A stretch of 64,000 nucleotides of DNA from positions 362,366 through 426,365 of the forward strand of contig OX638333.1 in NCBI GenBank assembly GCA_951812895.1, in the 5' to 3' direction. This DNA comes from an uncultured Roseovarius sp. Its GTDB lineage: Bacteria; Pseudomonadota; Alphaproteobacteria; Rhodobacterales; Rhodobacteraceae. A program made the position numbers and the translations under genes. The first letter of the stretch is position 1. Each line of letters opens with the position of its first letter. The notes below the pieces were generated by a model. It ran no database searches and had not been told where the DNA came from. It saw nothing but the letters and a program-made list of their open reading frames with translations. Below, piece after piece: positions 1 to 64,000 of this stretch.

Positions 1-810
1 GCAATCGGGATCCATTGATTTAAGCGATGCCAGGAGACCAGTCATTTTGACTTTCACGTCCGAGGGCAGTTCCGAACGCACAACAAACGGTCCTTCGGGG
101 ATCGGCTTGGACTGCCAGATCTGCACCAGGTCATTCATATCGATCAGTCCGGCATCGACGGCTTTGCGCAGGGCACCGGAGTTGTAGCCGTCTTCCCATT
201 CACCCAGACCATCCGCCCAGGTCACGCCGCCATGCACGTCGCCATTGTTCACGGCCACGATTGTTTGCTCATGGCCGCCTGTGAACTTCACTTCTTCAAA
301 GTAATCGCCTGAGGTCATGGTCGAACCGGTTGCTTCAGGGATTTCGATGGAGGGGATCAGGAAACCCGATGTAGAGTTGGGATCACCAAAGCCGAAAACT
401 TTGCCCTTCATGTCTTCCAGCGAAGTGATGCCGCTGTCCTTGCGCGCAAAGCCAACTGAGTAATAGCCAAACCCGCCATCATTGTTGACCTTGACCAGGA
501 TTGGCTCGACCGCGTCGGGATCGCTCAGATAAGTCTTTGCATAGCCGGAGGCACCCAGCCAGGCCATATCGATCGTGCCACCCAGAAGTCCCTGGATCAC
601 GCCGTTGTAATCGGCAGGTGCGAACAGTTTGGTTTCAACACCCAGTAGATCTTCGGTCATGGTACGCAGGCATTCATTGCTGTTCAGACGGTCCTGAGCG
701 TTCTCGCCGCCCAGAATTCCGATGCGGAACTCAGTGATCTTGCCGTCTTCGGCGACAACCGGAGCCGACAGAAAGGTAGTTGCCAGCATGGCAGCAATCA
801 GTTTTTTCAT
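1..810 (-). CDS. phnD: Phosphonate ABC transporter substrate-binding protein PhnD (partial, 3' end beyond window)
   Basis: Periplasmic binding protein of a phosphonate/phosphate-ester ABC importer. The 270 visible codons begin with a Sec-type signal peptide (about residues 1-20) and contain the PhnD-family anion-binding loop DPNSTSGF, with STSG at residues 146-149. The ATG at 810 is preceded by AGGAG at good spacing. It lies 53 bases downstream of phnC on the same strand, so the two are probably one operon, and the permease phnE would be expected beyond the left edge. The family assignment is firm, but the natural ligand (alkylphosphonate, phosphite or phosphate ester) cannot be read from sequence. 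The C-terminus is cut by the window edge. Confidence 0.93.
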   Translation of the reverse strand, partial: MKKLIAAMLATTFLSAPVVAEDGKITEFRIGILGGENAQDRLNSNECLRTMTEDLLGVETKLFAPADYNGVIQGLLGGTIDMAWLGASGYAKTYLSDPDAVEPILVKVNNDGGFGYYSVGFARKDSGITSLEDMKGKVFGFGDPNSTSGFLIPSIEIPEATGSTMTSGDYFEEVKFTGGHEQTIVAVNNGDVHGGVTWADGLGEWEDGYNSGALRKAVDAGLIDMNDLVQIWQSKPIPEGPFVVRSELPSDVKVKMTGLLASLKSMDPDC

Positions 811-863
811 TTTAGTTCTCCTGTGGTTAAGCCCCGTCATTGGTATCATTGGAGCATGGTCCC

Positions 864-1664
864 TCAGGCCGGGACGGCCTGAGGCAACGGATGGTGAATT
901 TCAGTTGATGTTGTGGCTTCACTAAAGCTCGCATCGGCGCCGTAGATATCGCGGGCCACCGATGTGGTCAGTTGCTCCGGTGTCCCGTCAAACACGATCC
1001 TGCCTGCGCGCATCCCGATCACACGGTCGCAATAACGTCGCGCGGTATCGAGCGTGTGCAGGTTGGCAATGACCATACGCCCGTCTTCTTCATGGATACG
1101 ACGTAGTGTCTCCATGACCACCTGCGCATTCATCGGATCAAGGCTGGCAATCGGCTCGTCGGCCAAAATGATCCTTGGGTCCTGCATCAACGCCCGGGCA
1201 ATCGCGACCCGTTGTTGCTGGCCACCCGACAAGGCCTCGGCCCGTTTGGAGGCATTTTCCGCAATGCCAAGGCGGTCCAGAATATCGATCGCCAGGTGAA
1301 TGTCGTTATTCGGATACAGATTGAACAAGGTCGCCAAAGTGGATCGGCGGTTCAACGTGCCGTGCAGAACGTTTGAAACCACATCCATACGTGGAACAAG
1401 ATTGAACTGCTGAAAGATCATTGCGCATTGCGACTGCCAGGCGCGTTTGTCTGACCCGCGCAGCGAGAGAATGTCCTGCCCCTCGAAGATGACACGACCT
1501 TCGGTCGCATCAGTCATCCTGTTCAAGATGCGCAAAAGGGTGGATTTTCCCGCTCCAGAGCGACCGATGATGCCGATCATGGCTGGTGTTCTAACTTCGA
1601 AACTGGCCGCGTCGACAGCCGTATTGCTGCCGAAGCTCTTCGATAAATTGTCGATGTGCAGCAT
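864..1664 (-). CDS. phnC: Phosphonate ABC transporter ATP-binding protein PhnC
   Basis: Cytoplasmic ATPase that energises phosphonate import, 266 residues as usual for PhnC. It has a Walker A motif (GRSGAGKST, about residues 34-42), a Q-loop (FQQFNLV), the ABC signature [15 protein letters not shown] and a Walker B ending ILADEP. The text [20 protein letters not shown] after Walker B is typical of the PhnC branch. It is the first gene of the leftward phnC-phnD unit. No convincing Pho box was found upstream, only one half-site-like TGTCACAT on the minus strand near 1737-1744. Confidence 0.93.
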
Positions 1665-2047
1665 GAACTTCCCCCGAAGACTTGCCGCCGCAATAAGAGG
1701 GTCATGAATCAGCTAGATGAATAATATTTTACTTTTATGTGACAATTGAAATTATTTCGTCAGGACTTCTCTGGCAGATAGTGAGAAAAACTGATCGCCA
1801 AGTCACCCCAATCAGGAATTGGACGCAGTGGCTCACAAACTTCCAGGCAGTAACCGCAAAGCACAAATGCGGAACTTTAGACCAAACGCCACTGCTGACT
1901 GGAAGGTTCGGACGTATCGGTGACCTCATAGCGAGCGAACGCTAAAGGTCGATTTGCGTGCGTAATGTGGCTGTTCATAACCAGCGCAGCATTTGTGAGT
2001 AATGGGATGTACCGGCTGCTTCACCCAGCAGGTTAAGCCCGGCTGCA
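1665..2047. other. Intergenic region with probable deletion junction
   Basis: No supported gene. The stretch separates leftward phnC from the rightward amidohydrolase remnant. Short open frames here (for example 1739-1945) match no family I recognise and lack a ribosome-binding site. The part next to phnC is AT-rich and probably holds its promoter. Recognisable amidohydrolase coding sequence begins abruptly at about 2048, so a deletion or rearrangement breakpoint probably lies between about 1950 and 2048. No insertion-sequence inverted repeats were found at it. Confidence 0.5.
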
Positions 2048-2706
2048 AGGGCGAGCCATTGCATCAACCGAAACGCTTTGCCGAACTTGCTGCCGAGTTT
2101 GACAGGCGAAGCTTTCAGATCAGTGTGCATGCGATCGGGGATGGCACAGTGCGGACTGTGCTGGATGGGTATGAGACCGCACGCACGGCCAACGGTGCGC
2201 GCGACAGTCGCCACCGGGTCGAGCATATCGAACTGATCAATCCGGCAGACTTGCCGAGATTGGCCGAACTCGGCGTTGTAGCCTCTGTCATGCCACCGCA
2301 TCCGCCGGGGTGTGAATTTCCCATGGAACCTACCGCAACCATAATTGGCGCAGATGAATGGCGAAATGCTTATCTATGGCGTGGTCTGCAAGAGGCCGGC
2401 GCTCCGATCTGTTTTTCTTCCGATTGGCCAATTGCCTCATTGGCACCTTTGACAGGTATCACCTACGTAATGCAGCGCTCCGTTTGGTGTGATGGTCTGA
2501 GTGATCAACGATTGAGCTTCGAAGAAACTTTGGCTGCATATACATCAGGTGGCGCTTACGCAGCTTTGAGAAACGACCTGGGGCGCATTGTGCCGGGGCT
2601 CCGCGCCGACATCGTTATGTTGGATCGTGAATTGACAGAAGCAAACGCCGGTCAAGCACAAGTCGTCTTAACGATTTGCGACGGCGCAATCAGCTACGAA
2701 ATTTAA
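2048..2706 (+). pseudogene. YtcJ-type amidohydrolase, C-terminal remnant
   Basis: Matches only the C-terminal part of the Amidohydro_3/YtcJ-like amidohydrolases, which are normally about 540 residues. Visible family features are ISVHAIGDGTV, the RHRVEHIE metal-site segment, the FSSDWPIASL segment and the terminal PGLRADIVMLDRE region. About 300 N-terminal residues, including the first metal-binding HxH, are missing, and the reading frame upstream of 2048 has no family character. An open frame extends back to 2002, but its first 15 or so residues look random. The remnant ends 20 bases before the aldehyde dehydrogenase, so the two were probably once co-transcribed. It is unlikely to be catalytically competent. 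Confidence 0.8.
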
Positions 2707-2726
2707 ACGCTAAGAGGTACCCAAAG

Positions 2727-4172
2727 ATGGATATTCAAACGCGCGATGAAACCCTGTTTTTTGAGGGCGATTGGACGATGGGTGAAGGGGACCTCATCTT
2801 GACCCCGATTGATCCATCAACAGGTGAAGTATTAGGGCAGCTTAGAACTGCAAGCGCTGCTCAGGCGGAACAGGCTGCAGAGGCGGCTGCCCGGGCCTAT
2901 CCGGGGTGGAAAATGACGGCTTCGTCTGAGCGTGCAACCTATCTGCGAGGGTTCGTCAAAGGTTTGGCCAAGAGGCAAGACCGCTTGGTTGACATCCAGA
3001 TGCGTAACAACGGAAAACCACGGATTGAAGCCGAAATCGATGTGAGCGATGCCATCGCCACATTCGAGTATTACTCCGAGTTGGCCGATAAGTTGGATGC
3101 GCGTCAAGATGCCCGCGTGGAACATGCGGGAAACGAACATTTCGGAATGGTTCGCCATGAACCGGTTGGCCCGGTCGGGATGATTGTTCCGTGGAATTTC
3201 CCCTTGGTTACAAGTGCGTGGAAGATCGCCCCGGCGCTTGCCGCCGGATGTACAGCGGTCATGAAGACTTCGGAAATGACCCCGTTAGCCGAGCTTGTCT
3301 ATGGCGAGATCGCACAGGAGATTGGCCTGCCCGCGGGTGTGCTCAACATTGTGACAGGTGCAATGGCAGTCGGCGAGGCGCTGACGGCGTCGCGCGCCTT
3401 CCGCAAAATCTCGTTCACCGGGTCGAACATGGTGGGCGCGAAGGTGATGGAGGCCATTGCCTCCCGCTGCTTGCCCCTGTCACTGGAACTGGGCGGCAAG
3501 GCACCGATTATTGTCACAGAAGACGTCGTTATCGATCATGCAGTCGATTGCATAATTGGCGGCATCTTCTTCAATGCAGGGCAGATGTGCTCTGCTACGT
3601 CACGACTGTTGGTGCACCGTTCGATCGAGTCAGACCTGATCGAGGCATTGATTGCAAAGACCGAATCTCTGGTCACGGCTTCACCCTTTGCCGAGACTTG
3701 CGATATGGGCCCCATGACCACCCGCGCACAATACTCCAAGGTGCGTGAATACCTAGCGCGTGCACAGGCGGACGGGCTGGAATGTGTCACAGGCGGCTTC
3801 GGTCCGGAGGCGACAGGGAATTTCGTTCCCCCGACAATCTATCGTAACGTGCCGCATGACAATCCAATCTGGATTGAAGAGATATTTGGCCCAGTTCTGA
3901 CCACCACACGCTTTGAAACGGATGAAGAGGCGCTGACCCTGGCAAATGCCACCGAATACGGTTTGGTGGGCACGGTAGTGTCCGATGACGAAGCACGCGC
4001 CAGAACGTTAGCCAATGGCATAGAAGCGGGCCAGATTTGGGTAAATACACCTCAGGTGGTCTATCCCGAAAGTGCCTGGGGTGGCTTCAAAAGCAGCGGT
4101 ATTGGAAGAGAACTAGGCCCATGGGGTCTAGCTGGGTATCAGGGCGTCAAACATATTACCTCTGCCAATTAA
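2727..4172 (+). CDS. Betaine-aldehyde-type (aminoaldehyde) dehydrogenase
   Basis: NAD(P)-dependent aldehyde dehydrogenase, 481 residues, full length. The general-base Glu is at about residue 254 in LSLELGGK and the nucleophile Cys at about 288 in FNAGQMCSATSR. The GQ-CSATSR context is that of betaine-aldehyde and 4-trimethylaminobutyraldehyde dehydrogenases. PWNFPLV and the FTGS cofactor motif are also present. I prefer the ATG at 2727 to an in-frame upstream start at 2676, which would lie inside the amidohydrolase remnant. Substrate is inferred: an amino- or trimethylammonio-aldehyde would suit the betaine theme of the window. Loss of the upstream partner raises the question whether it is still expressed from its original promoter. 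Confidence 0.88.
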   Translation: MDIQTRDETLFFEGDWTMGEGDLILTPIDPSTGEVLGQLRTASAAQAEQAAEAAARAYPGWKMTASSERATYLRGFVKGLAKRQDRLVDIQMRNNGKPRIEAEIDVSDAIATFEYYSELADKLDARQDARVEHAGNEHFGMVRHEPVGPVGMIVPWNFPLVTSAWKIAPALAAGCTAVMKTSEMTPLAELVYGEIAQEIGLPAGVLNIVTGAMAVGEALTASRAFRKISFTGSNMVGAKVMEAIASRCLPLSLELGGKAPIIVTEDVVIDHAVDCIIGGIFFNAGQMCSATSRLLVHRSIESDLIEALIAKTESLVTASPFAETCDMGPMTTRAQYSKVREYLARAQADGLECVTGGFGPEATGNFVPPTIYRNVPHDNPIWIEEIFGPVLTTTRFETDEEALTLANATEYGLVGTVVSDDEARARTLANGIEAGQIWVNTPQVVYPESAWGGFKSSGIGRELGPWGLAGYQGVKHITSAN

Positions 4173-4755
4173 GTATTTTGCAGGTAGCCGCCAGTGTCGG
4201 CTTTCTGCATTTTTGGCTATTTAGACATCTCGCAGCATTTGATAAAATGGGCTCTCGCCTGCCATTCTCTGCATTTTGGGCCAATGACGGATTTGTACGC
4301 ACAAGTAACCCTTCGCGCGGGCAATTTCATCGTCAGCGCCTTCTCGGATAAAACGGATCATGGACTTTCTTGCTCGCGGGCTTCCTTTCCCTGTTCCGCG
4401 GAAATTTTTTCCTGTTATTTTGAGAAAAGGGAAACACTCTTTAACATACTGTAAACGCGCTGGGAATCCGGGCGCATTTTACCGGATTCTGACCAAATCG
4501 ACCCGAAATAGCAGTTTTTCCCTGTTAAACAGGGAATAAGACCTGAGACCGGTTCGCCCCAGACTGCAACCGCCACCACTTAAACACCTCACAATCCACG
4601 TGGCAGTTTTCGCGGTTGATGCGGCAACTCAAAACGCAAGCAACCACTTCGCGATTACCGACAATGTCGATTGTCAGGCCAGAAAATCCGATGAATTGGA
4701 CTCACCCGCACCAGAGTGCAATCATGGGGTCATCGTTTAATCCCCGGGGGCGCAG
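4173..4755. other. 583-base intergenic region with dispersed TTCCCTGTT elements
   Basis: No convincing gene. The stretch holds several copies or near-copies of the 9-mer TTCCCTGTT: one near 4388 (TTTCCCTGTTCC), a degenerate one near 4410 (TTTTCCTGTT), an inverted AAAAGGGAAA near 4425, and a perfect palindromic pair at 4518-4536. From memory, this style of spaced TTCCCTGTT repeat is common in alphaproteobacterial intergenic DNA near mobile-element scars, but I cannot verify that here. The region probably also carries the promoter of the exported protein gene at 4756. Confidence 0.5.
4518..4536. repeat. Perfect 19-base palindrome TTCCCTGTT-A-AACAGGGAA
   Basis: Two inverted 9-mers around a single central base. 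It is the best-conserved member of the TTCCCTGTT family in this gap. It could be a protein-binding site or part of a dispersed repeat. It lies 220 bases upstream of the next gene, which argues against a simple repressor operator for that gene. Confidence 0.75.
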
Positions 4756-5601
4756 ATGAATTCTATTTCCAGGACCTTAGCGACAGGCCTTTGCCTGACA
4801 GCACTTAGCAGCTTTGCGGCCTATGCCGATGGCGTCGATCCGATGTTTGATGCCAATGGCAGCTACATTGACGAAATTGAGATCATTGACGACGTGACGC
4901 TGCCATCGGGTGGAACCTATGCGATGCTTTTGATGGAAGATCAGCATTTGAAATTTTTCGTCGACCCGGACGCCATCTATGTGATGATGGACGAAAACAA
5001 CCCAATCATTGTCCAGAAAACTCCATTCTATGGCTTTTGGGTCAGCACCCAATCTGTTGACATCGCCGATTGGCCCGCCTGCGCCTACGAAGTGCAGGAC
5101 GAACATGGCACGCCTTTCCAAGCGCATGGAACGTTGACATGGACCAACACAGGCATCGCCGAAAACGGTTACGAGTTGGCGTTCACGATCGACCTTGGGA
5201 CATGCGGCGACGCCCAACAACCCTGGGCCTTCAGCCGGGCTGCGATAGAGATGTCGGGTCTATCTGGCGTGCCTCATGATGATATTGAACCTGAGTGGAC
5301 CCACACTGTAGTCGAAGCGGATGGCGAAGAATATGTGGTCGAACTGGGCGAATACGGGGCGACGCTGACCTCCGTCAATCTGCGCGAGATTGTCGTCGCA
5401 ATTGACGATACAACAAACGAAGTCGTTACCGAGCATGAAGTTTTTGGAATGCACCCGGATTGCACAGCCTCAAGCTGGTATTATGGGATTGGAACATGGT
5501 CATGGGCCAATGGTGGATTTATCGTGGGCTTTGACGATGTAGGCTTTTCCTTCCCGCGTCAGGACGCGCCGGTTGACGACGAATCTCGGTGCCGGATGTA
5601 A
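4756..5601 (+). CDS. Exported hypothetical protein with CAYEVQD-type motif
   Basis: 281 residues with an N-terminal signal peptide (MNSISRTLATGL... to about residue 25, AYA|DG). The rest is acidic and rich in Trp, Tyr and beta-type sequence, with Cys in pairs (ACAYEVQD, DLGTCGD, HPDCTAS, SRCRM) that suggest disulfides. The segment ACAYEVQDEHG...GTLTWTN aligns with PCSYAINDPYG...GTVRITWQG in the exported protein encoded at 6393-7622, which points to a shared, uncharacterised extracellular domain. I do not recognise a named family. The ATG at 4756 follows a weak GGGGGCGC-type ribosome-binding sequence. Confidence 0.75.
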   Translation: MNSISRTLATGLCLTALSSFAAYADGVDPMFDANGSYIDEIEIIDDVTLPSGGTYAMLLMEDQHLKFFVDPDAIYVMMDENNPIIVQKTPFYGFWVSTQSVDIADWPACAYEVQDEHGTPFQAHGTLTWTNTGIAENGYELAFTIDLGTCGDAQQPWAFSRAAIEMSGLSGVPHDDIEPEWTHTVVEADGEEYVVELGEYGATLTSVNLREIVVAIDDTTNEVVTEHEVFGMHPDCTASSWYYGIGTWSWANGGFIVGFDDVGFSFPRQDAPVDDESRCRM

Positions 5602-5763
5602 CGCAGTCTATCGCCCTGAATATGCTGGTTCGTTACGCGACTTCCGTTGTGAAAGTCAGTCGCTTTGCGAAACAGCCCACAAAATTCGCAAAAATACTTG
5701 CGCTTCGGCGTCGCCGTGCACATTTAGAGTATACCAAAAAAAAGGCCGCTCTAACGGTCGACA

Positions 5764-5811
5764 ACAGGTGAGACAGCATCGAAAACGATGCCAATGCGAA
5801 AGGTCACCTGT
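5764..5811 (+). ncRNA. Candidate structured RNA element (nested stem-loop) in a 350-base gap
   Basis: Outer stem ACAGGTGA (5764-5771) pairs perfectly with TCACCTGT (5804-5811). Inside it, GCATCG (5776-5781) pairs with CGATGC (5786-5791) across an AAAA loop. The whole lies about 140 bases upstream of the start at 5952, in a gap (5602-5951) with no gene. There is no T-run after it, so it does not look like an intrinsic terminator. It could be a 5' leader structure, a small RNA piece or a palindromic protein site. I do not recognise it as a known riboswitch class. The rest of the gap shows nothing further. Confidence 0.4.
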
Positions 5812-5951
5812 GTGATCGAGCAGAATTTCCGAGACATATACTAACTAAATTGGGTTGGTCCGCCAGGGTGGCGCGGAAAGGCCCCACCAAAGCACTTGTT
5901 AATCCCGGTGCGATCCAGGATCGTCGCCTCACGTATCTCAAGGAGACCTTT

Positions 5952-6356
5952 ATGCGCATTGCAACCCAGTCAGCACTTCTATCCCTTTCACTCGCAGCCA
6001 CAGTACCAGCGGCAGCTTTTGGTGAAGAAGGTGAAACATGGAACTGTCGAAACGTCGATTTTGAAATCAGCTGTGCCGACGGAACATGTGCAAGCGCAGA
6101 ATCCCATACACCTATGGATATCCATCTCAGCCAGGACGAGGTCAGCTGGTGTGCTTATTCAGGTTGCTGGACAGGCGCGCCAAGTGCGGTTGTGTCATCC
6201 GGTCCGTTTGAAACTTATTTCGGACTGGCCCTGACAAACAGCGCCGCCCCGGACGATGTTGCAAATGTTACAGTTGTCATCGACAAAAGCACCAATGCAG
6301 CCACGGTGGCAGCCGCCGGACAATACGCAACACCTGCAACCTGCGAACTGAACTGA
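5952..6356 (+). CDS. Small exported cysteine-rich hypothetical protein
   Basis: 134 residues. The start is the ATG at 5952 with an AAGGAG sequence 7 bases upstream, not the earlier in-frame starts of a longer frame. Signal peptide of about 22 residues (ending AAAFG). The mature part has six Cys (WNCRNVDFEISCADGTCAS, SWCAYSGCWTG, ATCELN), which suits disulfide-stabilised periplasmic or secreted folding. No family recognised. It lies between two other exported unknowns. Confidence 0.75.
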   Translation: MRIATQSALLSLSLAATVPAAAFGEEGETWNCRNVDFEISCADGTCASAESHTPMDIHLSQDEVSWCAYSGCWTGAPSAVVSSGPFETYFGLALTNSAAPDDVANVTVVIDKSTNAATVAAAGQYATPATCELN

Positions 6357-6392
6357 CAACCCAAAGGTCATCAGTTCAGAGATTGTGAGTGA

Positions 6393-7622
6393 TCAGTTTG
6401 TTCCGCTGACAACCTGCACGGCTATTGATGCGGTTACCCCCGGCGCATTCTTAAACGAAAGCATCAGGTAGGCCGTGCCCGTACCGCGGCCTGTCGATGT
6501 CAGCTGACCTGCAAAATTGCCTTCATTGTGGTTGTTGCTGTCAATCGGCCATTCCACAACTTCGATCAGATCATAGGGATCGCCACTGACGTCATCGATA
6601 ATCACATTCTCGGCGAAATCTTGATGATAGGAATGGTCTAAAGATGTACCGTCATCGAATTTTGCACTTACGTAAATAGCCGGTACGATGTCGAGTTGCG
6701 AAACGGTGTATGCCGGATCTGAGCGGCTGATCGGAAGAATGTAAGATTGCAATGCCAACGAACCGCTAACTGGAGCTTTCACTTGCGGAATGGCACTCAC
6801 GACAGTGGCAGATACCGAAGCGGTCACATGCGGGGCGTCGCGAAAGGACACATACAACTGCGCCGTTCCCACACCATTGCCGGTTGATGTCAACTGTGCC
6901 GCGTATTGGCCAAGACCGGGATTGTTGCTGTCAATATCCCAGTAATTGATCTGGATGATGTCATTGGGATCACCGGACACATCGTCAAATACGATATTGG
7001 CGGCCTGGAATTTCTTGTAATCATAATCCTGCCTGGTGCCGTCCGAAAACTCCACTTCCAGGTATATTGCCGGATTCTTATCGAGCCCCTGAACTGTATA
7101 GGCCGGGTCATCATAACTCAGCGGAATTCGATCTGACTGAAGGCCAAGTGTGGCCGCGACCGGAACCACTGGATCGTTAGCCTGCGGATTCCATTCGTAT
7201 TGTGCGACGACATCAAACTGAATGTCGTGGCTGTCACAACTCCAGGTTTGCATGGAAAACTGGTCAGAGCCTTGCCAGGTGATGCGAACAGTGCCCCATT
7301 CTGTTGCGACATGGCCGTATGGATCATTGATTGCGTAGCTACAGGGGGTCGTCAGTTCATCAGGCAACTCAACGGTAAAGTATCCTTCGTAGACACCCTT
7401 GGACCAATCTCCCCGGCTTCCCTCAGGATTATTGATGTAGTAGATGACCTCTCCTTCTTCATTCGGCCAAACCCACACCGTGTCATCGCCAACGGTTTTT
7501 TCAAAGCTGATCTCGCCCCACTTATCGCCGTGTGGTCCGATAACGTTATAATAACCATCGGCCAAAACGGGACTTGAAAGTGCCAGCATCGTGGCAGTCG
7601 ACATACCTAACAGTTTCTTCAT
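6393..7622 (-). CDS. Exported protein with two tandem beta-sandwich-like repeats
   Basis: 409 residues with a signal peptide (ending VLADG). The N-terminal part (about 25-150) contains the PCSYAINDPYG...GTVRITWQG motif also found in the protein at 4756. The rest is two tandem repeats of about 118 residues (about 157-275 and 287-405). Each contains DDVSGDP, an IDSNN motif, QLTSTG and a V-A-V-type closing strand, and each looks like an Ig-like beta-sandwich. Function unknown. An adhesin-like or extracellular binding role is possible by architecture only. It is convergent with the small Cys-rich gene upstream. Confidence 0.78.
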   Translation of the reverse strand: MKKLLGMSTATMLALSSPVLADGYYNVIGPHGDKWGEISFEKTVGDDTVWVWPNEEGEVIYYINNPEGSRGDWSKGVYEGYFTVELPDELTTPCSYAINDPYGHVATEWGTVRITWQGSDQFSMQTWSCDSHDIQFDVVAQYEWNPQANDPVVPVAATLGLQSDRIPLSYDDPAYTVQGLDKNPAIYLEVEFSDGTRQDYDYKKFQAANIVFDDVSGDPNDIIQINYWDIDSNNPGLGQYAAQLTSTGNGVGTAQLYVSFRDAPHVTASVSATVVSAIPQVKAPVSGSLALQSYILPISRSDPAYTVSQLDIVPAIYVSAKFDDGTSLDHSYHQDFAENVIIDDVSGDPYDLIEVVEWPIDSNNHNEGNFAGQLTSTGRGTGTAYLMLSFKNAPGVTASIAVQVVSGTN

Positions 7623-7659
7623 TTTTCTCCCCTAATTTTTTCTAATGGATTTTTTTCGC

Positions 7660-8238
7660 TCAGATTCCGTCCCGCAAATCTATAAGAAGGGTCCGGATGG
7701 CGGTGCTTTGTTCTTCGCTCAAACGATCGGAACCGCAGACATAATTGCTAAGTGCATTATCGTCCCACGCATGCCTTTCGATCATGCATGGATCTATTGC
7801 GATCTGGCGGCAAATTTTGTCTGGTTGTTTGTGATAGTTTACATCAGCAAATACTGAACTGACCCGATCCGCCTCTTGCTGAGCCAGCATTCGGCTTGGC
7901 TGCGACTTGGGATGGAAGCAACCCTGCTCAGCCGGGAACCCGTCTTCGCATTTCTCTGGGTTGGGTCCAACCAGCGCCAAAACGGAATGAGAGAACTCCA
8001 TCGCTCCGTCAATCCCACGGGTAATTTTTGCAGAAAACACATTTTCTGAGTCGGCACAAAACCCAAGCCCATAAGTTTGCTCGAATTGATAAGTCTGAAA
8101 TGTGGAATAATCTCTCGATGTGACGCCTCCTGGGAAACAGCCCGTCAGTGCCAGTACAAGGCAGAGTAAGCTGAGTGTCTTAGCTTTGACAGGCAAGCTT
8201 GCTGCTGAATTTTTCAAAGCTTCAAAGCTGAGCGACAT
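7660..8238 (-). CDS. Putative lipoprotein of unknown function
   Basis: 192 residues from the ATG at 8238. A TTG immediately upstream is in frame but less likely, and AGGAG sits 6 bases before the ATG. A hydrophobic stretch ending LALTGC at about residues 28-33 is a good lipobox, so the mature protein would be lipid-anchored at that Cys. Several further Cys (FCADSE, EKCEDGF, GCFHP, ICRQ, PCMIE, YVCGS) suggest disulfides in the periplasm. No family recognised. Confidence 0.72.
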   Translation of the reverse strand: MSLSFEALKNSAASLPVKAKTLSLLCLVLALTGCFPGGVTSRDYSTFQTYQFEQTYGLGFCADSENVFSAKITRGIDGAMEFSHSVLALVGPNPEKCEDGFPAEQGCFHPKSQPSRMLAQQEADRVSSVFADVNYHKQPDKICRQIAIDPCMIERHAWDDNALSNYVCGSDRLSEEQSTAIRTLLIDLRDGI

Positions 8239-8466
8239 CAACTACTCCTTTCGAATAGGACAAGCCATCGTCTGCTTCAGGAAAATCAACGCCCCCCAGA
8301 GCTGGCAAGCCTCGGCAGGCATCGAGCATCGGATCCCACCAAACCTAGCAGGAACTAATTTCTTAGTTTCCGCACTTCAGTAAAGATCAGGATGGACGTA
8401 AACCGCAGAAATAGCAAAACAATTCAAACAGACCCGAATTGGTGGCAGGCTTCAACTTACGTGTCT

Positions 8467-9174
8467 TCAGAATATGGATTCCAGACGGCTATTGACCAAA
8501 ATCTCAGCAACAGCCGCATTTTCCGGCAGACTCAGCGCATAATCCACCGTCTGGGCGATCACCTCTGGATCGATTTTGAATTGGTTTGGTGGTGCATCCA
8601 GACCGGCGATCATCTGGGTATCCACCAGACCGGGACAAATTGCGGTTGCACGCACCCCATCGCTCCAACCTTCGTGCCGGGTTGCGTGAGTCAATGAAAG
8701 CGCGGCGAATTTTGACGCCGAATATCCGAGCATTGAACCATCCATCAGCCGTTTGCCTGCCATGGATACGATGTTTATCGCCCGGCCATGGCCGCTGGCA
8801 CGCAATGATGGCATGACCGCGCGCATCAGGCGCAATGGCCCCATAAAGTTTACCTGCCACAGGGCCTCGTAATCTTCATCGGCAGCCTCTGCCAGATTGG
8901 TAACAATATCGATGCCCGCATTCATTACGATGCCATCGATCCGCCCAAAATGCTCATTCGTCCGGGCAACCCAATCGTCTGAGGTTTTGGCATCTGTCGC
9001 ATCCCAACGTGCGACCAGCGTGTCATCGCTGTAATCTGCTGCATTGATGGCCTTTGGGTCGCGCACCCCAAGGCTCAACTTATACCCGCGTTCTGCAAGT
9101 AATTTTCCGATTGACTGGCCGATCCCCCGACTGGCACCGGAAATCATGATGACCCGTCCATCTGGCACTAACAT
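8467..9174 (-). CDS. Short-chain dehydrogenase/reductase
   Basis: NAD(P)-dependent SDR of 235 residues. The cofactor motif GASRGIG is at residues 13-19, NAG at 85-87, and the catalytic triad is Ser137, Tyr151, Lys155 (YSASK). I chose the ATG at 9174 because GGGAGG lies 7 bases upstream. A longer frame to 9243 adds residues without family character. It is the last gene of the leftward catabolic block that starts with hpaC-like at 14682, so it probably oxidises or reduces a ketone or alcohol intermediate of that pathway. Substrate unknown. Confidence 0.85.
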   Translation of the reverse strand: MLVPDGRVIMISGASRGIGQSIGKLLAERGYKLSLGVRDPKAINAADYSDDTLVARWDATDAKTSDDWVARTNEHFGRIDGIVMNAGIDIVTNLAEAADEDYEALWQVNFMGPLRLMRAVMPSLRASGHGRAINIVSMAGKRLMDGSMLGYSASKFAALSLTHATRHEGWSDGVRATAICPGLVDTQMIAGLDAPPNQFKIDPEVIAQTVDYALSLPENAAVAEILVNSRLESIF

Positions 9175-9282
9175 GACAACCTCCCTACCTTGCCCAATGC
9201 ATGAGCAATTCCTTTCGAGCAGTGTGTACGTGCCCCGAAGCAAAGCAAGCCTAATCTATCTCTACGTTTGAAGGTCCGTGAA

Positions 9283-9960
9283 TTACGGATCGCCCGCGAC
9301 CCCATAGCTGGGAGCGGCCTGAGGATCGATGGCACGGTTCAGATAGTCCTGCATCTGAGGTTCATAGTCGCCCCAGAGCGTCCTAAGTTTGGCAATCGGA
9401 TCGTCATCGTCCCAGTCGACGCGCAAATCCACCAATGGGAATGGCATCTTGTCGACCACCAACAGCGCCGCAGAATGTACCGGGCCCTCTTCTCCACCAG
9501 CGGCGACGCCAGCTTCAATGCCCTGAAGCAGGCGCTCGGCCAGATGCGCAGCTGGATTGGCAAGAAACCCGTCTGATATGGCCTTGGCAACACTTGTACT
9601 CGAAAGAAGATTGCCTGCCGCTACACAGCTCGATCCTTCGCTGATAGCGTTGGTGCCAAGGATGTTGGCGCCTGTGAAATGCGCGGTCGCACCAGAAGTA
9701 TCAACTGCGGTCAGCTGCCTGTACGAGATATTCGGCCGGTCACGAACCACCTCTGCAATCGCGTCTGTCGCGCCCTGCCCGGCCTCCATTGCGTCAAGGA
9801 CAAGTGCGGCCAGATGTGGGTCTGTCACGTTCTGGGTCGCAACTGCGCCAACACCCGCGCGGGCATGAGGACAGCGCGAACCAACCGAGATAGATGACGT
9901 GGTGATCGCCACGCCGAACATGCCGGTCCGGGCACAATGCCCCGCAATCGAAAAGGTCAT
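9283..9960 (-). CDS. DUF1028 family protein (predicted Ntn-hydrolase-like)
   Basis: 225 residues, the usual length for DUF1028. The N-terminus MTFSIAGHCARTGMFGVAI and the segment VGAVATQNVTDP are typical of the family, whose fold resembles Ntn hydrolases and whose members often sit in amine or amino-acid catabolic clusters. It follows the Rieske gene at 9963 by 2 bases on the same strand, so they are co-translated or nearly so. A role in hydrolysing an amide or cyclic intermediate is inference from context. Confidence 0.85.
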   Translation of the reverse strand: MTFSIAGHCARTGMFGVAITTSSISVGSRCPHARAGVGAVATQNVTDPHLAALVLDAMEAGQGATDAIAEVVRDRPNISYRQLTAVDTSGATAHFTGANILGTNAISEGSSCVAAGNLLSSTSVAKAISDGFLANPAAHLAERLLQGIEAGVAAGGEEGPVHSAALLVVDKMPFPLVDLRVDWDDDDPIAKLRTLWGDYEPQMQDYLNRAIDPQAAPSYGVAGDP

Positions 9961-9962
9961 CT

Positions 9963-11111
9963 CTAAACTCCTTTTGCGCTTAGCCGGCGCGACAAATACT
10001 TTTGAAAATCATGAATTTCACGCTCCAGCCAGCTCAGCGGACCTGGTGCTGCATGGGCCGAGCGGGAACCGGCATAAATACCTTCGACTACCTGCCGGTC
10101 TTCGGTATTCACATGCTCGAAAAATTCCGTCAGCTCATCAATCCATGCGGTCCGTTCATCCGCGTATCCCAGCATGGCATCCACTTCCGGCGCGATTGCC
10201 ACGCCAAAGCGGACATCAACCTGGCCAACACCCCGGGGCCGCAGCGACAGATACCAAAGATGATCCGGGGCCAGCACATACATATGCGTTGGGAACACCG
10301 TTGGCAGGACCGACGTAATCCTCCAATCCCCTTCCAAAGCGGTGTTGTCGGGATGCGCATGCCCGTAGGTGGCGTTCCCGATTTTCTGAAACGTCTGATA
10401 CGTAAACGCATCATAGGTCTGTTCGGGAAATACCGTCTTTTCCACCGGAAACCATGCACCAACGGTCGCCCTGTGCGCGACCGGTAAATGATAGCCCTCC
10501 ATAAAATTTTCGGTCAGAAGCTTCCAGTTTGTGTTCCAGACATGCTCTTCGCGCACCACGGGTACATAGTTTTCCATGCCATACCGCGACACAACGTCAT
10601 GCAGAGGCGCCAATGCCTCGGCCACAGGTTGGGCGTCGGGGTTCAGCGTGACGTAAATCCAGCCGTTCCAGATTTCCGTCCTGACCTCGGGCAAACATAC
10701 TTCCTTTTTGTTAAAGCCTTCGCTGCGCTCCATGTGGCCCGCACCGATCAGTCGCCCGTCCAAACTGTAGGTCCACGCATGGTAAGGGCAGACAACACGT
10801 GACGTACAACCTGATCCTTCCAAAAGCTGCATCATCCGGTGACGGCAAACATTCGAAAAAGATTTAATCGCGCCCTCTTTGTCGCGAATGCAAAAAATCG
10901 GATCACCAGCAACGGTAAAGGTGATGTAATCGCCCGGGTTGGGAATTTCTGCGGCCAGCCCGGGGCAAACCCAATCCTGTCGAAAAATCGCATCTTCTTC
11001 GTGAGCAGCAATCTCTTCATCCCAATAGAGTTTTGGATCACCGCTTACCGCCTTTTCCAGAGGCCCATCAGCTGTCTTTGCCAGCTGTCGCAGAAGCGTT
11101 TTAGAACTCAT
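9963..11111 (-). CDS. Rieske non-haem iron oxygenase, alpha subunit (first of two in this operon)
   Basis: 382 residues. The Rieske [2Fe-2S] site is Cys89, His91, Cys108, His111 (CRHRMM...CPYHAW). The mononuclear iron site motif NWKLLTENFMEGYHLPVAH gives His208 and His213. Enzymes of this group hydroxylate or N/O-demethylate small substrates and need an external reductase. The ATG at 11111 has GAGGTG upstream. The neighbours are RidA and a paralogous Rieske gene upstream and DUF1028 downstream. The closest named relatives are the betaine/carnitine/aromatic-acid type alpha subunits; I cannot choose among these. Confidence 0.9.
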   Translation of the reverse strand: MSSKTLLRQLAKTADGPLEKAVSGDPKLYWDEEIAAHEEDAIFRQDWVCPGLAAEIPNPGDYITFTVAGDPIFCIRDKEGAIKSFSNVCRHRMMQLLEGSGCTSRVVCPYHAWTYSLDGRLIGAGHMERSEGFNKKEVCLPEVRTEIWNGWIYVTLNPDAQPVAEALAPLHDVVSRYGMENYVPVVREEHVWNTNWKLLTENFMEGYHLPVAHRATVGAWFPVEKTVFPEQTYDAFTYQTFQKIGNATYGHAHPDNTALEGDWRITSVLPTVFPTHMYVLAPDHLWYLSLRPRGVGQVDVRFGVAIAPEVDAMLGYADERTAWIDELTEFFEHVNTEDRQVVEGIYAGSRSAHAAPGPLSWLEREIHDFQKYLSRRLSAKGV

Positions 11112-11120
11112 CAGCACACC

Positions 11121-11534
11121 TCAATCCGGAATGACCGCCGTCACTTCGATTTCCACAACCCATTCCGGGCGCGCCAGCGCCGGAACAACAAGACCAGTTG
11201 AACAGGGATGAACCCCTTTGAGCCATTTGCCCATTTCCTGATACACCGCCTCGCGATAGCGTATATCGGTCAAGTAAACGACAATGCGGCAGACTGCCTC
11301 CATCGTGGTGCCCGCCTCTTCCAGCAGCATTTGGATATTCTGCATGGTTTTCTCGGTTTGCTTGGCAGCATCCCCCACATGCAGACACTCGCGGGAATCA
11401 AGGTCCTGAGATACCTGACCACGCAGAAACACCATCGTGCCTCTGGCAACGACGCCCTGACTAAGATCATTGTCCAGGTTCTGCTCTGGATATGTCTCTT
11501 TGGTGTTAAAGGGCCGCAAACGTTTATGTAGCAT
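11121..11534 (-). CDS. RidA/YjgF/YER057c/UK114 family protein
   Basis: 137 residues, typical length. RidA proteins hydrolyse reactive enamine/imine intermediates. The family C-terminus is visible as a Cys-containing HPCSTGLVV segment followed by ALARPEWVVEIEVTAV. The Arg normally used to bind the substrate carboxylate (R105 in E. coli RidA) corresponds to the Arg in ALARPEWVVEIE. It sits between the two Rieske oxygenase genes in one operon, implying that an imine or enamine arises during breakdown of a nitrogen compound. Its N-terminus is somewhat longer than the minimal family. Confidence 0.88.
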   Translation of the reverse strand: MLHKRLRPFNTKETYPEQNLDNDLSQGVVARGTMVFLRGQVSQDLDSRECLHVGDAAKQTEKTMQNIQMLLEEAGTTMEAVCRIVVYLTDIRYREAVYQEMGKWLKGVHPCSTGLVVPALARPEWVVEIEVTAVIPD

Positions 11535-11558
11535 CGAAAGTCCTTTGTTATCACGGGC

Positions 11559-12698
11559 CTATAGGCCGTTCACGCGTGTGTTCAGATAGTGGGCAAAGTC
11601 GTAGTTTGGCCGTTCCAGATGCGAAAGATGGCCGGGTTTCGCGGCGTTAGAGCAAAGTCCCTGGAAAACCTTTTCGGTACATCCCCGGTCTTCAACATTA
11701 ACGTCATCTAGCAGTGTTTTCACCGCTTCGAAATGTTTCTGCGCCTCTGGATCATTTACAAAGTCCGGGGACATTCCGCCGCCAAACCGGATGTCGACCT
11801 GCCCGACACCTTTGGGGTGCAGCGAAAGATACCAGAAATATCCCGGTGTCAGCGTGATAAGCAGACTGGGATAGATCGCCAGCAAAAACGTCATTCGACG
11901 GCGATCCCCTTTCAGCCGGGTGTTGGTTGGGTGTGCATTGGCCAGCGTGAATTCAGGGTCCTTGAGAATCCAGTGATAGTTAAAGGCAGGCTTCCCTTCG
12001 GGACACACCATTTCTTCTAGTTTGGAAAGGCCGCCAATAGTGCCTGCATGACAGACAGGCAAATGGTAACTCTCCATGAAATTCTCTGCCAAAACCTTCC
12101 AGTTTGTGTCCCAAACGTGGGTTTCAAAAAACGTCTGGGTATATTGCTCCATCCCGAAGTCGTCGATCAGGCTTTGAACCTCTGACAAAGCCTCCGACAC
12201 AGGCGGCGCATCCGGGTTCAGTGTAACCATCACCCAGCCAAGCCACTCTTCGCATCGCACCTGCGGCAATTGGTAATGATCTTTGCAAAAACCCTGGTTG
12301 AGAGTCATCGCCGGCGCGCCTCGCAACGCCCCGTTTAGACTGTAGGTCCATGCATGATACGGGCAGACAATGGTACGGGTGTTGCCGCTACCTTCCAGCA
12401 AGGTCGACATACGGTGCAGGCACACGTTGGACTGCGCCCGCAATTGCCCATCTGCATCACGCACAACCATGATCGGCTGCCCGGCTAACTCCAGCGTTGT
12501 GTAATCGCCTGGATTGGCCAGCGCGTCCGCTCGGGTCACGCAAAACCAATCCTGCCGGAACACATGCTCAAGCTCTGAGTTCAGGAATTCATCTGACGTA
12601 TAAACGCTTTTCGGCATGGCGCGGGCGCGTTCAAATGGCTGCGCCACGTTCGCCGCGAGCTCCGCCAAGGATGAAGTTTCTGTATCGTGTTGCGTCAC
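11559..12698 (-). CDS. Rieske non-haem iron oxygenase, alpha subunit (second of two in this operon)
   Basis: 379 residues from the GTG at 12698, which overlaps the stop of the upstream HpaB-like gene by 4 bases (GTGA). A longer start at 12716 is possible. The Rieske site is Cys93, His95, Cys112, His115 and the catalytic iron site NWKVLAENFMESYHLPVCH gives His212 and His217. It is clearly paralogous to the 9963-11111 protein (same spacing, NPD and GMEQY landmarks), suggesting a tandem duplication with divergence or two successive oxidations in one pathway. No reductase partner is encoded nearby. Confidence 0.9.
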   Translation of the reverse strand: MTQHDTETSSLAELAANVAQPFERARAMPKSVYTSDEFLNSELEHVFRQDWFCVTRADALANPGDYTTLELAGQPIMVVRDADGQLRAQSNVCLHRMSTLLEGSGNTRTIVCPYHAWTYSLNGALRGAPAMTLNQGFCKDHYQLPQVRCEEWLGWVMVTLNPDAPPVSEALSEVQSLIDDFGMEQYTQTFFETHVWDTNWKVLAENFMESYHLPVCHAGTIGGLSKLEEMVCPEGKPAFNYHWILKDPEFTLANAHPTNTRLKGDRRRMTFLLAIYPSLLITLTPGYFWYLSLHPKGVGQVDIRFGGGMSPDFVNDPEAQKHFEAVKTLLDDVNVEDRGCTEKVFQGLCSNAAKPGHLSHLERPNYDFAHYLNTRVNGL

Positions 12699-14152
12699 TT
12701 CTTTTTGTCCCCCCACACAGCATCAGACAATCCAGCGGCATTGTGCGCGAACTCCAGCGGTCCGTTCCAGTCAAAATTGCGGTACACTGCCGCCAGCTGA
12801 GCAAACGGTGGAGATTGCGCAAAAAGCTGAAACGTCAAACGGTGTCCAGCATAGTCGGAATTCAAAAGATCACGCGCCAGCCCCAGCAATCTGCGGCGAT
12901 CATCAGCGACCCATTGTTCGTTGATTGTATAGAACTTATCCATCCATGGTTTGGTTCCGGGTGCCGCAAATGTGGCGGCATCAGGCGTGACGCAAATCTG
13001 TCCGCCACAAAGCTCCCGCGCCATATGCATCATCTTTGGCAAATTGGTCAGCGCATGAACGCGGCCCGACATTAACAGCGACTGATTGGGCATCAAGAGG
13101 CCATTCGGGCTCTTCTCTGCTGTGGCCACCGATGCGGTAAGGAAAGCATTGATCCCCTCACGCCAGATCGCCAGTTCTGACAATTTTTCCTGAACGGCTT
13201 GCTGCTTATCCAGTCCGGTCTGCTTCACATTCCAAAGCGCAGCCCCGATGATCAGGTCGGCATAGGACAGTGTCCGTTGTACGAATGGGAATGCGGAATA
13301 GCGGTGCAGTGTGGCGCGGATAAACCCGGCCGCTTTTGTGTGCTGGTAGAACAGCACATCTTCCCATGGCACCAACACGTCATCCAGAATCATCAATGTG
13401 TCGATCTCATCCACACGATTGGAAAGCGGATAGTCCTCGGCCGGCATCTGTCCGGCGAAACCTGTCCGGCAAATATGTTTCACGCCCGGCGCATTCATGT
13501 GCACGATACAACCAACCGCGTAATCGCTCAGTTCTGCATTGCCCCAATTGGCGATCGTCGGCTTTAAAAAGGCCTGATTAGAATAGGCGGCAGCGGTTTC
13601 GTATTTTGCACCACGTATGACAATGCCTGCATCCGTCTCTCGGACAACATGCACCAGCATATCCGGATCCTGATCCTGTGGCGCCTTTGACCGGTCACCC
13701 TTGGGGTCGGTATTGGCCGATACGTGGAACGGATCGTCCTTAATGCACTGATGAATGTGACGCTCGATATTCTCAGAAAAACGCGGGTCAATTTCGTTCA
13801 GGATATCCTTGCCATCCCATAACGACCACATCTCTCCAATGGTCTCATCACCCACCCGGGTCACCACACCGCCGATATCGCGCATGGACAGATCAACCGC
13901 GTCGCGCTTGTCCTGCCAGTCTTTCTGTTCATATGGCAGGCGCAGGCCAATGGCGAAACGGTCGTTATCCTCGACATATGTCATGGCATCCTGCGTCGCA
14001 GGGTCATGTTGCATGTCATAAAGCCGCGCACGGACATCAACGACCGGCTTGAACTGAGGGTGGTCGCACACGTTGTCCACTTGTGCGCCATTGATCCAGA
14101 CTTCCCGTCCGTCCTGAAGAGAGTCTTTATATTCCTGACCTGTGCGGATCAT
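12695..14152 (-). CDS. HpaB-family FADH2-dependent monooxygenase
   Basis: 485 residues, full length for the 4-hydroxyphenylacetate 3-monooxygenase oxygenase (HpaB) family. Family landmarks are the N-terminal RTGQEYKDSL...V-INGAQV and the central WEDVLFYQH segment. These enzymes use reduced flavin delivered by a separate reductase to hydroxylate phenolic or heteroaromatic rings. The adjacent HpaC-like reductase overlaps by 4 bases, making a classic two-component pair. Presence with two Rieske enzymes and RidA suggests a heteroaromatic or N-methylated aromatic substrate rather than 4-hydroxyphenylacetate; that is inference. Confidence 0.88.
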   Translation of the reverse strand: MIRTGQEYKDSLQDGREVWINGAQVDNVCDHPQFKPVVDVRARLYDMQHDPATQDAMTYVEDNDRFAIGLRLPYEQKDWQDKRDAVDLSMRDIGGVVTRVGDETIGEMWSLWDGKDILNEIDPRFSENIERHIHQCIKDDPFHVSANTDPKGDRSKAPQDQDPDMLVHVVRETDAGIVIRGAKYETAAAYSNQAFLKPTIANWGNAELSDYAVGCIVHMNAPGVKHICRTGFAGQMPAEDYPLSNRVDEIDTLMILDDVLVPWEDVLFYQHTKAAGFIRATLHRYSAFPFVQRTLSYADLIIGAALWNVKQTGLDKQQAVQEKLSELAIWREGINAFLTASVATAEKSPNGLLMPNQSLLMSGRVHALTNLPKMMHMARELCGGQICVTPDAATFAAPGTKPWMDKFYTINEQWVADDRRRLLGLARDLLNSDYAGHRLTFQLFAQSPPFAQLAAVYRNFDWNGPLEFAHNAAGLSDAVWGDKKK

Positions 14153-14682
14153 GCGGCTGAATTCCTTTCCAGTGGGCTGAGTACCTGATACGCGCGGCGC
14201 GAAAAGGCGAGAGATGGCTGGGCCGAAGACCGGGCTTCGAACACTTTGCCAACAAAAATGCGGTGAGTGCCAGCGTCATACGAGGACTCGATCGTGCAAT
14301 CGAATATTGCACTGGCAGAGCGAAGCTTGGGACAGCCGGCACCGCTCATGTCCCAATCATCAGCTACAAATTCATAGGGTGTGCGGGAACCTGGGCGACC
14401 GGCAAAGCAATTTGCCAAATCAGACTGATCCTCGCCCAGAATGTTAACACAAAACCCTCCGTTTGCCTCGATCCCTTCAACGGCGGGGCTGCGTCGGTTG
14501 ATGCATACAAGAACCATCGGAGGTTCTGCCGATACCGAGGAAAAGGCGCTGACTGTTACGCCAAACTTTCCGGCCGGGCCATTTGTACTGACAATAGTGA
14601 CCTGCGTCGCGGCCCCAGCCATAGCTGCAACAAACTCCGCAGTCACTTCATCGGGCTGTTCCTGAATTCGTAAAGCTGTCAT
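14149..14682 (-). CDS. HpaC-like flavin reductase
   Basis: 177 residues, flavin reductase domain of the HpaC/ferric-reductase-like group. It uses NAD(P)H to reduce free flavin for the overlapping HpaB-like oxygenase. Family landmarks are the TIVSTNGPAGKFGVTVSAF segment, EPPMVLVCINRRS, GGFCVNIL and the C-terminal AR-SAQPSLAF-RRAYQ region. It is the first gene of the leftward operon running to 8467, immediately divergent from the LysR gene at 14784 across about 100 bases. Confidence 0.87.
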   Translation of the reverse strand: MTALRIQEQPDEVTAEFVAAMAGAATQVTIVSTNGPAGKFGVTVSAFSSVSAEPPMVLVCINRRSPAVEGIEANGGFCVNILGEDQSDLANCFAGRPGSRTPYEFVADDWDMSGAGCPKLRSASAIFDCTIESSYDAGTHRIFVGKVFEARSSAQPSLAFSRRAYQVLSPLERNSAA

Positions 14683-14747
14683 TTCTCACACGCCTCCGTT
14701 GTCTTGGGGTCACTTTAGTGAATAAATGTGATTAGCTAAAATTCATT

Positions 14748-14768
14748 ATTTATAACTTTGAGATAAAT
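14748..14768. promoter_or_regulatory. Candidate LysR operator in the hpaC/lysR divergent promoter
   Basis: ATTTAT (14748-14753) and ATAAAT (14763-14768) form a perfect inverted repeat separated by 9 bases, compatible with the T-N11-A form of LysR-type sites. It lies in the 101-base gap between the divergent hpaC-like gene and the LysR gene, only 16 bases before the LysR start, as expected for a site that also mediates autoregulation. Confidence 0.5.
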
Positions 14769-14783
14769 GTTTACTATATCTCT

Positions 14784-15701
14784 ATGCAGCACTTTACACT
14801 TCGACAGCTGGAATACTTTGTTGCCTGCGTGGATCACAAGTCCATCGCGCGGGCAGCTGAGGCGTTGAATGTTTCGCAACCGACAATTTCGGTGGCCATT
14901 GCCAAGCTGGAAGAACAATTCGGCGTTCAATTGCTGTTGCGCCACCATTCACACGGGGTAACGCCTACGGCAAATGCGGTAAAACTTCTTCAATCTTCCC
15001 GGGGGCTTCTGGCACATGCCCATGACCTTTACAGAGAGGCAAAATCAACCGGCACTTCGGTTTCAGGAGACGTAAAATTAGGAAGTTTCAGCACTTTAGC
15101 ACCCTTGGTGCTTCCACGCCTCATTCGAGAGCTGGGCAAGGATTTCCCCGGCATAAACATAAAAGTCACCGAAGGTACACAGGAGCACTTGCTTAAGGCA
15201 TTGTTCGAGGGCGCGCTGGACTTGGCCTTGCTTTACGATGTTGAACTACCGGATGGACTGCGATGTGTCCGGCTATCAGACCGTGCGCCTTACGTGGCGT
15301 TACCCTTGGAACATCCACTTGCCCGGGATGAAACTGTCTCATTGTTTGATCTGGCTGACCAGCCGATGATTCTGCTCGATATCTCACCCAGTCGGGCGTA
15401 TTTCTTGGGCATTTTCACAGCGTTGGGGCTGACTCCCAGAGTGTCGTACAGCTCACCATCACTTGAATTGGTACGGGGAATGGTGGGGCAAGGGCTGGGC
15501 TATTCAATCTTGGTGACGCGGCCACAGGGTGATTTCACCTATGACGGCAAAAAACTCGCGATCCGCCCGCTAAAGGAAGATACGATTGGCAGCCAAATGG
15601 TGCTTGCCTCGCTCGAAAATCTGCGGTCGACACAGATTACCAAGACCATTGAACAGGTCGCTCTAAATCTTATGCCTCCAACGATCCTGGAAGCAAAATA
15701 G
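14784..15701 (+). CDS. LysR-type transcriptional regulator of the HpaB/Rieske operon
   Basis: 305 residues. The N-terminal winged helix-turn-helix has FTLRQLEYFVACVDHKSIAR and ALNVSQPTISVAIAKLEEQFG. A C-terminal periplasmic-binding-type effector domain follows (about residues 90-300). Its divergent position relative to the operon at 8467-14682 makes it the likely activator, responding to the pathway substrate. The domain composition is standard and nothing is missing. Confidence 0.92.
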   Translation: MQHFTLRQLEYFVACVDHKSIARAAEALNVSQPTISVAIAKLEEQFGVQLLLRHHSHGVTPTANAVKLLQSSRGLLAHAHDLYREAKSTGTSVSGDVKLGSFSTLAPLVLPRLIRELGKDFPGINIKVTEGTQEHLLKALFEGALDLALLYDVELPDGLRCVRLSDRAPYVALPLEHPLARDETVSLFDLADQPMILLDISPSRAYFLGIFTALGLTPRVSYSSPSLELVRGMVGQGLGYSILVTRPQGDFTYDGKKLAIRPLKEDTIGSQMVLASLENLRSTQITKTIEQVALNLMPPTILEAK

Positions 15702-15843
15702 CCCCAATAAGGCGCACAAACCCAACCTCAATCACATTTCAGGCACACTGCCCAAAGGGCATTGCTTGCACCAAAGTATCGGAAAATCTTATAGTCTTGA
15801 AAGAATTATCAATTCGCTTTGTGGTGAATTCTTGTGAGTATTA

Positions 15844-15863
15844 CGAAATTCGACACAATTTCG
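15844..15863. promoter_or_regulatory. Inverted repeat upstream of the AEP-type importer
   Basis: CGAAATT (15844-15850) and AATTTCG (15857-15863) form a perfect 7-base inverted repeat around 6 bases, 60 bases before the substrate-binding protein start. It may be an operator for the transporter. It does not resemble the palindrome in front of the TetR gene at 20226 or the TTGAGCGCTCAA sites further on. Confidence 0.4.
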
Positions 15864-15922
15864 ATACACTGAAGCCAATAGAAAGCTCAGGTATAAACGT
15901 CTGACAGAGGAGAACCCAGAAC

Positions 15923-16942
15923 ATGAAATTCAAGCATCTACTAACGGCAAGCGTATCCGCATTGGTTATGGCTGCAGGAGTTGCATCCGCCGAAACAGAA
16001 TTGACCGTATATACCGCGGTCGAAGCTGAAGACCTTGCTCGCTATGCAGAAGCATTTAACGCCCACCACCCAGACATCACGATTAACTGGGTGCGCGATT
16101 CCACGGGCATCATCACGGCCAAGCTACTGGCCGAACGCGACAATCCACAGGCCGACGTGGTCTGGGGGCTTGCTGCGACTTCGCTGCTGCTGCTCAAATC
16201 CGAAGGCATGCTGGAACCATATGCACCGGCGGGTGTTGAGGAACTGGACCCGAAATTCGTTGACGGCGGCGATGTTCCCAGCTGGGTCGGTATGGACGCA
16301 TGGGTCGCCTCGGTTTGCTACAACACTGTCGAAGCAGGCAAAGCCGGATTGACACCGCCAACATCATGGCAGGATCTGACTGATCCGATGTATGCCGGGC
16401 ACCTGATCATGCCCAACCCGAATTCATCTGGCACAGGATTTCTTGACGTCTCAAGTTGGCTGCAGATGTTTGGTGAAGAAGGCGGATGGGAATATATGGA
16501 CGCGCTGCATGAAAACATTGCGCGCTACACCCATTCAGGTTCCAAGCCTTGCAAACTGGCCGCAGCCGGTGAAATTCCGATCGGTATTTCCTTTGCATTC
16601 CGCGGCGCCAAATCCAAAGCAGCAGGCGCACCACTGGAAATCATTGTTCCCTCCGAAGGCGTAGGCTGGGACATGGAGGCCACTGCAATCGTAGCCGGCA
16701 CCGACAGCCCCGACGAAGCGCGGACACTGGTTGATTTCACAGTCACGCGTGAAGCCATGGAAATGTACAATAGCGGTTACGCCGTTGTCGCCATGCCCGG
16801 CGTTGCCAAGCCGGTCGAACATTTCCCCGAGGGTTTGCTAGAGGCCATGATCGACAACGATTTTGAGTTTGCAGCCAACAATCGCGCCGCAATCCTTTCG
16901 GAATGGCAGAGCCGTTATGACGGAAAATCCGATCCGAAGTAA
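15923..16942 (+). CDS. 2-aminoethylphosphonate-type ABC transporter substrate-binding protein
   Basis: 339 residues with a signal peptide (ending ASA|ETELTVYTAVEAE). The text follows the TIGR03261-type binding protein (PhnS2/AepX-like) closely: ITINWVRDSTGIITAKLLAERDNPQADVVWG and the MPNPNSSGTGFLDVS, HSGSKPCKLAAAGE and GISF motifs are hallmarks. Such proteins capture 2-aminoethylphosphonate in several bacteria. A good AGAGGAG ribosome-binding site precedes the ATG. The ligand is inferred from family; a related amine or phosphonate is possible. A strong hairpin separates it from the ATPase gene. Confidence 0.87.
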   Translation: MKFKHLLTASVSALVMAAGVASAETELTVYTAVEAEDLARYAEAFNAHHPDITINWVRDSTGIITAKLLAERDNPQADVVWGLAATSLLLLKSEGMLEPYAPAGVEELDPKFVDGGDVPSWVGMDAWVASVCYNTVEAGKAGLTPPTSWQDLTDPMYAGHLIMPNPNSSGTGFLDVSSWLQMFGEEGGWEYMDALHENIARYTHSGSKPCKLAAAGEIPIGISFAFRGAKSKAAGAPLEIIVPSEGVGWDMEATAIVAGTDSPDEARTLVDFTVTREAMEMYNSGYAVVAMPGVAKPVEHFPEGLLEAMIDNDFEFAANNRAAILSEWQSRYDGKSDPK

Positions 16943-16954
16943 TACATGACATCA

Positions 16955-16986
16955 GCCGGCGGGCGCGGATCACCGTGCCCGCCGGC
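16955..16986 (+). promoter_or_regulatory. GC-rich intercistronic hairpin between SBP and ATPase genes
   Basis: GCCGGCGGGC (16955-16964) pairs perfectly with GCCCGCCGGC (16977-16986) over a 12-base loop. No T-tract follows, so it is unlikely to be a simple terminator. Such hairpins after binding-protein genes commonly protect the upstream message from 3' exonucleases, giving more binding protein than membrane components. That role is inferred here. Confidence 0.7.
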
Positions 16987-17060
16987 GACCAGCATAACTA
17001 CTTGCGACGCAAAGTATGCTACATCAAATCCAACATTACTGAATAAAGAGGACGATCCCC

Positions 17061-18194
17061 GTGACAGAGGTGACCGCCGACGCGCCCATTTACCTGAGCA
17101 TCGATAATCTTTGGAAAGCCTTTGGCACCTTCCTCGCGCTCAAAGATGTTTCGCTGGATATCAACGAAGGTCAATTCGTCTGCTTTCTGGGGCCATCGGG
17201 ATGTGGCAAGACAACTTTGCTGCGCGCTATTGCCGGGCTCGACCTGCAGACCAAAGGCACGATCCTGCAAGGCGATTCCAACGTTTCAAACCTGCCCCCG
17301 TCAGAGCGTGACTTTGGGATTGTTTTTCAGTCTTACGCCCTGTTCCCCAACCTGACGATTGAAAAGAATATTGCCTTTGGACTGGAAAATGCCGGGCGGT
17401 CCAAATCTGACATAACAGCACGGGTTACTGAGTTACTTGAACTGGTCGGACTGCCCGATCAGGGCGACAAATATCCGGCACAGCTTTCAGGGGGCCAACA
17501 ACAACGTATCGCGTTGGCACGCGCCATCGCCACCAACCCCGGCCTACTGCTACTTGATGAACCGCTTTCGGCACTCGACGCCAAAGTTCGTGTTCATTTG
17601 CGGCACGAAATCAAAGAGTTACAAAGAAAGCTGGGCGTAACTACAGTGATGGTAACCCACGATCAGGAAGAAGCCCTTTCAATGGCGGACCGCATCGTCG
17701 TGATGAATCACGGCGTGATTGAACAGGTCGGAACGCCAACCGAAATCTACCGCTTCCCCAGCAATCTGTTCGTTGCCAGCTTTATTGGCGAAATGAACCA
17801 GATCGACGCCACGGCAGGCAAAAGTTCCCGGGTGAAAATCGGCGGCTCGGAACTTCAATGTCTGGAACATGAATTCAACCCTGGTGACAATGTGTTTGCA
17901 GCGATCCGGCCAGAGGATATTATTCCCCATGGACAAGGCGCCAGATCGCCGGGCGCTCCTGATGTTATCGAAACACCTGAAAACACGTTTGAAATGCGTG
18001 TCGAAGAAATGGAGTTTCTTGGATCTTTCTGGCGCTGCAGATTACAGCACGAATCCTTCGGCGACAATGAACTGACGGCGGATTTTTCCATCAACGCGGT
18101 CCGGCGCCTCTCTCTTGAACAAGGACGAAGCATCGTAGTTGAGCTGCCCCCTGGCAGGCTCATGGTCTTCTCCAAGCCGGAGAAAGTTCAGTGA
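17061..18194 (+). CDS. ABC transporter ATP-binding protein (2-aminoethylphosphonate type)
   Basis: 377 residues, GTG start with AGAGGA 8 bases upstream. Walker A is GPSGCGKTT, the Q-loop is FQSYALFPNLT, the signature is [16 protein letters not shown], Walker B ends LLLLDEPLSALD and the switch His is in VTHDQEEA. The C-terminal 130 residues form a TOBE-type domain. It matches the PhnT/AepV-type ATPases that accompany the preceding binding protein. It overlaps the permease gene by 4 bases (GTGA). Confidence 0.9.
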   Translation: MTEVTADAPIYLSIDNLWKAFGTFLALKDVSLDINEGQFVCFLGPSGCGKTTLLRAIAGLDLQTKGTILQGDSNVSNLPPSERDFGIVFQSYALFPNLTIEKNIAFGLENAGRSKSDITARVTELLELVGLPDQGDKYPAQLSGGQQQRIALARAIATNPGLLLLDEPLSALDAKVRVHLRHEIKELQRKLGVTTVMVTHDQEEALSMADRIVVMNHGVIEQVGTPTEIYRFPSNLFVASFIGEMNQIDATAGKSSRVKIGGSELQCLEHEFNPGDNVFAAIRPEDIIPHGQGARSPGAPDVIETPENTFEMRVEEMEFLGSFWRCRLQHESFGDNELTADFSINAVRRLSLEQGRSIVVELPPGRLMVFSKPEKVQ

Positions 18195-20206
18195 CCGATA
18201 CAACCAACATATCATTGCCCGAAGGTCCTGTAATCAAGGGCAAGCTGAGCCGGGATGATTTGATTATGCGGGGCGGCATGATCGTCATTGCGCTGTATCT
18301 GATCGTCACGATGGTGATGCCGCTCTACGCCATGCTTTCAAAAAGCTTTTCGACCTACAAGTTCGAGCTGTCCCAATACGAATTACAGATCAGCGATGAA
18401 GAAGGTGTATTCAGCGGCGATGTCACGACACCCGCCAAGCTGAATGCTGCGCTTAACGTGCTGAGCGACAGCGATCTGTCGACCGGATCAGACGGGCGCA
18501 TGGGGCTGACCCAGTTCTTCCCGGATTTCAGTTTCCGCAGCCCGGTGATGTACCGAATACGCAACGTCAGCGACACAGGCCGATTCCTCGTCGGGTCCAA
18601 TCTGCATACCGGCACGGAATGGACAGAGCTTGACAGCAACACGTTTCGCCGCGTGCAGATGCGGCCAGAAAAATCCAGAGGCATCAGCAACTTCGTAAAC
18701 TACTTTTCTACGCCTGCCCTGTTCAATTCTATCAAGAATTCGCTCTGGATCGCAGTGGTCAGTACCATCGTAACTGTCTCGTTAGCCTTCTGGTTCGCTT
18801 ATGCGCTTAATCGAAGCTGCATGCGGTTCAAGGGGGTATTCCGCCTGGTGGCAATGGCCCCCATCCTGGTTCCATCCCTATTGCCCGGCATCGCCTTGGT
18901 GTACCTCTTTGGAAATCAGGGGATGATCAATGGATTGCTGTTTGGCGCCAGTATCTACGGCCCGATCGGTATCGTCATTGGCTCGGTGTTTTTCACCTTC
19001 CCGCACGCTTTCATCATCATTTCAACGGCGTTGGCCATTTCCGATGCTCGGCTATATGAGGCAGCGGTCAGCCTGCGGGCCAGCCCTTGGCGCACTTTCT
19101 GGACCGTGACAATTCCGGGCGCGCGATATGGGCTTATCTCTGCCGCGTTCGTTGTGTTCAATCTGGTGATAACGGACTTTGGATTGCCCAAGGTGATTGG
19201 CGGGCAATTCAATGTTCTGGCAGTAGATATCTACAAGCAGGTCATCGGTCAGCAGAATTTCGAAATGGGTGCCGTGGTATCTGTGGTTCTGGTGATCCCC
19301 GCGATCCTTGCCTTTGCGATAGACCGTCTGGTCCAGAGCAAACAAGTGGCCCTGTTATCCGCGCGCTCCGTTCCCTTTCATCCAACACCTAATCCAAAAA
19401 CTGACCGGATATTTTTGATTTACTGCACGCTTGTCGCCTTCTTTATCGTTGGCATGCTCGCCGTGTGTCAGTTCGCTGCATTGATCAAGTTCTGGCCCTA
19501 CGACCTCTCATTCAGCCTGAACAACTATGATTTCAGTCGAATGGACGGTGGTGGCTGGACGGCCTATTTCAACTCAATCCGGCTTGCTTTGTTTACGGCT
19601 GTGATCGGAACATGCGTTATTTTCTTCGGGGCATATCTTGTTGAAAAATCGAACGGCTTTACAACCGGCCGCACCTTGTTTCAGATGTTTGCAATGCTGC
19701 CCATGGCGATTCCGGGCATGGTGTTGGGCCTTGCTTACATCTTCTTCTTCAACAACCCGTCCAATCCGCTGAACCCGCTCTATGGAACGATGGCAATCCT
19801 GGTGATCTGCACGGTGACCCACTTTTACACCGTCTCGCATTTGACTGCCGTAACCGCGCTCAAGCAGATGGACCGGGAATTTGAATCAGTGTCTGCCTCA
19901 CTCAAACAGCCCACGCTAAAGCTGTTTTCCCGCGTGACGGTACCGGTGTGCCTGCCTGCGGTGCTGGATATCTCAATCTATCTGTTCGTGAATGCGATGA
20001 CGACGGTATCGGCAGTTGTGTTCCTTTATTCTCCAAAAACGGCACTGGCTTCAGTCGCGGTACTGAACATGGATGATGCAGGCGATATCGCCCCAGCGGC
20101 GGCGATGGGTATGATGATATTCTACACCAATGCCGGGGCGCGTATCATCCACTTGATCATCTCTCGTGGCATATTGCGTCGGACACAGGCGTGGCGGTCA
20201 AGGTAG
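18191..20206 (+). CDS. Fused two-domain ABC transporter permease (2-aminoethylphosphonate type) with large periplasmic loop
   Basis: 671 residues comprising two BPD_transp_1 domains in one chain, as in iron(III)/AEP permeases (PhnU/AepW-like). Each half carries an EAA-type loop (EAAVSLRASPWRTFWTVTIP; a second near residues 560-580). After the first membrane helix (about residues 35-55) there is an insertion of about 130 residues before the next helix. It is hydrophilic, acidic and predicted periplasmic (SQYELQISDEEGVF ... FSTPALFNSI). Fused permeases of this type are usually nearer 550 residues, so the loop accounts for the extra length. GTG start, translationally coupled to the ATPase. Confidence 0.88.
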   Translation: MTDTTNISLPEGPVIKGKLSRDDLIMRGGMIVIALYLIVTMVMPLYAMLSKSFSTYKFELSQYELQISDEEGVFSGDVTTPAKLNAALNVLSDSDLSTGSDGRMGLTQFFPDFSFRSPVMYRIRNVSDTGRFLVGSNLHTGTEWTELDSNTFRRVQMRPEKSRGISNFVNYFSTPALFNSIKNSLWIAVVSTIVTVSLAFWFAYALNRSCMRFKGVFRLVAMAPILVPSLLPGIALVYLFGNQGMINGLLFGASIYGPIGIVIGSVFFTFPHAFIIISTALAISDARLYEAAVSLRASPWRTFWTVTIPGARYGLISAAFVVFNLVITDFGLPKVIGGQFNVLAVDIYKQVIGQQNFEMGAVVSVVLVIPAILAFAIDRLVQSKQVALLSARSVPFHPTPNPKTDRIFLIYCTLVAFFIVGMLAVCQFAALIKFWPYDLSFSLNNYDFSRMDGGGWTAYFNSIRLALFTAVIGTCVIFFGAYLVEKSNGFTTGRTLFQMFAMLPMAIPGMVLGLAYIFFFNNPSNPLNPLYGTMAILVICTVTHFYTVSHLTAVTALKQMDREFESVSASLKQPTLKLFSRVTVPVCLPAVLDISIYLFVNAMTTVSAVVFLYSPKTALASVAVLNMDDAGDIAPAAAMGMMIFYTNAGARIIHLIISRGILRRTQAWRSR

Positions 20207-20225
20207 CCTCCAATCTATAACTGTG

Positions 20226-20870
20226 TCAGGGGGATATCACCCCTGATACATCAAAGCTGTTGGGCCAGGTTCCGGATAAATACCGAAACATAATCCGCTC
20301 AGCCATTTGCCGGTCAAAGCTTTGTGGGTGAAGCATGAAGTCGGTCCACATACCTTCCAGTAAAGCCATCAATCCAAAACTCATATCCCGCGCAATTGCC
20401 GCGGGGTCTGAGGCACCTTCACGTTCCGCCAGCGCGAAAGCGGCATCTCTCAACAAATCACGCAATCCGGCGTCACGGGTATCGCTATAGGCGGCAATGC
20501 CCGCGTCATTGCGTGCAGCCCCCCGAAACTCATACCAAATGCTCACGTTACGCGTGTTCAGGCTCTTTGGTCCCAAGTCACCACGGACGATCGCCTCGAT
20601 TAAGCGGGCTGGATTTGATTCAGCTCCCTGAATGTTTTCATGCAGAATTTGGTAATATTGCTCACTTGCATAACGGGCGGCTTCAACAATCAGATTGGGT
20701 TTGCCGTTGAAGTGCAGGTGGATCATCCCACGCGACAGGCCCGCACGTTCAATAATTTCAGAAACAGAGGTCCGGATCAGGCCAATTTCCGCAATCGCGT
20801 CAAGCGTCGCATTAATAAGAACCTGACGGTTCGAAACACGTTCTTCGCTCTGATTTTCCTGCGTTTTCAT
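20226..20870 (-). CDS. TetR/AcrR regulator, BetI-like
   Basis: 214 residues from the ATG at 20870 (a GTG at 20891 is an alternative). The N-terminal helix-turn-helix reads LINATLDAIAEIGLIRTSVSEIIERAG with LSRGMIHLHFNGK. The C-terminal ligand domain, including the NVSIWYEFRGAARND segment, is BetI-like. It is convergent with the AEP-type permease and divergent from the flavoprotein gene at 20997. A clean palindrome (20964-20981) sits in the divergent promoter. Likely a repressor of the flavoprotein-Rieske unit responding to a betaine-type effector. Confidence 0.85.
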   Translation of the reverse strand: MKTQENQSEERVSNRQVLINATLDAIAEIGLIRTSVSEIIERAGLSRGMIHLHFNGKPNLIVEAARYASEQYYQILHENIQGAESNPARLIEAIVRGDLGPKSLNTRNVSIWYEFRGAARNDAGIAAYSDTRDAGLRDLLRDAAFALAEREGASDPAAIARDMSFGLMALLEGMWTDFMLHPQSFDRQMAERIMFRYLSGTWPNSFDVSGVISP

Positions 20871-20963
20871 CCGGTTACTTTCGCGTTCCACCCTATGTTA
20901 AGCAAGCCAAATTAAGCTCTACATGCATTTTTGTTGACTCTCTGGCAATAAGTAGATCAGAAT

Positions 20964-20981
20964 AATGGACGATTGTCCATT
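20964..20981. promoter_or_regulatory. Candidate TetR operator AATGGAC-N4-GTCCATT
   Basis: A perfect 7-base inverted repeat around GATT in the gap between the divergent TetR gene (20226-20870) and the demethylase-like gene at 20997. It lies 16 bases before that ATG, so binding would block initiation. No second copy was noticed elsewhere in the window. Confidence 0.6.
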
Positions 20982-20996
20982 TTGTGAGTCCACCGC

Positions 20997-23069
20997 ATGG
21001 CTTCCCCCTATTCGATCCTTTTTGAACCCGTAAAAATCGGACCGGTTACTGCCAAAAACCGCTTCTATCAAGTTCCCCATTGTACGGGCCTTGGATATTT
21101 GCGACCGCGTGCCGATGCCGCGACGCGGGCAATAAAGGCCGAGGGCGGTTGGGGCGTGGTCAGCAATCAGGAAACCGAAATTCACCCGACATCTGACCTC
21201 AGCCCGTGTCCGGAACACCGCCTGTGGGATGAGCACGATATTCCGGCGCTCAGACTAATGACCGATGCGGTGCACGAACACGGCGCTCTGGCCGCGATAG
21301 AACTGGTTCACAACGGATATCATGCCTCAAATCAGGCAACCCGGGCACCAATCCTGGCCCCTTCTGACACCACAGCGCACAGCGTCGGCCCCAGACAGGC
21401 GCGGGCAATGGACAAATCGGACATTCGTGCGTTGCGTCAGTGGCACCGGGCCGCGGCGCGGCGCGCCAAACAAGCCGGGTTTGACATCGTCTATGTCTAT
21501 GCGGGCCACCGTATGACCCTGCCCCAGCATTTCCTGCTGCCGTCCTGCAATGACCGGATGGATGAATATGGGGGCAGCCTTGAAAACCGGGCTCGGCTGC
21601 TGCGCGAGCTATTGCAAGACACCAAGGAAGAGGTGGGGGAAACCTGTGCCGTCGCTTTGCGCTTTGCCGTCGATGAGATGATGGGCGCAGACGGCATGCA
21701 AGCCAGCGAAGAAGGGCGGGCGATCGTTGAGCACCTGGCAGAATTGCCGGATTTGTGGGACGTCAATGTATCAGATTGGGCGAACGATTCCGCCACGTCT
21801 CGCTTTGCGCCGAACGAAGGATATCAGAACTCCTATATCGACTTTGTGAAACAGATCACGTCAAAACCAGTTGTCGCCGTGGGCAGGTTCACCTCTGCCG
21901 ATGCGATGGTCTCACTGGTCAAGAAAGGTATTGTGGATTTCATCGGTGCCGCCCGTCCCTCCATCGCCGATCCCTTCCTGCCCGCTAAAATCCAAGAGGG
22001 CCGGATCGAAGAGATCCGGGAATGCATTGGCTGCAATATCTGCGTATCCAGCGACAATCTGGCGATCCCGATCCGCTGCACCCAAAACCCAACCATGGGC
22101 GAAGAGTGGCGGCGCGGCTGGCATCCCGAAAAGATTGAACCAAAGGGCCAGGAAGAAGCCGCATTGGTGGTCGGGGCGGGTCCTGCCGGTTTGGAATGTG
22201 CAATGCAACTGGCCCGACGCGGCTATCACGTCACCCTCGCTGAAGCATCGGCTGTACTGGGTGGGCGTGCACATCTGGAAGCGGGATTGCCGGGGCTCAC
22301 CGCATGGCGTCGTGTCGCTGATCACAGGATTTACGATCTTCAACAGCGCGGCAATGTCGACATTTTTCGTGAAAGCTCCCTAAGCGCTGATGAGGTGATA
22401 GAGTTGGGCATACCAAACGTGTTTGTCGCCACCGGTGCGAAATGGCGACGCGATGGGATCGGTCGCCACAGTCGTTCTCCCCTGCCCTTGCCGGAAAATT
22501 TTCCTGTCCTGACACCCGATGACATTATGCAGGGCATTATTCCCCCACCGGGCCGCGTTCTGATCTATGACGATGACCAGATTTATCTGGCCGGAGTTTT
22601 GGCGGAAAAGCTGTGTGAACTGGGGCATGAAGTCACCTTTGTCACCCCGGCATCCATTGTATCACCTTGGACGGAAACAACGTTGGAACAGGCGCGCATC
22701 CAAACCGGGCTGATCAATTTGGGTGTTCAGATTGAAACCGGGCAAACACTCTCTTCAGTTGGATCAGAGGGTGGCGTGTGTGTTTGTACATATTCCGGGC
22801 GTGAGAAGACTATTCCATGTTCCTCTTTACTGCTTGTGACCGAAAAAATACGCAATACGGACCTATTCAATGCACTGTCACAAAGGCAAGCAAAAGGCAC
22901 AGCATCTCTCCAGACTCTTGAGCTGATTGGCGACGCATCCCAGCCGGGCCTGATCGCCGACGCGGTCTATGGCGGCCATATGGCTGCGCGTTACTTTGAG
23001 GCTGATCCAAGTGCCAAAGAACAGGCCTATTACCGACGCGAATTGATCGAGCTTGAAACAGAGGTTTAA
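20997..23069 (+). CDS. TMADH/N-methylproline-demethylase-like flavoprotein
   Basis: 690 residues. The N-terminal Old-Yellow-Enzyme TIM barrel binds FMN (about 1-335). The [4Fe-4S] ligands are Cys343, Cys346, Cys349 and Cys361. The C-terminal FAD/NAD-binding half has GAGPAGLE at about 391-398. This is the architecture of trimethylamine dehydrogenase, dimethylglycine demethylase and N-methylproline demethylase. It is followed after 3 bases by a stachydrine/glycine-betaine-type Rieske demethylase, so a two-step removal of N-methyl groups is the natural reading: the Rieske enzyme converts the betaine to the N-methyl amino acid and this enzyme removes the next methyl. The actual betaine is unknown. 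Confidence 0.87.
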   Translation: MASPYSILFEPVKIGPVTAKNRFYQVPHCTGLGYLRPRADAATRAIKAEGGWGVVSNQETEIHPTSDLSPCPEHRLWDEHDIPALRLMTDAVHEHGALAAIELVHNGYHASNQATRAPILAPSDTTAHSVGPRQARAMDKSDIRALRQWHRAAARRAKQAGFDIVYVYAGHRMTLPQHFLLPSCNDRMDEYGGSLENRARLLRELLQDTKEEVGETCAVALRFAVDEMMGADGMQASEEGRAIVEHLAELPDLWDVNVSDWANDSATSRFAPNEGYQNSYIDFVKQITSKPVVAVGRFTSADAMVSLVKKGIVDFIGAARPSIADPFLPAKIQEGRIEEIRECIGCNICVSSDNLAIPIRCTQNPTMGEEWRRGWHPEKIEPKGQEEAALVVGAGPAGLECAMQLARRGYHVTLAEASAVLGGRAHLEAGLPGLTAWRRVADHRIYDLQQRGNVDIFRESSLSADEVIELGIPNVFVATGAKWRRDGIGRHSRSPLPLPENFPVLTPDDIMQGIIPPPGRVLIYDDDQIYLAGVLAEKLCELGHEVTFVTPASIVSPWTETTLEQARIQTGLINLGVQIETGQTLSSVGSEGGVCVCTYSGREKTIPCSSLLLVTEKIRNTDLFNALSQRQAKGTASLQTLELIGDASQPGLIADAVYGGHMAARYFEADPSAKEQAYYRRELIELETEV

Positions 23070-23072
23070 GTG

Positions 23073-24290
23073 ATGAATTTTCAGGACCGTGAAAATCTGA
23101 AGCAACTTTGCCAGTCGCAAACAACTGGGTTTGCCCTGCCGCGTGAGTTCTATACTTCGGCAGAACTTTTCGACGAAGAAATCAAAAGCTACTGGAACCA
23201 AAGCTGGATCTGGGTCGGTCATATCAGTCAGGTGCCTGAACCCGGTGATTTCTTTTTGTTCGACTATGGCCCCGAATCCGTAATCATCGCCCGCGATCGC
23301 GAGGGGCAAATCGGTGCATTTCTTAACATCTGCAGGCATCGCGGATCACGGGTTTGCGTAAAAGCTGCAGGCAATGCCCGGGTCTTTTCATGCCCCTATC
23401 ATGCCTGGACATATGAATTGAACGGTCGCCTGCGCGCCGCGCGTGAAATGGGCAAGGATTTTGATCGCGATGCCCATGGCCTGTTGCAGGCACATGTCCG
23501 AGTGTTTCAGGGCATGATCTTTGTCTGTACCGCCGAGGACCCTCCCGACATTGACGCGGGCCTCGAAACGTTGGCGCCCTTGACCAATCCTTACGGGCTG
23601 GACCGGATGAAAATTGCGCACACCGCGTCTTACCCGGTTCCGGCCAATTGGAAGCTGGCGGTCGAAAACTACATGGAATGTTATCATTGCGGACCCGCCC
23701 ATCTGGAATATTCCAAATCTCATAGCCTGAAAGATCCGGCATCAATGACGGACGAGGTGATGTCTGAAATGAGGTCCTCAGCGGAACGTGCCGGATTGCC
23801 AAACGGTGCTGTCGGGATCAACTGCGCTACAGGCGCGCCGGTGGATGTCGATTTCTACTTTGCACGCTATCCGCTGTACCCCGGATACCTATCTGGGAGT
23901 CAGTCCGGCGCCGCGCTGGCACCGCTTCTGGGAGACATCAAGTCACATGTCGGCGCAGCCACTGACCTGCAGATAGGCATCGTCAACAACTTCCTGATTT
24001 ACACGGACCATGTGGTTGGATACCGCTTCATTCCCCGATCTGTGCAGGAAACCGATATTCAGGTGGTCTGGTTCGTACATGAAGACGCCGAAGACGGCCG
24101 GGACTTTGATGTAGCCTCTTTAACCTGGCTTTGGCATGTCACGTCGCTGGATGACGAGCGCATCATTAGGGTAAATCAGGAAGGGGTAAACTCCCACCAC
24201 TTTAAACCCGGGCCTTTGTCAGAGATGGAATGGGGTATTCGCGCATTTTACGCGGGCTATCTGCATCAGATGCAGAAAAACCTGACTTGA
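23073..24290 (+). CDS. Rieske betaine demethylase (stachydrine/glycine-betaine type), alpha subunit
   Basis: 405 residues from the ATG at 23073 (a GTG directly before it is less likely). The Rieske site is Cys87, His89, Cys107, His110 and the catalytic iron site NWKLAVENYMECYHCGPAH gives His205 and His210. The ENYMECYHCGPAH-EYS context is that of GbcA and Stc2. It is coupled to the flavoprotein gene upstream (3-base gap) and convergent with the BetI-like gene. Unlike the gbcAB arrangement, no ferredoxin-type reductase gene follows. Confidence 0.9.
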   Translation: MNFQDRENLKQLCQSQTTGFALPREFYTSAELFDEEIKSYWNQSWIWVGHISQVPEPGDFFLFDYGPESVIIARDREGQIGAFLNICRHRGSRVCVKAAGNARVFSCPYHAWTYELNGRLRAAREMGKDFDRDAHGLLQAHVRVFQGMIFVCTAEDPPDIDAGLETLAPLTNPYGLDRMKIAHTASYPVPANWKLAVENYMECYHCGPAHLEYSKSHSLKDPASMTDEVMSEMRSSAERAGLPNGAVGINCATGAPVDVDFYFARYPLYPGYLSGSQSGAALAPLLGDIKSHVGAATDLQIGIVNNFLIYTDHVVGYRFIPRSVQETDIQVVWFVHEDAEDGRDFDVASLTWLWHVTSLDDERIIRVNQEGVNSHHFKPGPLSEMEWGIRAFYAGYLHQMQKNLT

Positions 24291-24298
24291 GCCTTCGC

Positions 24299-24952
24299 TC
24301 AAATCCGTGCAGCTAACCGCTCTGAATGTTCCGGCAAAAGCCTTGCAACCATTTCAAGCGCCTCACGGGCTGATGCTTTTCGACGGACAGTCTTCGGTGA
24401 CAGATGGATGCGTTGCCAGTATCCGTCCGTCAAAGTATCAATCCAGTCCGCGATCTGCGCGACTTTCTCTTGCGGTTCATCAGGCATAAGTTCAACGCAA
24501 ACGTCGTACATTGCTTTCGCACGGGGAATATCGAACTCAGCGGACACTTCGGCATATTGCGGTGTAAATTTTTGTTCTCCCCAAAACGCAAACCAGACCG
24601 ACAGGCTTTCTGGATTGCAGATCTTCGGTGAGAAATCTGCCTCGATCAGTGCAATCAACTTGTCCAAGGGGTCATTTCCGACCTTGGACAATGCCTCAGT
24701 CCAATTTGCCAGATATCCCGCGTAATGATCATGCAATGCCCCCGACAAAAGGCCTGTCTTGGACTTGAAATAGAATACCGCCACCCCTTGCGACAAGCCG
24801 GCCTCATTCGCCACGGTCGCCAGAGTCGTTTTCGCCAGACCATTGGTTGCGATTGATTTCAGCGTTGCCTGTATCAATTGCTGCCTGCGCCTGTCGGCAT
24901 TCTCTTTTCTTTCTTTACGCGGCTTCTGCTGCGGTGTGATTTGCTGTGTCAT
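24299..24952 (-). CDS. BetI-type TetR repressor
   Basis: 217 residues from the ATG at 24952 (an ATG at 24970 is possible). The helix-turn-helix region is RRQQLIQATLKSIATNGLAKT with AGLSQGVAVFYFKSK. The ligand-domain texts SVWFAFWGE and DWIDTLTDGYWQRIHLSP are BetI hallmarks. BetI represses choline/betaine genes and releases DNA when choline or a relative binds. It is divergent from the aminotransferase gene, and a palindrome lies between them. Two further copies of that palindrome stand in front of the transporter and the Rieske gene at 30705, so it probably governs the whole 25088-31919 block. Confidence 0.92.
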   Translation of the reverse strand: MTQQITPQQKPRKERKENADRRRQQLIQATLKSIATNGLAKTTLATVANEAGLSQGVAVFYFKSKTGLLSGALHDHYAGYLANWTEALSKVGNDPLDKLIALIEADFSPKICNPESLSVWFAFWGEQKFTPQYAEVSAEFDIPRAKAMYDVCVELMPDEPQEKVAQIADWIDTLTDGYWQRIHLSPKTVRRKASAREALEMVARLLPEHSERLAARI

Positions 24953-25017
24953 GCTCACTTTTATCCCCATTATCTGAATGTTCACAATCCCAAGTGTGGC
25001 AATCATAAAAATTTTGT

Positions 25018-25029
25018 TTGAGCGCTCAA
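25018..25029. promoter_or_regulatory. BetI-like operator 1 (TTGAGCGCTCAA)
   Basis: A perfect 12-base palindrome in the 135-base divergent gap between the BetI-like gene and the aminotransferase gene. It is followed by AATAAAACTTT-like sequence that recurs after copies 2 and 3. Its position would allow repression of both genes. Confidence 0.75.
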
Positions 25030-25087
25030 TAAAACTTTACGCCCAAGCTTTGCTTAGGTAAGGATCATTCCAAGCAAGGAAACCGTT

Positions 25088-26485
25088 ATGCCCCAGACCA
25101 TGTCGACAAACCCCGCCAATACCAACCAGCAATCCATTGAAAACCTTCGGGAATGGGACCGGATGCACCACCTGCACCCGTGGGTCGCAATGGATGGGTG
25201 GCAGAATGACGATTACCTGATGATGGAGCATGCTGATGGGATCTACCTTTGGGATGCGACCGGAAAACGCTTTATCGACGGTCCCGGCGGGATGTGGTGC
25301 GTACAGATCGGATACGGGCGCAAAGACATGGCGCAGGTTATTTCTGACCAGGTTTTGCGGATGCCCTATACTTCTCCGTGGACATCGACCACGGAACCAT
25401 CGGCCATTCTGGCAAAAAGCATTGCGGAAAAAGCGCCCGGGGATCTCAACAACGTATTCTTCACCACCGGTGGCTCAACCGCGGTCGACACGGCCCTGCG
25501 CACTGTACACTTCCTGAACAACCGGCTTGGACGGCCGGAAAAGAAAATCGTGATAGCCCGGGAGAAAGGCTATCACGGGTCCACCTACCTCGCGTCCACC
25601 GTCACCGGGAAAGAGCGTGACAGATCCAGCTTTGATGTCGAAAAACGGCTGGTCCGCTTTCTGCCTGACGTCAATCCCTACCGACGTCCGAACGGGATGA
25701 GCGTTGCCGAATGGTGTGATGCAAAGGTATCTGACCTTGAAAACATGATCGAAGAGGTTGGAGTAGATAAAGTTGGCGCCTTTATCGCCGAACCCATCCT
25801 GTGTTCCGGTGGTGTAATTGTCCCGCCAGAAGGGTACCACAAACTCACCTATGATCTCTGCCGGAAACACGACATTCTTTACATCTCGGACGAGGTCGTA
25901 ACCGGGTTCGGGCGATTGGGACATTGGTTTGCGTCCGAGGCTGAGTTCGGAATCAAACCCGACATCATCACATGCGCAAAAGGTCTAACATCTGCTTATC
26001 TGCCCCTTGGGGCCTGCATTATTTCGGATGAAGTCATGCAACGCATGACCGGCCCTGCCGGTGAAGTTTTGTTTTCCAACGGATATACTTATTCAGCCCA
26101 TCCGGTGTGCTGTGCAGCAGCGCTAAAAAACATTGAGATCATGGAAGACGAAGGCATCCTTGAACATGTCAGGGAAATCACCCCCTATTTCCAAAGCCGA
26201 CTGCAATCCCTGTTGAAATTCGACATTGTCGGGGACGTGCGCGGGATGGGCCTGTTGGGGTGTATCGAGGGCAAGCATGAAATAGAGGGCGACGCGTTGG
26301 CAGCTGACAAACGCTTTGGTGCGTTGCTGGATGCTGCCTGCGAAGAGCGCGGACTTTTGGTGCGGCCTCTGATCAATATGGCGGTTTTCTCTCCACCTCT
26401 GGTGATCACCAAGCCACAGATTGACGACATGTTTGACATTCTGGAGCAGGCATTGGAGCAAGTTGCAGCGGTGCTACAAAAATAA
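25088..26485 (+). CDS. Class III pyridoxal-phosphate aminotransferase
   Basis: 465 residues, full length for omega-amino-acid/polyamine:pyruvate transaminases. The Schiff-base Lys is at about 298 in CAKGLTSAYLPLG, and the cofactor segments TGGSTAVDTA, DEVVTGFGR and YTYSAHPV are present. AAGGA precedes the ATG at 25088. Overall similarity suggests the polyamine/omega-amino-acid branch, but the amine donor is not certain. Its place under a BetI-like operator, beside a spermidine/putrescine-type importer, suggests that an imported amine is demethylated and then deaminated. Confidence 0.88.
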   Translation: MPQTMSTNPANTNQQSIENLREWDRMHHLHPWVAMDGWQNDDYLMMEHADGIYLWDATGKRFIDGPGGMWCVQIGYGRKDMAQVISDQVLRMPYTSPWTSTTEPSAILAKSIAEKAPGDLNNVFFTTGGSTAVDTALRTVHFLNNRLGRPEKKIVIAREKGYHGSTYLASTVTGKERDRSSFDVEKRLVRFLPDVNPYRRPNGMSVAEWCDAKVSDLENMIEEVGVDKVGAFIAEPILCSGGVIVPPEGYHKLTYDLCRKHDILYISDEVVTGFGRLGHWFASEAEFGIKPDIITCAKGLTSAYLPLGACIISDEVMQRMTGPAGEVLFSNGYTYSAHPVCCAAALKNIEIMEDEGILEHVREITPYFQSRLQSLLKFDIVGDVRGMGLLGCIEGKHEIEGDALAADKRFGALLDAACEERGLLVRPLINMAVFSPPLVITKPQIDDMFDILEQALEQVAAVLQK

Positions 26486-26591
26486 TTTCAGTATCTCTAT
26501 GCCAACCGAATTCCAACAGAAAATTAACTCTAATAATAACAACTCTTTAAAGATTATTCGGTTAGTAATGCAGTGCGAATCCTTAAAATTA

Positions 26592-26611
26592 TTATTTGAG
26601 CGCTCAAATAA
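26592..26611. promoter_or_regulatory. BetI-like operator 2, perfect 20-base palindrome
   Basis: TTATTTGAGCGCTCAAATAA is fully self-complementary, and it is the longest of the three copies. It lies 72 bases before the start of the binding-protein gene at 26684, in a gap that otherwise shows only AT-rich promoter-like sequence. The shared core with copies 1 and 3 is TTGAGCGCTCAA. Confidence 0.82.
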
Positions 26612-26683
26612 ACCTTGTATCGTTTCACATTCACGACTAATTTCTCGCTAACGCCCAAAAGGGCGAATAAACGGGAGGAATTA

Positions 26684-27748
26684 ATGAACTTTTCTGTAAA
26701 ATCTGCGGGTGCTTTGGCGTTCGCGGCACTGTTGGCTGGTGGTGGTGTTTCCGCCGCGGACAGCGAACTCACAATATTTGACTGGGCTGGATATGAAGAC
26801 CCCGAGTTTTTCACTGCCTACACTGCCAAGCACGGCGATAGCCCAAGCTTTGCATTCTTCGGCGATGAAGAAGAGGCCTTTCAAAAACTGAGATCGGGCT
26901 TCAAGGCCGACGTCGCACATCCCTGTTCGCAATCCGTACCGAAATGGATCGAAGCGGGCCTGCTTGATCCACTCGACACAGCGCGTATTGATCGTTGGGA
27001 CGAGTTGGAAGCCTCTTTCAGAGACGTTGAAGCGTTTCGCAAAGATGGTGAATATTACTTTGTGCCCGTTGACTGGGGCAACACGGCTGTCACCTATCAC
27101 ACCGAACACCTTAACGACGCAGATGTGGCCTCGCTTCAGGCCTTTGTAGACCCCAAACATGCCGGCCGGATCTCCATTGGCGACAATGTTGACGACGCCT
27201 ATGCGCTTGGCTTTTTGGCTACGGGTGTCAAGGATTGGACCAACGCAACTGACGAAGAGTTTCAGGCTGCCTCAGCCTTCCTTCGGGAAGTGCACAAAAA
27301 TGTTCGCACTTACTGGGCAGACGGCGCATCGCTCGCACAATTGATGCAAAGCGGCGAGGTTTATCTTTCCTGGGCGTGGAATGAAACCTTCTCGACAATG
27401 AGTTACGAGGGCCATCCCATCGCAATGAAGCGCGACACTCAGGAAGGCAGCTCAAGCTGGGTTTGCGGATATACCAAACTTGCCGACGGCCCCGGCTCTG
27501 ACGACAAGTTCTATGATTTCATCAACGCATGGCTGGAACCAGCCACCGCGAATTACATCGTAAACGCATGGGGCTACGGCCACGGCAATGCGGTGGCGAT
27601 GGGTGAGATGAGCGCCGAAGATCTGGCTGCTGTTGGACTGGAGACAAGCGACAATCTTCGCGCCAACACGCTTTGGCAGTCTCCGGTTCCATCTGAGTTG
27701 CGTGAAAAAATGATTGCAGAGTTCGAGTTGATAAAAGCTGGATTCTAA
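26684..27748 (+). CDS. Spermidine/putrescine-type ABC transporter substrate-binding protein
   Basis: 354 residues, PotD/PotF-like, with a signal peptide (ending VSA|ADSELTIFDWAGYEDPEF). The start is the ATG at 26684 with GGGAGG 8 bases upstream; a longer frame from 26615 crosses the promoter. ELTIFDWAGY, CSQSVPKW, VPVDWGNTA and SWAWNETF are family landmarks. The ligand could be a polyamine, a betaine or another quaternary amine. A strong intrinsic terminator follows. The cognate ATPase and permeases lie just beyond it on the opposite strand, an unusual split arrangement. Confidence 0.9.
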   Translation: MNFSVKSAGALAFAALLAGGGVSAADSELTIFDWAGYEDPEFFTAYTAKHGDSPSFAFFGDEEEAFQKLRSGFKADVAHPCSQSVPKWIEAGLLDPLDTARIDRWDELEASFRDVEAFRKDGEYYFVPVDWGNTAVTYHTEHLNDADVASLQAFVDPKHAGRISIGDNVDDAYALGFLATGVKDWTNATDEEFQAASAFLREVHKNVRTYWADGASLAQLMQSGEVYLSWAWNETFSTMSYEGHPIAMKRDTQEGSSSWVCGYTKLADGPGSDDKFYDFINAWLEPATANYIVNAWGYGHGNAVAMGEMSAEDLAAVGLETSDNLRANTLWQSPVPSELREKMIAEFELIKAGF

Positions 27749-27770
27749 ACCGGCTGTTTGTTACCAACTC

Positions 27771-27800
27771 AAAAGCCCCGGCATTGTCCGGGGCTTTTTT
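27771..27800. terminator. Rho-independent terminator (bidirectional)
   Basis: AAAAGCCCCGG (27771-27781) pairs with CCGGGGCTTTTTT (27788-27800) over CATTGT. The stem is flanked by A-run and T-run, so it can end both the rightward binding-protein transcript and the leftward permease/ATPase transcript that converge here. Confidence 0.93.
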
Positions 27801-27835
27801 CGTTTAAGCGGCCTGTTTCAAGAACAAAACGCCAG

Positions 27836-28945
27836 TCAATCGCTGTCAAACAACACTAATGACTCCGCCCCCCAACCGATCCTAACCTTACTGCCCGGCT
27901 TGGCGATCGAGCGCCCCGCGGTATTGCGCATAGAGATCGTCACCGGATCGGCCTGTCCCTGCAGCTGAACGCTGTAATAAGTCATGTCGCCGTAATAGGA
28001 TGTGCCGGCAATTTCACCCTCGACCGTCTGCTCAAAAGTTTCCGCATCGTCAAATGCGATGGTCAGCATTTCAGGCCGCACACCAACTGACCGGACCCTG
28101 TCCAGATCCAATTCCGGCGCCAGACCAGACCGTGAAATTTCAATGTCACCCAATGCCGGAATGTTCAGGCGGATAATATCCCCCTTAACCGCTTTGATCC
28201 GGGCCTCCAGAAAATTCATAACGCCAATAAAAGAGGCAACGCGTTTGCTCGCCGGGCGACGATACAGGTCTTCGGGTGACGCCAGTTGTGCAATTTCACC
28301 CTCAAACATTACAGCAATCCGGTCCGACATGATCAGCGCTTCTTCCTGATCATGTGTGACCAGAATAAAGGTGATGCCCAGCGACTGCTGCAATTCCCGC
28401 AGTTCGACCTGCATCTGATCCCGCAGCTTCTTGTCAAGCGCCGACAGCGGCTCGTCCAGCAGCACGACCTTGGGCCGCATTACCAATGCCCGTGCCAGCG
28501 CAACCCGTTGCCTCTGGCCCCCTGAAAGCTCATGCGCAGCCCGGTCCGCATACCCGGCCAGATCCACCATTGCGAGGGCCCTGCTTACTTCTGTCGCGAT
28601 CTCTGCCTTGGGCACCTTTCTGGTCACCAGACCATAGCCCACATTCTCAGCCACGTTCAGATGAGGGAAAATCGCGTAGCTCTGGAAAACCATATTGGTG
28701 GGCCGTTGATTGGCCGATATCCCCTCCATCGGCTTGCCATCAATCGCGATTCCACCTGACGTGGGCGTCTCGAACCCCGCGATCATCCGCAGCAATGTCG
28801 TCTTGCCACATCCCGATGGCCCCAACAGGGAAAAGAACTCCCCCTCGCGTATCGTAGCATTGATCCCGCGCAGCGCATGATAAGACCCGAAAAACTTGGA
28901 CAGGTCGGTCAGCGCGATTATGTCTTTTTGCATCTCTTCGCCCAT
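27836..28945 (-). CDS. Spermidine/putrescine-type ABC transporter ATP-binding protein
   Basis: 369 residues, PotA-like, from the ATG at 28945, which lies directly beside the permease stop at 28948. Walker A is GPSGCGKTTLL, the Q-loop FQSYAIFPHLN, the signature LSGGQRQRVALARAL, Walker B VVLLDEPLSALD and the switch VTHDQEEAL. A C-terminal TOBE domain occupies roughly residues 270-369. It is the third gene of the leftward permease-permease-ATPase unit. Confidence 0.92.
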   Translation of the reverse strand: MGEEMQKDIIALTDLSKFFGSYHALRGINATIREGEFFSLLGPSGCGKTTLLRMIAGFETPTSGGIAIDGKPMEGISANQRPTNMVFQSYAIFPHLNVAENVGYGLVTRKVPKAEIATEVSRALAMVDLAGYADRAAHELSGGQRQRVALARALVMRPKVVLLDEPLSALDKKLRDQMQVELRELQQSLGITFILVTHDQEEALIMSDRIAVMFEGEIAQLASPEDLYRRPASKRVASFIGVMNFLEARIKAVKGDIIRLNIPALGDIEISRSGLAPELDLDRVRSVGVRPEMLTIAFDDAETFEQTVEGEIAGTSYYGDMTYYSVQLQGQADPVTISMRNTAGRSIAKPGSKVRIGWGAESLVLFDSD

Positions 28946-28947
28946 GG

Positions 28948-29784
28948 TCAGACAAACCCTCCTGCAGCGGCGGCATCCCGACCCTGACGCCTTGCACTGC
29001 GTCTCCTGAACCACTCGGCCAGGATCAACAGCAAGATCGACAACGTCAGCAATATCGTGCCAAGCGCCATCACCGATGGCAGTTTGGTCGGGAACCGTAG
29101 CTGGCTCCAGATGTAAACCGGAAGCGTCACATCCGTTCCGGTCAGGAAAAACGCAATGATGAATTCATCAAGCGAAATGGTAAACGTGATCAGCAGGCTG
29201 GAAATTACCCCTGGCATCACCAGCGGCAGCGTGACCCGCCGAAACGTCCCCCACTTGCTTTCGCCAAGGTCAAATGACGCCTCTTCCAGGCTTTGATCCA
29301 ACCCCGCAAAGGCAGAACTCAGAATAGCAATCGAGAACGGCGTGCAAATCAGCACATGGCCAGCAATCACCGTCCAGAGTGACAGGGACATGCCCAACTG
29401 TACCAGCATCACCAGCAGGGCAACCGCCACGATGATTTCCGGCAAGACCAATGGCAACATGATGAAACCAATGATCCCGGATTTGAATGGAAAACGATAC
29501 CGCGCCCCCGCGCGCGCCGCACACGCACCAAAAATTGTGCTTAACACGGCGGTTGAAATAGCCACGATTGCACTGTTTCGCACAGCTCCGTGCAGCGCCT
29601 CGGTCGTCCAAAGCACATCAAACCATTTGGTGGTAAACCCGCTCAGCGGAAAGGCCACAACTGTTGCATCATTGAACGCAAACAGCGGCAACAATATCAC
29701 CGGAAGATACAGGAACAGCATGTAGGACACGGCATAGACGGTCAGCCATTTCACCGCCATCAAACTGCGCAAACGGGCCACCAT
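28948..29784 (-). CDS. ABC transporter permease, PotC-like
   Basis: 278 residues, six predicted membrane helices, with the EAA-type loop EASFDLGESKWGTFRRVTLPLVMPG. The ATG at 29784 overlaps the TGA of the preceding permease (TGATG), indicating translational coupling. It pairs with the PotB-like permease to form the membrane pore for the 26684 binding protein. Confidence 0.92.
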   Translation of the reverse strand: MVARLRSLMAVKWLTVYAVSYMLFLYLPVILLPLFAFNDATVVAFPLSGFTTKWFDVLWTTEALHGAVRNSAIVAISTAVLSTIFGACAARAGARYRFPFKSGIIGFIMLPLVLPEIIVAVALLVMLVQLGMSLSLWTVIAGHVLICTPFSIAILSSAFAGLDQSLEEASFDLGESKWGTFRRVTLPLVMPGVISSLLITFTISLDEFIIAFFLTGTDVTLPVYIWSQLRFPTKLPSVMALGTILLTLSILLLILAEWFRRRSARRQGRDAAAAGGFV

Positions 29785-30650
29785 CACTTCACCTTCCCGC
29801 CAAAACGGTTGCCAATCAGGTATATCCCCAGACTGATCAGCGCGACGATGAACATCGAAGAAATCGCAAGTGCAGCACCAAGCGGCGCATTATTGGCTTT
29901 ACCAAACTGGATCTGGATCATGTTTGCGATCATCAACCCGTCGGTCCCCCCCACCAGTTTGGGGGTGATGAAATCACCAACGGTTGGGATGAAGACGATC
30001 AACGTCGCTGCAATGATCCCTGGCATTGCCAACGGCAAAGTGATCCGCCGGAACCGTCGGAATGCCCCGTCGCCCAGATCTTCTGCCGCTTCAAGTAGCG
30101 ATCGGTCAATTTTCTCTAACGCAACGAAGATGGGCAAGATGGCGAACGGCGCCCATGCATGCGCCAGGGTCAGAACAACAGCGTTGGCATTATAAAGGAT
30201 AAAGGTCAGCGGCTCATCAATCAGCCCCACCTGCATTAACACGCTGTTCAAAACACCATTAAAGCCCAGGATCACCTTCCATAAAAACACACGCAACAGA
30301 TAGCTGGTCCAGAACGGCACCGTGATTAGAAACAACCACAGTGCCTTACGCTGTTTAACATGGAACGAAATATAATAGGCGATTGGAAAGGCGGTCAAAA
30401 CAGTGACCAGTGTAACCAGAAGCGAAATCCTCAAAGAACGCGATATCAGCACCTGGTATATCGGCTTGGTCCATGCCTCGTGGTAATTCGCAATCGTCAG
30501 TGTTTTGTCGATATCAAGGTAGTTCTGCGTCCAGAAACTGAAAGTCACGACAAGAACCAAAGGCGCGGCCAGCATTAAGAGCGTATAAAACAATGTCGGA
30601 CTGATCAGGGTCAGGCCCTGCCGGTCCTCTTTTGTCAGCCTGCGGATCAA
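29784..30650 (-). CDS. ABC transporter permease, PotB-like (TTG start)
   Basis: 288 residues, with the EAA-type loop EAAEDLGDGAFRRFRRITLPLAMPG and about six membrane helices. No in-frame ATG or GTG lies near the natural N-terminus. The TTG at 30650 has GAGG 7 bases upstream and gives the expected MIRRLTKEDRQGL start, so TTG initiation is well supported. The gene follows the Rieske oxygenase gene after 54 bases on the same strand, so oxygenase and importer are likely co-expressed from the operator at 31948. Confidence 0.9.
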   Translation of the reverse strand: MIRRLTKEDRQGLTLISPTLFYTLLMLAAPLVLVVTFSFWTQNYLDIDKTLTIANYHEAWTKPIYQVLISRSLRISLLVTLVTVLTAFPIAYYISFHVKQRKALWLFLITVPFWTSYLLRVFLWKVILGFNGVLNSVLMQVGLIDEPLTFILYNANAVVLTLAHAWAPFAILPIFVALEKIDRSLLEAAEDLGDGAFRRFRRITLPLAMPGIIAATLIVFIPTVGDFITPKLVGGTDGLMIANMIQIQFGKANNAPLGAALAISSMFIVALISLGIYLIGNRFGGKVK

Positions 30651-30704
30651 GTGTTCGCCTCGATAGGCGCATTGTGGGTCAACACGAAATGATTATTCAA
30701 CATA

Positions 30705-31919
30705 TCAGATTGCCCCTGTTTTTTCTTCATTCAATAGTGCTTTGTTCACTTCTGCAAGCATACCGCTATCAGGTTCATCCCCTTTCAGAACCGGAAACAG
30801 TTGCCGCAGCTCTTCATGATAGCCGTGCACACCATATTCCAGATCAGACAGGATTATTCCGTCATAACCGCTCGAAAACGCAGCTTCCCACGTCCATTCA
30901 ATCAGTTGTTCATCTTCTTTGCTGGTGATCCGATCAATACGCATACTCAGATAACGCGCCAACCGCATACGCCGATCTTCATCCGCATGACGATAGCTTG
31001 TGCTGCGTTGAATGGTTTTTCCAACTTCTACAGGAAACTCCTGATAGAAAATTGAGGAATCCGGATAAAACCCAAAGACCAGATTTGGAAACACACCAAT
31101 ATATAGCCATGCAGATTTGTGCTCGGAATCCAATCTGTCCGGCGCCTGAAGAATATTTTTGTAATTCCGCACGCTCCAAAGCCGCTCACCGCCCTCGCGG
31201 AACGCGCCGAGCGATCTGGCCGTTCCATCCTGCCAGGGACCATCAGAATAATTGCTGCCGAACAGATCATGCAGACCCGGGTGGGCAAGCGGAACATGGT
31301 AACCCTCATTGTCCACGTCACGGACGCATTTCCAGTTCGCCTTGACTTCGGTGGCGTCAAACCCCTCACCTGAGGGCGTATACTCCGAAAGCTTGTATTG
31401 CTGCAGCTCTTCGTCAAACCGCTCCATGATCTTTGACATGGATGGCTGTGGCCCCGGCAAAAAGCGGACAAAAACGAACCCCTGCCAGATATCCATATCA
31501 ATCGATTTAAGCCCGAATTCATTCGCGTCCAATGGCGGGAAACTTTTGGGCTGTGCCGCACCACGCAATGTTCCATCCAGATTATAAACCCAGCCATGAA
31601 ACGGGCAAATAATGGATGCCTTACAATTTCCATGACTTTCGGCCACAACCCGCGATCCGCGATGCCGGCACAGATTGTGAAAAGCGCGAACTTCGCCATC
31701 CTGCCCGCGCAGCACCAGCGCCCGCTCACCAACAACATCCAGAGTGATGAAATCGCCCGAATTGGGGATGTCATTTACGTGGCATACCAATTGCCAATGT
31801 CGTCGAAACAGGAAATCCTTTTCTGCCTCCAGCATTTCTTCGCTGAAAAAACTCCACGCGGGCAAACCGCTCCTATCCCAGTCATTGGGGGCGTCTGATT
31901 GATAATTCATATTTGGCAT
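30705..31919 (-). CDS. Rieske non-haem iron oxygenase, alpha subunit (BetI-linked)
   Basis: 404 residues. The Rieske site is Cys84, His86, Cys105, His108 (CRHRGS...CPFHGW) and the iron site NWKCVRDVDNEGYHVPLAH gives His208 and His213. This NWKC--DVDNEGYH form differs from the ENF/YMEGYH form of the other three Rieske proteins here. It heads the leftward unit with the PotBCA-like genes, downstream of the third BetI-like operator. Likely reaction: oxidative demethylation or C-N cleavage of the imported amine. No reductase gene is adjacent. Confidence 0.88.
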   Translation of the reverse strand: MPNMNYQSDAPNDWDRSGLPAWSFFSEEMLEAEKDFLFRRHWQLVCHVNDIPNSGDFITLDVVGERALVLRGQDGEVRAFHNLCRHRGSRVVAESHGNCKASIICPFHGWVYNLDGTLRGAAQPKSFPPLDANEFGLKSIDMDIWQGFVFVRFLPGPQPSMSKIMERFDEELQQYKLSEYTPSGEGFDATEVKANWKCVRDVDNEGYHVPLAHPGLHDLFGSNYSDGPWQDGTARSLGAFREGGERLWSVRNYKNILQAPDRLDSEHKSAWLYIGVFPNLVFGFYPDSSIFYQEFPVEVGKTIQRSTSYRHADEDRRMRLARYLSMRIDRITSKEDEQLIEWTWEAAFSSGYDGIILSDLEYGVHGYHEELRQLFPVLKGDEPDSGMLAEVNKALLNEEKTGAI

Positions 31920-31947
31920 TCTTGGTCTCTGTTTCCGTTCAATTTGC

Positions 31948-31959
31948 TTAAGCGCTCAA
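31948..31959. promoter_or_regulatory. BetI-like operator 3 (TTAAGCGCTCAA)
   Basis: This 12-mer differs from the perfect core TTGAGCGCTCAA at one base and is followed by AATAAACTTTG, as in copies 1 and 2. It sits 28 bases upstream of the Rieske start at 31919. Confidence 0.72.
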
Positions 31960-32134
31960 ATAAACTTTGTCCAACAGAAAGTGATGGAGTTGCGACATTG
32001 AAGGGAAGTAAAGTGCAATTTCCTGCAATTTCATTGGGGTTTTGACGATAAACTCGGTCCGATGGAGAATTGAAAAACCCGCACCAAATTTGCAGAGTGT
32101 ACAAATACCCCAGACCGGGTAAACCGAACGAAGG

Positions 32135-32938
32135 TTATTCCGGCACGGCATTGAAAACAAACAATGCCTCGCCTTCAATCTGGTAATCGTTAATCAATTG
32201 CTTTGCCCGGTCAGAGACCAACCATTCCTCCAGCTGAACCGCCAAATTGTGATTTACATGCGAATGTTTATCCGGGCTCACAGGCAGATAAGAATATTGG
32301 TTAAACAGCATCTGATCACCTGAAAAGAGCAGCGCCAATTCACCCTTGTTTTTGAAGTTCAGCCAGCTTGCCCTGTCGGATAAGATGTAGGCATTCATTG
32401 CACTGGCGATGTTCAAAGCCCCACCCATCCCCGCACCTACCGCGCGATACCAGGACTCAAAATCCGCCGGATTGTAGCCTGTTAAGGCCCAGATATTTAG
32501 CTCCTTTTTGTGGGTTCCGCTTTCATCACCACGGCTAACGAAGGTTGCCTTTTTCCCTGCAATAACCTGAAACGCACAGACTGCACTCTGTGAATTTGCG
32601 ATGCCTGCCGGATCAGATTGAGGGCCCAAAAGGACAAAGTCATTATACATTATTTCGCGTCGATGAGTGCCAGAACCGTCCTCAACGAAGGCATTCTCTG
32701 CCGTACGCGAATGCACCAATATCGCATCTACGTCACCGGCTTGCCCAAGGCGTATTGCCTGCCCAGTTCCAACTACCAGCAACTGAACGCGAATTCCGGT
32801 ATCAGCCTCAATCGCTGGCAATAGAATGTCTGCGAGGCCAGAGTTGTGAAAGGAAGTGGTCACAGCAAGCTTCATATCCTGCGCCCACGCATTCACCATA
32901 AAAAGTAATGTAAACAATGCACCTAACAGAATTCTCAT
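32135..32938 (-). CDS. tupA: Tungstate ABC transporter substrate-binding protein TupA
   Basis: 267 residues with a signal peptide (ending AWAQD). Family hallmarks are AVTTSFHNSGLADILLP, LLVVGTGQAIRLGQAGDVD, VHSRTAE, MYNDFVLLGP and the SRGDESGTHKKE segment that binds the oxyanion. TupA binds tungstate with very high affinity and usually discriminates against molybdate. It overlaps the ATPase gene by 4 bases (ATGA) and is the last gene of tupBCA. Confidence 0.92.
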   Translation of the reverse strand: MRILLGALFTLLFMVNAWAQDMKLAVTTSFHNSGLADILLPAIEADTGIRVQLLVVGTGQAIRLGQAGDVDAILVHSRTAENAFVEDGSGTHRREIMYNDFVLLGPQSDPAGIANSQSAVCAFQVIAGKKATFVSRGDESGTHKKELNIWALTGYNPADFESWYRAVGAGMGGALNIASAMNAYILSDRASWLNFKNKGELALLFSGDQMLFNQYSYLPVSPDKHSHVNHNLAVQLEEWLVSDRAKQLINDYQIEGEALFVFNAVPE

Positions 32939-33645
32939 TCTACAATGTCCCCCCGCAAAAAGGCGCGCGCCTGTGCAGTCTCCGGCGCTTCGAAAAACGC
33001 GCCGGCCGCGCGAAACTCAAGAAGTTTTCCATCAAGCACAAAAATCACCTCGTCACCCAGGCGCTTCGCCTGCCCCATATTATGCGTAGACATCATAATA
33101 CGCGTGCCAGCATTCGATGCACTAATCAGGATTTCCTCGATCTCACGTGTTGCACGCCCATCGAGTGACGAACAGGGTTCGTCAAGGAACAAGACTTCGG
33201 GCTCTCTTATCAAAGCGCGTGCCAGGGCAAGCTTTTGCCTTTCGCCCCCCGACAAGATCCTGGCCGGTTGCATAAATGCATGTTCAATTCCAACACGCTC
33301 AGCCCATTCCGCTGCTTTTTCGCGGGCTTCGCTCTTTGCAACTCCCAACAAAATCAACGGATAGGTTAAGTTATCCCGAACTGATCGGCGCAGCAGCTTA
33401 GGGGTTTGAAATACAAACCCCTGCTTTTTCCGCGCCTCATCCAAGGGGCAGGCCCACCGGACATCGCCACCGCTAAGTCGCAAAGTTCCGTGCAAAACAG
33501 ATAACAGGCTCGTCTTACCGGACCCATTTGGGCCGACAACCATCGTAACCCCGGCCCCTTCCAGTTTCAGGTCAACCGGCCCGATCAGGTGCTTACCTCT
33601 GCGGCGCACCATCGCGCCTTCGGCGACTAAAGGTAACAATCCCAT
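32935..33645 (-). CDS. tupC: Tungstate ABC transporter ATP-binding protein
   Basis: 236 residues from the ATG at 33645, which overlaps the permease stop (TGATG). Walker A is GPNGSGKTSLL, the Q-loop FVFQTPKLL, the signature LSGGERQKLALARALI, Walker B VLFLDEPCSSLD and the switch STHNMGQA. The short form with a STHN rather than VTHD switch is normal for tungstate/molybdate-type ATPases. Confidence 0.9.
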   Translation of the reverse strand: MGLLPLVAEGAMVRRRGKHLIGPVDLKLEGAGVTMVVGPNGSGKTSLLSVLHGTLRLSGGDVRWACPLDEARKKQGFVFQTPKLLRRSVRDNLTYPLILLGVAKSEAREKAAEWAERVGIEHAFMQPARILSGGERQKLALARALIREPEVLFLDEPCSSLDGRATREIEEILISASNAGTRIMMSTHNMGQAKRLGDEVIFVLDGKLLEFRAAGAFFEAPETAQARAFLRGDIVE

Positions 33646-34349
33646 CACCAACGCCCCTCAGTCTCGGTTCTGGTCAGCCAGTGAATTGCTATGTTCACCA
33701 TGATCGCCAACGCGATCAGTACAAAGCCGAGTGCGAGCGCCAGTGCGAAATCGCCTTTGCCGGTTTCCAAAGCGATGGCCGTCGTCAACACTCTTGTAGC
33801 GTGATCAATATTGCCACCCACGATCATAATCGCACCAACTTCGCCAATTGCCCGCCCAAAACCGGCAAGTGCAGCAGTCAGAAGCGCGCGGCGACCATCC
33901 CAGATCAATGTCACGATCCGCTGCCGTTGTGTTGTGTTCAAAGAAATCAAAAGATCATGATAATCCGACCAAAGCTCTCGCAGCGACTGGTGCGCGATCG
34001 ACGCGATCAACGGTAATATGATGATAACCTGCGCAATGATCATCGCTGTTGGCGTAAAGAGCAATCCCATCACGCCAAACGGACCAGAGCGCGATAACAA
34101 TATGTATACGATCAGGCCAACAACAACCGGTGGCAACCCCATCAAAGCATTCAGAATTGCGATGACGGCGCGCCTGGCCCGAAATCGCCGCACAACCAGC
34201 AAAGCAGCCAAAGGCAACGCAATCACAGAGGCGATCACGACGGCGGTTAGTGTCACTCTGAAGGACAAGAATGTGATTTCAACAAGATCAGGATCAAGCG
34301 CTAAAAGCATGCGGAACGCATGCAGCAGACCTTCCCATATATCAGTCAT
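33645..34349 (-). CDS. tupB: Tungstate ABC transporter permease TupB
   Basis: 234 residues with about five membrane helices and the EAA-like loop segment around NTTQRQRIVTLIWDGRRALLTA. The motif GRAIGEVGAIMIVGGN is characteristic of TupB. I chose the ATG at 34349; an open frame to 34466 has unnatural N-terminal sequence. First gene of tupBCA. A tungsten importer implies a tungsten enzyme such as a formate dehydrogenase or aldehyde oxidoreductase elsewhere in the genome. Confidence 0.9.
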   Translation of the reverse strand: MTDIWEGLLHAFRMLLALDPDLVEITFLSFRVTLTAVVIASVIALPLAALLVVRRFRARRAVIAILNALMGLPPVVVGLIVYILLSRSGPFGVMGLLFTPTAMIIAQVIIILPLIASIAHQSLRELWSDYHDLLISLNTTQRQRIVTLIWDGRRALLTAALAGFGRAIGEVGAIMIVGGNIDHATRVLTTAIALETGKGDFALALALGFVLIALAIMVNIAIHWLTRTETEGRW

Positions 34350-34676
34350 AACTTGACCCGGTCCCCATCCATCGAAACCCGCTTCATCATCGTGATCACA
34401 TTTAATTCCAAGCTTAAACCCAGATTGGCGATGTTCTGAAGGATGAAGTAAAATTGTCCAGCCCAAAATGAGCGCGTGGCTGGTTTGCCAACCTGAGTGA
34501 CGTTTTTATTGGGTGTTCTGACTCACGTACTTCAATATCAACATCGGTGATCTTGGCATTCCAATCGCAAACAAAACCGGTTGGATAAATCCCATACTTG
34601 CCCCCGTCGAATTCAGCTACAGTGTGCACTTTAGAGCCTGTCGAAAACAGCGTTTCATTTTAGAGAAGGGCACCAC
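34350..34676. other. 327-base divergent intergenic region (tupB / HpbD-like)
   Basis: It should carry the promoters of tupB (leftward) and the enolase-superfamily gene (rightward). A 71-codon GTG-started frame on the minus strand (34414-34629, around KYGIYPTGFVCDWNAK) looks slightly protein-like but has no ribosome-binding site and no family I know. I do not call it. No ModE-type or TupR-type site was recognised with confidence. Confidence 0.45.
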
Positions 34677-35780
34677 ATGAAAATCTCAAATATCAGTGTG
34701 CATCAGGTGAGCCTTCCGATGAAAGAAGGGTCATATTCGTGGTCTAATCAAAGCTTTGAGGCATTTGACAGCACAGTTGTTCACATCGAAACAGATGAAG
34801 GCATCAGCGGCGTTGGTGAAATTTGCCCGCTTGGTCCCGCTTACTTGCCCGCATTTGCGGAAGGCGCACGCACAGGCATTGCAAAGATTTCCAAGGGTTT
34901 GATCGGCCATGACCCGTGCCAGATTGGAAACATCAATATTCTGATGGACAGGCTGTTAAAGGGTCATCCTTACATCAAATCAGCAATCGACATCGCCTGT
35001 TATGACATTTTCGGCAAAGCGGCGGGACAACCAGTTTGCAATCTTCTTGGCGGACGGCTGCAAGATGCGGTTCGATTGTTCAAGGTAGTGTCCCGCGACG
35101 AGCCCGAAAAGATGGCCGAAAGGCTCGTCATGTATCAGGAACAGGGGTTTCAACAGTTCCAGATGAAAGTCGGCTCAGATCCCGATGTTGACATACAGCG
35201 CATCCGTTTGGTGGCAGCCCAGCTAAAACAAGGGAACAAGCTGGGCGCGGATGCCAATTGCGGCTGGCGACAACACGATGCGGTGCGGATCGTGTCGGCT
35301 GTCTCTGACATGGCACTCTACATTGAACAGCCCTGCGAAACCTATGAGGAATGCCGGGTTGTGCGTGATCATTCACCGCATCCTATGATTCTGGATGAAT
35401 GTATGGACAGTTTGCAAGCGGTCCTGCGTGGTCATCAGGAACGGGCAATGGATGTCATCAACCTCAAAATCAGTCGTATGGGGGGCCTCACTAAATCCCG
35501 CCTGATCCGGGATGTCTGTGTATCGCTTGGCATCGTAATGACAATTGAAGACACTTGGGGTGGTGAAATTGCAGACGCCGCAATTGCACATCTTGCTCAT
35601 TCAACACCTGCAGATTTTCATTTCCAGTCGTCGGCTTTTCACGAATATGCCACGCATTCAATCGCGTCTGGCGGACCCGTCATCAAAGATGGGTTCATGA
35701 TTGCCTCTGACAAACCCGGGCTTGGGGTCGAGCCCGATTGGGATCTGATAGGAGCGCCAGTCTCATCGGTCAGCGGCTAG
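34677..35780 (+). CDS. Enolase-superfamily (MLE subgroup) enzyme, HpbD-like betaine epimerase or hydroxyproline dehydratase
   Basis: 367 residues. The acid/base lysines are Lys164 (QFQMKVG) and Lys264 (NLKISRMGG). The metal ligands are Asp192 (GADANCGW), Glu217 (YIEQPCE) and Asp240 (ILDECMD). These positions and the QxK form match, within one residue, my recollection of the 4-hydroxyproline-betaine 2-epimerase HpbD of Pelagibaca, where the lysines are 163 and 265. cis-3-Hydroxyproline dehydratases are close relatives, so epimerase versus dehydratase is open. AGAAGGG precedes the ATG. Proline-betaine-type Rieske and flavin demethylases elsewhere in the window support a betaine role. Confidence 0.82.
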   Translation: MKISNISVHQVSLPMKEGSYSWSNQSFEAFDSTVVHIETDEGISGVGEICPLGPAYLPAFAEGARTGIAKISKGLIGHDPCQIGNINILMDRLLKGHPYIKSAIDIACYDIFGKAAGQPVCNLLGGRLQDAVRLFKVVSRDEPEKMAERLVMYQEQGFQQFQMKVGSDPDVDIQRIRLVAAQLKQGNKLGADANCGWRQHDAVRIVSAVSDMALYIEQPCETYEECRVVRDHSPHPMILDECMDSLQAVLRGHQERAMDVINLKISRMGGLTKSRLIRDVCVSLGIVMTIEDTWGGEIADAAIAHLAHSTPADFHFQSSAFHEYATHSIASGGPVIKDGFMIASDKPGLGVEPDWDLIGAPVSSVSG

Positions 35781-35807
35781 GCGCCTGCCCAAAACAAGTG
35801 TGTGAAT

Positions 35808-35831
35808 CCAATCATCGCGGCTAATGATTGG
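35808..35831. terminator. Hairpin between convergent genes
   Basis: CCAATCAT (35808-35815) pairs perfectly with ATGATTGG (35824-35831) around an 8-base loop, between the HpbD-like and GST stops. There is no long T-run, so it is a weak bidirectional terminator at best. Confidence 0.5.
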
Positions 35832-36464
35832 TTACGCCGCTTTCTTTTCCGATTGCCCAAGCTCCTTCAGAGGCCGAAACCCCTTTGTTTCGCTTACCGC
35901 ATCCACCCAACGGTGAATTGCCGGGTAATCGATCATTGATAGCCCTGCTTCTTCCAAAACATGTACGTAACCGAAAAAAGCAATATCCGCGATCGAATAT
36001 CCGCTGAACAGCATGTAGTCACGATCAGCCAAATGTGCCTCCAGTCGGAACAGTCCACTTTCCGCGGCGTCCTGCCAGATAGCGATGTCACTCGCCCTTG
36101 CCTGTTTCTGTTCCGGCAAAATGGTTGTGAAAAACCGCGCCGGAGAAATGAATGGCTCAAGTTTCGCCTGTTCAAAAAACATCCATTGCATCGCCTCAGC
36201 GCGTTCCGTTCGGTCTTCAGGTATCAAATGGCTACCCTCCGCAAGATACCAAAGCATCGCATTGCTTTCTCCGATCCCCAGTCCGGTTTCAGTCTCCAGA
36301 TAGGGCACCACGCCAAGCGGATTGATTTCCAAATAGCCAGGCGACTTCTGTTCACCTTTCAACACATCAATCAGATTAAGCTCGAATGGCTGTCCAAGCT
36401 GATGCATCACCAACCACGGCTTGAAACAATTGCCCGAACCAAGGCACGCATAAAGTTTAATCAC
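35832..36464 (-). CDS. Glutathione S-transferase family protein
   Basis: 210 residues from the GTG at 36464 with GAGGG upstream, giving the natural start (M/V)IKLYACLGSGNCFKP. The N-terminal thioredoxin-like domain has the cis-Pro segment GVVPYLE and the ESNAMLWYLAEG motif, followed by an all-helical C-terminal domain with YSIADIAFFGYVH. The catalytic position near GSGNCFK suggests Ser or Cys rather than Tyr. Role unknown; GSTs in catabolic clusters often detoxify or isomerise intermediates. Confidence 0.88.
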   Translation of the reverse strand: MIKLYACLGSGNCFKPWLVMHQLGQPFELNLIDVLKGEQKSPGYLEINPLGVVPYLETETGLGIGESNAMLWYLAEGSHLIPEDRTERAEAMQWMFFEQAKLEPFISPARFFTTILPEQKQARASDIAIWQDAAESGLFRLEAHLADRDYMLFSGYSIADIAFFGYVHVLEEAGLSMIDYPAIHRWVDAVSETKGFRPLKELGQSEKKAA

Positions 36465-36642
36465 AAGAGACCCTCTCACTCGTTTACAGAGGCTCCTGAT
36501 TAGCTGGCAAAATTGAAGCCCCTACTAATCTGGCCAAACTTTGAACCTAAAATTTTCGCAGTCTTGTGCCGAACTCCACACACATTACGGGACTGGCCTA
36601 AAATCGTGACCGTCCGCTTGTTCGCCGCTCCAGCTTTCCTGC

Positions 36643-36690
36643 AAATTTCGCCGAAATTTTCCAACCAGAAATTCAGAGATTTCTGGTTGG
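36643..36690. repeat. Two adjacent perfect inverted repeats upstream of the ribonucleotide reductase gene
   Basis: First, AAATTTCG-C-CGAAATTT at 36643-36659. Second, a 12-base stem CCAACCAGAAAT (36661-36672) and ATTTCTGGTTGG (36679-36690) with loop TCAGAG. They are one base apart in the 354-base gap between the divergent GST and reductase genes. The second could form a stable RNA hairpin 129 bases before the reductase start. It has no terminator T-run and is not an NrdR box or a recognisable cobalamin riboswitch. The rest of the gap is AT-rich, with no gene supported. Confidence 0.6.
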
Positions 36691-36818
36691 CGAGAATCGC
36701 TAAACGTTTAACTAAATTTTAACGGCCACCCCTTATTTTCCCTTGGTTAACGGAGGATTAACAAACAGTTCGCATCTAAGGCACTGCCCATCAGATGCGG
36801 GAAAGGTCGGTGGGTTTT

Positions 36819-38543
36819 ATGTTGGATTATTCTGAAGTCGGTCTGTTGCCGGCGATGTTTGATCAGCCAATTTCGGAGCAGATTTGGCAGTCAAAGTACC
36901 AGTACAAAACTGAAGGTAACATAGTTGATCAAACGGTCAGCGACACGTGGTTGCGCGTAGCGAACAACCTGTCACACCGCGAATGCAACAGGGACCGAAA
37001 CGATGTCTCTCAGCAATTCTATGAAGCCATGCAAGGGTTCAAACTTTTACCTGCAGGTCGTATTCTCGCCGGCTGCGGGACCAAACGCAACGTGACCCTT
37101 TGCAACACCTTTGTCATGCGCACGATACCTGACTCTGTCGAAGGCATAATGGATACGATCAAAGATGCTGCTTTGACCATGAAAATGGGCGGTGGGCTGG
37201 GCTTCGACTTTTCTACGCTGCGCCCCAAGGGAACCCTGGTTCGCGGCCTCGACTGCCCCGCGGCAGGTCCCCTTGCCGCGATGGATATCTGTGATGCGGT
37301 CTGTAAAATGCTCGTCACCGGAATGGGGCGCGGGGCGATGATGGCCACCATGCGGTGCGATCATCCAGACATCGAGGAGTTCATTTCGGCCAAGTCAGAT
37401 CCCTCGCGTTTGAGAAATTTCAACATGTCTGTTCTGATCACAGACCGCTTCATGAACGCCGTAGAGAAGAATTTGGATTGGGGGCTGGTATGGAACGGCT
37501 CTGTTATCCGGCGAATTCGGGCGCGCGCTTTGTGGAACAGGATCATGCAGCAAAACTATGATTCTGCCGAGCCTGGGGTGCTGTTCATCGACCGCATCAA
37601 TGCAGCAAACCCTCTAAACTATCTGGAAGAGCTTTCGGCCACAAACTCATGTGCAGAGCAACCATTGCCACCTAATGGAACATGCGCGCTGGCCTCTATC
37701 AATCTTGCAAAACTGGTTGCTGAACCGTTTGGACAGAACGCAAAACTTGATCTTGGAGAATTGCGCAGACTGACAGGTGTGGCGGTACGGATGTTGGACA
37801 ATACAATCGACCTGTCTCAGTTCGCGGTAGAGGAGCAGAAGCACGAAACACAGTCCAAAAGACGGATCGGCGTTGGTGTGACAGGTGTCGCGGATGCTCT
37901 CATAATGCTTGGCGTGCGCTACGGCTCGTCCGAGGGCGAGCGCCTGTTCGAGTCGTGGATGCAGGCGCTTCAGAACGCGGCGTATCTTGCATCGGCCCAT
38001 CTTGCAGCAGTTCGTGGTTGTTTTCCGGCTTTTGACCGCCGCGAACACCAAAAACAACCCGCGATACAGGCGCTTGACCCGCATGTGCGAATGGCGATTG
38101 CCAAACATGGTCTGCGTAATGGCGTCCTGACAACAATCGCACCCACGGGTACGACATCCATGTATGGCGGCAATGTATCGTCAGGAATTGAGCCCGTATT
38201 CGCAACGTCTTACAAGCGCAAGATTACCAATCCAGACGGCACTAAGTCCGAGGAGGTGGTGGAAGATTACGCAGTCTGGCTATACCGTCAGATGTTTGGA
38301 TCAAAGATGCCTTTGACGGACGCGTTTGTTACGGCACAGGATCTGCGGCCTGAGGATCATGTGCGAATGCAGGCCGCAGCGCAAAGGTGGGTCGACAGCG
38401 GCATTTCGAAAACCGTGAACTGCCCCGAGGATATTCCTTTCGACACCTTCAGCAATGTCTACAAAATGGCATATGAATCCGGCTGCAAGGGATGCACTAC
38501 CTATCGCCCTAATGCTGTAACCGGGTCGGTCCTGTCGACATGA
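36819..38543 (+). CDS. Adenosylcobalamin-dependent (class II) ribonucleotide reductase, short form
   Basis: 574 residues from the ATG at 36819 (GGTGGG upstream; a start at 36795 adds 8 residues). The active-site thiyl segment NSCAE gives Asn276, Cys278 and Glu280, and the disulfide pair is Cys95 and Cys289. MRCDHPDIEEFI, AEPGVLFIDRIN and GVTGVADALIM are class II landmarks. It ends soon after CKGCTTYRPN, without the longer zinc-finger-like or redox tail found in many relatives. The main roseobacter enzyme (NrdJ) is usually about 1,200 residues, so this looks like an additional, shorter enzyme. It overlaps the next gene by 4 bases (ATGA). Confidence 0.85.
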   Translation: MLDYSEVGLLPAMFDQPISEQIWQSKYQYKTEGNIVDQTVSDTWLRVANNLSHRECNRDRNDVSQQFYEAMQGFKLLPAGRILAGCGTKRNVTLCNTFVMRTIPDSVEGIMDTIKDAALTMKMGGGLGFDFSTLRPKGTLVRGLDCPAAGPLAAMDICDAVCKMLVTGMGRGAMMATMRCDHPDIEEFISAKSDPSRLRNFNMSVLITDRFMNAVEKNLDWGLVWNGSVIRRIRARALWNRIMQQNYDSAEPGVLFIDRINAANPLNYLEELSATNSCAEQPLPPNGTCALASINLAKLVAEPFGQNAKLDLGELRRLTGVAVRMLDNTIDLSQFAVEEQKHETQSKRRIGVGVTGVADALIMLGVRYGSSEGERLFESWMQALQNAAYLASAHLAAVRGCFPAFDRREHQKQPAIQALDPHVRMAIAKHGLRNGVLTTIAPTGTTSMYGGNVSSGIEPVFATSYKRKITNPDGTKSEEVVEDYAVWLYRQMFGSKMPLTDAFVTAQDLRPEDHVRMQAAAQRWVDSGISKTVNCPEDIPFDTFSNVYKMAYESGCKGCTTYRPNAVTGSVLST

Positions 38544-38866
38544 GGCAGAATACAAACGTTGGATGGGTTCGTCGCTATTTTGGCAGCCTTGCACGAAATG
38601 CAGAAAAGCAACGCTCCAAAGACGAGGACGCATTGCAGTTGGACGAATCCAATGCCCTGTCTTCTGCGGGTGGCGGGTGGGCTCCCACACACCAGCATCG
38701 AAAGGGTGGCCTTTACCGTGTTTTGGGTAAAGGCACACTGGAATCTGATCGAACGGGTATGGTGATCTACGACGATGAGGCAGGCACAATTTGGCTCCGG
38801 CCGGTTGCGGAGTTTGAAGACGGCCGTTTCCACTCTATCGATGGTATGCTCAAAGGCGTTGCATAG
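38540..38866 (+). CDS. DUF1653-like protein coupled to the ribonucleotide reductase
   Basis: 108 residues. The C-terminal half (HRKGGLYRVLGKGTLESD ... MVIYDDEAGTIWLRPVAEFEDGRF) matches the DUF1653 pattern. The N-terminal half is charged and non-conserved. It starts within the stop of the reductase gene (ATGA), so the two are made together. Function unknown; an accessory role to the reductase is suggested by coupling only. Confidence 0.75.
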   Translation: MRQNTNVGWVRRYFGSLARNAEKQRSKDEDALQLDESNALSSAGGGWAPTHQHRKGGLYRVLGKGTLESDRTGMVIYDDEAGTIWLRPVAEFEDGRFHSIDGMLKGVA

Positions 38867-38944
38867 ATCTTTGCAGTCCTGGAGGTCGCAGTGTTTTCAG
38901 TGAAACTCAGCGATGTATTGAGGAACACGAAGTTACATTGTTCT

Positions 38945-39394
38945 TTAGGACTTTGAGGCCTTGTCAGTAAATTCGAGGAATTTTTCCAACGTCTCGTCGC
39001 TCACATGATGCTCGATCCCTTCCGCATCATGCTCCGCTATCTCTCGTGGCACACCTAGAGTGATCAATAAATCCACCACGATCCGGTGTCGTTTTCGGCA
39101 AGCCTCAGCAAGGTGTTGGCCAGCGTCCGTCAACTGAATGGCGCGATAGGGTTCGTGCAGAATCAATCCTTCACGCTTCAAGCGCACTAAATTTTTGCTG
39201 ACCGTCGGTTGTGCAACGCCCAGCCGTTCAGCAATTTCAACTGGGCGAGCTGACCCGCTGAGATCAATCAATTCCGCAATCAATTCGATATAATCTTCAA
39301 CAATTTCACTTTGATGCGCTGTACGCACAGCTTCAAACCCACTGGCCTGCGCATCCACCGTACGAACCGGCTTCTTTGAAAATTGTTCAGTCAT
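38945..39394 (-). CDS. mntR: Manganese-responsive regulator MntR (DtxR family)
   Basis: 149 residues from the ATG at 39394. The winged helix-turn-helix (about 45-90) has VEDYIELIAELI and LGVAQPTVSKNLVRLKREGL. The dimerisation/metal segment carries RKRHRIVVDLLITLGV and AEGIEHHVSDETL, the text characteristic of proteobacterial MntR, including the Glu-x-x-Glu-His metal motif. The SH3-like domain of DtxR is absent, as in MntR. Divergent from the 39514-43740 operon; two MntR-type boxes lie in the promoter. Predicted Mn(II)-dependent repressor. Confidence 0.88.
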   Translation of the reverse strand: MTEQFSKKPVRTVDAQASGFEAVRTAHQSEIVEDYIELIAELIDLSGSARPVEIAERLGVAQPTVSKNLVRLKREGLILHEPYRAIQLTDAGQHLAEACRKRHRIVVDLLITLGVPREIAEHDAEGIEHHVSDETLEKFLEFTDKASKS

Positions 39395-39464
39395 CAAGAG
39401 TTCACAAGTTCGTAAAAAGATTATCAATCTTGTATGCCGTGCTTTTCTGGTCTTGACAACTTAT

Positions 39465-39496
39465 TAGCTGTAGCTACAAAAGTTAGCCTGTGCTAA
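39465..39496 (+). promoter_or_regulatory. Tandem MntR-type boxes in the peroxidase/ABC operon promoter
   Basis: Two copies of TAGC-N4-GCTA, 18 bases apart: TTAGCTGTAGCTAC (39465-39478) and TTAGCCTGTGCTAA (39483-39496). TAGC-N4-GCTA is also the core of the E. coli MntR box as I recall it. A TTGACA (39454-39459) with a weak TACAAA (39476-39481) 16 bases later overlaps both boxes. The start at 39514 is 18 bases on. Repression by metal-loaded MntR is the natural reading; the same boxes can also act on the divergent mntR gene. Confidence 0.78.
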
Positions 39497-39513
39497 TATT
39501 TATAGACAAGCCT

Positions 39514-41370
39514 ATGAAACACCTTTTTTTCAGTCTGATCCTCTGCCTGTTCCCAATTGCCGTGAATGCCACAGCAATTGAACAAGCCCCGTGGGAGCCG
39601 CGGGCAGCGGCCTACAGGCTGACCTTGTTCCTGGGCAATCTCAACCCAACCCCTTGGGACAAACTGGAATCAAGCTGGACCGCGCCTGTTCCCGGTAGCG
39701 CCTTGCCGGTTTCAGCATTGTCGCGTGTGACTGAAGTCGAATCTGCAGATATAAGAGAGGCACTCCGCACCAAGGACCGGCAGGCGTTGTTCGAGGCGTC
39801 TACGACAGCGATTTCTGGTGGCATACTACGCCATCTTGATGCCGCAGAAACTGCACTTGGCACATCTTCAGGCGCAGAACCAGAGATAGCCATAGCAGAA
39901 GCGCTGTTTCGTGCGTTCGAAGATGGAATAGCAGCAGCCGACGCCAGTGCAGCAAAAGAAATCGGTCGGGCCTGGCTGGTCCTGAATTCTTCAGTTGGAA
40001 GTGCGGGTCTTCTCGGAAATGGCATTGAGGACCCAAACACCATCGCCTTTGCGGAAGCCAAATCGACGATCTCTGATTATGTCGAACAAAACTACCTTCT
40101 CGCTGAATTTACGCCTCGGTCCAAGCTGACCCCGATCCCAGAATCCATCTTTGTGAGTGGTGTTCAGGTCGACCTTCCTGCCACTTTGCCACCGGGCAGC
40201 GATATTGCAGACCAGCGAGAGTTCCCCCGCCTTGTGCTTCAATTTGAAGAGGCTGGCGAGGATGAGGCCAACTTGCCACTGGTGGCCTATGGCGACATGC
40301 TGTTTGACAGTCCCGAAATTTTTGGCGGGCCAGCACAGGAGTTAGGCATCACCTGCTCCACCTGCCACAACCGCTCTGACGTGAACCGTGATTTCTTTAT
40401 TCCGGGTCTTAGCCACAGGCCCGGTGGCATGGATGTCGACAGCGCATTTTTCAATCCGATGTTCAACGACAGAACCGATGATCATCTTGATACCCCTTCG
40501 ATGCGCGGCATCCGGTTTACGGCGCCCTATGGTCGCGACGGGCGCGAGCCGAGCTTGCGCCGTTTTGTGCGCAATGTAATCGTCACTGAATTTGCAGGTA
40601 AAGAGCCAACACCGTTTCAGCTAGACGCTATGGTCGCCTACATCCGACAGTTCGACTTCTTGCCAAACCCCAAAATTGACCGGGCAGGCCTGCTAACTGA
40701 CCTCGCGTCTGATGCAGCCAAGCGAGGAGAGGTGTTGTTCAACACCAAATTCGCCGGGCTTGATGATAAATCCTGTGCCAGCTGTCATACGCCGTCCCGC
40801 CATTTCAGGGATGGAAAAACTTATGACATTGGCACAGCAGAGCCTCCATTCCCCGGTGGAACGCCTACGGCCTTTGAAACCCCTACCCTGCGCAACGTCA
40901 ACTTTACCGCCCCCTACATGCATGACGGTTCGTTACCAACACTCGCAAGCGTGGTGGATTGGTTTGATTCCACCAAAAACCTGGGGTTGAACGCGGATCA
41001 ACGCGCTGACCTGACCGCTTACATACTCGCGGTCGGTGATGGAGAGGAGCCGTATCAGCACTTTGAAGGCACAGACAGCGTGTTCCGCCTGTCCTGGGAA
41101 GAGCTGACAACATTTGCGTCGACACTCGATACATTGTTGCCAGCCCAAGATGCCGAGAATATCGCTCTGCTGGTTGCAACTGTTGCCCCTGATCTGGCTG
41201 CAGACGCCTCTGCCATGACAAATCAGGCCGCAAAACCAGATGTGTATGAGTTTGCGGCTATCCTGCGTGCGGTAGGCGTTGCCAGTGCGGCTGGTGACTG
41301 GCATGAAGCCAACCGTCAATGGAATGCATTTAAAATTCGCCAGGCCGAAATTGACGAGAGGATGTTCTGA
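39514..41370 (+). CDS. Di-haem cytochrome c peroxidase/MauG-like exported protein with extra N-terminal domain
   Basis: 618 residues with a signal peptide (to about VNA|TAIEQ). Two haem-c motifs are CSTCH (281-285) and CASCH (421-425), with a distal FTAPYMHDGS segment near 470. This is the CCP/MauG/MbnH superfamily arrangement. About 250 residues precede the first haem and are helix-rich (SGGILRHLDAAETALG ... AKEIGRAWLVLNSS), with no family recognised. Ordinary bacterial cytochrome c peroxidases are around 320-350 residues, so about 260-300 residues are extra. It is coupled to the binding-protein gene (TGATG). Its reaction, oxidising either a metal, a chelate or a protein, is unknown. Confidence 0.85.
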   Translation: MKHLFFSLILCLFPIAVNATAIEQAPWEPRAAAYRLTLFLGNLNPTPWDKLESSWTAPVPGSALPVSALSRVTEVESADIREALRTKDRQALFEASTTAISGGILRHLDAAETALGTSSGAEPEIAIAEALFRAFEDGIAAADASAAKEIGRAWLVLNSSVGSAGLLGNGIEDPNTIAFAEAKSTISDYVEQNYLLAEFTPRSKLTPIPESIFVSGVQVDLPATLPPGSDIADQREFPRLVLQFEEAGEDEANLPLVAYGDMLFDSPEIFGGPAQELGITCSTCHNRSDVNRDFFIPGLSHRPGGMDVDSAFFNPMFNDRTDDHLDTPSMRGIRFTAPYGRDGREPSLRRFVRNVIVTEFAGKEPTPFQLDAMVAYIRQFDFLPNPKIDRAGLLTDLASDAAKRGEVLFNTKFAGLDDKSCASCHTPSRHFRDGKTYDIGTAEPPFPGGTPTAFETPTLRNVNFTAPYMHDGSLPTLASVVDWFDSTKNLGLNADQRADLTAYILAVGDGEEPYQHFEGTDSVFRLSWEELTTFASTLDTLLPAQDAENIALLVATVAPDLAADASAMTNQAAKPDVYEFAAILRAVGVASAAGDWHEANRQWNAFKIRQAEIDERMF

Positions 41371-42230
41371 TGCTGAACCGGCGTCTGTTTATGGCTGCAG
41401 CCTGTGCCACCTTGGCATTGCCCTCTTCTGGTTTCGCCGCACAAGGGCTGAAACTTGCATTTATTCCCCAGGAAAATCCGGAAAAATTGCTTGGGGACAT
41501 CAAGATCGTAACCGGCTGGCTAACGGAACAACTGGGGGTGCCCGTCACAGGTTTTGTTACCTTTGACCATGCTGCGGCCGTCGAGGCGCTGCGCAATGGC
41601 GATGCTGACATCTCTTTTATGGGTGCCCTGCCTTTTGTGCTGGCCGAAGACCAGATTGGCGCGATCCCGCTCTTGTCCGAGGTGTATCGTGGCCAACCCA
41701 GTTATGCGGGCCGTGTCTTTGTACGGCGCGATAGCGGGATCAAAACGCTTGCCGACCTAAAGGGGCTTGATATTGCATTTGCCGATCCTGTTTCTGAATC
41801 CGGTTATCTATATCCACTGGATCTGTTCGTTCGCGACGGGTTAATTGCAGACGCACCTGACGCAGATAATTTTTTTGGTCAGAAATTTTTTGCCGGTGGA
41901 TATCAGCAGGCCATGCAGGCGATGGCCAATGGCCTTGTGGATGCCGCAGGGGCAAGCCAATACGCTGATCTTTTGCTTACTCCTGAACAGCAAGCAGAGG
42001 TGGTAGTGCTTGCGGAATCTGAACAAATTCCGAGCCACGCTATCATTGCTCGTCCGGGAATAGATGCCGATCTGCAATCCCGGTTCACACTTGCCATGCT
42101 TCGCCTGAACGACGCGGAAAACCGCCATTTACTGGCCTATTTGTACGGACCAGACGGTTACGTCGCGACGGATCCGGCTGTTTATGAGGGCGTGCGCGCA
42201 ACAGCGCGGCGTTATGGGTACTTGAAATGA
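41370..42230 (+). CDS. PhnD-family ABC substrate-binding protein, MntR-linked
   Basis: 286 residues with a Tat- or Sec-like signal (NRRLFMAAACATLALPSSGFAA). Family text includes LRNGDADISFMGALPFV, SYAGRVFVRRDSGIKTLADLKG and DPVSESGYLYPL. The PhnD anion loop STSG is replaced by SESG (142-145): the Thr that helps bind a phosphonate oxygen is a Glu, which would disfavour an anion. The authentic PhnD at 1-810 in this same window keeps STSG. The ligand is therefore probably not a phosphonate; a metal ion or metal complex would fit the MntR control. Starts inside the peroxidase stop. Confidence 0.85.
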   Translation: MLNRRLFMAAACATLALPSSGFAAQGLKLAFIPQENPEKLLGDIKIVTGWLTEQLGVPVTGFVTFDHAAAVEALRNGDADISFMGALPFVLAEDQIGAIPLLSEVYRGQPSYAGRVFVRRDSGIKTLADLKGLDIAFADPVSESGYLYPLDLFVRDGLIADAPDADNFFGQKFFAGGYQQAMQAMANGLVDAAGASQYADLLLTPEQQAEVVVLAESEQIPSHAIIARPGIDADLQSRFTLAMLRLNDAENRHLLAYLYGPDGYVATDPAVYEGVRATARRYGYLK

Positions 42231-42997
42231 GCGCCACTGTCGCCCTGTCCAACATCTCGCATCAGTTTGATGGCATTGCCGCGCTTCAGGATGTCTCTCT
42301 GACCGTCAAACCCGGGGAAATCGTTGTTCTTCTGGGCGCGTCAGGGGCAGGCAAGTCTACACTCCTTTCATTGCTGGATGGCCGGTTGGATGAGTGGCAG
42401 GGACAAGCCGAAGTTCTGGGCAGCAAATTATCCGAAGGTACGGCACCAACGCGGCAGAAGCGGACCGAAGTTGGCTTTATCTTTCAAGAATTCGCGCTTG
42501 TTGACCGGCTGAGCGTCTATCAGAACGTGATGAACGGGCGTTTGGGGCATATGCGGGTTTGGCAATCTCTTTGGGGTCGGTTCGATGAGCGCGACCACAT
42601 GGCGGTTTCTGCGGCCCTTCGCGATACCGGGCTGGCCGATCTGGCGCGCCGCCGCACGGATCAGATTTCCGGCGGTCAGCGTCAGCGCGTCGCCATCGCG
42701 CGTTGCCTGGCGCAGGAGCCAAAGCTGATACTGGCCGATGAACCGGTGAGTAATCTGGATCCGGCGCATGCCGAAAAGATCCTCGCATTGATCACGGGGC
42801 AAGCCCGCAAACGCGGGATCGGGGTGATTTTCAGCTCACACCAACCAGAGCTTTCACAGCGGTTTGCGGACCGGATTGTGGGGCTGAGACAGGGTGAAAT
42901 CCTGTTTGATTCCCCGGCCGGGCAGATCACTCAGGACCATATAAAACAGCTATATTATGGCGATACACCCGGCGGTGGGTTGCGTGTTGTAAGCTGA
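42227..42997 (+). CDS. PhnC-like ABC transporter ATP-binding protein, MntR-linked
   Basis: 256 residues. Walker A is [11 protein letters not shown], the Q-loop FQEFALVDRL, the signature ISGGQRQRVAIARCLA, Walker B LILADEPVSNLDP and the switch SSHQPELS. ADEPVSNLDP and the insertion of about 25 residues before the signature are PhnC-like. It starts inside the stop of the binding-protein gene (ATGA) and is in turn coupled to the permease, so the three transporter proteins are made from one coupled message. Confidence 0.9.
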   Translation: MSATVALSNISHQFDGIAALQDVSLTVKPGEIVVLLGASGAGKSTLLSLLDGRLDEWQGQAEVLGSKLSEGTAPTRQKRTEVGFIFQEFALVDRLSVYQNVMNGRLGHMRVWQSLWGRFDERDHMAVSAALRDTGLADLARRRTDQISGGQRQRVAIARCLAQEPKLILADEPVSNLDPAHAEKILALITGQARKRGIGVIFSSHQPELSQRFADRIVGLRQGEILFDSPAGQITQDHIKQLYYGDTPGGGLRVVS

Positions 42998-43740
42998 TGT
43001 CACGGATTGTTATCTGGGTTTCGCTTGCTGTGGCAATTCTGTGGTCTTTGACCACTGCGGATATCGGGTTGGGTAAGCTTCCGGGGGCCGGCGTCAGGCT
43101 TGCTGATTTTCTAGGCCGGATGCTGCCCCCCGATCTGTCAATCTGGCCGGAAGTGCTGAATGGCCTTGCCGAGACTTTGCGCATTGCAATCCTCGGCACT
43201 TTGTTCTCTGTGATCCTGTCCAGCGGGCTGGCGGTGCTGGCCTCTGAAAACCTTATGCCACCGGCAATATGGCGCCCGGTGCGGGCGGTTTTGGCTGTGA
43301 TCAGGGCCATTCCATTGATCCTTGTGGCGATGCTTATGGTCGGCGCCGTGGGCCTTGGCCCTCTGCCCGGAATTCTGGCGGTAACTTTCCATGCCACTGG
43401 AATGCTTGCTAAATTTTACGCGGAAGCCATCGACAACGTGGCCTCTGCTCCGGTTGCAGCGCTTGAAAGTGCAGGGGCCAATACGGTGCAGCGCCTGCGG
43501 TGGGCGATCTGGCCGCAGATGGCGCCGGTGGTGTTGCGCGACACGGTGTTTCGCTTTGAACTGAACCTGCGCGAAAGCCTGATCCTCGGCATTGTCGGGG
43601 CAGGTGGTATCGGCCTTTATATACAGACCTATGTGCGGTCTTTTCAGTATGAAAAGGCGGCGACCGTGACTTTGGCGATCATTGTTCTGGTGTTGTTGTC
43701 AGAGCTGATCAATGGGGCACTGCGCAAGCGATTCAGCTGA
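42997..43740 (+). CDS. PhnE-like ABC transporter permease, MntR-linked
   Basis: 247 residues, about six membrane helices, with the EAA-type loop ALESAGANTVQRLRWAIWPQ and the C-terminal LRESLILGIVGAGGIGLYI text typical of PhnE. Starts within the stop of the ATPase gene (TGATG). Last gene of the MntR-controlled operon. Confidence 0.9.
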   Translation: MSRIVIWVSLAVAILWSLTTADIGLGKLPGAGVRLADFLGRMLPPDLSIWPEVLNGLAETLRIAILGTLFSVILSSGLAVLASENLMPPAIWRPVRAVLAVIRAIPLILVAMLMVGAVGLGPLPGILAVTFHATGMLAKFYAEAIDNVASAPVAALESAGANTVQRLRWAIWPQMAPVVLRDTVFRFELNLRESLILGIVGAGGIGLYIQTYVRSFQYEKAATVTLAIIVLVLLSELINGALRKRFS

Positions 43741-43798
43741 CAAAAGCCCGCGTCTTGAATGTACATGCGAGATCATCCAGTCGAGAGGACCACCAACC

Positions 43799-44857
43799 TT
43801 AAGCACCTTTAAAGTTCACGCGGCTTTCGTGTTCCAGCGCATCATCGGTCTGCAGTTCTTCTTCTTCCGCCTCGGCAACTAGCTTTTCTTTGGCTTTCTG
43901 ACGCAGCCGGCCGTACTGACCGACACCGATCGCAGATAGGATGATCAACCCACCGGGAATGAGCCCCGGACCGGGGTCTTCCCCCAGAAGAAGCATCGCG
44001 ATGACCAATGCGGCGAGCGGCGAAAAAGACGTGGCGAGTGACACATCTCCGGAACGGGCGTGTTTCAGACCGAGGTTCCAGGAAAACTGGCCGATGATGA
44101 TGACTATGATCGCATAGACCCAAACCCATTTCAGGACAACCGGTTCAAACACATCCTGAAAATGGTTCGGGCCGTAGAGATACAGAGCCAGGAAATAATA
44201 GATAACCGTGCCCAGCACCGTCCGGTAGATCGAGAAAATGCCAAGCGGAATACCTTTAAGACCCAGACGAGTCACGATTGTCCCGGCGATAAAGGACAGC
44301 GTGGCAAAGACCGTTGCAATCTCTCCCTTACCAAAGGAAAACGCAGCTTCACCATTCATTAAGATCATTACAACGGCACCTACGAGCGCAATCAATCCGG
44401 CGGCAAAGGCCCATAGATCCAGCTTTTCCTTGAGCACAAAGAACGCCGCCAATAGGAAGATCGGCGGCTCGATCCGCCCGATCAACACCACGTTGGTGAC
44501 GGTCGTATAGTCAAGCGCAATGAAAAACAGTGCCGGTGTGACCGCCGATGACAGAACCGCTGAAAGCGTCAGAACCCCCCAATCCTTGCGTGTCAGTTTC
44601 ACCAGATTTGCCCGGTTCCAGTCTTTGTGGAACATGAACACCATCGGCACCAGAGAGATCAAAGAACCCAGAAACAAAAGATTGCACAGAGAAATCGCGT
44701 TACGCCCCATCACCGGGTATTCGCGGCCAATTTCAGCCAGCAGTGAGACAATGGAGTTTGACGAGGCATAGATAATCACCGCGGCCCAAACCAAACCGGC
44801 CCCCATCAAAACCTTTGACGGCGCAGCAGCTGTTTCCGTTGTTGATGCGTTGCTCAT
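43799..44857 (-). CDS. DMT-superfamily (EamA) transporter
   Basis: 352 residues with about ten hydrophobic helices in two EamA halves (RIEPPIFLLAAFFVLKEKLD in the first, SLATSFSPLAALVIAMLLLGEDPG in the second). A charged C-terminal tail is unusually long for the family. Predicted exporter or importer of a metabolite. Convergent with the MntR operon and apparently unrelated to it. The ATG at 44857 has GAGG upstream. Confidence 0.9.
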   Translation of the reverse strand: MSNASTTETAAAPSKVLMGAGLVWAAVIIYASSNSIVSLLAEIGREYPVMGRNAISLCNLLFLGSLISLVPMVFMFHKDWNRANLVKLTRKDWGVLTLSAVLSSAVTPALFFIALDYTTVTNVVLIGRIEPPIFLLAAFFVLKEKLDLWAFAAGLIALVGAVVMILMNGEAAFSFGKGEIATVFATLSFIAGTIVTRLGLKGIPLGIFSIYRTVLGTVIYYFLALYLYGPNHFQDVFEPVVLKWVWVYAIIVIIIGQFSWNLGLKHARSGDVSLATSFSPLAALVIAMLLLGEDPGPGLIPGGLIILSAIGVGQYGRLRQKAKEKLVAEAEEEELQTDDALEHESRVNFKGA

Positions 44858-45007
44858 GACAAACCTCTGGCAATACGTTCCCTCGGTTTATCGGCTATTT
44901 CGCGTGAGGCTGGCAAGGTCTTTGCCGTCAACGACTTTTCACGTTGCAGTCATTGCCTGTAGCAATATTTCAAACAGATCAAGCGGTTGTGTAATGGGCA
45001 CGCGCGC

Positions 45008-45657
45008 CTATTTCTTGGCGCGCCATGTGTCCAGCCACCGGCGAAGGCGCGACCGGCGGTCGGCAACGGCATCTCCGGCGGCATCAATGCTGTCCTGAAT
45101 ATCTTCGACCACCGGATCAATCCGGTTTTGCCGGAACCGACGCCACAGCCGCCAGAGGCCCAGCACAATCGCGGCAAACACAATCAGGATCAGGATGTTA
45201 AGCCAGGGCACCCCCTTGCTGGCATCCGGCTCGCTGACCGGCCAGATCCCCACAGCATTGGGTAGATCGACAGGAATTGATTGCGCCAGCCATAGTGCCG
45301 GATGGCGGCCCATTTTGCGTCTTCGGGGGCGGATTTCAGATCGGCAGCCTCGGCCTGAAGATTGGAGGTGTCAAATTTGAAATAGGGCGGCCAGCCCCAG
45401 CCGGTATCTTCGTTGCGGTAGACCATCACCCGCCCGCTGGCGCGCACAGTCTGGATGAAAAACACATCTCTGTTTGCGCTGACGTGATCATTGCCGGCAT
45501 CAGGGCTGGCCCAAAAGATCGAGTTCTCTCCGAAATCTATCCGCTTTTCATAGGTATCGGTCACCCGCACAATATCGGTCTGTGGCAGGGTGTAGTGGAA
45601 AATCGCCGCCACAAGCGCCCAGAACAGCACCCAGAATACCCATTTTGCATAGACCAT
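45008..45657 (-). pseudogene. DUF1523 membrane protein with a one-base frameshift
   Basis: The first part starts at the ATG at 45657 (AAGGGGAACGGCA upstream) and reads YAKWVFWVLFWALVAA, LPQTDIVRVTDTYEKRIDFG and NEDTGWGWPPYFKFDTSN, typical DUF1523, up to HYGWRNQFLSIYP. At the CCC run (GGG on the plus strand, 45260-45262) the frame is lost. The continuing part, LPNAVGIWPVSEP with a membrane helix and a basic tail ending at 45008, is in the next frame. The 650-base length is not a multiple of three. One missing base in CCC would restore a protein of about 216 residues. A true pseudogene or a sequencing error are both possible. Confidence 0.85.
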
Positions 45658-45668
45658 TGCCGTTCCCC

Positions 45669-45935
45669 TTAGTGGAAGTTCGTCAGGTAAATGATTGCCA
45701 CGACAATGCACAACGGCACAACATACACCCCCAGGATCAGCTTGCGCCGCAGTGATCCGTCATACTCATCAAGCCCATGTTCAACAAAGGCATCGCGGTC
45801 GCCCTCGCGGCCTTCTTCGTCCCATTGGGCGTTCAGCTTGCCACGCCGGACACGGCGCGACCAGATCGACAGGATCACATAGATCACCGTCAGAACAACC
45901 AGCCCGATCAGCAACAGCCGTGCCAGTGCAAACAT
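45669..45935 (-). CDS. Small inner-membrane hypothetical protein
   Basis: 88 residues. Two hydrophobic helices (about 5-25 and 66-86) flank a charged central part (RRVRRGKLNAQWDEEGREGDRDAF). AAGGAGG lies 7 bases before the ATG. It sits between the DUF1523 gene and DUF6638 with 3-12 base spacings, in an operon-like block. Function unknown. Confidence 0.8.
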   Translation of the reverse strand: MFALARLLLIGLVVLTVIYVILSIWSRRVRRGKLNAQWDEEGREGDRDAFVEHGLDEYDGSLRRKLILGVYVVPLCIVVAIIYLTNFH

Positions 45936-45938
45936 CCC

Positions 45939-47279
45939 TTACCTCCTTACCGGACCCCAGGGGCCGACACGCGCGACCATTTCGTCCAAATCCGGTTTTT
46001 CCGTCTCCATCGGCGCATCGCGGCCAAACAGTGCCTTGCGCGCCCCCAGCTTGTCCACCTGATATTCGCGCAACAGGAAATCGACCACATATTCCTTCTT
46101 GGCCTCTGACCAGGTGCGGTAGCGGTCATAAAACAGCTCTTTGTGGCAGATGAACAGCTGTCGGATATCCTTGGGCGCCAGCTCTGACAGCAGCATGTTG
46201 ACCAGATCCGCATCCGGATGCGCCGCCGCGCGCAGCGTATAAAAATAGGCCGGATCGTCCGATGCGATGCGCGGCCATTCGCCGCCATCCTCGGCCCATC
46301 TGACCAGCTTGCCCAATGTGTGAAACTCGTCTGGCAACTGATCGGAATGTGCCCGTGCCAGCCGCCGCATATCTGCCCGTGACCGGCCGGACAGCGCCAC
46401 GCCTTCGCCCGCCAGCGCATCGACCAGAATGAAATCCATCTTTTGCCGCAGGATGGCAGAGGCATCGATGCCGCGCGCCTTAACAATCGGTTCGGCCAGA
46501 TCGTTGTATTCCAGAAACTTGGCGATCCGGTTCCGTTCGGACACATCGAACACATATTTGATCGGCAGCTCGCCCAGATCGCCCTTGTCCCCGGCGGTGA
46601 TCAGTGCCGGGTGATCCATCCCCTGAAACAGATAGGTGCCGCCAAAATGCGCAGTCCAGAAATTCTGCTGCTCAAAGCTCATGTGTTTGAGCGTGACAGG
46701 ATTGCGCACAATATCCCCGGTCTCGCCGGCCAGATTGATCATCTCGGCGATCAGCACATCGTCAAACCAGGCATCTTCCTCGCTCAGGAACCGGTCAACC
46801 TTTTCATCCAGAACCTGCGCCTGCCGGATGGCGCCATTGGTGGTGTCCGCCTCAACCGTGATGCGGCGGATGTCGAACAGGCGTTGGGGCGAAGACATGT
46901 CATAAACTGAGTTCACCAGCTCTCCGGCCACCGCGTCGCGGGTGGTCAGGGCAAAGAGGGCGGCTTCATTCTCCTCGATAAACTTATGCAGAATGCCCCA
47001 CGAGGTGGAAAATTTCGCCTCCAACAGCGGCGCATTCTTCTGCTCGGCGCTCAACAGGATAAACTGCCGGTTCACGCCCGCGTGGTTTAGGTAAAGCGGA
47101 TCACCCAGCTCATGCCCGACCTCGGGGGAATAGCCGGAAATGTCGATATAGAAATCGGTGAGCGCGGTCTCTTTGCCGGTCAGATGCTTGAGCGCACGGT
47201 TGTACCGCTCGACCAGTGCAGGGCTGGCCACATGCACCAGATTGCCGAACATCAGGCCGGATTTGATGAGGCGTTTCAT
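45939..47279 (-). CDS. DUF6638 family protein
   Basis: 446 residues from the ATG at 47279 (MKRLIKSGLMFG); a longer frame to 47306 adds MCGLGSDLS. Soluble, no signal peptide or membrane helices. I assign DUF6638 from overall resemblance (GNLVHVASPALVERYNRALKHL, LLREYQVDKLGARKALFGRD). It is separated from the AAA ATPase gene by the DUF2971 gene. The family's function is not known; co-directionality with the ATPase suggests a shared process. Confidence 0.78.
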   Translation of the reverse strand: MKRLIKSGLMFGNLVHVASPALVERYNRALKHLTGKETALTDFYIDISGYSPEVGHELGDPLYLNHAGVNRQFILLSAEQKNAPLLEAKFSTSWGILHKFIEENEAALFALTTRDAVAGELVNSVYDMSSPQRLFDIRRITVEADTTNGAIRQAQVLDEKVDRFLSEEDAWFDDVLIAEMINLAGETGDIVRNPVTLKHMSFEQQNFWTAHFGGTYLFQGMDHPALITAGDKGDLGELPIKYVFDVSERNRIAKFLEYNDLAEPIVKARGIDASAILRQKMDFILVDALAGEGVALSGRSRADMRRLARAHSDQLPDEFHTLGKLVRWAEDGGEWPRIASDDPAYFYTLRAAAHPDADLVNMLLSELAPKDIRQLFICHKELFYDRYRTWSEAKKEYVVDFLLREYQVDKLGARKALFGRDAPMETEKPDLDEMVARVGPWGPVRR

Positions 47280-47348
47280 GCTAAGGTCACTCCCCAATCC
47301 ACACAAAGGTTTTGGCGCGAAGTGAGATTACTCTTGGCGCTGAACTTA

Positions 47349-48065
47349 TCATGATTTCCAAAGATCTTTGTTTTGCTGCGAAACTATTTCGAATTTTTTG
47401 TATGCAAGGCGAGACTGAAGATAGTTTAAATCGCTAGAATAGTTTTTAACTGCTGACTTGATAATGTCTTGTCCGTAGTAAGGTCGAGGTCCATTTATAA
47501 CTCCTACCAGCTCGAGCGCAGACCCGAAATCGAGAAAATTCATCCCGTTTTTTGTAGACTTGGCAGATGCCCTTTTTAGATCTACAAACAATCTCCACTC
47601 TCTCTCGTAACGCCAACCACTCGCTTTTTGGGAGCAAAAGTCGTGGAACTGAGACAAACCGTTCCGCACTGTGGGAAATCGAAACTTTTCTTCAACGCTA
47701 GCTCGCTGATTTGAGTAAGTTACTTTACGTAAGTTGTCACTGTTGATGACATCTAAAACCAAACATAGACCGGTGCCGTTGTTCGCGTAGTGAGCCCACA
47801 TCAATGGTTCTTTCCAATCTTCAGAAAAGCATATTAGCCCGAAACGGGCCGCCATCTCTTCGACCCACTCCTTATGTTTTCGTCGAATTCCATCATAACC
47901 AAGCTCAAAAGCTGATAACTCAAATAGGTCATTACACTTCCTAAAATCGCTAATCTTCAGCTTCTTTTCGAGCAAAATTTCCAATACGTGAGTGTGGCCC
48001 GTGAAGTAGAAAAGGCGTTTTGTTTTTTTTGATTTGGATTTTAGCCATCGGATATCTACAACCAT
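47349..48065 (-). CDS. DUF2971 family protein (likely inserted gene)
   Basis: 238 residues. The DUF2971 core is visible as FGLICFSEDWKEPLMWAHYANNGTGLCLVLD and ASGWRYEREWRLF. Its DNA is clearly more AT-rich than the flanking DUF6638 and AAA genes, with many Lys, Ser and Asn codons, suggesting later acquisition. It starts 9 bases after the ATPase stop with GGAG 12 bases before the ATG, so it is transcribed with the block. DUF2971 genes are often found in defence or mobile regions; its role here is unknown. Confidence 0.8.
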   Translation of the reverse strand: MVVDIRWLKSKSKKTKRLFYFTGHTHVLEILLEKKLKISDFRKCNDLFELSAFELGYDGIRRKHKEWVEEMAARFGLICFSEDWKEPLMWAHYANNGTGLCLVLDVINSDNLRKVTYSNQRASVEEKFRFPTVRNGLSQFHDFCSQKASGWRYEREWRLFVDLKRASAKSTKNGMNFLDFGSALELVGVINGPRPYYGQDIIKSAVKNYSSDLNYLQSRLAYKKFEIVSQQNKDLWKS

Positions 48066-48074
48066 TTTGTGTAC

Positions 48075-50009
48075 TCACTCCTTCCCCTCCAAATACCGCC
48101 GTTTCGCCTCTTCCATCCGCCCCATATCCCGCACGGCATTCTCAATCGCCACCTCGTCGGATTTGTCGGCATAGCGGAATTCTGAATCGGCGTAGCGGTT
48201 GATCTCCTGTATCACCATCTCCACCGTGATCGGCTGGCGCAGCTCTTCGATCATCGCTTTCTTCTCATCATACCCCTTGAACAGGAACAGATCGGGTTTC
48301 TCCATCCACTCATCGGGTAGTTCAAAATCCATCGCCCGTACCTTGACCGCATCGGTGATGTTCTTGATCGCCCGGCCCGTAAACCGGTCATCCGCCTGTT
48401 GGATGCCCTTGAGGTACGTGCCCAGCTTGGCAATCGTATCGAGCTTGCCAATCTCCTGATCCACCTTCTCAAACACCCGCAACAACCCCTCTTCATGTGG
48501 GCGCGCATGACTCTCAAACGAGGCCGCAACCGCCTTTTTAATCTCCTGCGCGGCAAACACCGTATGATCGCCCAGCGGAATGTCGTGGTTCTTGCCCATC
48601 AGCAGCGACAGGATGTCGATATAATCGTCCCGCGTGATCGGCCCGTCGACCAGAAACCGCGCGCCCGCGCGCTGACGCAGGGCATCGTCGACATTTTCGG
48701 GATAGTTGGAGAACATGCCGAACGTGCAATTGCCGCGCACAACCGTGTTTGCCCCGGCAAAGCTCTCCATCAGAACGGCAGTGATCTCCAGCTGCCCGGC
48801 CGAGGATTGCCGGTCGCCGCGTTTGCCTGCCAGCTGGTCAATATCGTCAATCGTGCCAAAGCCGATCACGGTGGGGTCAATCACATTGTTGACAAACGCC
48901 TTGGCATTCTGGGCCGATTTCCCCTGATAACTGTCGATGCTGTCGGTCGACAGGTTCTGATAGCGGAACGGATAGCCCGCATTCTGGCAGTAATCATTCA
49001 CCAGCCCCGCCATCATCTGGATCAGCGTGGTTTTCCCCGTCCCCGGCTTGCCATCGCCCATGAAGGTAAAGATAAACCCGCCCAGCTCCGCAAACGGATT
49101 GAGCCGCCGGTCGAAATCATAGGCCATCAGCATCTTGGACAGCTTCAGCGCCTGATATTTGGCGATATGGTTGCCGACCACCTCGTGCGGTTTTTTGAAC
49201 GTCATTGTCAGGGTGGTGGATTTGGCCTTGCTCGCCGCTTCGAACCCGCGAATGGTGAAGTCATCCGCCTCAACCCGCCAGCTGGCACCGGTAAAGGCCC
49301 CCAGCCGTCCCGCATTCTGCGCCCGTAGGGCCACCTTTTCCATCAGTTGTTCGGCAAAGGCCGTGACCGTCGCCACCAGCCGCGCGTCATCGCCCGCATG
49401 GGCGGCGATGTCCTGATCCAGCTCCCACAACGCGCCGTGCAGGGCCAGCTGGGCATTGTCGGTAAGGACTTCTTCGACCTCGCCCACCTCGACCGACACC
49501 TCGCTGCCATGGGGCGCCAGCAGAAACGCCGTCGCGTTGGCGAATACATGGGCCACCGCCAGCGCCTCTGCGCTCAGCAGCTCTGAAAACTCGGTCTTGC
49601 GATCTCCGGGCAAAGACCCCGCCAGATTAGCACGCCGCAGATCGGAGAGCCCGGTTGCCTCGGAAAAATTCTCACCCACCGCCAGCGCAATCGCCAGCGC
49701 CCGGCGCAGCCCGTGCATCACCTGCGCCTGCATGGGCGAGGTCAGCGGATCATCCCCATCCGCCGCTCCAATCCGGTCAATCAGATGCACGCCCTCGGGC
49801 CGCGCAGTGGAACGTGTCACCAGACCCGGCGTCGTCGTCCGGAACCGCCGCCGCGATCCGATGCCGGATGAACGCTCCTGCTTTGGCGCCTCTGGCGCTT
49901 TCGCGATCCGGGGGGTGTGATCAAACCCGTCCAGCATCGCCACGGCCGCCGCGTAATGCTTAGCGATATCCTCTTCCCGCAATTCCATCATGTCGGCTGT
50001 CAGGCTCAT
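48075..50009 (-). CDS. AAA-family ATPase
   Basis: 644 residues, GGAGGAAAAC directly before the ATG. The N-terminal 300 residues contain a low-complexity basic segment (GIGSRRRFRTTT) and a helical region. The P-loop is GDGKPGTGKTTL (about 320-331), and a Walker-B-like strand VIGFGTIDDIDQLAG follows. An arginine-finger-containing segment (DALRQRAGARFLVDGP) is also present. AAA+ ATPases of this kind remodel or unfold proteins. It precedes the DUF2971 and DUF6638 genes and follows a 55-base palindromic element. Confidence 0.82.
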   Translation of the reverse strand: MSLTADMMELREEDIAKHYAAAVAMLDGFDHTPRIAKAPEAPKQERSSGIGSRRRFRTTTPGLVTRSTARPEGVHLIDRIGAADGDDPLTSPMQAQVMHGLRRALAIALAVGENFSEATGLSDLRRANLAGSLPGDRKTEFSELLSAEALAVAHVFANATAFLLAPHGSEVSVEVGEVEEVLTDNAQLALHGALWELDQDIAAHAGDDARLVATVTAFAEQLMEKVALRAQNAGRLGAFTGASWRVEADDFTIRGFEAASKAKSTTLTMTFKKPHEVVGNHIAKYQALKLSKMLMAYDFDRRLNPFAELGGFIFTFMGDGKPGTGKTTLIQMMAGLVNDYCQNAGYPFRYQNLSTDSIDSYQGKSAQNAKAFVNNVIDPTVIGFGTIDDIDQLAGKRGDRQSSAGQLEITAVLMESFAGANTVVRGNCTFGMFSNYPENVDDALRQRAGARFLVDGPITRDDYIDILSLLMGKNHDIPLGDHTVFAAQEIKKAVAASFESHARPHEEGLLRVFEKVDQEIGKLDTIAKLGTYLKGIQQADDRFTGRAIKNITDAVKVRAMDFELPDEWMEKPDLFLFKGYDEKKAMIEELRQPITVEMVIQEINRYADSEFRYADKSDEVAIENAVRDMGRMEEAKRRYLEGKE

Positions 50010-50023
50010 GTTTTCCTCCGCTT

Positions 50024-50078
50024 GGTGGGATGGAATCCCACCCTACCCATCAAATGTAGGGTGGGGTTTCACCCCACC
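50024..50078. repeat. REP-like mirrored palindromic pair
   Basis: GGTGGGATGGAATCCCACC and GGTGGGGTTTCACCCCACC (the latter ending at 50078) are two related palindromes. They are arranged head-to-head around CTACCCATCAAATGTAG, so the entire 55 bases can fold back on itself with few mismatches. It lies between the AAA gene start and the preceding gene. It looks like an alphaproteobacterial REP/BIME-type repeat and may also be a transcript-stabilising hairpin. Confidence 0.72.
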
Positions 50079-50084
50079 TGTCTT

Positions 50085-51275
50085 TCAATATCTCAACACC
50101 CGCCCACTGGCGTTCACCACATATTTCGTCACCGCCGAAAACCCCGGCGGGTTCATTTCGGCCAGCACCTGATAGGGACGTTCAGGCAGGATGATGCTCC
50201 GCTCCATCCGCGTGGCCCCTGAATCGGCCCCGCGCCCCGAGAACGGATCAAGCGCAAACACCTCGCGTTCTACCGTGCCAAACCAGCCAGAGCGTTCCTG
50301 AATAACCCGTTCACTTTCCAACAGCTCATCGGTCCATGCCAGTGCCCAATCCTGCCCCGCCGGTGCCATCGCCTCGGCCAGAACATCGCGGATCGGACCG
50401 GTCTGGCGGGTGAAGGCGTGGGAATACATCGGCCCCACATGCAACCGGCGCAATCGCTTGGGGTGCAGCTCATCAAATGCCTCGTCAAACCCCTTGGCGA
50501 TGGTCAGCAGTTTCAGCCCACCGAGGGATTGCCCCATCAGATGTGCCTGCACCTCGGGCCAACTTTGGGCATCCCGGGCCAGCGGGGTGTTGGCGGTGTC
50601 TTCGACCTCCATCAGATAGATCGTCGGCAAATTGACCTGGCTGTCATACACCGCCCAATGCACCAGATAGCGGCGCCGGTCCTCTAACCCCTCAAGCCAG
50701 ATAATCTGGGGATCATTGCGCGCCCAAAAAAGATGCCCCTTTTCCAGCTCTTCATAATAAAGCCGCTGCGACATCGCGAATTGCAGCCGCGAGGGGATTT
50801 TACGCGCGCCGATGATTTCCTCAACCATCTGGGTTTTGAGCCGCTCAGGCCCCGGCATATTGGCCAGATGCCGCCCGGCCTGTTGCGCATCGTTGGCCAT
50901 GACCAAGAGTTCATTGAACACCGGAAAGCCGCTTTCACGCGCATCCATTTTCAGCGCGCCAAGTGACAGACTGGTTTCGCGCCCGACCAACAGGTACTTC
51001 ATGGAAAGTGCCCGGAATGTATAGGCGATACCCTGCAGGTAAGAGGCCAGAACCTCTACCTCTTCCTTGTTCAAACGTCCATCGGCCTGCATCACCGCCG
51101 CAACCCGGCCCAGATGTCCGGTAATGCGCTCGAACTTGGCAAAATACCGGCGCGAGGCGAAGAGGTCGGTCAGGCCGGTGTGGTCGCGGGTCAAGACCTC
51201 GTCAGCTTTGAGTTGCAAATTTTGCGACGGGATTTCGCGGTATGCGCCCGGTCCGCCTGTTGGAATATCAATCAT
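50085..51275 (-). CDS. Hypothetical protein of the AAA-ATPase block
   Basis: 396 residues from the ATG at 51275 (a start at 51317 is possible). Soluble, no signal. Landmarks are DHTGLTDLFASRRYFAKFERI, QADGRLNKEEVEVLASYLQG and a C-terminal RMERSIILPERPYQVLAEMNPPG. I recognise no family. Co-directional with the ATPase downstream and the coiled-coil gene upstream. Confidence 0.75.
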   Translation of the reverse strand: MIDIPTGGPGAYREIPSQNLQLKADEVLTRDHTGLTDLFASRRYFAKFERITGHLGRVAAVMQADGRLNKEEVEVLASYLQGIAYTFRALSMKYLLVGRETSLSLGALKMDARESGFPVFNELLVMANDAQQAGRHLANMPGPERLKTQMVEEIIGARKIPSRLQFAMSQRLYYEELEKGHLFWARNDPQIIWLEGLEDRRRYLVHWAVYDSQVNLPTIYLMEVEDTANTPLARDAQSWPEVQAHLMGQSLGGLKLLTIAKGFDEAFDELHPKRLRRLHVGPMYSHAFTRQTGPIRDVLAEAMAPAGQDWALAWTDELLESERVIQERSGWFGTVEREVFALDPFSGRGADSGATRMERSIILPERPYQVLAEMNPPGFSAVTKYVVNASGRVLRY

Positions 51276-51370
51276 TGCTTCGCCCCACGTTCCTTGCACC
51301 TCCAGCAGCGACAACATTACGGAACCGAGCCTCTACCCGGTAAGTTGTGAACGGTGTTGAGTTGTCTCCA

Positions 51371-51643
51371 TCACCTCCGCCTCATCTGACGCACAGCGAT
51401 GGAGACCACGAAAACCAGCACGAAAAACAAAAGCAGCTGATGTTTGTAGGCTTCTACAACATAGAAAAGCTGATTGGTGTCGACCCATACACCGTCACCG
51501 TCCCGCATCAGATGCTGGTATTGTCCTTCGTGTATCCGCTGGTCCGTCACGACCCCGCCGATCAGCACCTGCACGGCTACAAACCCTGCAAACAGCGACG
51601 CCACGCCAAAACCCGCCAGCTTTAAGAGAACTTTATGCCCCAT
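51371..51643 (-). CDS. Small two-helix membrane protein
   Basis: 90 residues from the ATG at 51643, which overlaps the stop of the coiled-coil gene by 11 bases. Hydrophobic helices at about 6-28 (LAGFGVASLFAGFVAVQVLIGG) and 68-84 flank a polar extracytoplasmic part. Function unknown; likely a partner of the coiled-coil protein. Confidence 0.75.
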   Translation of the reverse strand: MGHKVLLKLAGFGVASLFAGFVAVQVLIGGVVTDQRIHEGQYQHLMRDGDGVWVDTNQLFYVVEAYKHQLLLFFVLVFVVSIAVRQMRRR

Positions 51644-52709
51644 ACAGGTTCTTGTCGTGCTTCTCGATGATGTCCTGGAACCGGCGGGCAAAGCGTTCGT
51701 CCGCCTTGGCCTTGGCCTCCAGCACGTCGCGGGCAAAGACCATGTGATCCTCGTGCGCTTCCATCATTTCGGCCATCCGCTTGTTGGTTGCGGCGCCAAT
51801 TCCGGCCATCGCCTGTTGCGCTTCCTGATCTGTCTGCACGCCAATTTCGTTGATCCGGTGCGCCACATCCTGTTGCTGCGCGGTTTTCAGCGATTTGGTC
51901 AGCGCGTCATAGAGAACCACCCGTTGTTTGGTGTCGGTCTGCAGTTTGTTGATCAGAACCATCTGGGTTGCCGCCTGATTCTGCAGGCTGTCCACCCAGG
52001 TTTTACCCTTCTCGATATACCGTTCCAGCGTCTGTGATTTGGCCAGCTTTACCTGTTCCTGCTGCACCATCTCATTGTACTGCGTGTTTAGATCGGCCAG
52101 CTCTGTTTCCAGCTTGGTTCGCGCCGCCGCATCGGTTTCATCGGCAATCTTGTTCTCCAACGCAATGATCTTCGGATCCATCGCCTGAATTTCCGTGCGC
52201 AGGCTTTCCAGCTCTCCCACGGTCAACTCCCGCTCATCCAGCGTTTCGGTCAGATTGACCTCGACCTTGACCTTCTGTTCTTCCAGCATGGTCAGCTGAC
52301 CTTCGAGCAGCTGCACGATCACATCGGATTTGGAAATCAGATCCTGCAGCTTGTCATCAATATTGGCGGTCCGCACCCGGTCCTGCCGCATCGAATCAGA
52401 TTTCGCATTGCTGAAAATTCCGACAAAGCTTTCCCAGCCGGTTTTGTTCCGCATTTCATCGAAATCTTTGGAGAACGCGGAGGTGATATCATCAAGCCCC
52501 ATAATCAGCTCGGCGATGTTGGCATTCATCACTTCGGTATGGGCGTGCACATCCTCGAGCGAGGCGTTTTCGATATTGAGAACGGCATCCTCTCCGCCCT
52601 TGATTTTTGTGCGTGCCGTTTCAATCCGGCTGGTCAGCTCTGAAATCTTCGATTGCGCCTCTTCCACTTCGGCTTGTGATTTCCTGACCTGTGCCTCCAA
52701 ATCCGCCAT
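51633..52709 (-). CDS. Coiled-coil protein (possible TelA-like)
   Basis: 358 residues, almost entirely alpha-helical with heptad character. Long Glu/Lys/Ala/Leu stretches include ADLEAQVRKSQAEVEEAQSK, KVEVNLTETLDERELTV and AKADERFARRFQDIIEKHDK. It has no signal peptide. The overall style recalls toxic-anion-resistance TelA-type proteins, but I cannot confirm that. GGAGG lies 9 bases before the ATG. Co-directional with the small membrane protein, suggesting a membrane-associated assembly with the AAA ATPase block. Confidence 0.75.
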   Translation of the reverse strand: MADLEAQVRKSQAEVEEAQSKISELTSRIETARTKIKGGEDAVLNIENASLEDVHAHTEVMNANIAELIMGLDDITSAFSKDFDEMRNKTGWESFVGIFSNAKSDSMRQDRVRTANIDDKLQDLISKSDVIVQLLEGQLTMLEEQKVKVEVNLTETLDERELTVGELESLRTEIQAMDPKIIALENKIADETDAAARTKLETELADLNTQYNEMVQQEQVKLAKSQTLERYIEKGKTWVDSLQNQAATQMVLINKLQTDTKQRVVLYDALTKSLKTAQQQDVAHRINEIGVQTDQEAQQAMAGIGAATNKRMAEMMEAHEDHMVFARDVLEAKAKADERFARRFQDIIEKHDKNLYGA

Positions 52710-52826
52710 TCGCGTGTCCCTCCGACAAAATTCTGTTGCTATCTATATATGGGTTTTTCACCCGGATTTAAGCGTAATCGGTCAAAATTGCGCAACACAT
52801 GCGCGTTTTTCCCCGTTCTGCACAGC

Positions 52827-53315
52827 TCAGGGCATTAATATTGCATTGCGCTCAAATCGGGCACTATCCGTGCTCAGATCATCATACAGAATTTCGATGC
52901 TGACACTCTCTACACTGCCCAGTGCAAAAGCCTGATACGGTAGGCCATCTTCGGTCCGAATGGCATTGGGTTGAGCGGTGTCAATCAGGCAAGGCGGCAT
53001 TGGCCAGTCCTGCATTTCACCCTCATTGATCGCATAGCGGATCTGATGCATTCCGCAGCGCCAGCTGAGCAGATGGGTGACATATACCAAGTCCTGCCCG
53101 TCATATTCGCGCACGGCGACCCAGTTTGCCTTGGTCGCATCCATAATCATCCTGATTTCGCCAGCGGTGGTAAATTTACCCGTCGGTGTCTGACCATCGG
53201 CGGCAAAACTCTGTGCATCCGGCACTGCCTGCTCGGAGGTGCCCATTGATGACGAAGAGCTGTCACCGCCGCTGCTTAACGCCAATCCAACGCCCACCAA
53301 AATCCAGTCGATCAT
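52827..53315 (-). CDS. Hypothetical protein
   Basis: 162 residues. A short hydrophobic N-terminus (MIDWILVGVGLALSSGG) is followed by a Ser-rich linker (SSSSSMGTS), then a soluble domain with two Cys (SWRCGMH, PPCLID). It is probably anchored or exported. GGGGGT precedes the ATG. It starts the leftward block 52827-45008. No family recognised. Confidence 0.72.
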   Translation of the reverse strand: MIDWILVGVGLALSSGGDSSSSSMGTSEQAVPDAQSFAADGQTPTGKFTTAGEIRMIMDATKANWVAVREYDGQDLVYVTHLLSWRCGMHQIRYAINEGEMQDWPMPPCLIDTAQPNAIRTEDGLPYQAFALGSVESVSIEILYDDLSTDSARFERNAILMP

Positions 53316-53416
53316 TGCTGACCCCCTTTCGGAAAATTCCTCCTAACTGCCCCCTTCTGTGAACAGCCGATCCGGCATATACTACTTTCAGGCAGCAAGG
53401 CAGGACCGGTACGAGT

Positions 53417-54421
53417 ATGGCCGCGAAGGCAACAGAAATCCAACCCTTCAATGTCATGATTGTTGGGCAAGGGGGCAGGCTTCAGTACGAAGCCCTGATT
53501 TTTGCGGCGTCTCTGAGGGCGTCTTCGCCGGATTTCGCGGGCAGGCTTTTCGTGGCCGAACCCCAGCCCGGGGCGCTTTGGCCGTCTGATCCATCCATCC
53601 GCGGCAGTGAAACCCGCCCGCTTCTGGAGGAACTTGGTGCCGAAATCATCCCATTCGAAAGCAAACACTTTGGCGCCTCCTACACCCACGGCAACAAGAT
53701 CGAGGCGCTGATGGCCCTGCCAGAGGGCGAGCCATTTGTCTTTTTCGACACTGACACGCTCATCCTCGACGATCTCAACAAAGTGCCGTTCGATTTTGAG
53801 CGCCCTACAGCCTCGCTCAAACGAGAAGCTACATGGCCGGAACTGGAACTGTACGGCCCCGGCTATTCGGCAATCTGGAAATCGCTCTACGATCGCTTTG
53901 GACTGGATTTCGAAAGCTCGCTCGATACCGATTGGCCGGACGAATACTGGAAGCGCTACCTCTATTTCAACGCGGGCTTTTTCTTTTACAAATGCCCGCG
54001 CCTTTTCGGGCAGAGATTTCTCGAATATGCGTTGGAGATCCGCGACGACCCACCAGCCGAGCTTGTATGCCAGTCGCTTGACCCCTGGCTTGACCAGGTG
54101 GCCCTGCCACTGGTCATTCACGCCCTTGGAGGTGGTCGCAATACCGTCCCGCCGGGCCTGCTGGATGGATCGGTGACCTGCCACTACCGCGTCTTCCCCC
54201 TGCTTTATGCGCGTGAGGCGGATCAGGTCGTAGCCTTGCTTGAGGAAATCACCAGCCCTAACAAGATTAAAAAAGTGCTCAAAAACTATGACCCGATCAA
54301 ACGCACGATTTATCAGGGCCGCGGCTACAAGGTGCGCGCCCTGTTTGATCGCGACAACCTGCCCCGCAAGGAAAGAGTCATTCGCAACAAGATCAAACGA
54401 GAAGGGTTTTGGATGCGCTAA
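53417..54421 (+). CDS. Glycosyltransferase-like protein (GT-A fold)
   Basis: 334 residues. A nucleotide-sugar-type fold is suggested by an N-terminal NVMIVGQGGRLQYEALIF and the DxD motif in FVFFDTDTLIL (about 112-122). A hydrophobic YLYFNAGFFFY segment is at about 176-186. A C-terminal basic stretch (RKERVIRNKIKREGFW) could bind membranes. Donor and acceptor are unknown. It is divergent from the 52827 gene. Confidence 0.75.
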   Translation: MAAKATEIQPFNVMIVGQGGRLQYEALIFAASLRASSPDFAGRLFVAEPQPGALWPSDPSIRGSETRPLLEELGAEIIPFESKHFGASYTHGNKIEALMALPEGEPFVFFDTDTLILDDLNKVPFDFERPTASLKREATWPELELYGPGYSAIWKSLYDRFGLDFESSLDTDWPDEYWKRYLYFNAGFFFYKCPRLFGQRFLEYALEIRDDPPAELVCQSLDPWLDQVALPLVIHALGGGRNTVPPGLLDGSVTCHYRVFPLLYAREADQVVALLEEITSPNKIKKVLKNYDPIKRTIYQGRGYKVRALFDRDNLPRKERVIRNKIKREGFWMR

Positions 54422-54589
54422 AAGGTGCTTTCACCCGCGCGCGAACAACAAAATACTGTAACTTATCCGTCGACTGGTTCACATGATTGGCATCATCGGT
54501 TGTTTCTTTTTGCTTTTGTACTTGAATCTGCACGATCTGAACGCGAATGAACCCATATTGGGCAGCGACCACGAAACGCGGAGCAACGC

Positions 54590-55453
54590 ATGATCGAAAA
54601 CCAAGGCAAACCAGGTCAAAAGATCGTCACGATCTTTGATGACATCTATAACCTTCCGGATTGCCGGTCCTATTATCGTGCGATGTCTCATGCCGGTTTC
54701 CGAACAGCACACTATGCGACCACGGGATTTCGAACCATTCTGACTGAGCTCAAGCGCCTGCGTGGCCTGAACGCGGTCTCGGTTGTGGATTTTGCGAGCG
54801 GCTACGGTATTGCCGCAGCCCTGATGCGTCATGACGTGTCACTGGATGACGTGCTTGGTCGTTATGTTGACCCATGGTTCGATGATGCGGCAACAGAGGC
54901 CGTTATCGCCGCTGACAAGGACTGGCTGTCAGGGTTCCGGCGTGCTGGCGACACCGATACCTATTGCGGTGTCGATATCGCGGATCAGGCGCTGGCCTAT
55001 GGTGGTGCCACGGGTATTTTCGATACTTTTTTTGCTGACAACCTGCAGGATGATCCGCCCAGTGCCGGATTAAAGACAGTACTCAATGATTGTGATCTGG
55101 TGGTGGAGTGCGGCAGCGTTGCGCATATGCTGCCAAGGGCGTTTGATCGTCTTCTGGATGCAACCGGGCGCCGACCATGGGTTGCAACATCTCCAATACG
55201 AGGCAACGATTCAGCCGAGGCCTTCGATCTTTTAAAGCGGTTTGACTACAGGGTTGAGGTTTACGATGCCCAACCGTTCCGGCACCGTCGATTTGCCGAA
55301 GCGGATGAACAGGCCCGCGCAATTGTCAACGCACAGGCACGCGGCCATGACACCGACGGATACGAAAGCGAAGGCTACTTTCACGCACAGATTTATCTGG
55401 CCCGCCCGGAAGAAGAGGCGACCCCTATCAGCGACTGGCGGCCTGGCAGCTAA
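54590..55453 (+). CDS. Class I SAM-methyltransferase-like protein
   Basis: 287 residues. VSVVDFASGYGIAAALM (about 62-78) is a motif-I-type SAM-binding loop, and an acidic loop (CDLVVECGSVAHMLP) is near motif IV. GGAGCAACGC precedes the ATG. No specific family recognised. It follows the glycosyltransferase-like gene by 168 bases, and the two may act on the same cell-surface product. Confidence 0.65.
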   Translation: MIENQGKPGQKIVTIFDDIYNLPDCRSYYRAMSHAGFRTAHYATTGFRTILTELKRLRGLNAVSVVDFASGYGIAAALMRHDVSLDDVLGRYVDPWFDDAATEAVIAADKDWLSGFRRAGDTDTYCGVDIADQALAYGGATGIFDTFFADNLQDDPPSAGLKTVLNDCDLVVECGSVAHMLPRAFDRLLDATGRRPWVATSPIRGNDSAEAFDLLKRFDYRVEVYDAQPFRHRRFAEADEQARAIVNAQARGHDTDGYESEGYFHAQIYLARPEEEATPISDWRPGS

Positions 55454-55749
55454 AATGTTCCGGGGTGATCTACATCAGATCTGCGAATGGTTTGTTGTGG
55501 GTCTTTGACAATATCCCCTGTGCAGATTCAAAGGCGTTACCCGCCGTACATCTCCAGACCGTCCGAAGAGCCGGCGATTTGATGAAGCTCGGTGCATCGA
55601 ATTGATCTTAGATGCATGTGGCTGAAATAAAGTGCTACTGAACTAGCATCAGACCATCATCTCGCGGTCTCGCGATGCGCAGCCTGCCGCAAGTGTGCCA
55701 AATCTCAACAACCGACCATTTTCACGGATATTCGCCAGGATATTCTTAT
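55454..55749. other. 296-base intergenic region
   Basis: Between the convergent methyltransferase-like and inositol-monophosphatase genes. I see no gene, tRNA, strong hairpin or repeat in it. Confidence 0.5.
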
Positions 55750-56538
55750 TTATCCCTTGCGAATAACACTCACAAACTTGTCGAAAATCGCCTCATTGGC
55801 GCAGACCACCTCGCCATCGCTCAAGATATCACGACCCTCGCGCAGCGGCGCAACCAATCCACCTGCTTCGCGCACGATGATCACGCCCGCGGCCAGGTCC
55901 CAGGCGTTCAGCCCACGCTCCCAAAACCCCTCGTAGCGACCTGCTGCCACATACGCCATGTCGAGCGCCGCAGACCCCCACCGACGCACACCTGCACAGG
56001 CCGGCATCAATCGCGCCAGATCCTGCAGGGTTTCAGGCAGGTCGGCTCGTCCACCAAATGGTACACCGGTTGCAAAGATGGATTCGATCATCTTGCTGCG
56101 GCCGGATACCCGCAAGCGGCCATCATTCAGCCAAGCGCCTTCGCCCTTTTCAGCGAAAAACATCTCGTCCTTGGCGGCGTCAAACACCACGCCCGCGACG
56201 ACATTCCCCTTATGCTCCAAAGCGATAGAGATTGCCCAATGCGGCAGGCCATGCAGGAAATTGGTGGTGCCATCCAGCGGATCAACAATCCAGCGGCGTG
56301 TCGGGTCCTGCCCATCTTCACCGCCCCCTTCTTCGGCCAGCCAGCCATAGGTCGGGCGTGCACCCATCAGCTCTTCTTTGAGGATCGCTTCGGCGGCCAG
56401 ATCAGCCCGGCTGACAAAATCACCCGCGCCTTTCATCGAGACCTGCAAATTCTCGACTTCGCGAAAATCCTTGACCAGCGACCGGCCCGCCTTGCGCGCC
56501 GCTTTGATCATGATGTTGAGATTTGCACTGCCCAGCAT
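55750..56538 (-). CDS. Inositol monophosphatase family protein (SuhB-like)
   Basis: 262 residues. The metal-site motifs WIVDPLDGTTNFLHGLPHWAIS (about 83-104) and WAEEGGGEDG (about 64-73), and the C-terminal LNAWDLAAGVIIVREAGG, identify the family. These Mg-dependent enzymes dephosphorylate inositol phosphates; in bacteria SuhB also binds transcription antitermination complexes. Full length. Confidence 0.93.
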   Translation of the reverse strand: MLGSANLNIMIKAARKAGRSLVKDFREVENLQVSMKGAGDFVSRADLAAEAILKEELMGARPTYGWLAEEGGGEDGQDPTRRWIVDPLDGTTNFLHGLPHWAISIALEHKGNVVAGVVFDAAKDEMFFAEKGEGAWLNDGRLRVSGRSKMIESIFATGVPFGGRADLPETLQDLARLMPACAGVRRWGSAALDMAYVAAGRYEGFWERGLNAWDLAAGVIIVREAGGLVAPLREGRDILSDGEVVCANEAIFDKFVSVIRKG

Positions 56539-56589
56539 GGCCCACGCTCCGTTCTTTCAGATCGCGCGTATACGCCGCCTGCGCAGACC

Positions 56590-57663
56590 TTACAAGGGCG
56601 GGTTCGTGGGATGATAAAACCTTCTTAGTTTGTTTGAAATCAGCCGCGCTTCATACCCGCGTGCAATTGTTCTAGCGGTCGGTCCAAAGGCACCCGGCCC
56701 AAATTCGTTCAGTTCCGGGAAGAATGTGAGAATTTCATCCTTCACGGCTTGCTCAATCGAATTCAGCACCCGCTCTGTAGGATTAAAGCTTTCGGTCCAA
56801 ATTCCCGCAGATTGAACCAGTTCATGTTTATCGAACATAATGTGGAAATACTCAACTTTACCACCACGCACCCGGTGCACGGTGTCGCCATTTATCAGGT
56901 GTTTCGCCGCGATAAGCACTTCGTCCATCCCCAACAGAAGCTGCGTACGCCAATCCGTTATCAGGACGCGGTGTTCTCCGGATACAAGGATGTCTTTATC
57001 ATTTCCAAGCGCTCCTGACTGAATGCGTATCGGTGCCATACTCCCTCTTGCGGGAACCTGCCGTCTCCCAATCCAGCGCAACGGCTGTAATCCACTGTCC
57101 GCTGTTAGAACCAGATCGCCAATCTGCAGGTTCTCAACTTTGACCAATCCCCGTTCGGCCTCAATTTCCGTGCCCCTCACAAAACAAGTCACAAAATCCC
57201 AGGTTTCCCTGTCCGTCCTGAGACCTGAGTTTTCTGCGACGACTACAGAATTCAGCGTGATCGATCGAATGGCACCCGCTTCAATTGCTGTCTGATCCGC
57301 GTTTGGTGAAAACTCCGGTGCCCAGTACGTGTTGCCAGCCACATCCTGAAAAATAACCGCTGAGATGTTTGATGTCGTCCCATCGACATACGTGACCGTC
57401 GCATCATAGGCCGCTGATCCGTCAAAAGTCTGTCCAGCACCGCCATCAACAGCAAAAAATTCGTCAGGGTTGTTATCAAGATTGTAGTTGTTGCCGGGGT
57501 CTCCAACAGGCGAAATTGACACGAAATCATTGACCAGCGGATCACCTAACCCGCCAAATGTCATGCCCAAAAGCACCGATGCATTTTCTGCATCAGTGTT
57601 TCCCTCTACGGTATCGAGATCCGGCAAAACGCCCAGATAAACCGCGTCAAATGTTGTCGGCAT
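56590..57663 (-). CDS. Hint-domain (Hint_2) protein
   Basis: 357 residues. The N-terminal 155 residues are beta-rich and acidic (possible extracellular domain). The Hint domain starts at about Cys158 (CFVRGTEIEAERGLVKVENLQIGD) and contains VSGEHRVLI and HELVQSAGIWTESFNPTE. Hint_2 proteins are abundant in Rhodobacteraceae, where they appear to self-process or anchor extracellular proteins. The catalytic Cys and the Hint His segment (GEHRVL) are present. Function not established. Confidence 0.85.
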   Translation of the reverse strand: MPTTFDAVYLGVLPDLDTVEGNTDAENASVLLGMTFGGLGDPLVNDFVSISPVGDPGNNYNLDNNPDEFFAVDGGAGQTFDGSAAYDATVTYVDGTTSNISAVIFQDVAGNTYWAPEFSPNADQTAIEAGAIRSITLNSVVVAENSGLRTDRETWDFVTCFVRGTEIEAERGLVKVENLQIGDLVLTADSGLQPLRWIGRRQVPARGSMAPIRIQSGALGNDKDILVSGEHRVLITDWRTQLLLGMDEVLIAAKHLINGDTVHRVRGGKVEYFHIMFDKHELVQSAGIWTESFNPTERVLNSIEQAVKDEILTFFPELNEFGPGAFGPTARTIARGYEARLISNKLRRFYHPTNPPL

Positions 57664-57790
57664 ATAACTTGCCTTGCTGCTCGTACTACGCTCTTCTTCC
57701 TCACGCGCGATACATGCAAAATGCGGAGCAATTTGGGTGGAAAGCAGGCGCTATTGGGCGTTTCACCGCAGCAGCGATGTAAATATTGGC

Positions 57791-58690
57791 CTAATCTGGC
57801 CTGTAACTGTCTAATTTTGCACATCTTTCGAGCAGCCACTCCCGGAAGAGGCGCGCCGGAGGTCGCAGCGCGCTTCGGTCCGCGTAAGTCAGGTAATACC
57901 CTTCTCTTCCGTCAACACGCAGCCCATTCAGGCATGGCACCAGACCGGCATCATCCATTGCCTTGTCACTGGCCGGTGCGCGTGCCAGGGCGATGCCCAC
58001 CCCTTCGCTCGCCATAGCCAACGCCATGATCGTGCTGTCGGCATAGACATAGCGCGCGGACCCGGGCAACAGATCAAGATGCTCAAAAACATTTGGCCAA
58101 CCTGCCCTGTGGGTCAGAACCTCTATCAGCCGATGCTCCAGCAAATCCTTCGGAGCATGAATTTCATTGGCGATCTCAGGCCGGGCCACCGGATAAAGTT
58201 CCTCTCCGATCAACCAATCACTTTCCGCGCCATATACTTGCGGATTGCCAAAAACGATCTGCAAATCATTGAAACCCTGACTAAATTCATACCCCATATT
58301 CGCAGTGGTCAGGTTGAGAGCGATGTCAGGGTGGGCCTCCGTAAAAGCACCATAACCTTTGGTCAAAAACCCATGCGCAAACAACAGCACTGATTGCACA
58401 AAAAGCGGCTGTTCCCGCACCTTGCCAAACAACCCTCCGGTGGCATTCTCCAGCGTCAACAGCGCCTGCTGCACCGATGGCAGATATGCCCGGCCCAAAT
58501 CGGTCAACGTCACCGCATGGGCGTGCCGCTCAAACAACGGCGCCTCCAGCCGTTCTTCCAACGCACGAATTTGCTGGCTCACAGCCGCGGCCGACATGTT
58601 CAGCTGCCCTGCGGCCTGCGCAAAACTTTCGTGCCGTGCAGCCGCTTCAAAAACGCGCAGCCAGTTCAGGGATGGGATTCGGGAACTCAT
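57791..58690 (-). CDS. GcvA-type LysR regulator
   Basis: 299 residues. The N-terminus PSLNWLRVFEAAARHESFAQAAGQLNMSAAAVSQQIRALEERL is the GcvA-like winged helix-turn-helix. It is divergent from the four-gene operon at 58799-62206, with a perfect palindrome in between, so it is the probable regulator of that operon. Its effector is unknown. Confidence 0.9.
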   Translation of the reverse strand: MSSRIPSLNWLRVFEAAARHESFAQAAGQLNMSAAAVSQQIRALEERLEAPLFERHAHAVTLTDLGRAYLPSVQQALLTLENATGGLFGKVREQPLFVQSVLLFAHGFLTKGYGAFTEAHPDIALNLTTANMGYEFSQGFNDLQIVFGNPQVYGAESDWLIGEELYPVARPEIANEIHAPKDLLEHRLIEVLTHRAGWPNVFEHLDLLPGSARYVYADSTIMALAMASEGVGIALARAPASDKAMDDAGLVPCLNGLRVDGREGYYLTYADRSALRPPARLFREWLLERCAKLDSYRPD

Positions 58691-58699
58691 ACATTCAGA

Positions 58700-58714
58700 C
58701 TAAGTAATACTTAG
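58700..58714. promoter_or_regulatory. Candidate LysR operator CTAAGTA-A-TACTTAG
   Basis: A perfect 15-base palindrome, including a T-N11-A arrangement (T58701 to A58713), in the 108-base divergent gap. It lies 10 bases before the LysR start, so it can autoregulate. A third CTTAG follows at 58716-58720. Confidence 0.7.
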
Positions 58715-58798
58715 CCTTAGCGTCCAGCGTTACATGTGTGAAATGCTCTCAAACTGCGCTAGTTTTTGTCAACGCAACCAACCTGGCCCGAGGCTTCC

Positions 58799-59698
58799 AT
58801 GTCCAACGCGCTGCCCCTAGAACACGGCAAACTCTCATCCAGCTTATCGCAAAAGTACTGGAATGACGGTTTTTTACATCCGATTCAGATATTTAATCCT
58901 GACGAGGCCGCCACCTACCGTGCAGAGCTCGAGGAAATCGAACGCGACTGGCTGACGGCAGATCTGCCGCATCCGCTCAACACTTACAAACGCACCAATG
59001 CCCATTGTGTCATTCCTCTCGCTGCCCGGCTGGCGCTCGATTCACGGGTGCTTGATGCTGTCGAAGGTGTGCTTGGCCCGGACCTGATGATCTGGTCGGC
59101 TGAGTTCTTCATCAAAGAACCACACACCGCCCATATTGTTGGCATGCATCAGGACCTCACCTATTGGGGCTTGGGGGCAACATCTGATCAGGTCACAGCG
59201 TGGATCGCCTTATCACCCGCAACGGTGGCGTCTGGCTGTATGGATTTCGTTGCAGGCAGCCACAAAAATCCCATCCTGCCGCACGACGATACTTTCTCTG
59301 AAAACAACCTTTTATCGCGCGGACAGGAAATCGCCGTTGATGTCGCAGACAGTGACAAAACCCATATTGAACTGGCCCCGGGTCAAATGTCCCTGCACCA
59401 TGGGCTGACTATACATGGCTCCGGCCCCAACAGCTCGGACGACCGCCGCATTGGCATTGCAATTCGCTACCTCAATCCCAATGCGCAACAGGAAGTGGCC
59501 GAACGTGATTTTGCCATGATGGCGCGCGGCGCCGACATGTCCGGCAATTTCCTTCATTACATGCCGCCGACGCAGAATTTTGACCCCCGAGCGCTGAAAC
59601 TTTATGATACGATCCGCAAAGAACAGCTTAAGGCACTGACAAAAGGCGCAAAACAAGACGTCGCCCTTTATGCAGCAGAGAAAAACCCGGTTCAGTAA
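58799..59698 (+). CDS. Phytanoyl-CoA dioxygenase-family oxygenase (PhnY/TmpA-like)
   Basis: 299 residues from the ATG at 58799. The 2-oxoglutarate-dependent iron site is VGMHQDLTYWGLG (HxD) with a distal His in SLHHGLTIHGSGPNSSDDRR, and the Arg that binds 2-oxoglutarate is in DDRRIGIAIRY. This form is shared with PhnY and TmpA, which hydroxylate aminoethyl- or trimethylammonioethyl-phosphonate. It is followed after 12 bases by a PhnZ/TmpB-like HD oxygenase, exactly the pairing of those pathways. Whether it acts on a phosphonate here is inferred. Confidence 0.85.
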   Translation: MSNALPLEHGKLSSSLSQKYWNDGFLHPIQIFNPDEAATYRAELEEIERDWLTADLPHPLNTYKRTNAHCVIPLAARLALDSRVLDAVEGVLGPDLMIWSAEFFIKEPHTAHIVGMHQDLTYWGLGATSDQVTAWIALSPATVASGCMDFVAGSHKNPILPHDDTFSENNLLSRGQEIAVDVADSDKTHIELAPGQMSLHHGLTIHGSGPNSSDDRRIGIAIRYLNPNAQQEVAERDFAMMARGADMSGNFLHYMPPTQNFDPRALKLYDTIRKEQLKALTKGAKQDVALYAAEKNPVQ

Positions 59699-59710
59699 AG
59701 GACATCACGG

Positions 59711-60328
59711 ATGGACAAGGTAAATTTCACCCAGATGAAAGACGGCACCAAGGAAGATTACGAATTCCTGATGGAGCATGAAATCGACCATACCAAACAT
59801 ACCGCCAAACGCCTGCTCAAGGCATTGGTGGAACTGGACGAAGGGCTTTCCGGCTATCAAATCACCCGCCTGGGCCATTCTGTGCAATCAGCAACCCGAG
59901 CATGGCGCGACGGGGCCGACACAGATTGGGTTGTGTCCGCTTTGTTGCACGATATCGGTGACATCTACGCGCCCTACAATCACGATGAATATGCAGCCAC
60001 CATTCTGCGCCCGTTTGTACGCGAACAATGCGCTTGGGTCGTCCAGACGCACGGCGACTTTCAGATGGTTTATTACGGACACCACCTGGACGGATTTGAT
60101 AAAAACAAACGTGACCGCCACGCCGGGCATCAATATTTCGACGACAATGCAGAATTCTGCGAGCGTTGGGACCAGGCCAGCTTTGATCCGGCGTACGAGG
60201 ATCTGCCGCTCAAGTTTTTTGCGCCCATGGTCGAAGAGGTGTTCGCCCGAAATCCCTATGACCCTGCGGTGATCCGCCCCGGTGCACGCGAACCTCTGTT
60301 TGATCCGGCTGTCGCCGCAACCCGGTAA
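59711..60328 (+). CDS. HD-domain oxygenase (PhnZ/TmpB-like)
   Basis: 205 residues. Metal ligands by position are His56 (LGHSVQSA), His80 and Asp81 (ALLHDIGD), His114 (VQTHGDFQ) and Asp154 or Asp159 (RWDQASFDP). GHSVQSATRAWRDGAD...ALLHDIG matches the PhnZ style (EHSLQCA...GAD...LLHDLGH). Such mixed-valence di-iron HD enzymes cleave the C-P bond of hydroxyphosphonates. The Tyr/Glu pair preceding the first His in PhnZ is not clearly conserved (Tyr49 stands there), so substrate may differ. A phosphohydrolase role is an alternative. Confidence 0.82.
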   Translation: MDKVNFTQMKDGTKEDYEFLMEHEIDHTKHTAKRLLKALVELDEGLSGYQITRLGHSVQSATRAWRDGADTDWVVSALLHDIGDIYAPYNHDEYAATILRPFVREQCAWVVQTHGDFQMVYYGHHLDGFDKNKRDRHAGHQYFDDNAEFCERWDQASFDPAYEDLPLKFFAPMVEEVFARNPYDPAVIRPGAREPLFDPAVAATR

Positions 60329-60357
60329 AGAAACTGAAAACCTGAAGGAACTGCAAC

Positions 60358-61371
60358 ATGGATACGTCCGTGAACACTCCCGCTCGTCCTAAGCAAACCG
60401 CACGAAAGATTTGGAACTTCACCCCGAACCTCCCGATCCAGATGGCCCCCTACTGGGATTGGCCCATGCGCCCTCTGGCCTCACTGCTGTACCTGCTGCG
60501 CAGCTGGAATCCGGTCGCTCAACGGTTTTTATTTCTCGTGACGGCAATTGTGGTCTGGACCTGGTTCACCCCGGATCTGGCACGCGCGCAGACGATCAGC
60601 ATTGGCTGGATATTTGAAATATGGCTGCGCAATCTGGTGATCCTGCTGGTGGTGGCGGGGGGATTGCATTTGGCCCTCTGGAAGTTCCGGACCCAGGCAG
60701 ACGAATACCGTTACGACATGCGTCCTATGGCCAAAGGGGCCAAGATTTTCTATTTCAAGAATCAGGTCTGGGACAACATGGCATGGACCCTTGGACCGGC
60801 ACTGGCATTCGCCACCTTCTGGGAGGCCCTGATATGGTACGCCTATGCCAATGGCTGGGCCTCGATGATCACATTTGGCAGCAATCCGGTCTGGTTTGTT
60901 GGGCTGATCGTGCTGATCCCGATCTGGGCAGGCTTTCATTTCTACTGGCTGCACCGGCTTTTGCATGTGGGCAAGCTTTATACATGGGTGCATTCCTGGC
61001 ACCACAAGAACATAAATACCGGCCCGTGGTCCGGCCTCGCCATGCACCCGGTCGAAAGCTTTTTGCTGTTCTTCGACACGATGATCTTTTTCCTGCTGGC
61101 CGCACATCCGGTTCACGTACTGTTTTTGATTTTCCACCACGTAATCGGCGCGCCCACCTCGCATGCGGGCTTTGAGAATATCAAACTCAGCAAAGCCGCC
61201 AAATTCGGCCTTGGGGATTTCTTCCATCAGTTGCACCACAAGTTTTTCGATTGCAACTATGGCACCTGGGAAACGCCTTGGGACAAATGGTTCAACACAT
61301 TCCACGACGGAACGGCGGATGGAAATGAACAGATCAAGGAACGCCGCCGTAAAATCTGGTCAAAGGAGTAA
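60358..61371 (+). CDS. Membrane di-iron hydroxylase (fatty acid hydroxylase/sterol desaturase family)
   Basis: 337 residues. Three histidine boxes (HFYWLHRLLH, HSWHHKN, HQLHHKFFD) and about four to five hydrophobic helices define the family. AAGGAACTGCAAC precedes the ATG. Family members hydroxylate or desaturate lipids or other hydrophobic substrates. It is the third gene in the LysR-linked operon; the combination with PhnY/PhnZ-like oxygenases is not one I know. Possibly it acts on an alkyl-amine, a lipid phosphonate or a lipid amine. Confidence 0.85.
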   Translation: MDTSVNTPARPKQTARKIWNFTPNLPIQMAPYWDWPMRPLASLLYLLRSWNPVAQRFLFLVTAIVVWTWFTPDLARAQTISIGWIFEIWLRNLVILLVVAGGLHLALWKFRTQADEYRYDMRPMAKGAKIFYFKNQVWDNMAWTLGPALAFATFWEALIWYAYANGWASMITFGSNPVWFVGLIVLIPIWAGFHFYWLHRLLHVGKLYTWVHSWHHKNINTGPWSGLAMHPVESFLLFFDTMIFFLLAAHPVHVLFLIFHHVIGAPTSHAGFENIKLSKAAKFGLGDFFHQLHHKFFDCNYGTWETPWDKWFNTFHDGTADGNEQIKERRRKIWSKE

Positions 61372-61378
61372 GTCACAC

Positions 61379-62206
61379 ATGAAAAACATCTACACCTTCG
61401 GACGCCGCCCCGGCACCCGTAACTTCACTGTCAAAGATCTGCAGGAACTGAAGACCACCGGCCAGCGTCTGACAATGTGCAACCCGGCAAATGAGGTGGA
61501 AATCCGTGCCTGCGTAGATGCCGGAATTGACACACTGACCGTCTGGGACCGCGACCTCGACATGGCGCGCGAACTTGCGCCAACTCACTTTATGGGCTCT
61601 GCGATGGGTTGGGGCCAGTTCATCACCCATGACGAAATCCTGCGCCACGCAATGGGCCAGATGGAGGCGGGTGCAGACATGTACTTTACCAACCGCTCTT
61701 TGCCGGTTGTTGAAATGCTGGCGCGTGAAGGCATCCCCGTGCAGGTCCATATGGGCCTTGTCCCCACTTTCAGCCACTGGCGCGGTGGATTAAAGGCCTA
61801 TGGCCGCACCGCTGAAGAAGCGACAGAACTTTACCGCATGTTCAAACGCTATGAAGACGCCGGCGCCTTTGCCTGCGAAATCGAATGCGTTGCTGAAGAT
61901 ACGCTCAACCTGCTGAACTCCAAAACCTCGATCGTCACCATCTCACTCGGCTCCGGCAATGCAGGCGACGTGATTTTCCTCTTCATGGCTGACATCTGTG
62001 GTGAAAGCGGTGACACCCCGCCAAAACACGCCCATGTCTTCCGCGATCTCGGGCGGCTTCACAAACAAATGTATCAGGAGCGGGTCGAGGCGCTGAAGGA
62101 ATTCCAAACCGAAGTCACTGCCAGAAACTTCCCCTATGGGCCGCAGTCAGTCTCCATGCACGACGGCGAGATGGCCAAACTGCAAGAGGCGCTCGACAAA
62201 CTCTGA
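61379..62206 (+). CDS. PanB-like (ketopantoate hydroxymethyltransferase-superfamily) enzyme
   Basis: 275 residues. AAGGAG lies 11 bases before the ATG at 61379. PanB-style features are Asp57 (TVWDRD), Asp100 (GADMYF), HMGL (124-127), Glu169 (IECVAED, equivalent to the catalytic Glu181 of E. coli PanB) and SLGSGNAGDVIF. The glycine-rich GDSLGM loop of true PanB is missing, so it is a divergent member of the PEP-mutase/isocitrate-lyase superfamily. No panC accompanies it. The reaction is unknown; an aldol-type or C-P-related step is possible in this operon. Confidence 0.78.
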   Translation: MKNIYTFGRRPGTRNFTVKDLQELKTTGQRLTMCNPANEVEIRACVDAGIDTLTVWDRDLDMARELAPTHFMGSAMGWGQFITHDEILRHAMGQMEAGADMYFTNRSLPVVEMLAREGIPVQVHMGLVPTFSHWRGGLKAYGRTAEEATELYRMFKRYEDAGAFACEIECVAEDTLNLLNSKTSIVTISLGSGNAGDVIFLFMADICGESGDTPPKHAHVFRDLGRLHKQMYQERVEALKEFQTEVTARNFPYGPQSVSMHDGEMAKLQEALDKL

Positions 62207-62234
62207 CGCCCCACCTGGCTGCATCCCATCCATT

Positions 62235-62419
62235 TTGGGTATTTCCGGCAAGAAAGAAACAAGGCCGAAGCACCCTGACTGAACACCTGATTAAGGACGT
62301 CCGCCAGGGCAGCTTCTTCCTTGCGCGGTCATCGGCTCCCCAGCCTGTACCGCGCATTCAGAGTGTGCTGATTCTGGTTAACAAAATCTTGCGGCTTCTT
62401 TCTTGCTGAAAATACCCAA
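62235..62419. repeat. Long-range imperfect inverted repeat downstream of the oxygenase operon
   Basis: TTGGGTATTTCCGGCAAGAA from 62235, continuing to 62259, and its near-complement at 62396-62419 (TTCTTTCTTGCTGAAAATAC onward) share about 24 bases in opposite orientation, separated by 136 bases. Similar TTTGGGTATTT-type sequences are, from memory, common after Rhodobacteraceae genes. The 240-base gap contains no gene. Confidence 0.6.
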
Positions 62420-62446
62420 TTCCCGACATCAGCAGCAGGCACAGGC

Positions 62447-63190
62447 TTATTGGCTGAATTCCGGCCGCTCGCCCACATCGCCCACCCACCAGGCGCGTTT
62501 CACGCCCTGGTAAATTTCAACCGTGTCGCCTGCCCTATACCCGTCCAGATCACGCCCCTTGCGCATCAGGCTTTTACCTTCGCGGCCTCGGCTATCGGTC
62601 CAGATCAGGCGGTAACGCGGGCGATTGTTCACTCGGACGCGCATCCGCCGCACCTCTGTTACCGTGGCCTCTTCGCGCACTCCAAACCGCCGCGCACGCA
62701 CCGCCGCCACAGCCCATCCCCCGATCAGCCACAGCAGGCCCAGCCAGATCAAACCAAACACAAGCGCGATAATCTGCCCCACCTTCGCACCGGTCCGGTG
62801 GCTGCCCTCCGTCAGTTCGGTCGTCTCCGGTTCGGATTCCAGATAAAGCAGGTCAAACTCACCGCCAACTTCAGCCCGGTTATACTCAGACGATCCGGCC
62901 GTGCGCTTGACCGAAATCGCCTCACCAACCTGCGTCGTGAACTCCAGCCCCAGCCAATAGGTCACCGTCCGATCCCCATCGGAATCCGTGCTCTCGGTAA
63001 AGTATTTCTCCACCACAACCGCCGTCGCCTCCCGCCCTTCGGTCTCGAACCGTTTGGCAAGGTTCAGGCTCAGCTGCGAAATCAGCGTCGCGATCAGCAT
63101 CAGCACCGTCAGAATGATCACAATCCACCCGCCCATCTTCCAGAACAGGCGAAAAAACGAAACCGGATGGCGCGGAATGGTCAATGTCAT
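62447..63190 (-). CDS. DUF3592-like membrane protein
   Basis: 247 residues from the ATG at 63190 (GGGGTG directly before it). The much longer open frame to 63955 runs into valS on the opposite strand and is rejected. Two membrane helices (about 15-45 and 135-165) enclose a domain with DUF3592-like AVVVEKYFTE...TYWLGLEFTT, and a second similar domain follows. Function unknown. Confidence 0.82.
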   Translation of the reverse strand: MTLTIPRHPVSFFRLFWKMGGWIVIILTVLMLIATLISQLSLNLAKRFETEGREATAVVVEKYFTESTDSDGDRTVTYWLGLEFTTQVGEAISVKRTAGSSEYNRAEVGGEFDLLYLESEPETTELTEGSHRTGAKVGQIIALVFGLIWLGLLWLIGGWAVAAVRARRFGVREEATVTEVRRMRVRVNNRPRYRLIWTDSRGREGKSLMRKGRDLDGYRAGDTVEIYQGVKRAWWVGDVGERPEFSQ

Positions 63191-63316
63191 ACACCCCAGA
63201 CTGGTCCAATCCGCCCCCCAAAGACAAGCCCCTGTCGCTAACCGCTTCACCTTGGCCCGCACATTCGTTATTCGGGGCGCAACAGCACGGGACTTACGCA
63301 CAAGGATCGCAAAAAG

Positions 63317-64000
63317 ATGGCGATGGACAAGACATTCGATGCAGCCGCGGCCGAGGGCCGGATTTACGAGGCATGGGAAAATTCGGGCAGCTTTGCCGCC
63401 GGGGCCAATGCGCGCGAGGGCGCAAAGCCTTTCTCGATCATGATCCCGCCCCCCAATGTGACCGGCTCGCTGCATATGGGTCATGCCTTCAACAACACAT
63501 TGCAGGATATCCTGATCCGCTGGCACCGCATGCGCGGGTTCGACACGCTCTGGCAACCCGGCACAGACCACGCCGGTATCGCCACCCAGATGGTGACAGA
63601 GCGCGATATGGCCGACAACGGCGAACCCACACGCACCGAGATGGGCCGCGAAGCGTTCGAGAAACGCGTCTGGCAGCAGAAAATCAAATCCCGCGGTACC
63701 ATCATCGGCCAGTTGAAACGCCTCGGCGCCTCCTGCGACTGGTCGCGCGAGGCCTTTACCATGTCCGGTGCCCCCTCTGCGCCAGAGGGCGAAGAGGGCA
63801 ATTTCCACGACGCCGTGATCAAGGTCTTTGTTGATATGTACAACAAGGGGCTGATCTATCGCGGCAAGCGACTGGTCAACTGGGACCCGCATTTTGAAAC
63901 CGCAATTTCCGATCTTGAGGTCGAGAATACCGAGGTGCCGGGGCATATGTGGCACTTCAAATATCCGCTCGCGGGTGGTGCAACCTATACCTATGTTGAA
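63317..64000 (+). CDS. valS: Valyl-tRNA synthetase (partial, 3' end beyond window)
   Basis: 228 codons visible. The class I signature HMGH is in [19 protein letters not shown] (about 42-60), and [28 protein letters not shown] is the ValS form of the next conserved block. [10 protein letters not shown] and [16 protein letters not shown] are also ValS text. The start is probably the ATG at 63317 (AAGGA upstream); an ATG six bases later is possible. Essential housekeeping gene, cut by the window end. Confidence 0.97.

Follow-up and report, generated by a model that had tools for sequence, protein, structure and literature searches.

We analysed a window of 64,000 nucleotides of DNA, in which a gene on the reverse strand (38945 to 39427) encodes a DtxR/MntR-family Mn-responsive regulator, identified by profile match and alignment. 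As predicted, mntR is divergent from four overlapping genes on the forward strand. These encode a di-haem CCP/MauG-type protein of 618 amino acids (39514 to 41370; an open reading frame with a PF03150 match), a PF12974 substrate-binding protein (SBP) with a twin-arginine signal and the PtxB/ArrX fold (41370 to 42230), a PhnC-like ABC ATPase (42227 to 42997), and a PhnE-like ABC permease matching TIGR01097 (42997 to 43740). The gene coordinates and overlaps were confirmed: the di-haem and SBP genes overlap at 41370 (TGATG), the SBP and ATPase genes at 42227 (ATGA), and the ATPase and permease genes at 42997 (TGATG). For mntR, the listed start is the TTG at 39427, and the ATG at 39394 is likelier. 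The di-haem gene probably starts with the ATG at 39514, not the listed GTG at 39490, judging from a signal-peptide-like start seen by inspection. NrdJ adjoins the cassette in the window; a search of the other 14 cassette regions gave no match, and hence NrdJ was not read as linked to the cassette.

The regulator scored 197.8 bits against the NCBIfam model NF008273 for E. coli-type MntR (cut-off, 153). Its residues D45, E48, H114, E136, E139, and H140 (numbered from the listed open reading frame) align with D8, E11, H77, E99, E102, and H103 of B. subtilis MntR, which we take to be the Mn-site residues of that protein. In the 295 genomes of the family, 58 MntR genes scored above the cut-off. The cassette described here is the partner of 15 of them, 28 face an Nramp gene, and 3 lie beside SitA; the remainder face a multicopper oxidase (MCO) together with a ZIP gene (5), lie in P-type ATPase islands (5), or were unassigned (2).

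Two TAGC-N4-GCTA sites had been predicted between mntR and the di-haem gene, and both are present. By inspection, a putative promoter on the forward strand (39453 to 39480) consists of a -35 element, TTGACA (39453 to 39458), and a weak -10 element, TACAAA (39475 to 39480), with a 16-base spacer. The first MntR-box-like palindrome, TTAGCTGTAGCTAC (39464 to 39477), lies within the spacer and the -10 element; the second, TTAGCCTGTGCTAA (39483 to 39496), lies just 3′ of the -10 element and is the conserved site. A stricter sigma-70 scan returned no site in the region from 39453 to 39480, and the promoter call therefore rests on the conserved spacing between the -35 element and the box. A search of 65 distinct cassette promoters with a pattern slightly wider than TTAGCNNNNKCTAA located the box in 62; in 61 of these, it started 29 to 30 bases after the start of a -35-like TTGAC[A/G]. 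The background for the box alone was 2 of 3642 pieces. Two of the three promoters that lack the box belong to L161 and L162, which are also the only two loci without MntR.

The pattern TTAGCNNNNKCTAA was not enriched across the host genome, where it gave 15 strand matches at nine places compared with 19 for the reversed control. The significance of the box comes from its position, not from genome-wide abundance. One of the nine places is the cassette. Four others, at ~85 kb, lie in a region that looked phage-like by inspection, beside an open reading frame with no Pfam match; we read these as putative phage operators. The last four places are inside open reading frames (two) or between them (two), and inspection of the adjoining genes revealed none recognised as a metal gene. 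We rejected these places as further genomic targets of the host MntR. Among 31 MntR-MntH and MntR-SitA promoters, the core TAGC-N4-GCTA was exact in 11 (0.6% of shuffles) and present with no more than one mismatch in 26 (14% of shuffles). MntH boxes often vary in their outer bases, and the full box was found in all five MntR-MCO-ZIP promoters. The comparative evidence, namely, the conserved box and the recurrent divergent MntR, strongly supports the predicted control by MntR, and expression of the cassette would be expected to respond to Mn.

The cassette was found in 15 of the 295 family genomes, in every case with the five genes in the same arrangement. A genome scan found 138 relatives, from which 80 loci were kept; five genes were present in 72 of these and a divergent MntR in 78, and 7 of the 8 incomplete loci reach a contig end. 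In a sample of the phylum, the SBP (E ≤ 1e-60) was found in only 2 of 398 genomes, including the genome of the window. Co-occurrence in other genomes had been suggested as a check on the original prediction, and these counts (15 of 15 family carriers and 72 of 80 scanned loci) strongly support the linkage of the five genes. In marine bacteria the five-gene set is compact and often carried on plasmids, and the best reading is that it is mobile. A literature search of open-licence papers found no described system of this composition, in agreement with the earlier claim of novelty.

The di-haem protein scored 41.6 bits against PF03150 (cut-off, 25.6). Its two haem motifs are CSTCH (residues 281 to 285; 40354 to 40368, forward strand) and CASCH (residues 421 to 425; 40774 to 40788, forward strand), and in each motif the two Cys and the His were invariant in 13 of 13 aligned sequences. 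A Sec-type signal peptide, seen by inspection, suggests that the protein is periplasmic. The N-terminal helical region (residues ~30 to 220; 39601 to 40173, forward strand) had no Pfam match, and the C-terminal helical segment (residues 523 to 618; 41080 to 41367, forward strand) had no significant one (best E value, 0.2). The structure model was poor in the haem region (pLDDT of <50 for residues 228 to 386 and 412 to 480), and Foldseek searches with this model gave no significant match. The listed matches, among them cytochrome c′, EfeM, EfeO, and imelysin, reached an E value of 1.5 at best and were given no weight.

The SBP matched PF12974 (187.2 bits; cut-off, 27) and has the fold of the PhnD/PtxB SBPs for phosphorus oxyanions. 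PF01297, which covers the SitA/ZnuA metal SBPs, was not among its Pfam matches at an E value of ≤0.001, and its score against the selenate SBP model TIGR04553 (82.4) fell below the cut-off of 250. The permease exceeded the cut-off of TIGR01097 (PhnE; 245 versus 216.7), and the ATPase scored below that of TIGR02315 (PhnC; 246.8 versus 266.1). The oxyanion pocket of PtxB comprises a Tyr, the STS motif, a His, and a capping Tyr; the cassette SBP has H67, SES with E143, Y178, and H223. His67 (codon at 41568 to 41570, forward strand) aligns with the ligand residue Y55 of Te_PtxB, Glu143 (41796 to 41798) with the Thr in the STS oxyanion motif of PtxB/PhnD, and His223 (42036 to 42038) with the capping Y208 of Te_PtxB. 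The corresponding PtxB/PhnD residues contact phosphite. His67, Glu143, and His223 are shared by every one of the 64 distinct cassette SBPs, as are Tyr112 and Tyr178, and the His-Glu-His trio occurred in none of 24 other PF12974 proteins, 16 of which were clearly aligned. Two non-cassette PF12974 proteins (L265 and L267), both weakly aligned, also have a His at the place of H223. Together, the pocket substitutions and the replacement of the MntR partner support the original prediction that the importer may carry a metal, not a phosphonate.

We found no Nramp or ZIP match in the host genome, and its one ZnuA gene lies beside a Fur-family gene. Nramp and SitA-type genes were both absent from 7 of 15 carriers, compared with 37 of 280 non-carriers (Fisher P = 0.0026, relatedness ignored); SitA-type or Nramp genes were also present in 8 of the 15 carriers. 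Because 37 non-carriers have neither type of gene, another Mn importer must exist. MntX, of roseobacters (Green et al., 2013) and Vibrio, is a reported marine Mn importer. We rejected the identification of MntX with UPF0016/GDT1 (PF01169), since published work treats MntX as distinct from MneA, which is the UPF0016 protein. No protein in 31 genomes scored over the PF01169 cut-off, a result that bears on UPF0016 and not on MntX.

On balance, we lean toward the reading that the cassette is a transferable, high-affinity Mn acquisition system, repressed by MntR and equipped with a periplasmic haem oxidase. With plentiful Mn, Mn-MntR would bind the palindrome or palindromes over the promoter and block transcription; Mn shortage would lead to joint expression of the four overlapping genes. 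The SBP would retain the PhnD/PtxB fold with its oxyanion pocket rebuilt from two His and a Glu (plus Tyr112 and Tyr178), and would bind ionic Mn or a small Mn complex, for import by the PhnC/PhnE-like pair. We consider it probable that the cassette imports Mn in some form. The secreted di-haem protein would act upstream in the periplasm, and its likeliest role would be an oxidative step that frees Mn for the SBP or selects it, whether by conversion of Mn(II) to Mn(III) or by oxidation of a ligand that holds Mn. This oxidative coupling of the enzyme to import, and with it the target of the enzyme, is a tentative proposal and somewhat unlikely. In form, such coupling would resemble iron uptake by the multicopper oxidase-Ftr1 and EfeB-EfeU systems. 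A study of P. putida GB-1, available in part, links Mn oxidation and cellular Mn (PMC3798386). In a broader and speculative version, which we regard as rather unlikely, MntR-controlled periplasmic oxidases (di-haem here, multicopper at the MntR-MCO-ZIP loci) would make Mn(III), which would be captured by a transferrin-like fold at a His2/Glu/Tyr site and imported by the ABC transporter; oxidation would then be a step of Mn nutrition, spread by conjugative plasmids among marine bacteria.

The di-haem protein could instead be a cytochrome c peroxidase for defence against peroxide when Mn is scarce, induced as Mn-dependent antioxidants fail, alongside an uncoupled importer for Mn or an unrelated nutrient. 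The CCP_MauG domain and the two CxxCH motifs agree with this, and the available part of a study of S. maltophilia ties Mn uptake under MntR to H2O2 resistance (PMC13217887). The relative L161 has an orphan di-haem gene, with importer and MntR both absent, so the enzyme may work alone. However, the di-haem and SBP genes overlap in 14 of the 15 family loci and are one base apart in the remaining one (L029), the unmatched helical regions at both ends argue against a plain CCP, and the protein scored far under the MbnH, MauG, and CytoC_perox cut-offs. We therefore consider peroxide defence unlikely. A role in maturation seems distinctly improbable. MbnH oxidises residues of its partner MbnP to complete a metal site, and a MauG/MbnH-type enzyme might similarly oxidise SBP residues, so that the finished SBP imports Mn. 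The best curated match of the di-haem protein is indeed the MbnH model TIGR04039, its best single-sequence PDB match is 6e1c (“di-heme enzyme”), and Tyr112 and Tyr178 of the SBP pocket are invariant. Yet the MbnH score was 71.5 bits, far below the cut-off of 362.85, and W50, the sole invariant Trp in a 13-sequence SBP alignment, is in helix 37-55, outside the mapped pocket residues.

Two further readings concern the substrate. The importer might carry a metal other than Mn, or a metal-organic complex (candidates are Cu, Fe(III), and metallophore-bound metal), with Mn serving only as the signal to MntR. Another metal is possible because the islands around some cassettes hold copper-handling genes (PCu(A)C, SCO, and DUF411), but a scan of neighbouring proteins within the window revealed no copper gene, MntR retains all six Mn-site residues, and 31 of the 43 other MntR neighbourhoods of the family have MntH or SitA-type genes. 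We doubt this reading. An ordinary phosphonate/phosphite importer, beside MntR by chance, is highly improbable: PF12974, the PhnE equivalog, and the PhnC-like ATPase fit, but the SBP scored 145.5 against the PhnD equivalog (cut-off, 261.1), the pocket Tyr, Thr, and Tyr are replaced in all 64 SBPs, and the host has a separate PhnD-like protein (L002) with the Tyr and STS. We rejected phosphonate transport on these pocket residues and equivalog scores.

The preferred Mn acquisition reading places the cassette near several known systems. With MntR-MntH and MntR-SitABCD it shares the MntR family and the core operator TAGC-N4-GCTA, and its divergent layout is that of MntH; unlike these systems, it has an importer that is neither Nramp nor ZnuA/SitA-type, and it adds a periplasmic haem enzyme. 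To our knowledge, known Mn ABC importers use ZnuA/SitA-type binding proteins. The cassette differs from PtxABC and PhnCDE in its MntR control, its di-haem partner, and the His, Glu, and His of its SBP at Tyr55, the STS Thr, and Tyr208 of PtxB. Oxidase-coupled iron uptake (multicopper oxidase-Ftr1, or EfeUOB with the haem peroxidase EfeB) also combines a periplasmic oxidase with an importer for a scarce metal. This likeness is one of design only, with no significant sequence or fold relation found, and in the cassette the regulator is MntR, the importer is ABC, and the enzyme is di-haem CCP/MauG-type. MbnH-MbnP and MauG belong to the same di-haem enzyme superfamily, but the cassette enzyme falls under the curated cut-offs, has extra helical regions, and has a solute-binding protein as its neighbour. 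The MntR-TBDR-pTFP module of S. maltophilia is likewise a lineage-restricted candidate for Mn acquisition under MntR; it consists of a TonB-dependent receptor and a thioredoxin-fold protein, and the available part of that paper does not mention the four target genes of the cassette (PMC13217887).

If the preferred reading is correct, a PhnD-fold metal binder would represent a new route to Mn specificity, and some “phosphonate transporter” annotations of marine bacteria would be wrong. The cassette could also account for the Mn supply of several roseobacters that have neither MntH nor SitABCD. Were Mn the target of the oxidase, this would provide a nutritional purpose for bacterial Mn oxidation, a long-standing question.

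The original prediction described five genes, four of them with overlapping ends, and two palindromes, and all of these are present in the sequence as it described them. In this cassette, an mntR gene (38945-39427, minus strand) is divergent from genes for a di-haem protein, a substrate-binding protein (SBP; 41370-42230), an ATPase, and a permease (39514-43740, plus strand). The MntR is a full-score match to the E. coli-type MntR model, and alignment showed that it keeps the six Mn-site residues of B. subtilis MntR. The di-haem protein matches CCP_MauG and contains two CxxCH motifs; ~200 mostly helical residues lie before its haem part and ~95 after it. Neither flanking region had a significant match to any Pfam family, and the protein fell below the curated cut-offs for MbnH, MauG, and CytoC_perox. 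The remaining three proteins are PhnD-, PhnC-, and PhnE-like. The importer is a relative of PhnCDE by descent, but it scores below the equivalog cut-offs for PhnD and PhnC, and its binding pocket departs from the oxyanion type. Nearby, the window encodes an NrdJ_Z-type B12-dependent ribonucleotide reductase of 582 residues (36795-38543), with no match in the other 14 cassette regions searched, and a full-length DUF6638 protein (45939-47306; 774.6 bits).

We determined the distribution of the cassette in a set of 295 same-family genomes and in a scan of genome contigs that found 138 relatives, of which 80 were kept; the two sets overlap in species. The di-haem protein occurs in 15 of the 295 genomes (14 and the window's own). 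Conserved co-occurrence of the five genes, which the original prediction had proposed looking for, was found in all 14 other family loci, with MntR divergent and the SBP, ATPase, and permease in the same order, and in 72 of the 80 scan loci. The promoters of two pairs of loci (L019/L020 and L023/L024) are identical or nearly so; hence, the 15 family carriers are not 15 independent cases. MntR is in the divergent position in 78 of the 80 scan loci. In one of the 72 complete loci, L209, the ATPase is listed ahead of the SBP, which we put down to an artefact of overlapping open reading frames (ORFs) sorted by start. Six of the eight incomplete loci (L178, L196, L206, L212, L223, and L224) reach the contig end; the remaining two, L161 and L162, are without MntR, and the latter likewise reaches the contig end. 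L161, from an Anderseniella metagenome-assembled genome (MAG), encodes a 67% identical di-haem protein (8001-9854) without adjoining MntR, palindrome, or PhnDCE-like genes.

Carriers among the 80 scan loci are mainly roseobacters, with others in Stappiaceae (Labrenzia and Pseudovibrio) and Rhizobiales (Hoeflea and Oricola). Two are labelled gammaproteobacteria (L212 and L217), and L217 is a MAG, hence possibly misbinned. The di-haem gene is on 44 of 72,556 PLSDB plasmids (19 conjugative and 18 mobilizable), and the SBP was found at an E value of ≤1e-60 in 2 of 398 phylum genomes, the window's own included. The cassette is a patchy, mobile trait. Its flanks (L146-L225) contain genes for an L,D-transpeptidase (49 of 80 loci), a P-type ATPase (44 of 80), and a ZIP protein (30 of 80), as counted from similarity clusters with one member per cluster scanned with Pfam.

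MntR genes over the model cut-off number 58, in 50 of the 295 genomes, and we fetched the neighbourhoods of all 43 that do not adjoin the cassette. Twenty-eight face Nramp and three adjoin a SitA-type gene, five (L104, L106, L107, L111, and L112) face a multicopper oxidase gene and then a ZIP-like gene, five are in P-type ATPase islands (L115 and L136-L139), and two (L110 and L118) had no recognised partner. In the five multicopper oxidase loci, which are from five genomes (L111 and L112 being nearly identical), the oxidase gene overlaps or abuts the ZIP-like gene and MntR is divergent; the ZIP match of L104 is slightly below the Pfam cut-off (33.7 versus 35.1). After the cassette, this is the second pairing of a periplasmic-type oxidase with a transporter beside an MntR gene. 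L139 encodes 97 residues of the di-haem protein (6460-6750) beside MntR and a P-type ATPase, and L136-L138 are similar islands; L139 may be a cassette that has decayed while retaining its regulator.

The palindrome TTAG[ACG]-N4-[GTC]CTAA is present in 62 of 65 distinct cassette promoter pieces (from the 80 loci after dropping L196, which has no di-haem ORF, windows of <300 bases, and identical windows), against 2 of 3642 background pieces of equal size, taken from non-promoter parts of the same loci. It starts 29 or 30 bases after the first base of TTGAC[A/G] in 61 promoters and 11 bases after it in L159. It is missing from L161, L162, and L175, the first two being the same loci that lack MntR. 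Among the 31 Nramp- and SitA-type MntR promoters, 11 carry an exact core TAGC-N4-GCTA and 26 a core with at most one mismatch (mononucleotide shuffles gave 0.6% exact and 13% with one mismatch), and the outer bases often differ (ATAGCC..GGCTAT or GTAGCC..GGCTAC). The full box is upstream of all five multicopper oxidase-ZIP pairs. Given its conserved place in cassette promoters and its presence at other MntR promoters, the box fits an MntR operator over the start site, i.e., probable repression. The pattern is not enriched across the window's genome, and hence this MntR may act only locally. A region of the same genome that is phage-like by inspection (L247; 79.5-92.5 kb) has four TTAGC-N4-GCTAA palindromes, perhaps phage operators resembling the MntR box; the adjoining ORF had no Pfam match.

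The SBP (PF12974) groups with PtxB, ArrX, AioX, and PhnD by sequence and fold (model mean pLDDT, 82). The alignment places H67, Y112, S142-E143-S144, Y178, and H223 of the SBP at Y55, Y100, Ser-Thr-Ser, H160, and Y208 of Te_PtxB, and none of these seven positions varies among the 64 distinct cassette SBPs. Two histidines and a glutamate are typical ligands of transition metals, not of oxyanions. The PtxB study PMC5700983 includes Y55, S130, H160, and the capping Y208 among the phosphite contacts of Te_PtxB, places Y100 in the hydrogen-bond network, and lists Y46, S126, T127, S128, H158, and D205 for Pm_PhnD. As a control, we aligned 24 non-cassette PF12974 proteins from 31 family genomes (one locus per genome, and two paralogues from the window's genome). 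The combination of His, Glu, and His at the places of H67, E143, and H223 occurs in none of them. Sixteen gave clear alignments (E < 1e-10), in which Ser-Thr-Ser or Ser-Asn-Ser is retained; eight align weakly, two of which (L265 and L267) have His at the H223 place. A PhnD-like protein with the Tyr/Ser-Thr-Ser pocket is encoded at the left edge of the window (1-681; genome positions 362306-363046), which gives the host a phosphonate-type SBP besides that of the cassette. In all 64 cassette SBPs (one without the anchor used for placement), the mature protein is preceded by an RRxx-hydrophobic motif, and 26 have the more complete Tat form [ST]RRx[FIL][LIMV]. Tat export, which is suggestive only, would suit an SBP that folds or takes metal before export.

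The window's genome has no Nramp and no ZIP. Its one ZnuA-family gene accompanies genes for a Fur-family regulator, an ABC ATPase, and an ABC-3 permease, and we read this locus as zur-znuABC, a zinc importer. Nramp is over the cut-off in 53 of the 295 genomes and SitA-type SBPs are in 218 (threshold of 1e-50, set in a gap of E values, with G014 ambiguous at 1e-49); 44 genomes have neither. These comprise 7 of 15 carriers (G000, G089, G170, G195, G208, G223, and G267) versus 37 of 280 non-carriers (Fisher P = 0.0026, uncorrected for relatedness). In six of the seven, the single ZnuA-family gene adjoins a gene related to the Fur-family gene of the window's genome; that of G195 is partial and matches the ZnuA of the window's genome at 46%. 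Ten genomes have MntR but neither importer, and seven of these have the cassette and one (G217) has the multicopper oxidase-ZIP pair. However, 8 of 15 carriers also have a known importer, and 37 cassette-less genomes have neither; both counts go against a need for the cassette, and they indicate that other Mn importers exist. Green and colleagues reportedly described MntX from roseobacters in 2013; a Vibrio relative is reported to rise, not fall, with Mn.

The best-supported reading of these sequence comparisons is that the cassette encodes a putative MntR-repressed importer of Mn or an Mn complex. Copper-handling genes in some plasmid islands keep alive the reading that a metal other than Mn is imported. 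For the di-haem protein, peroxide defence and a MauG/MbnH-like reaction that modifies the SBP are rival roles. We favour an oxidative step that the protein would perform ahead of import, because its gene leads the four in 72 of 72 complete loci and because an unrelated oxidase is likewise paired with a transporter in the multicopper oxidase-ZIP loci. Pseudomonas putida GB-1 is reported to hold more Mn when able to oxidise it (PMC3798386).

A literature search of open-licence papers found none on this gene combination, in agreement with the original prediction, which knew of no described system of this composition. Two plasmid copies are annotated "cytochrome c peroxidase," "phosphate/phosphite/phosphonate ABC transporter substrate-binding protein," and "PhnE," so the system goes unrecognised there. 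The cassette would be a variant of ABC metal import and, if the oxidase coupling is real, a new kind of system.
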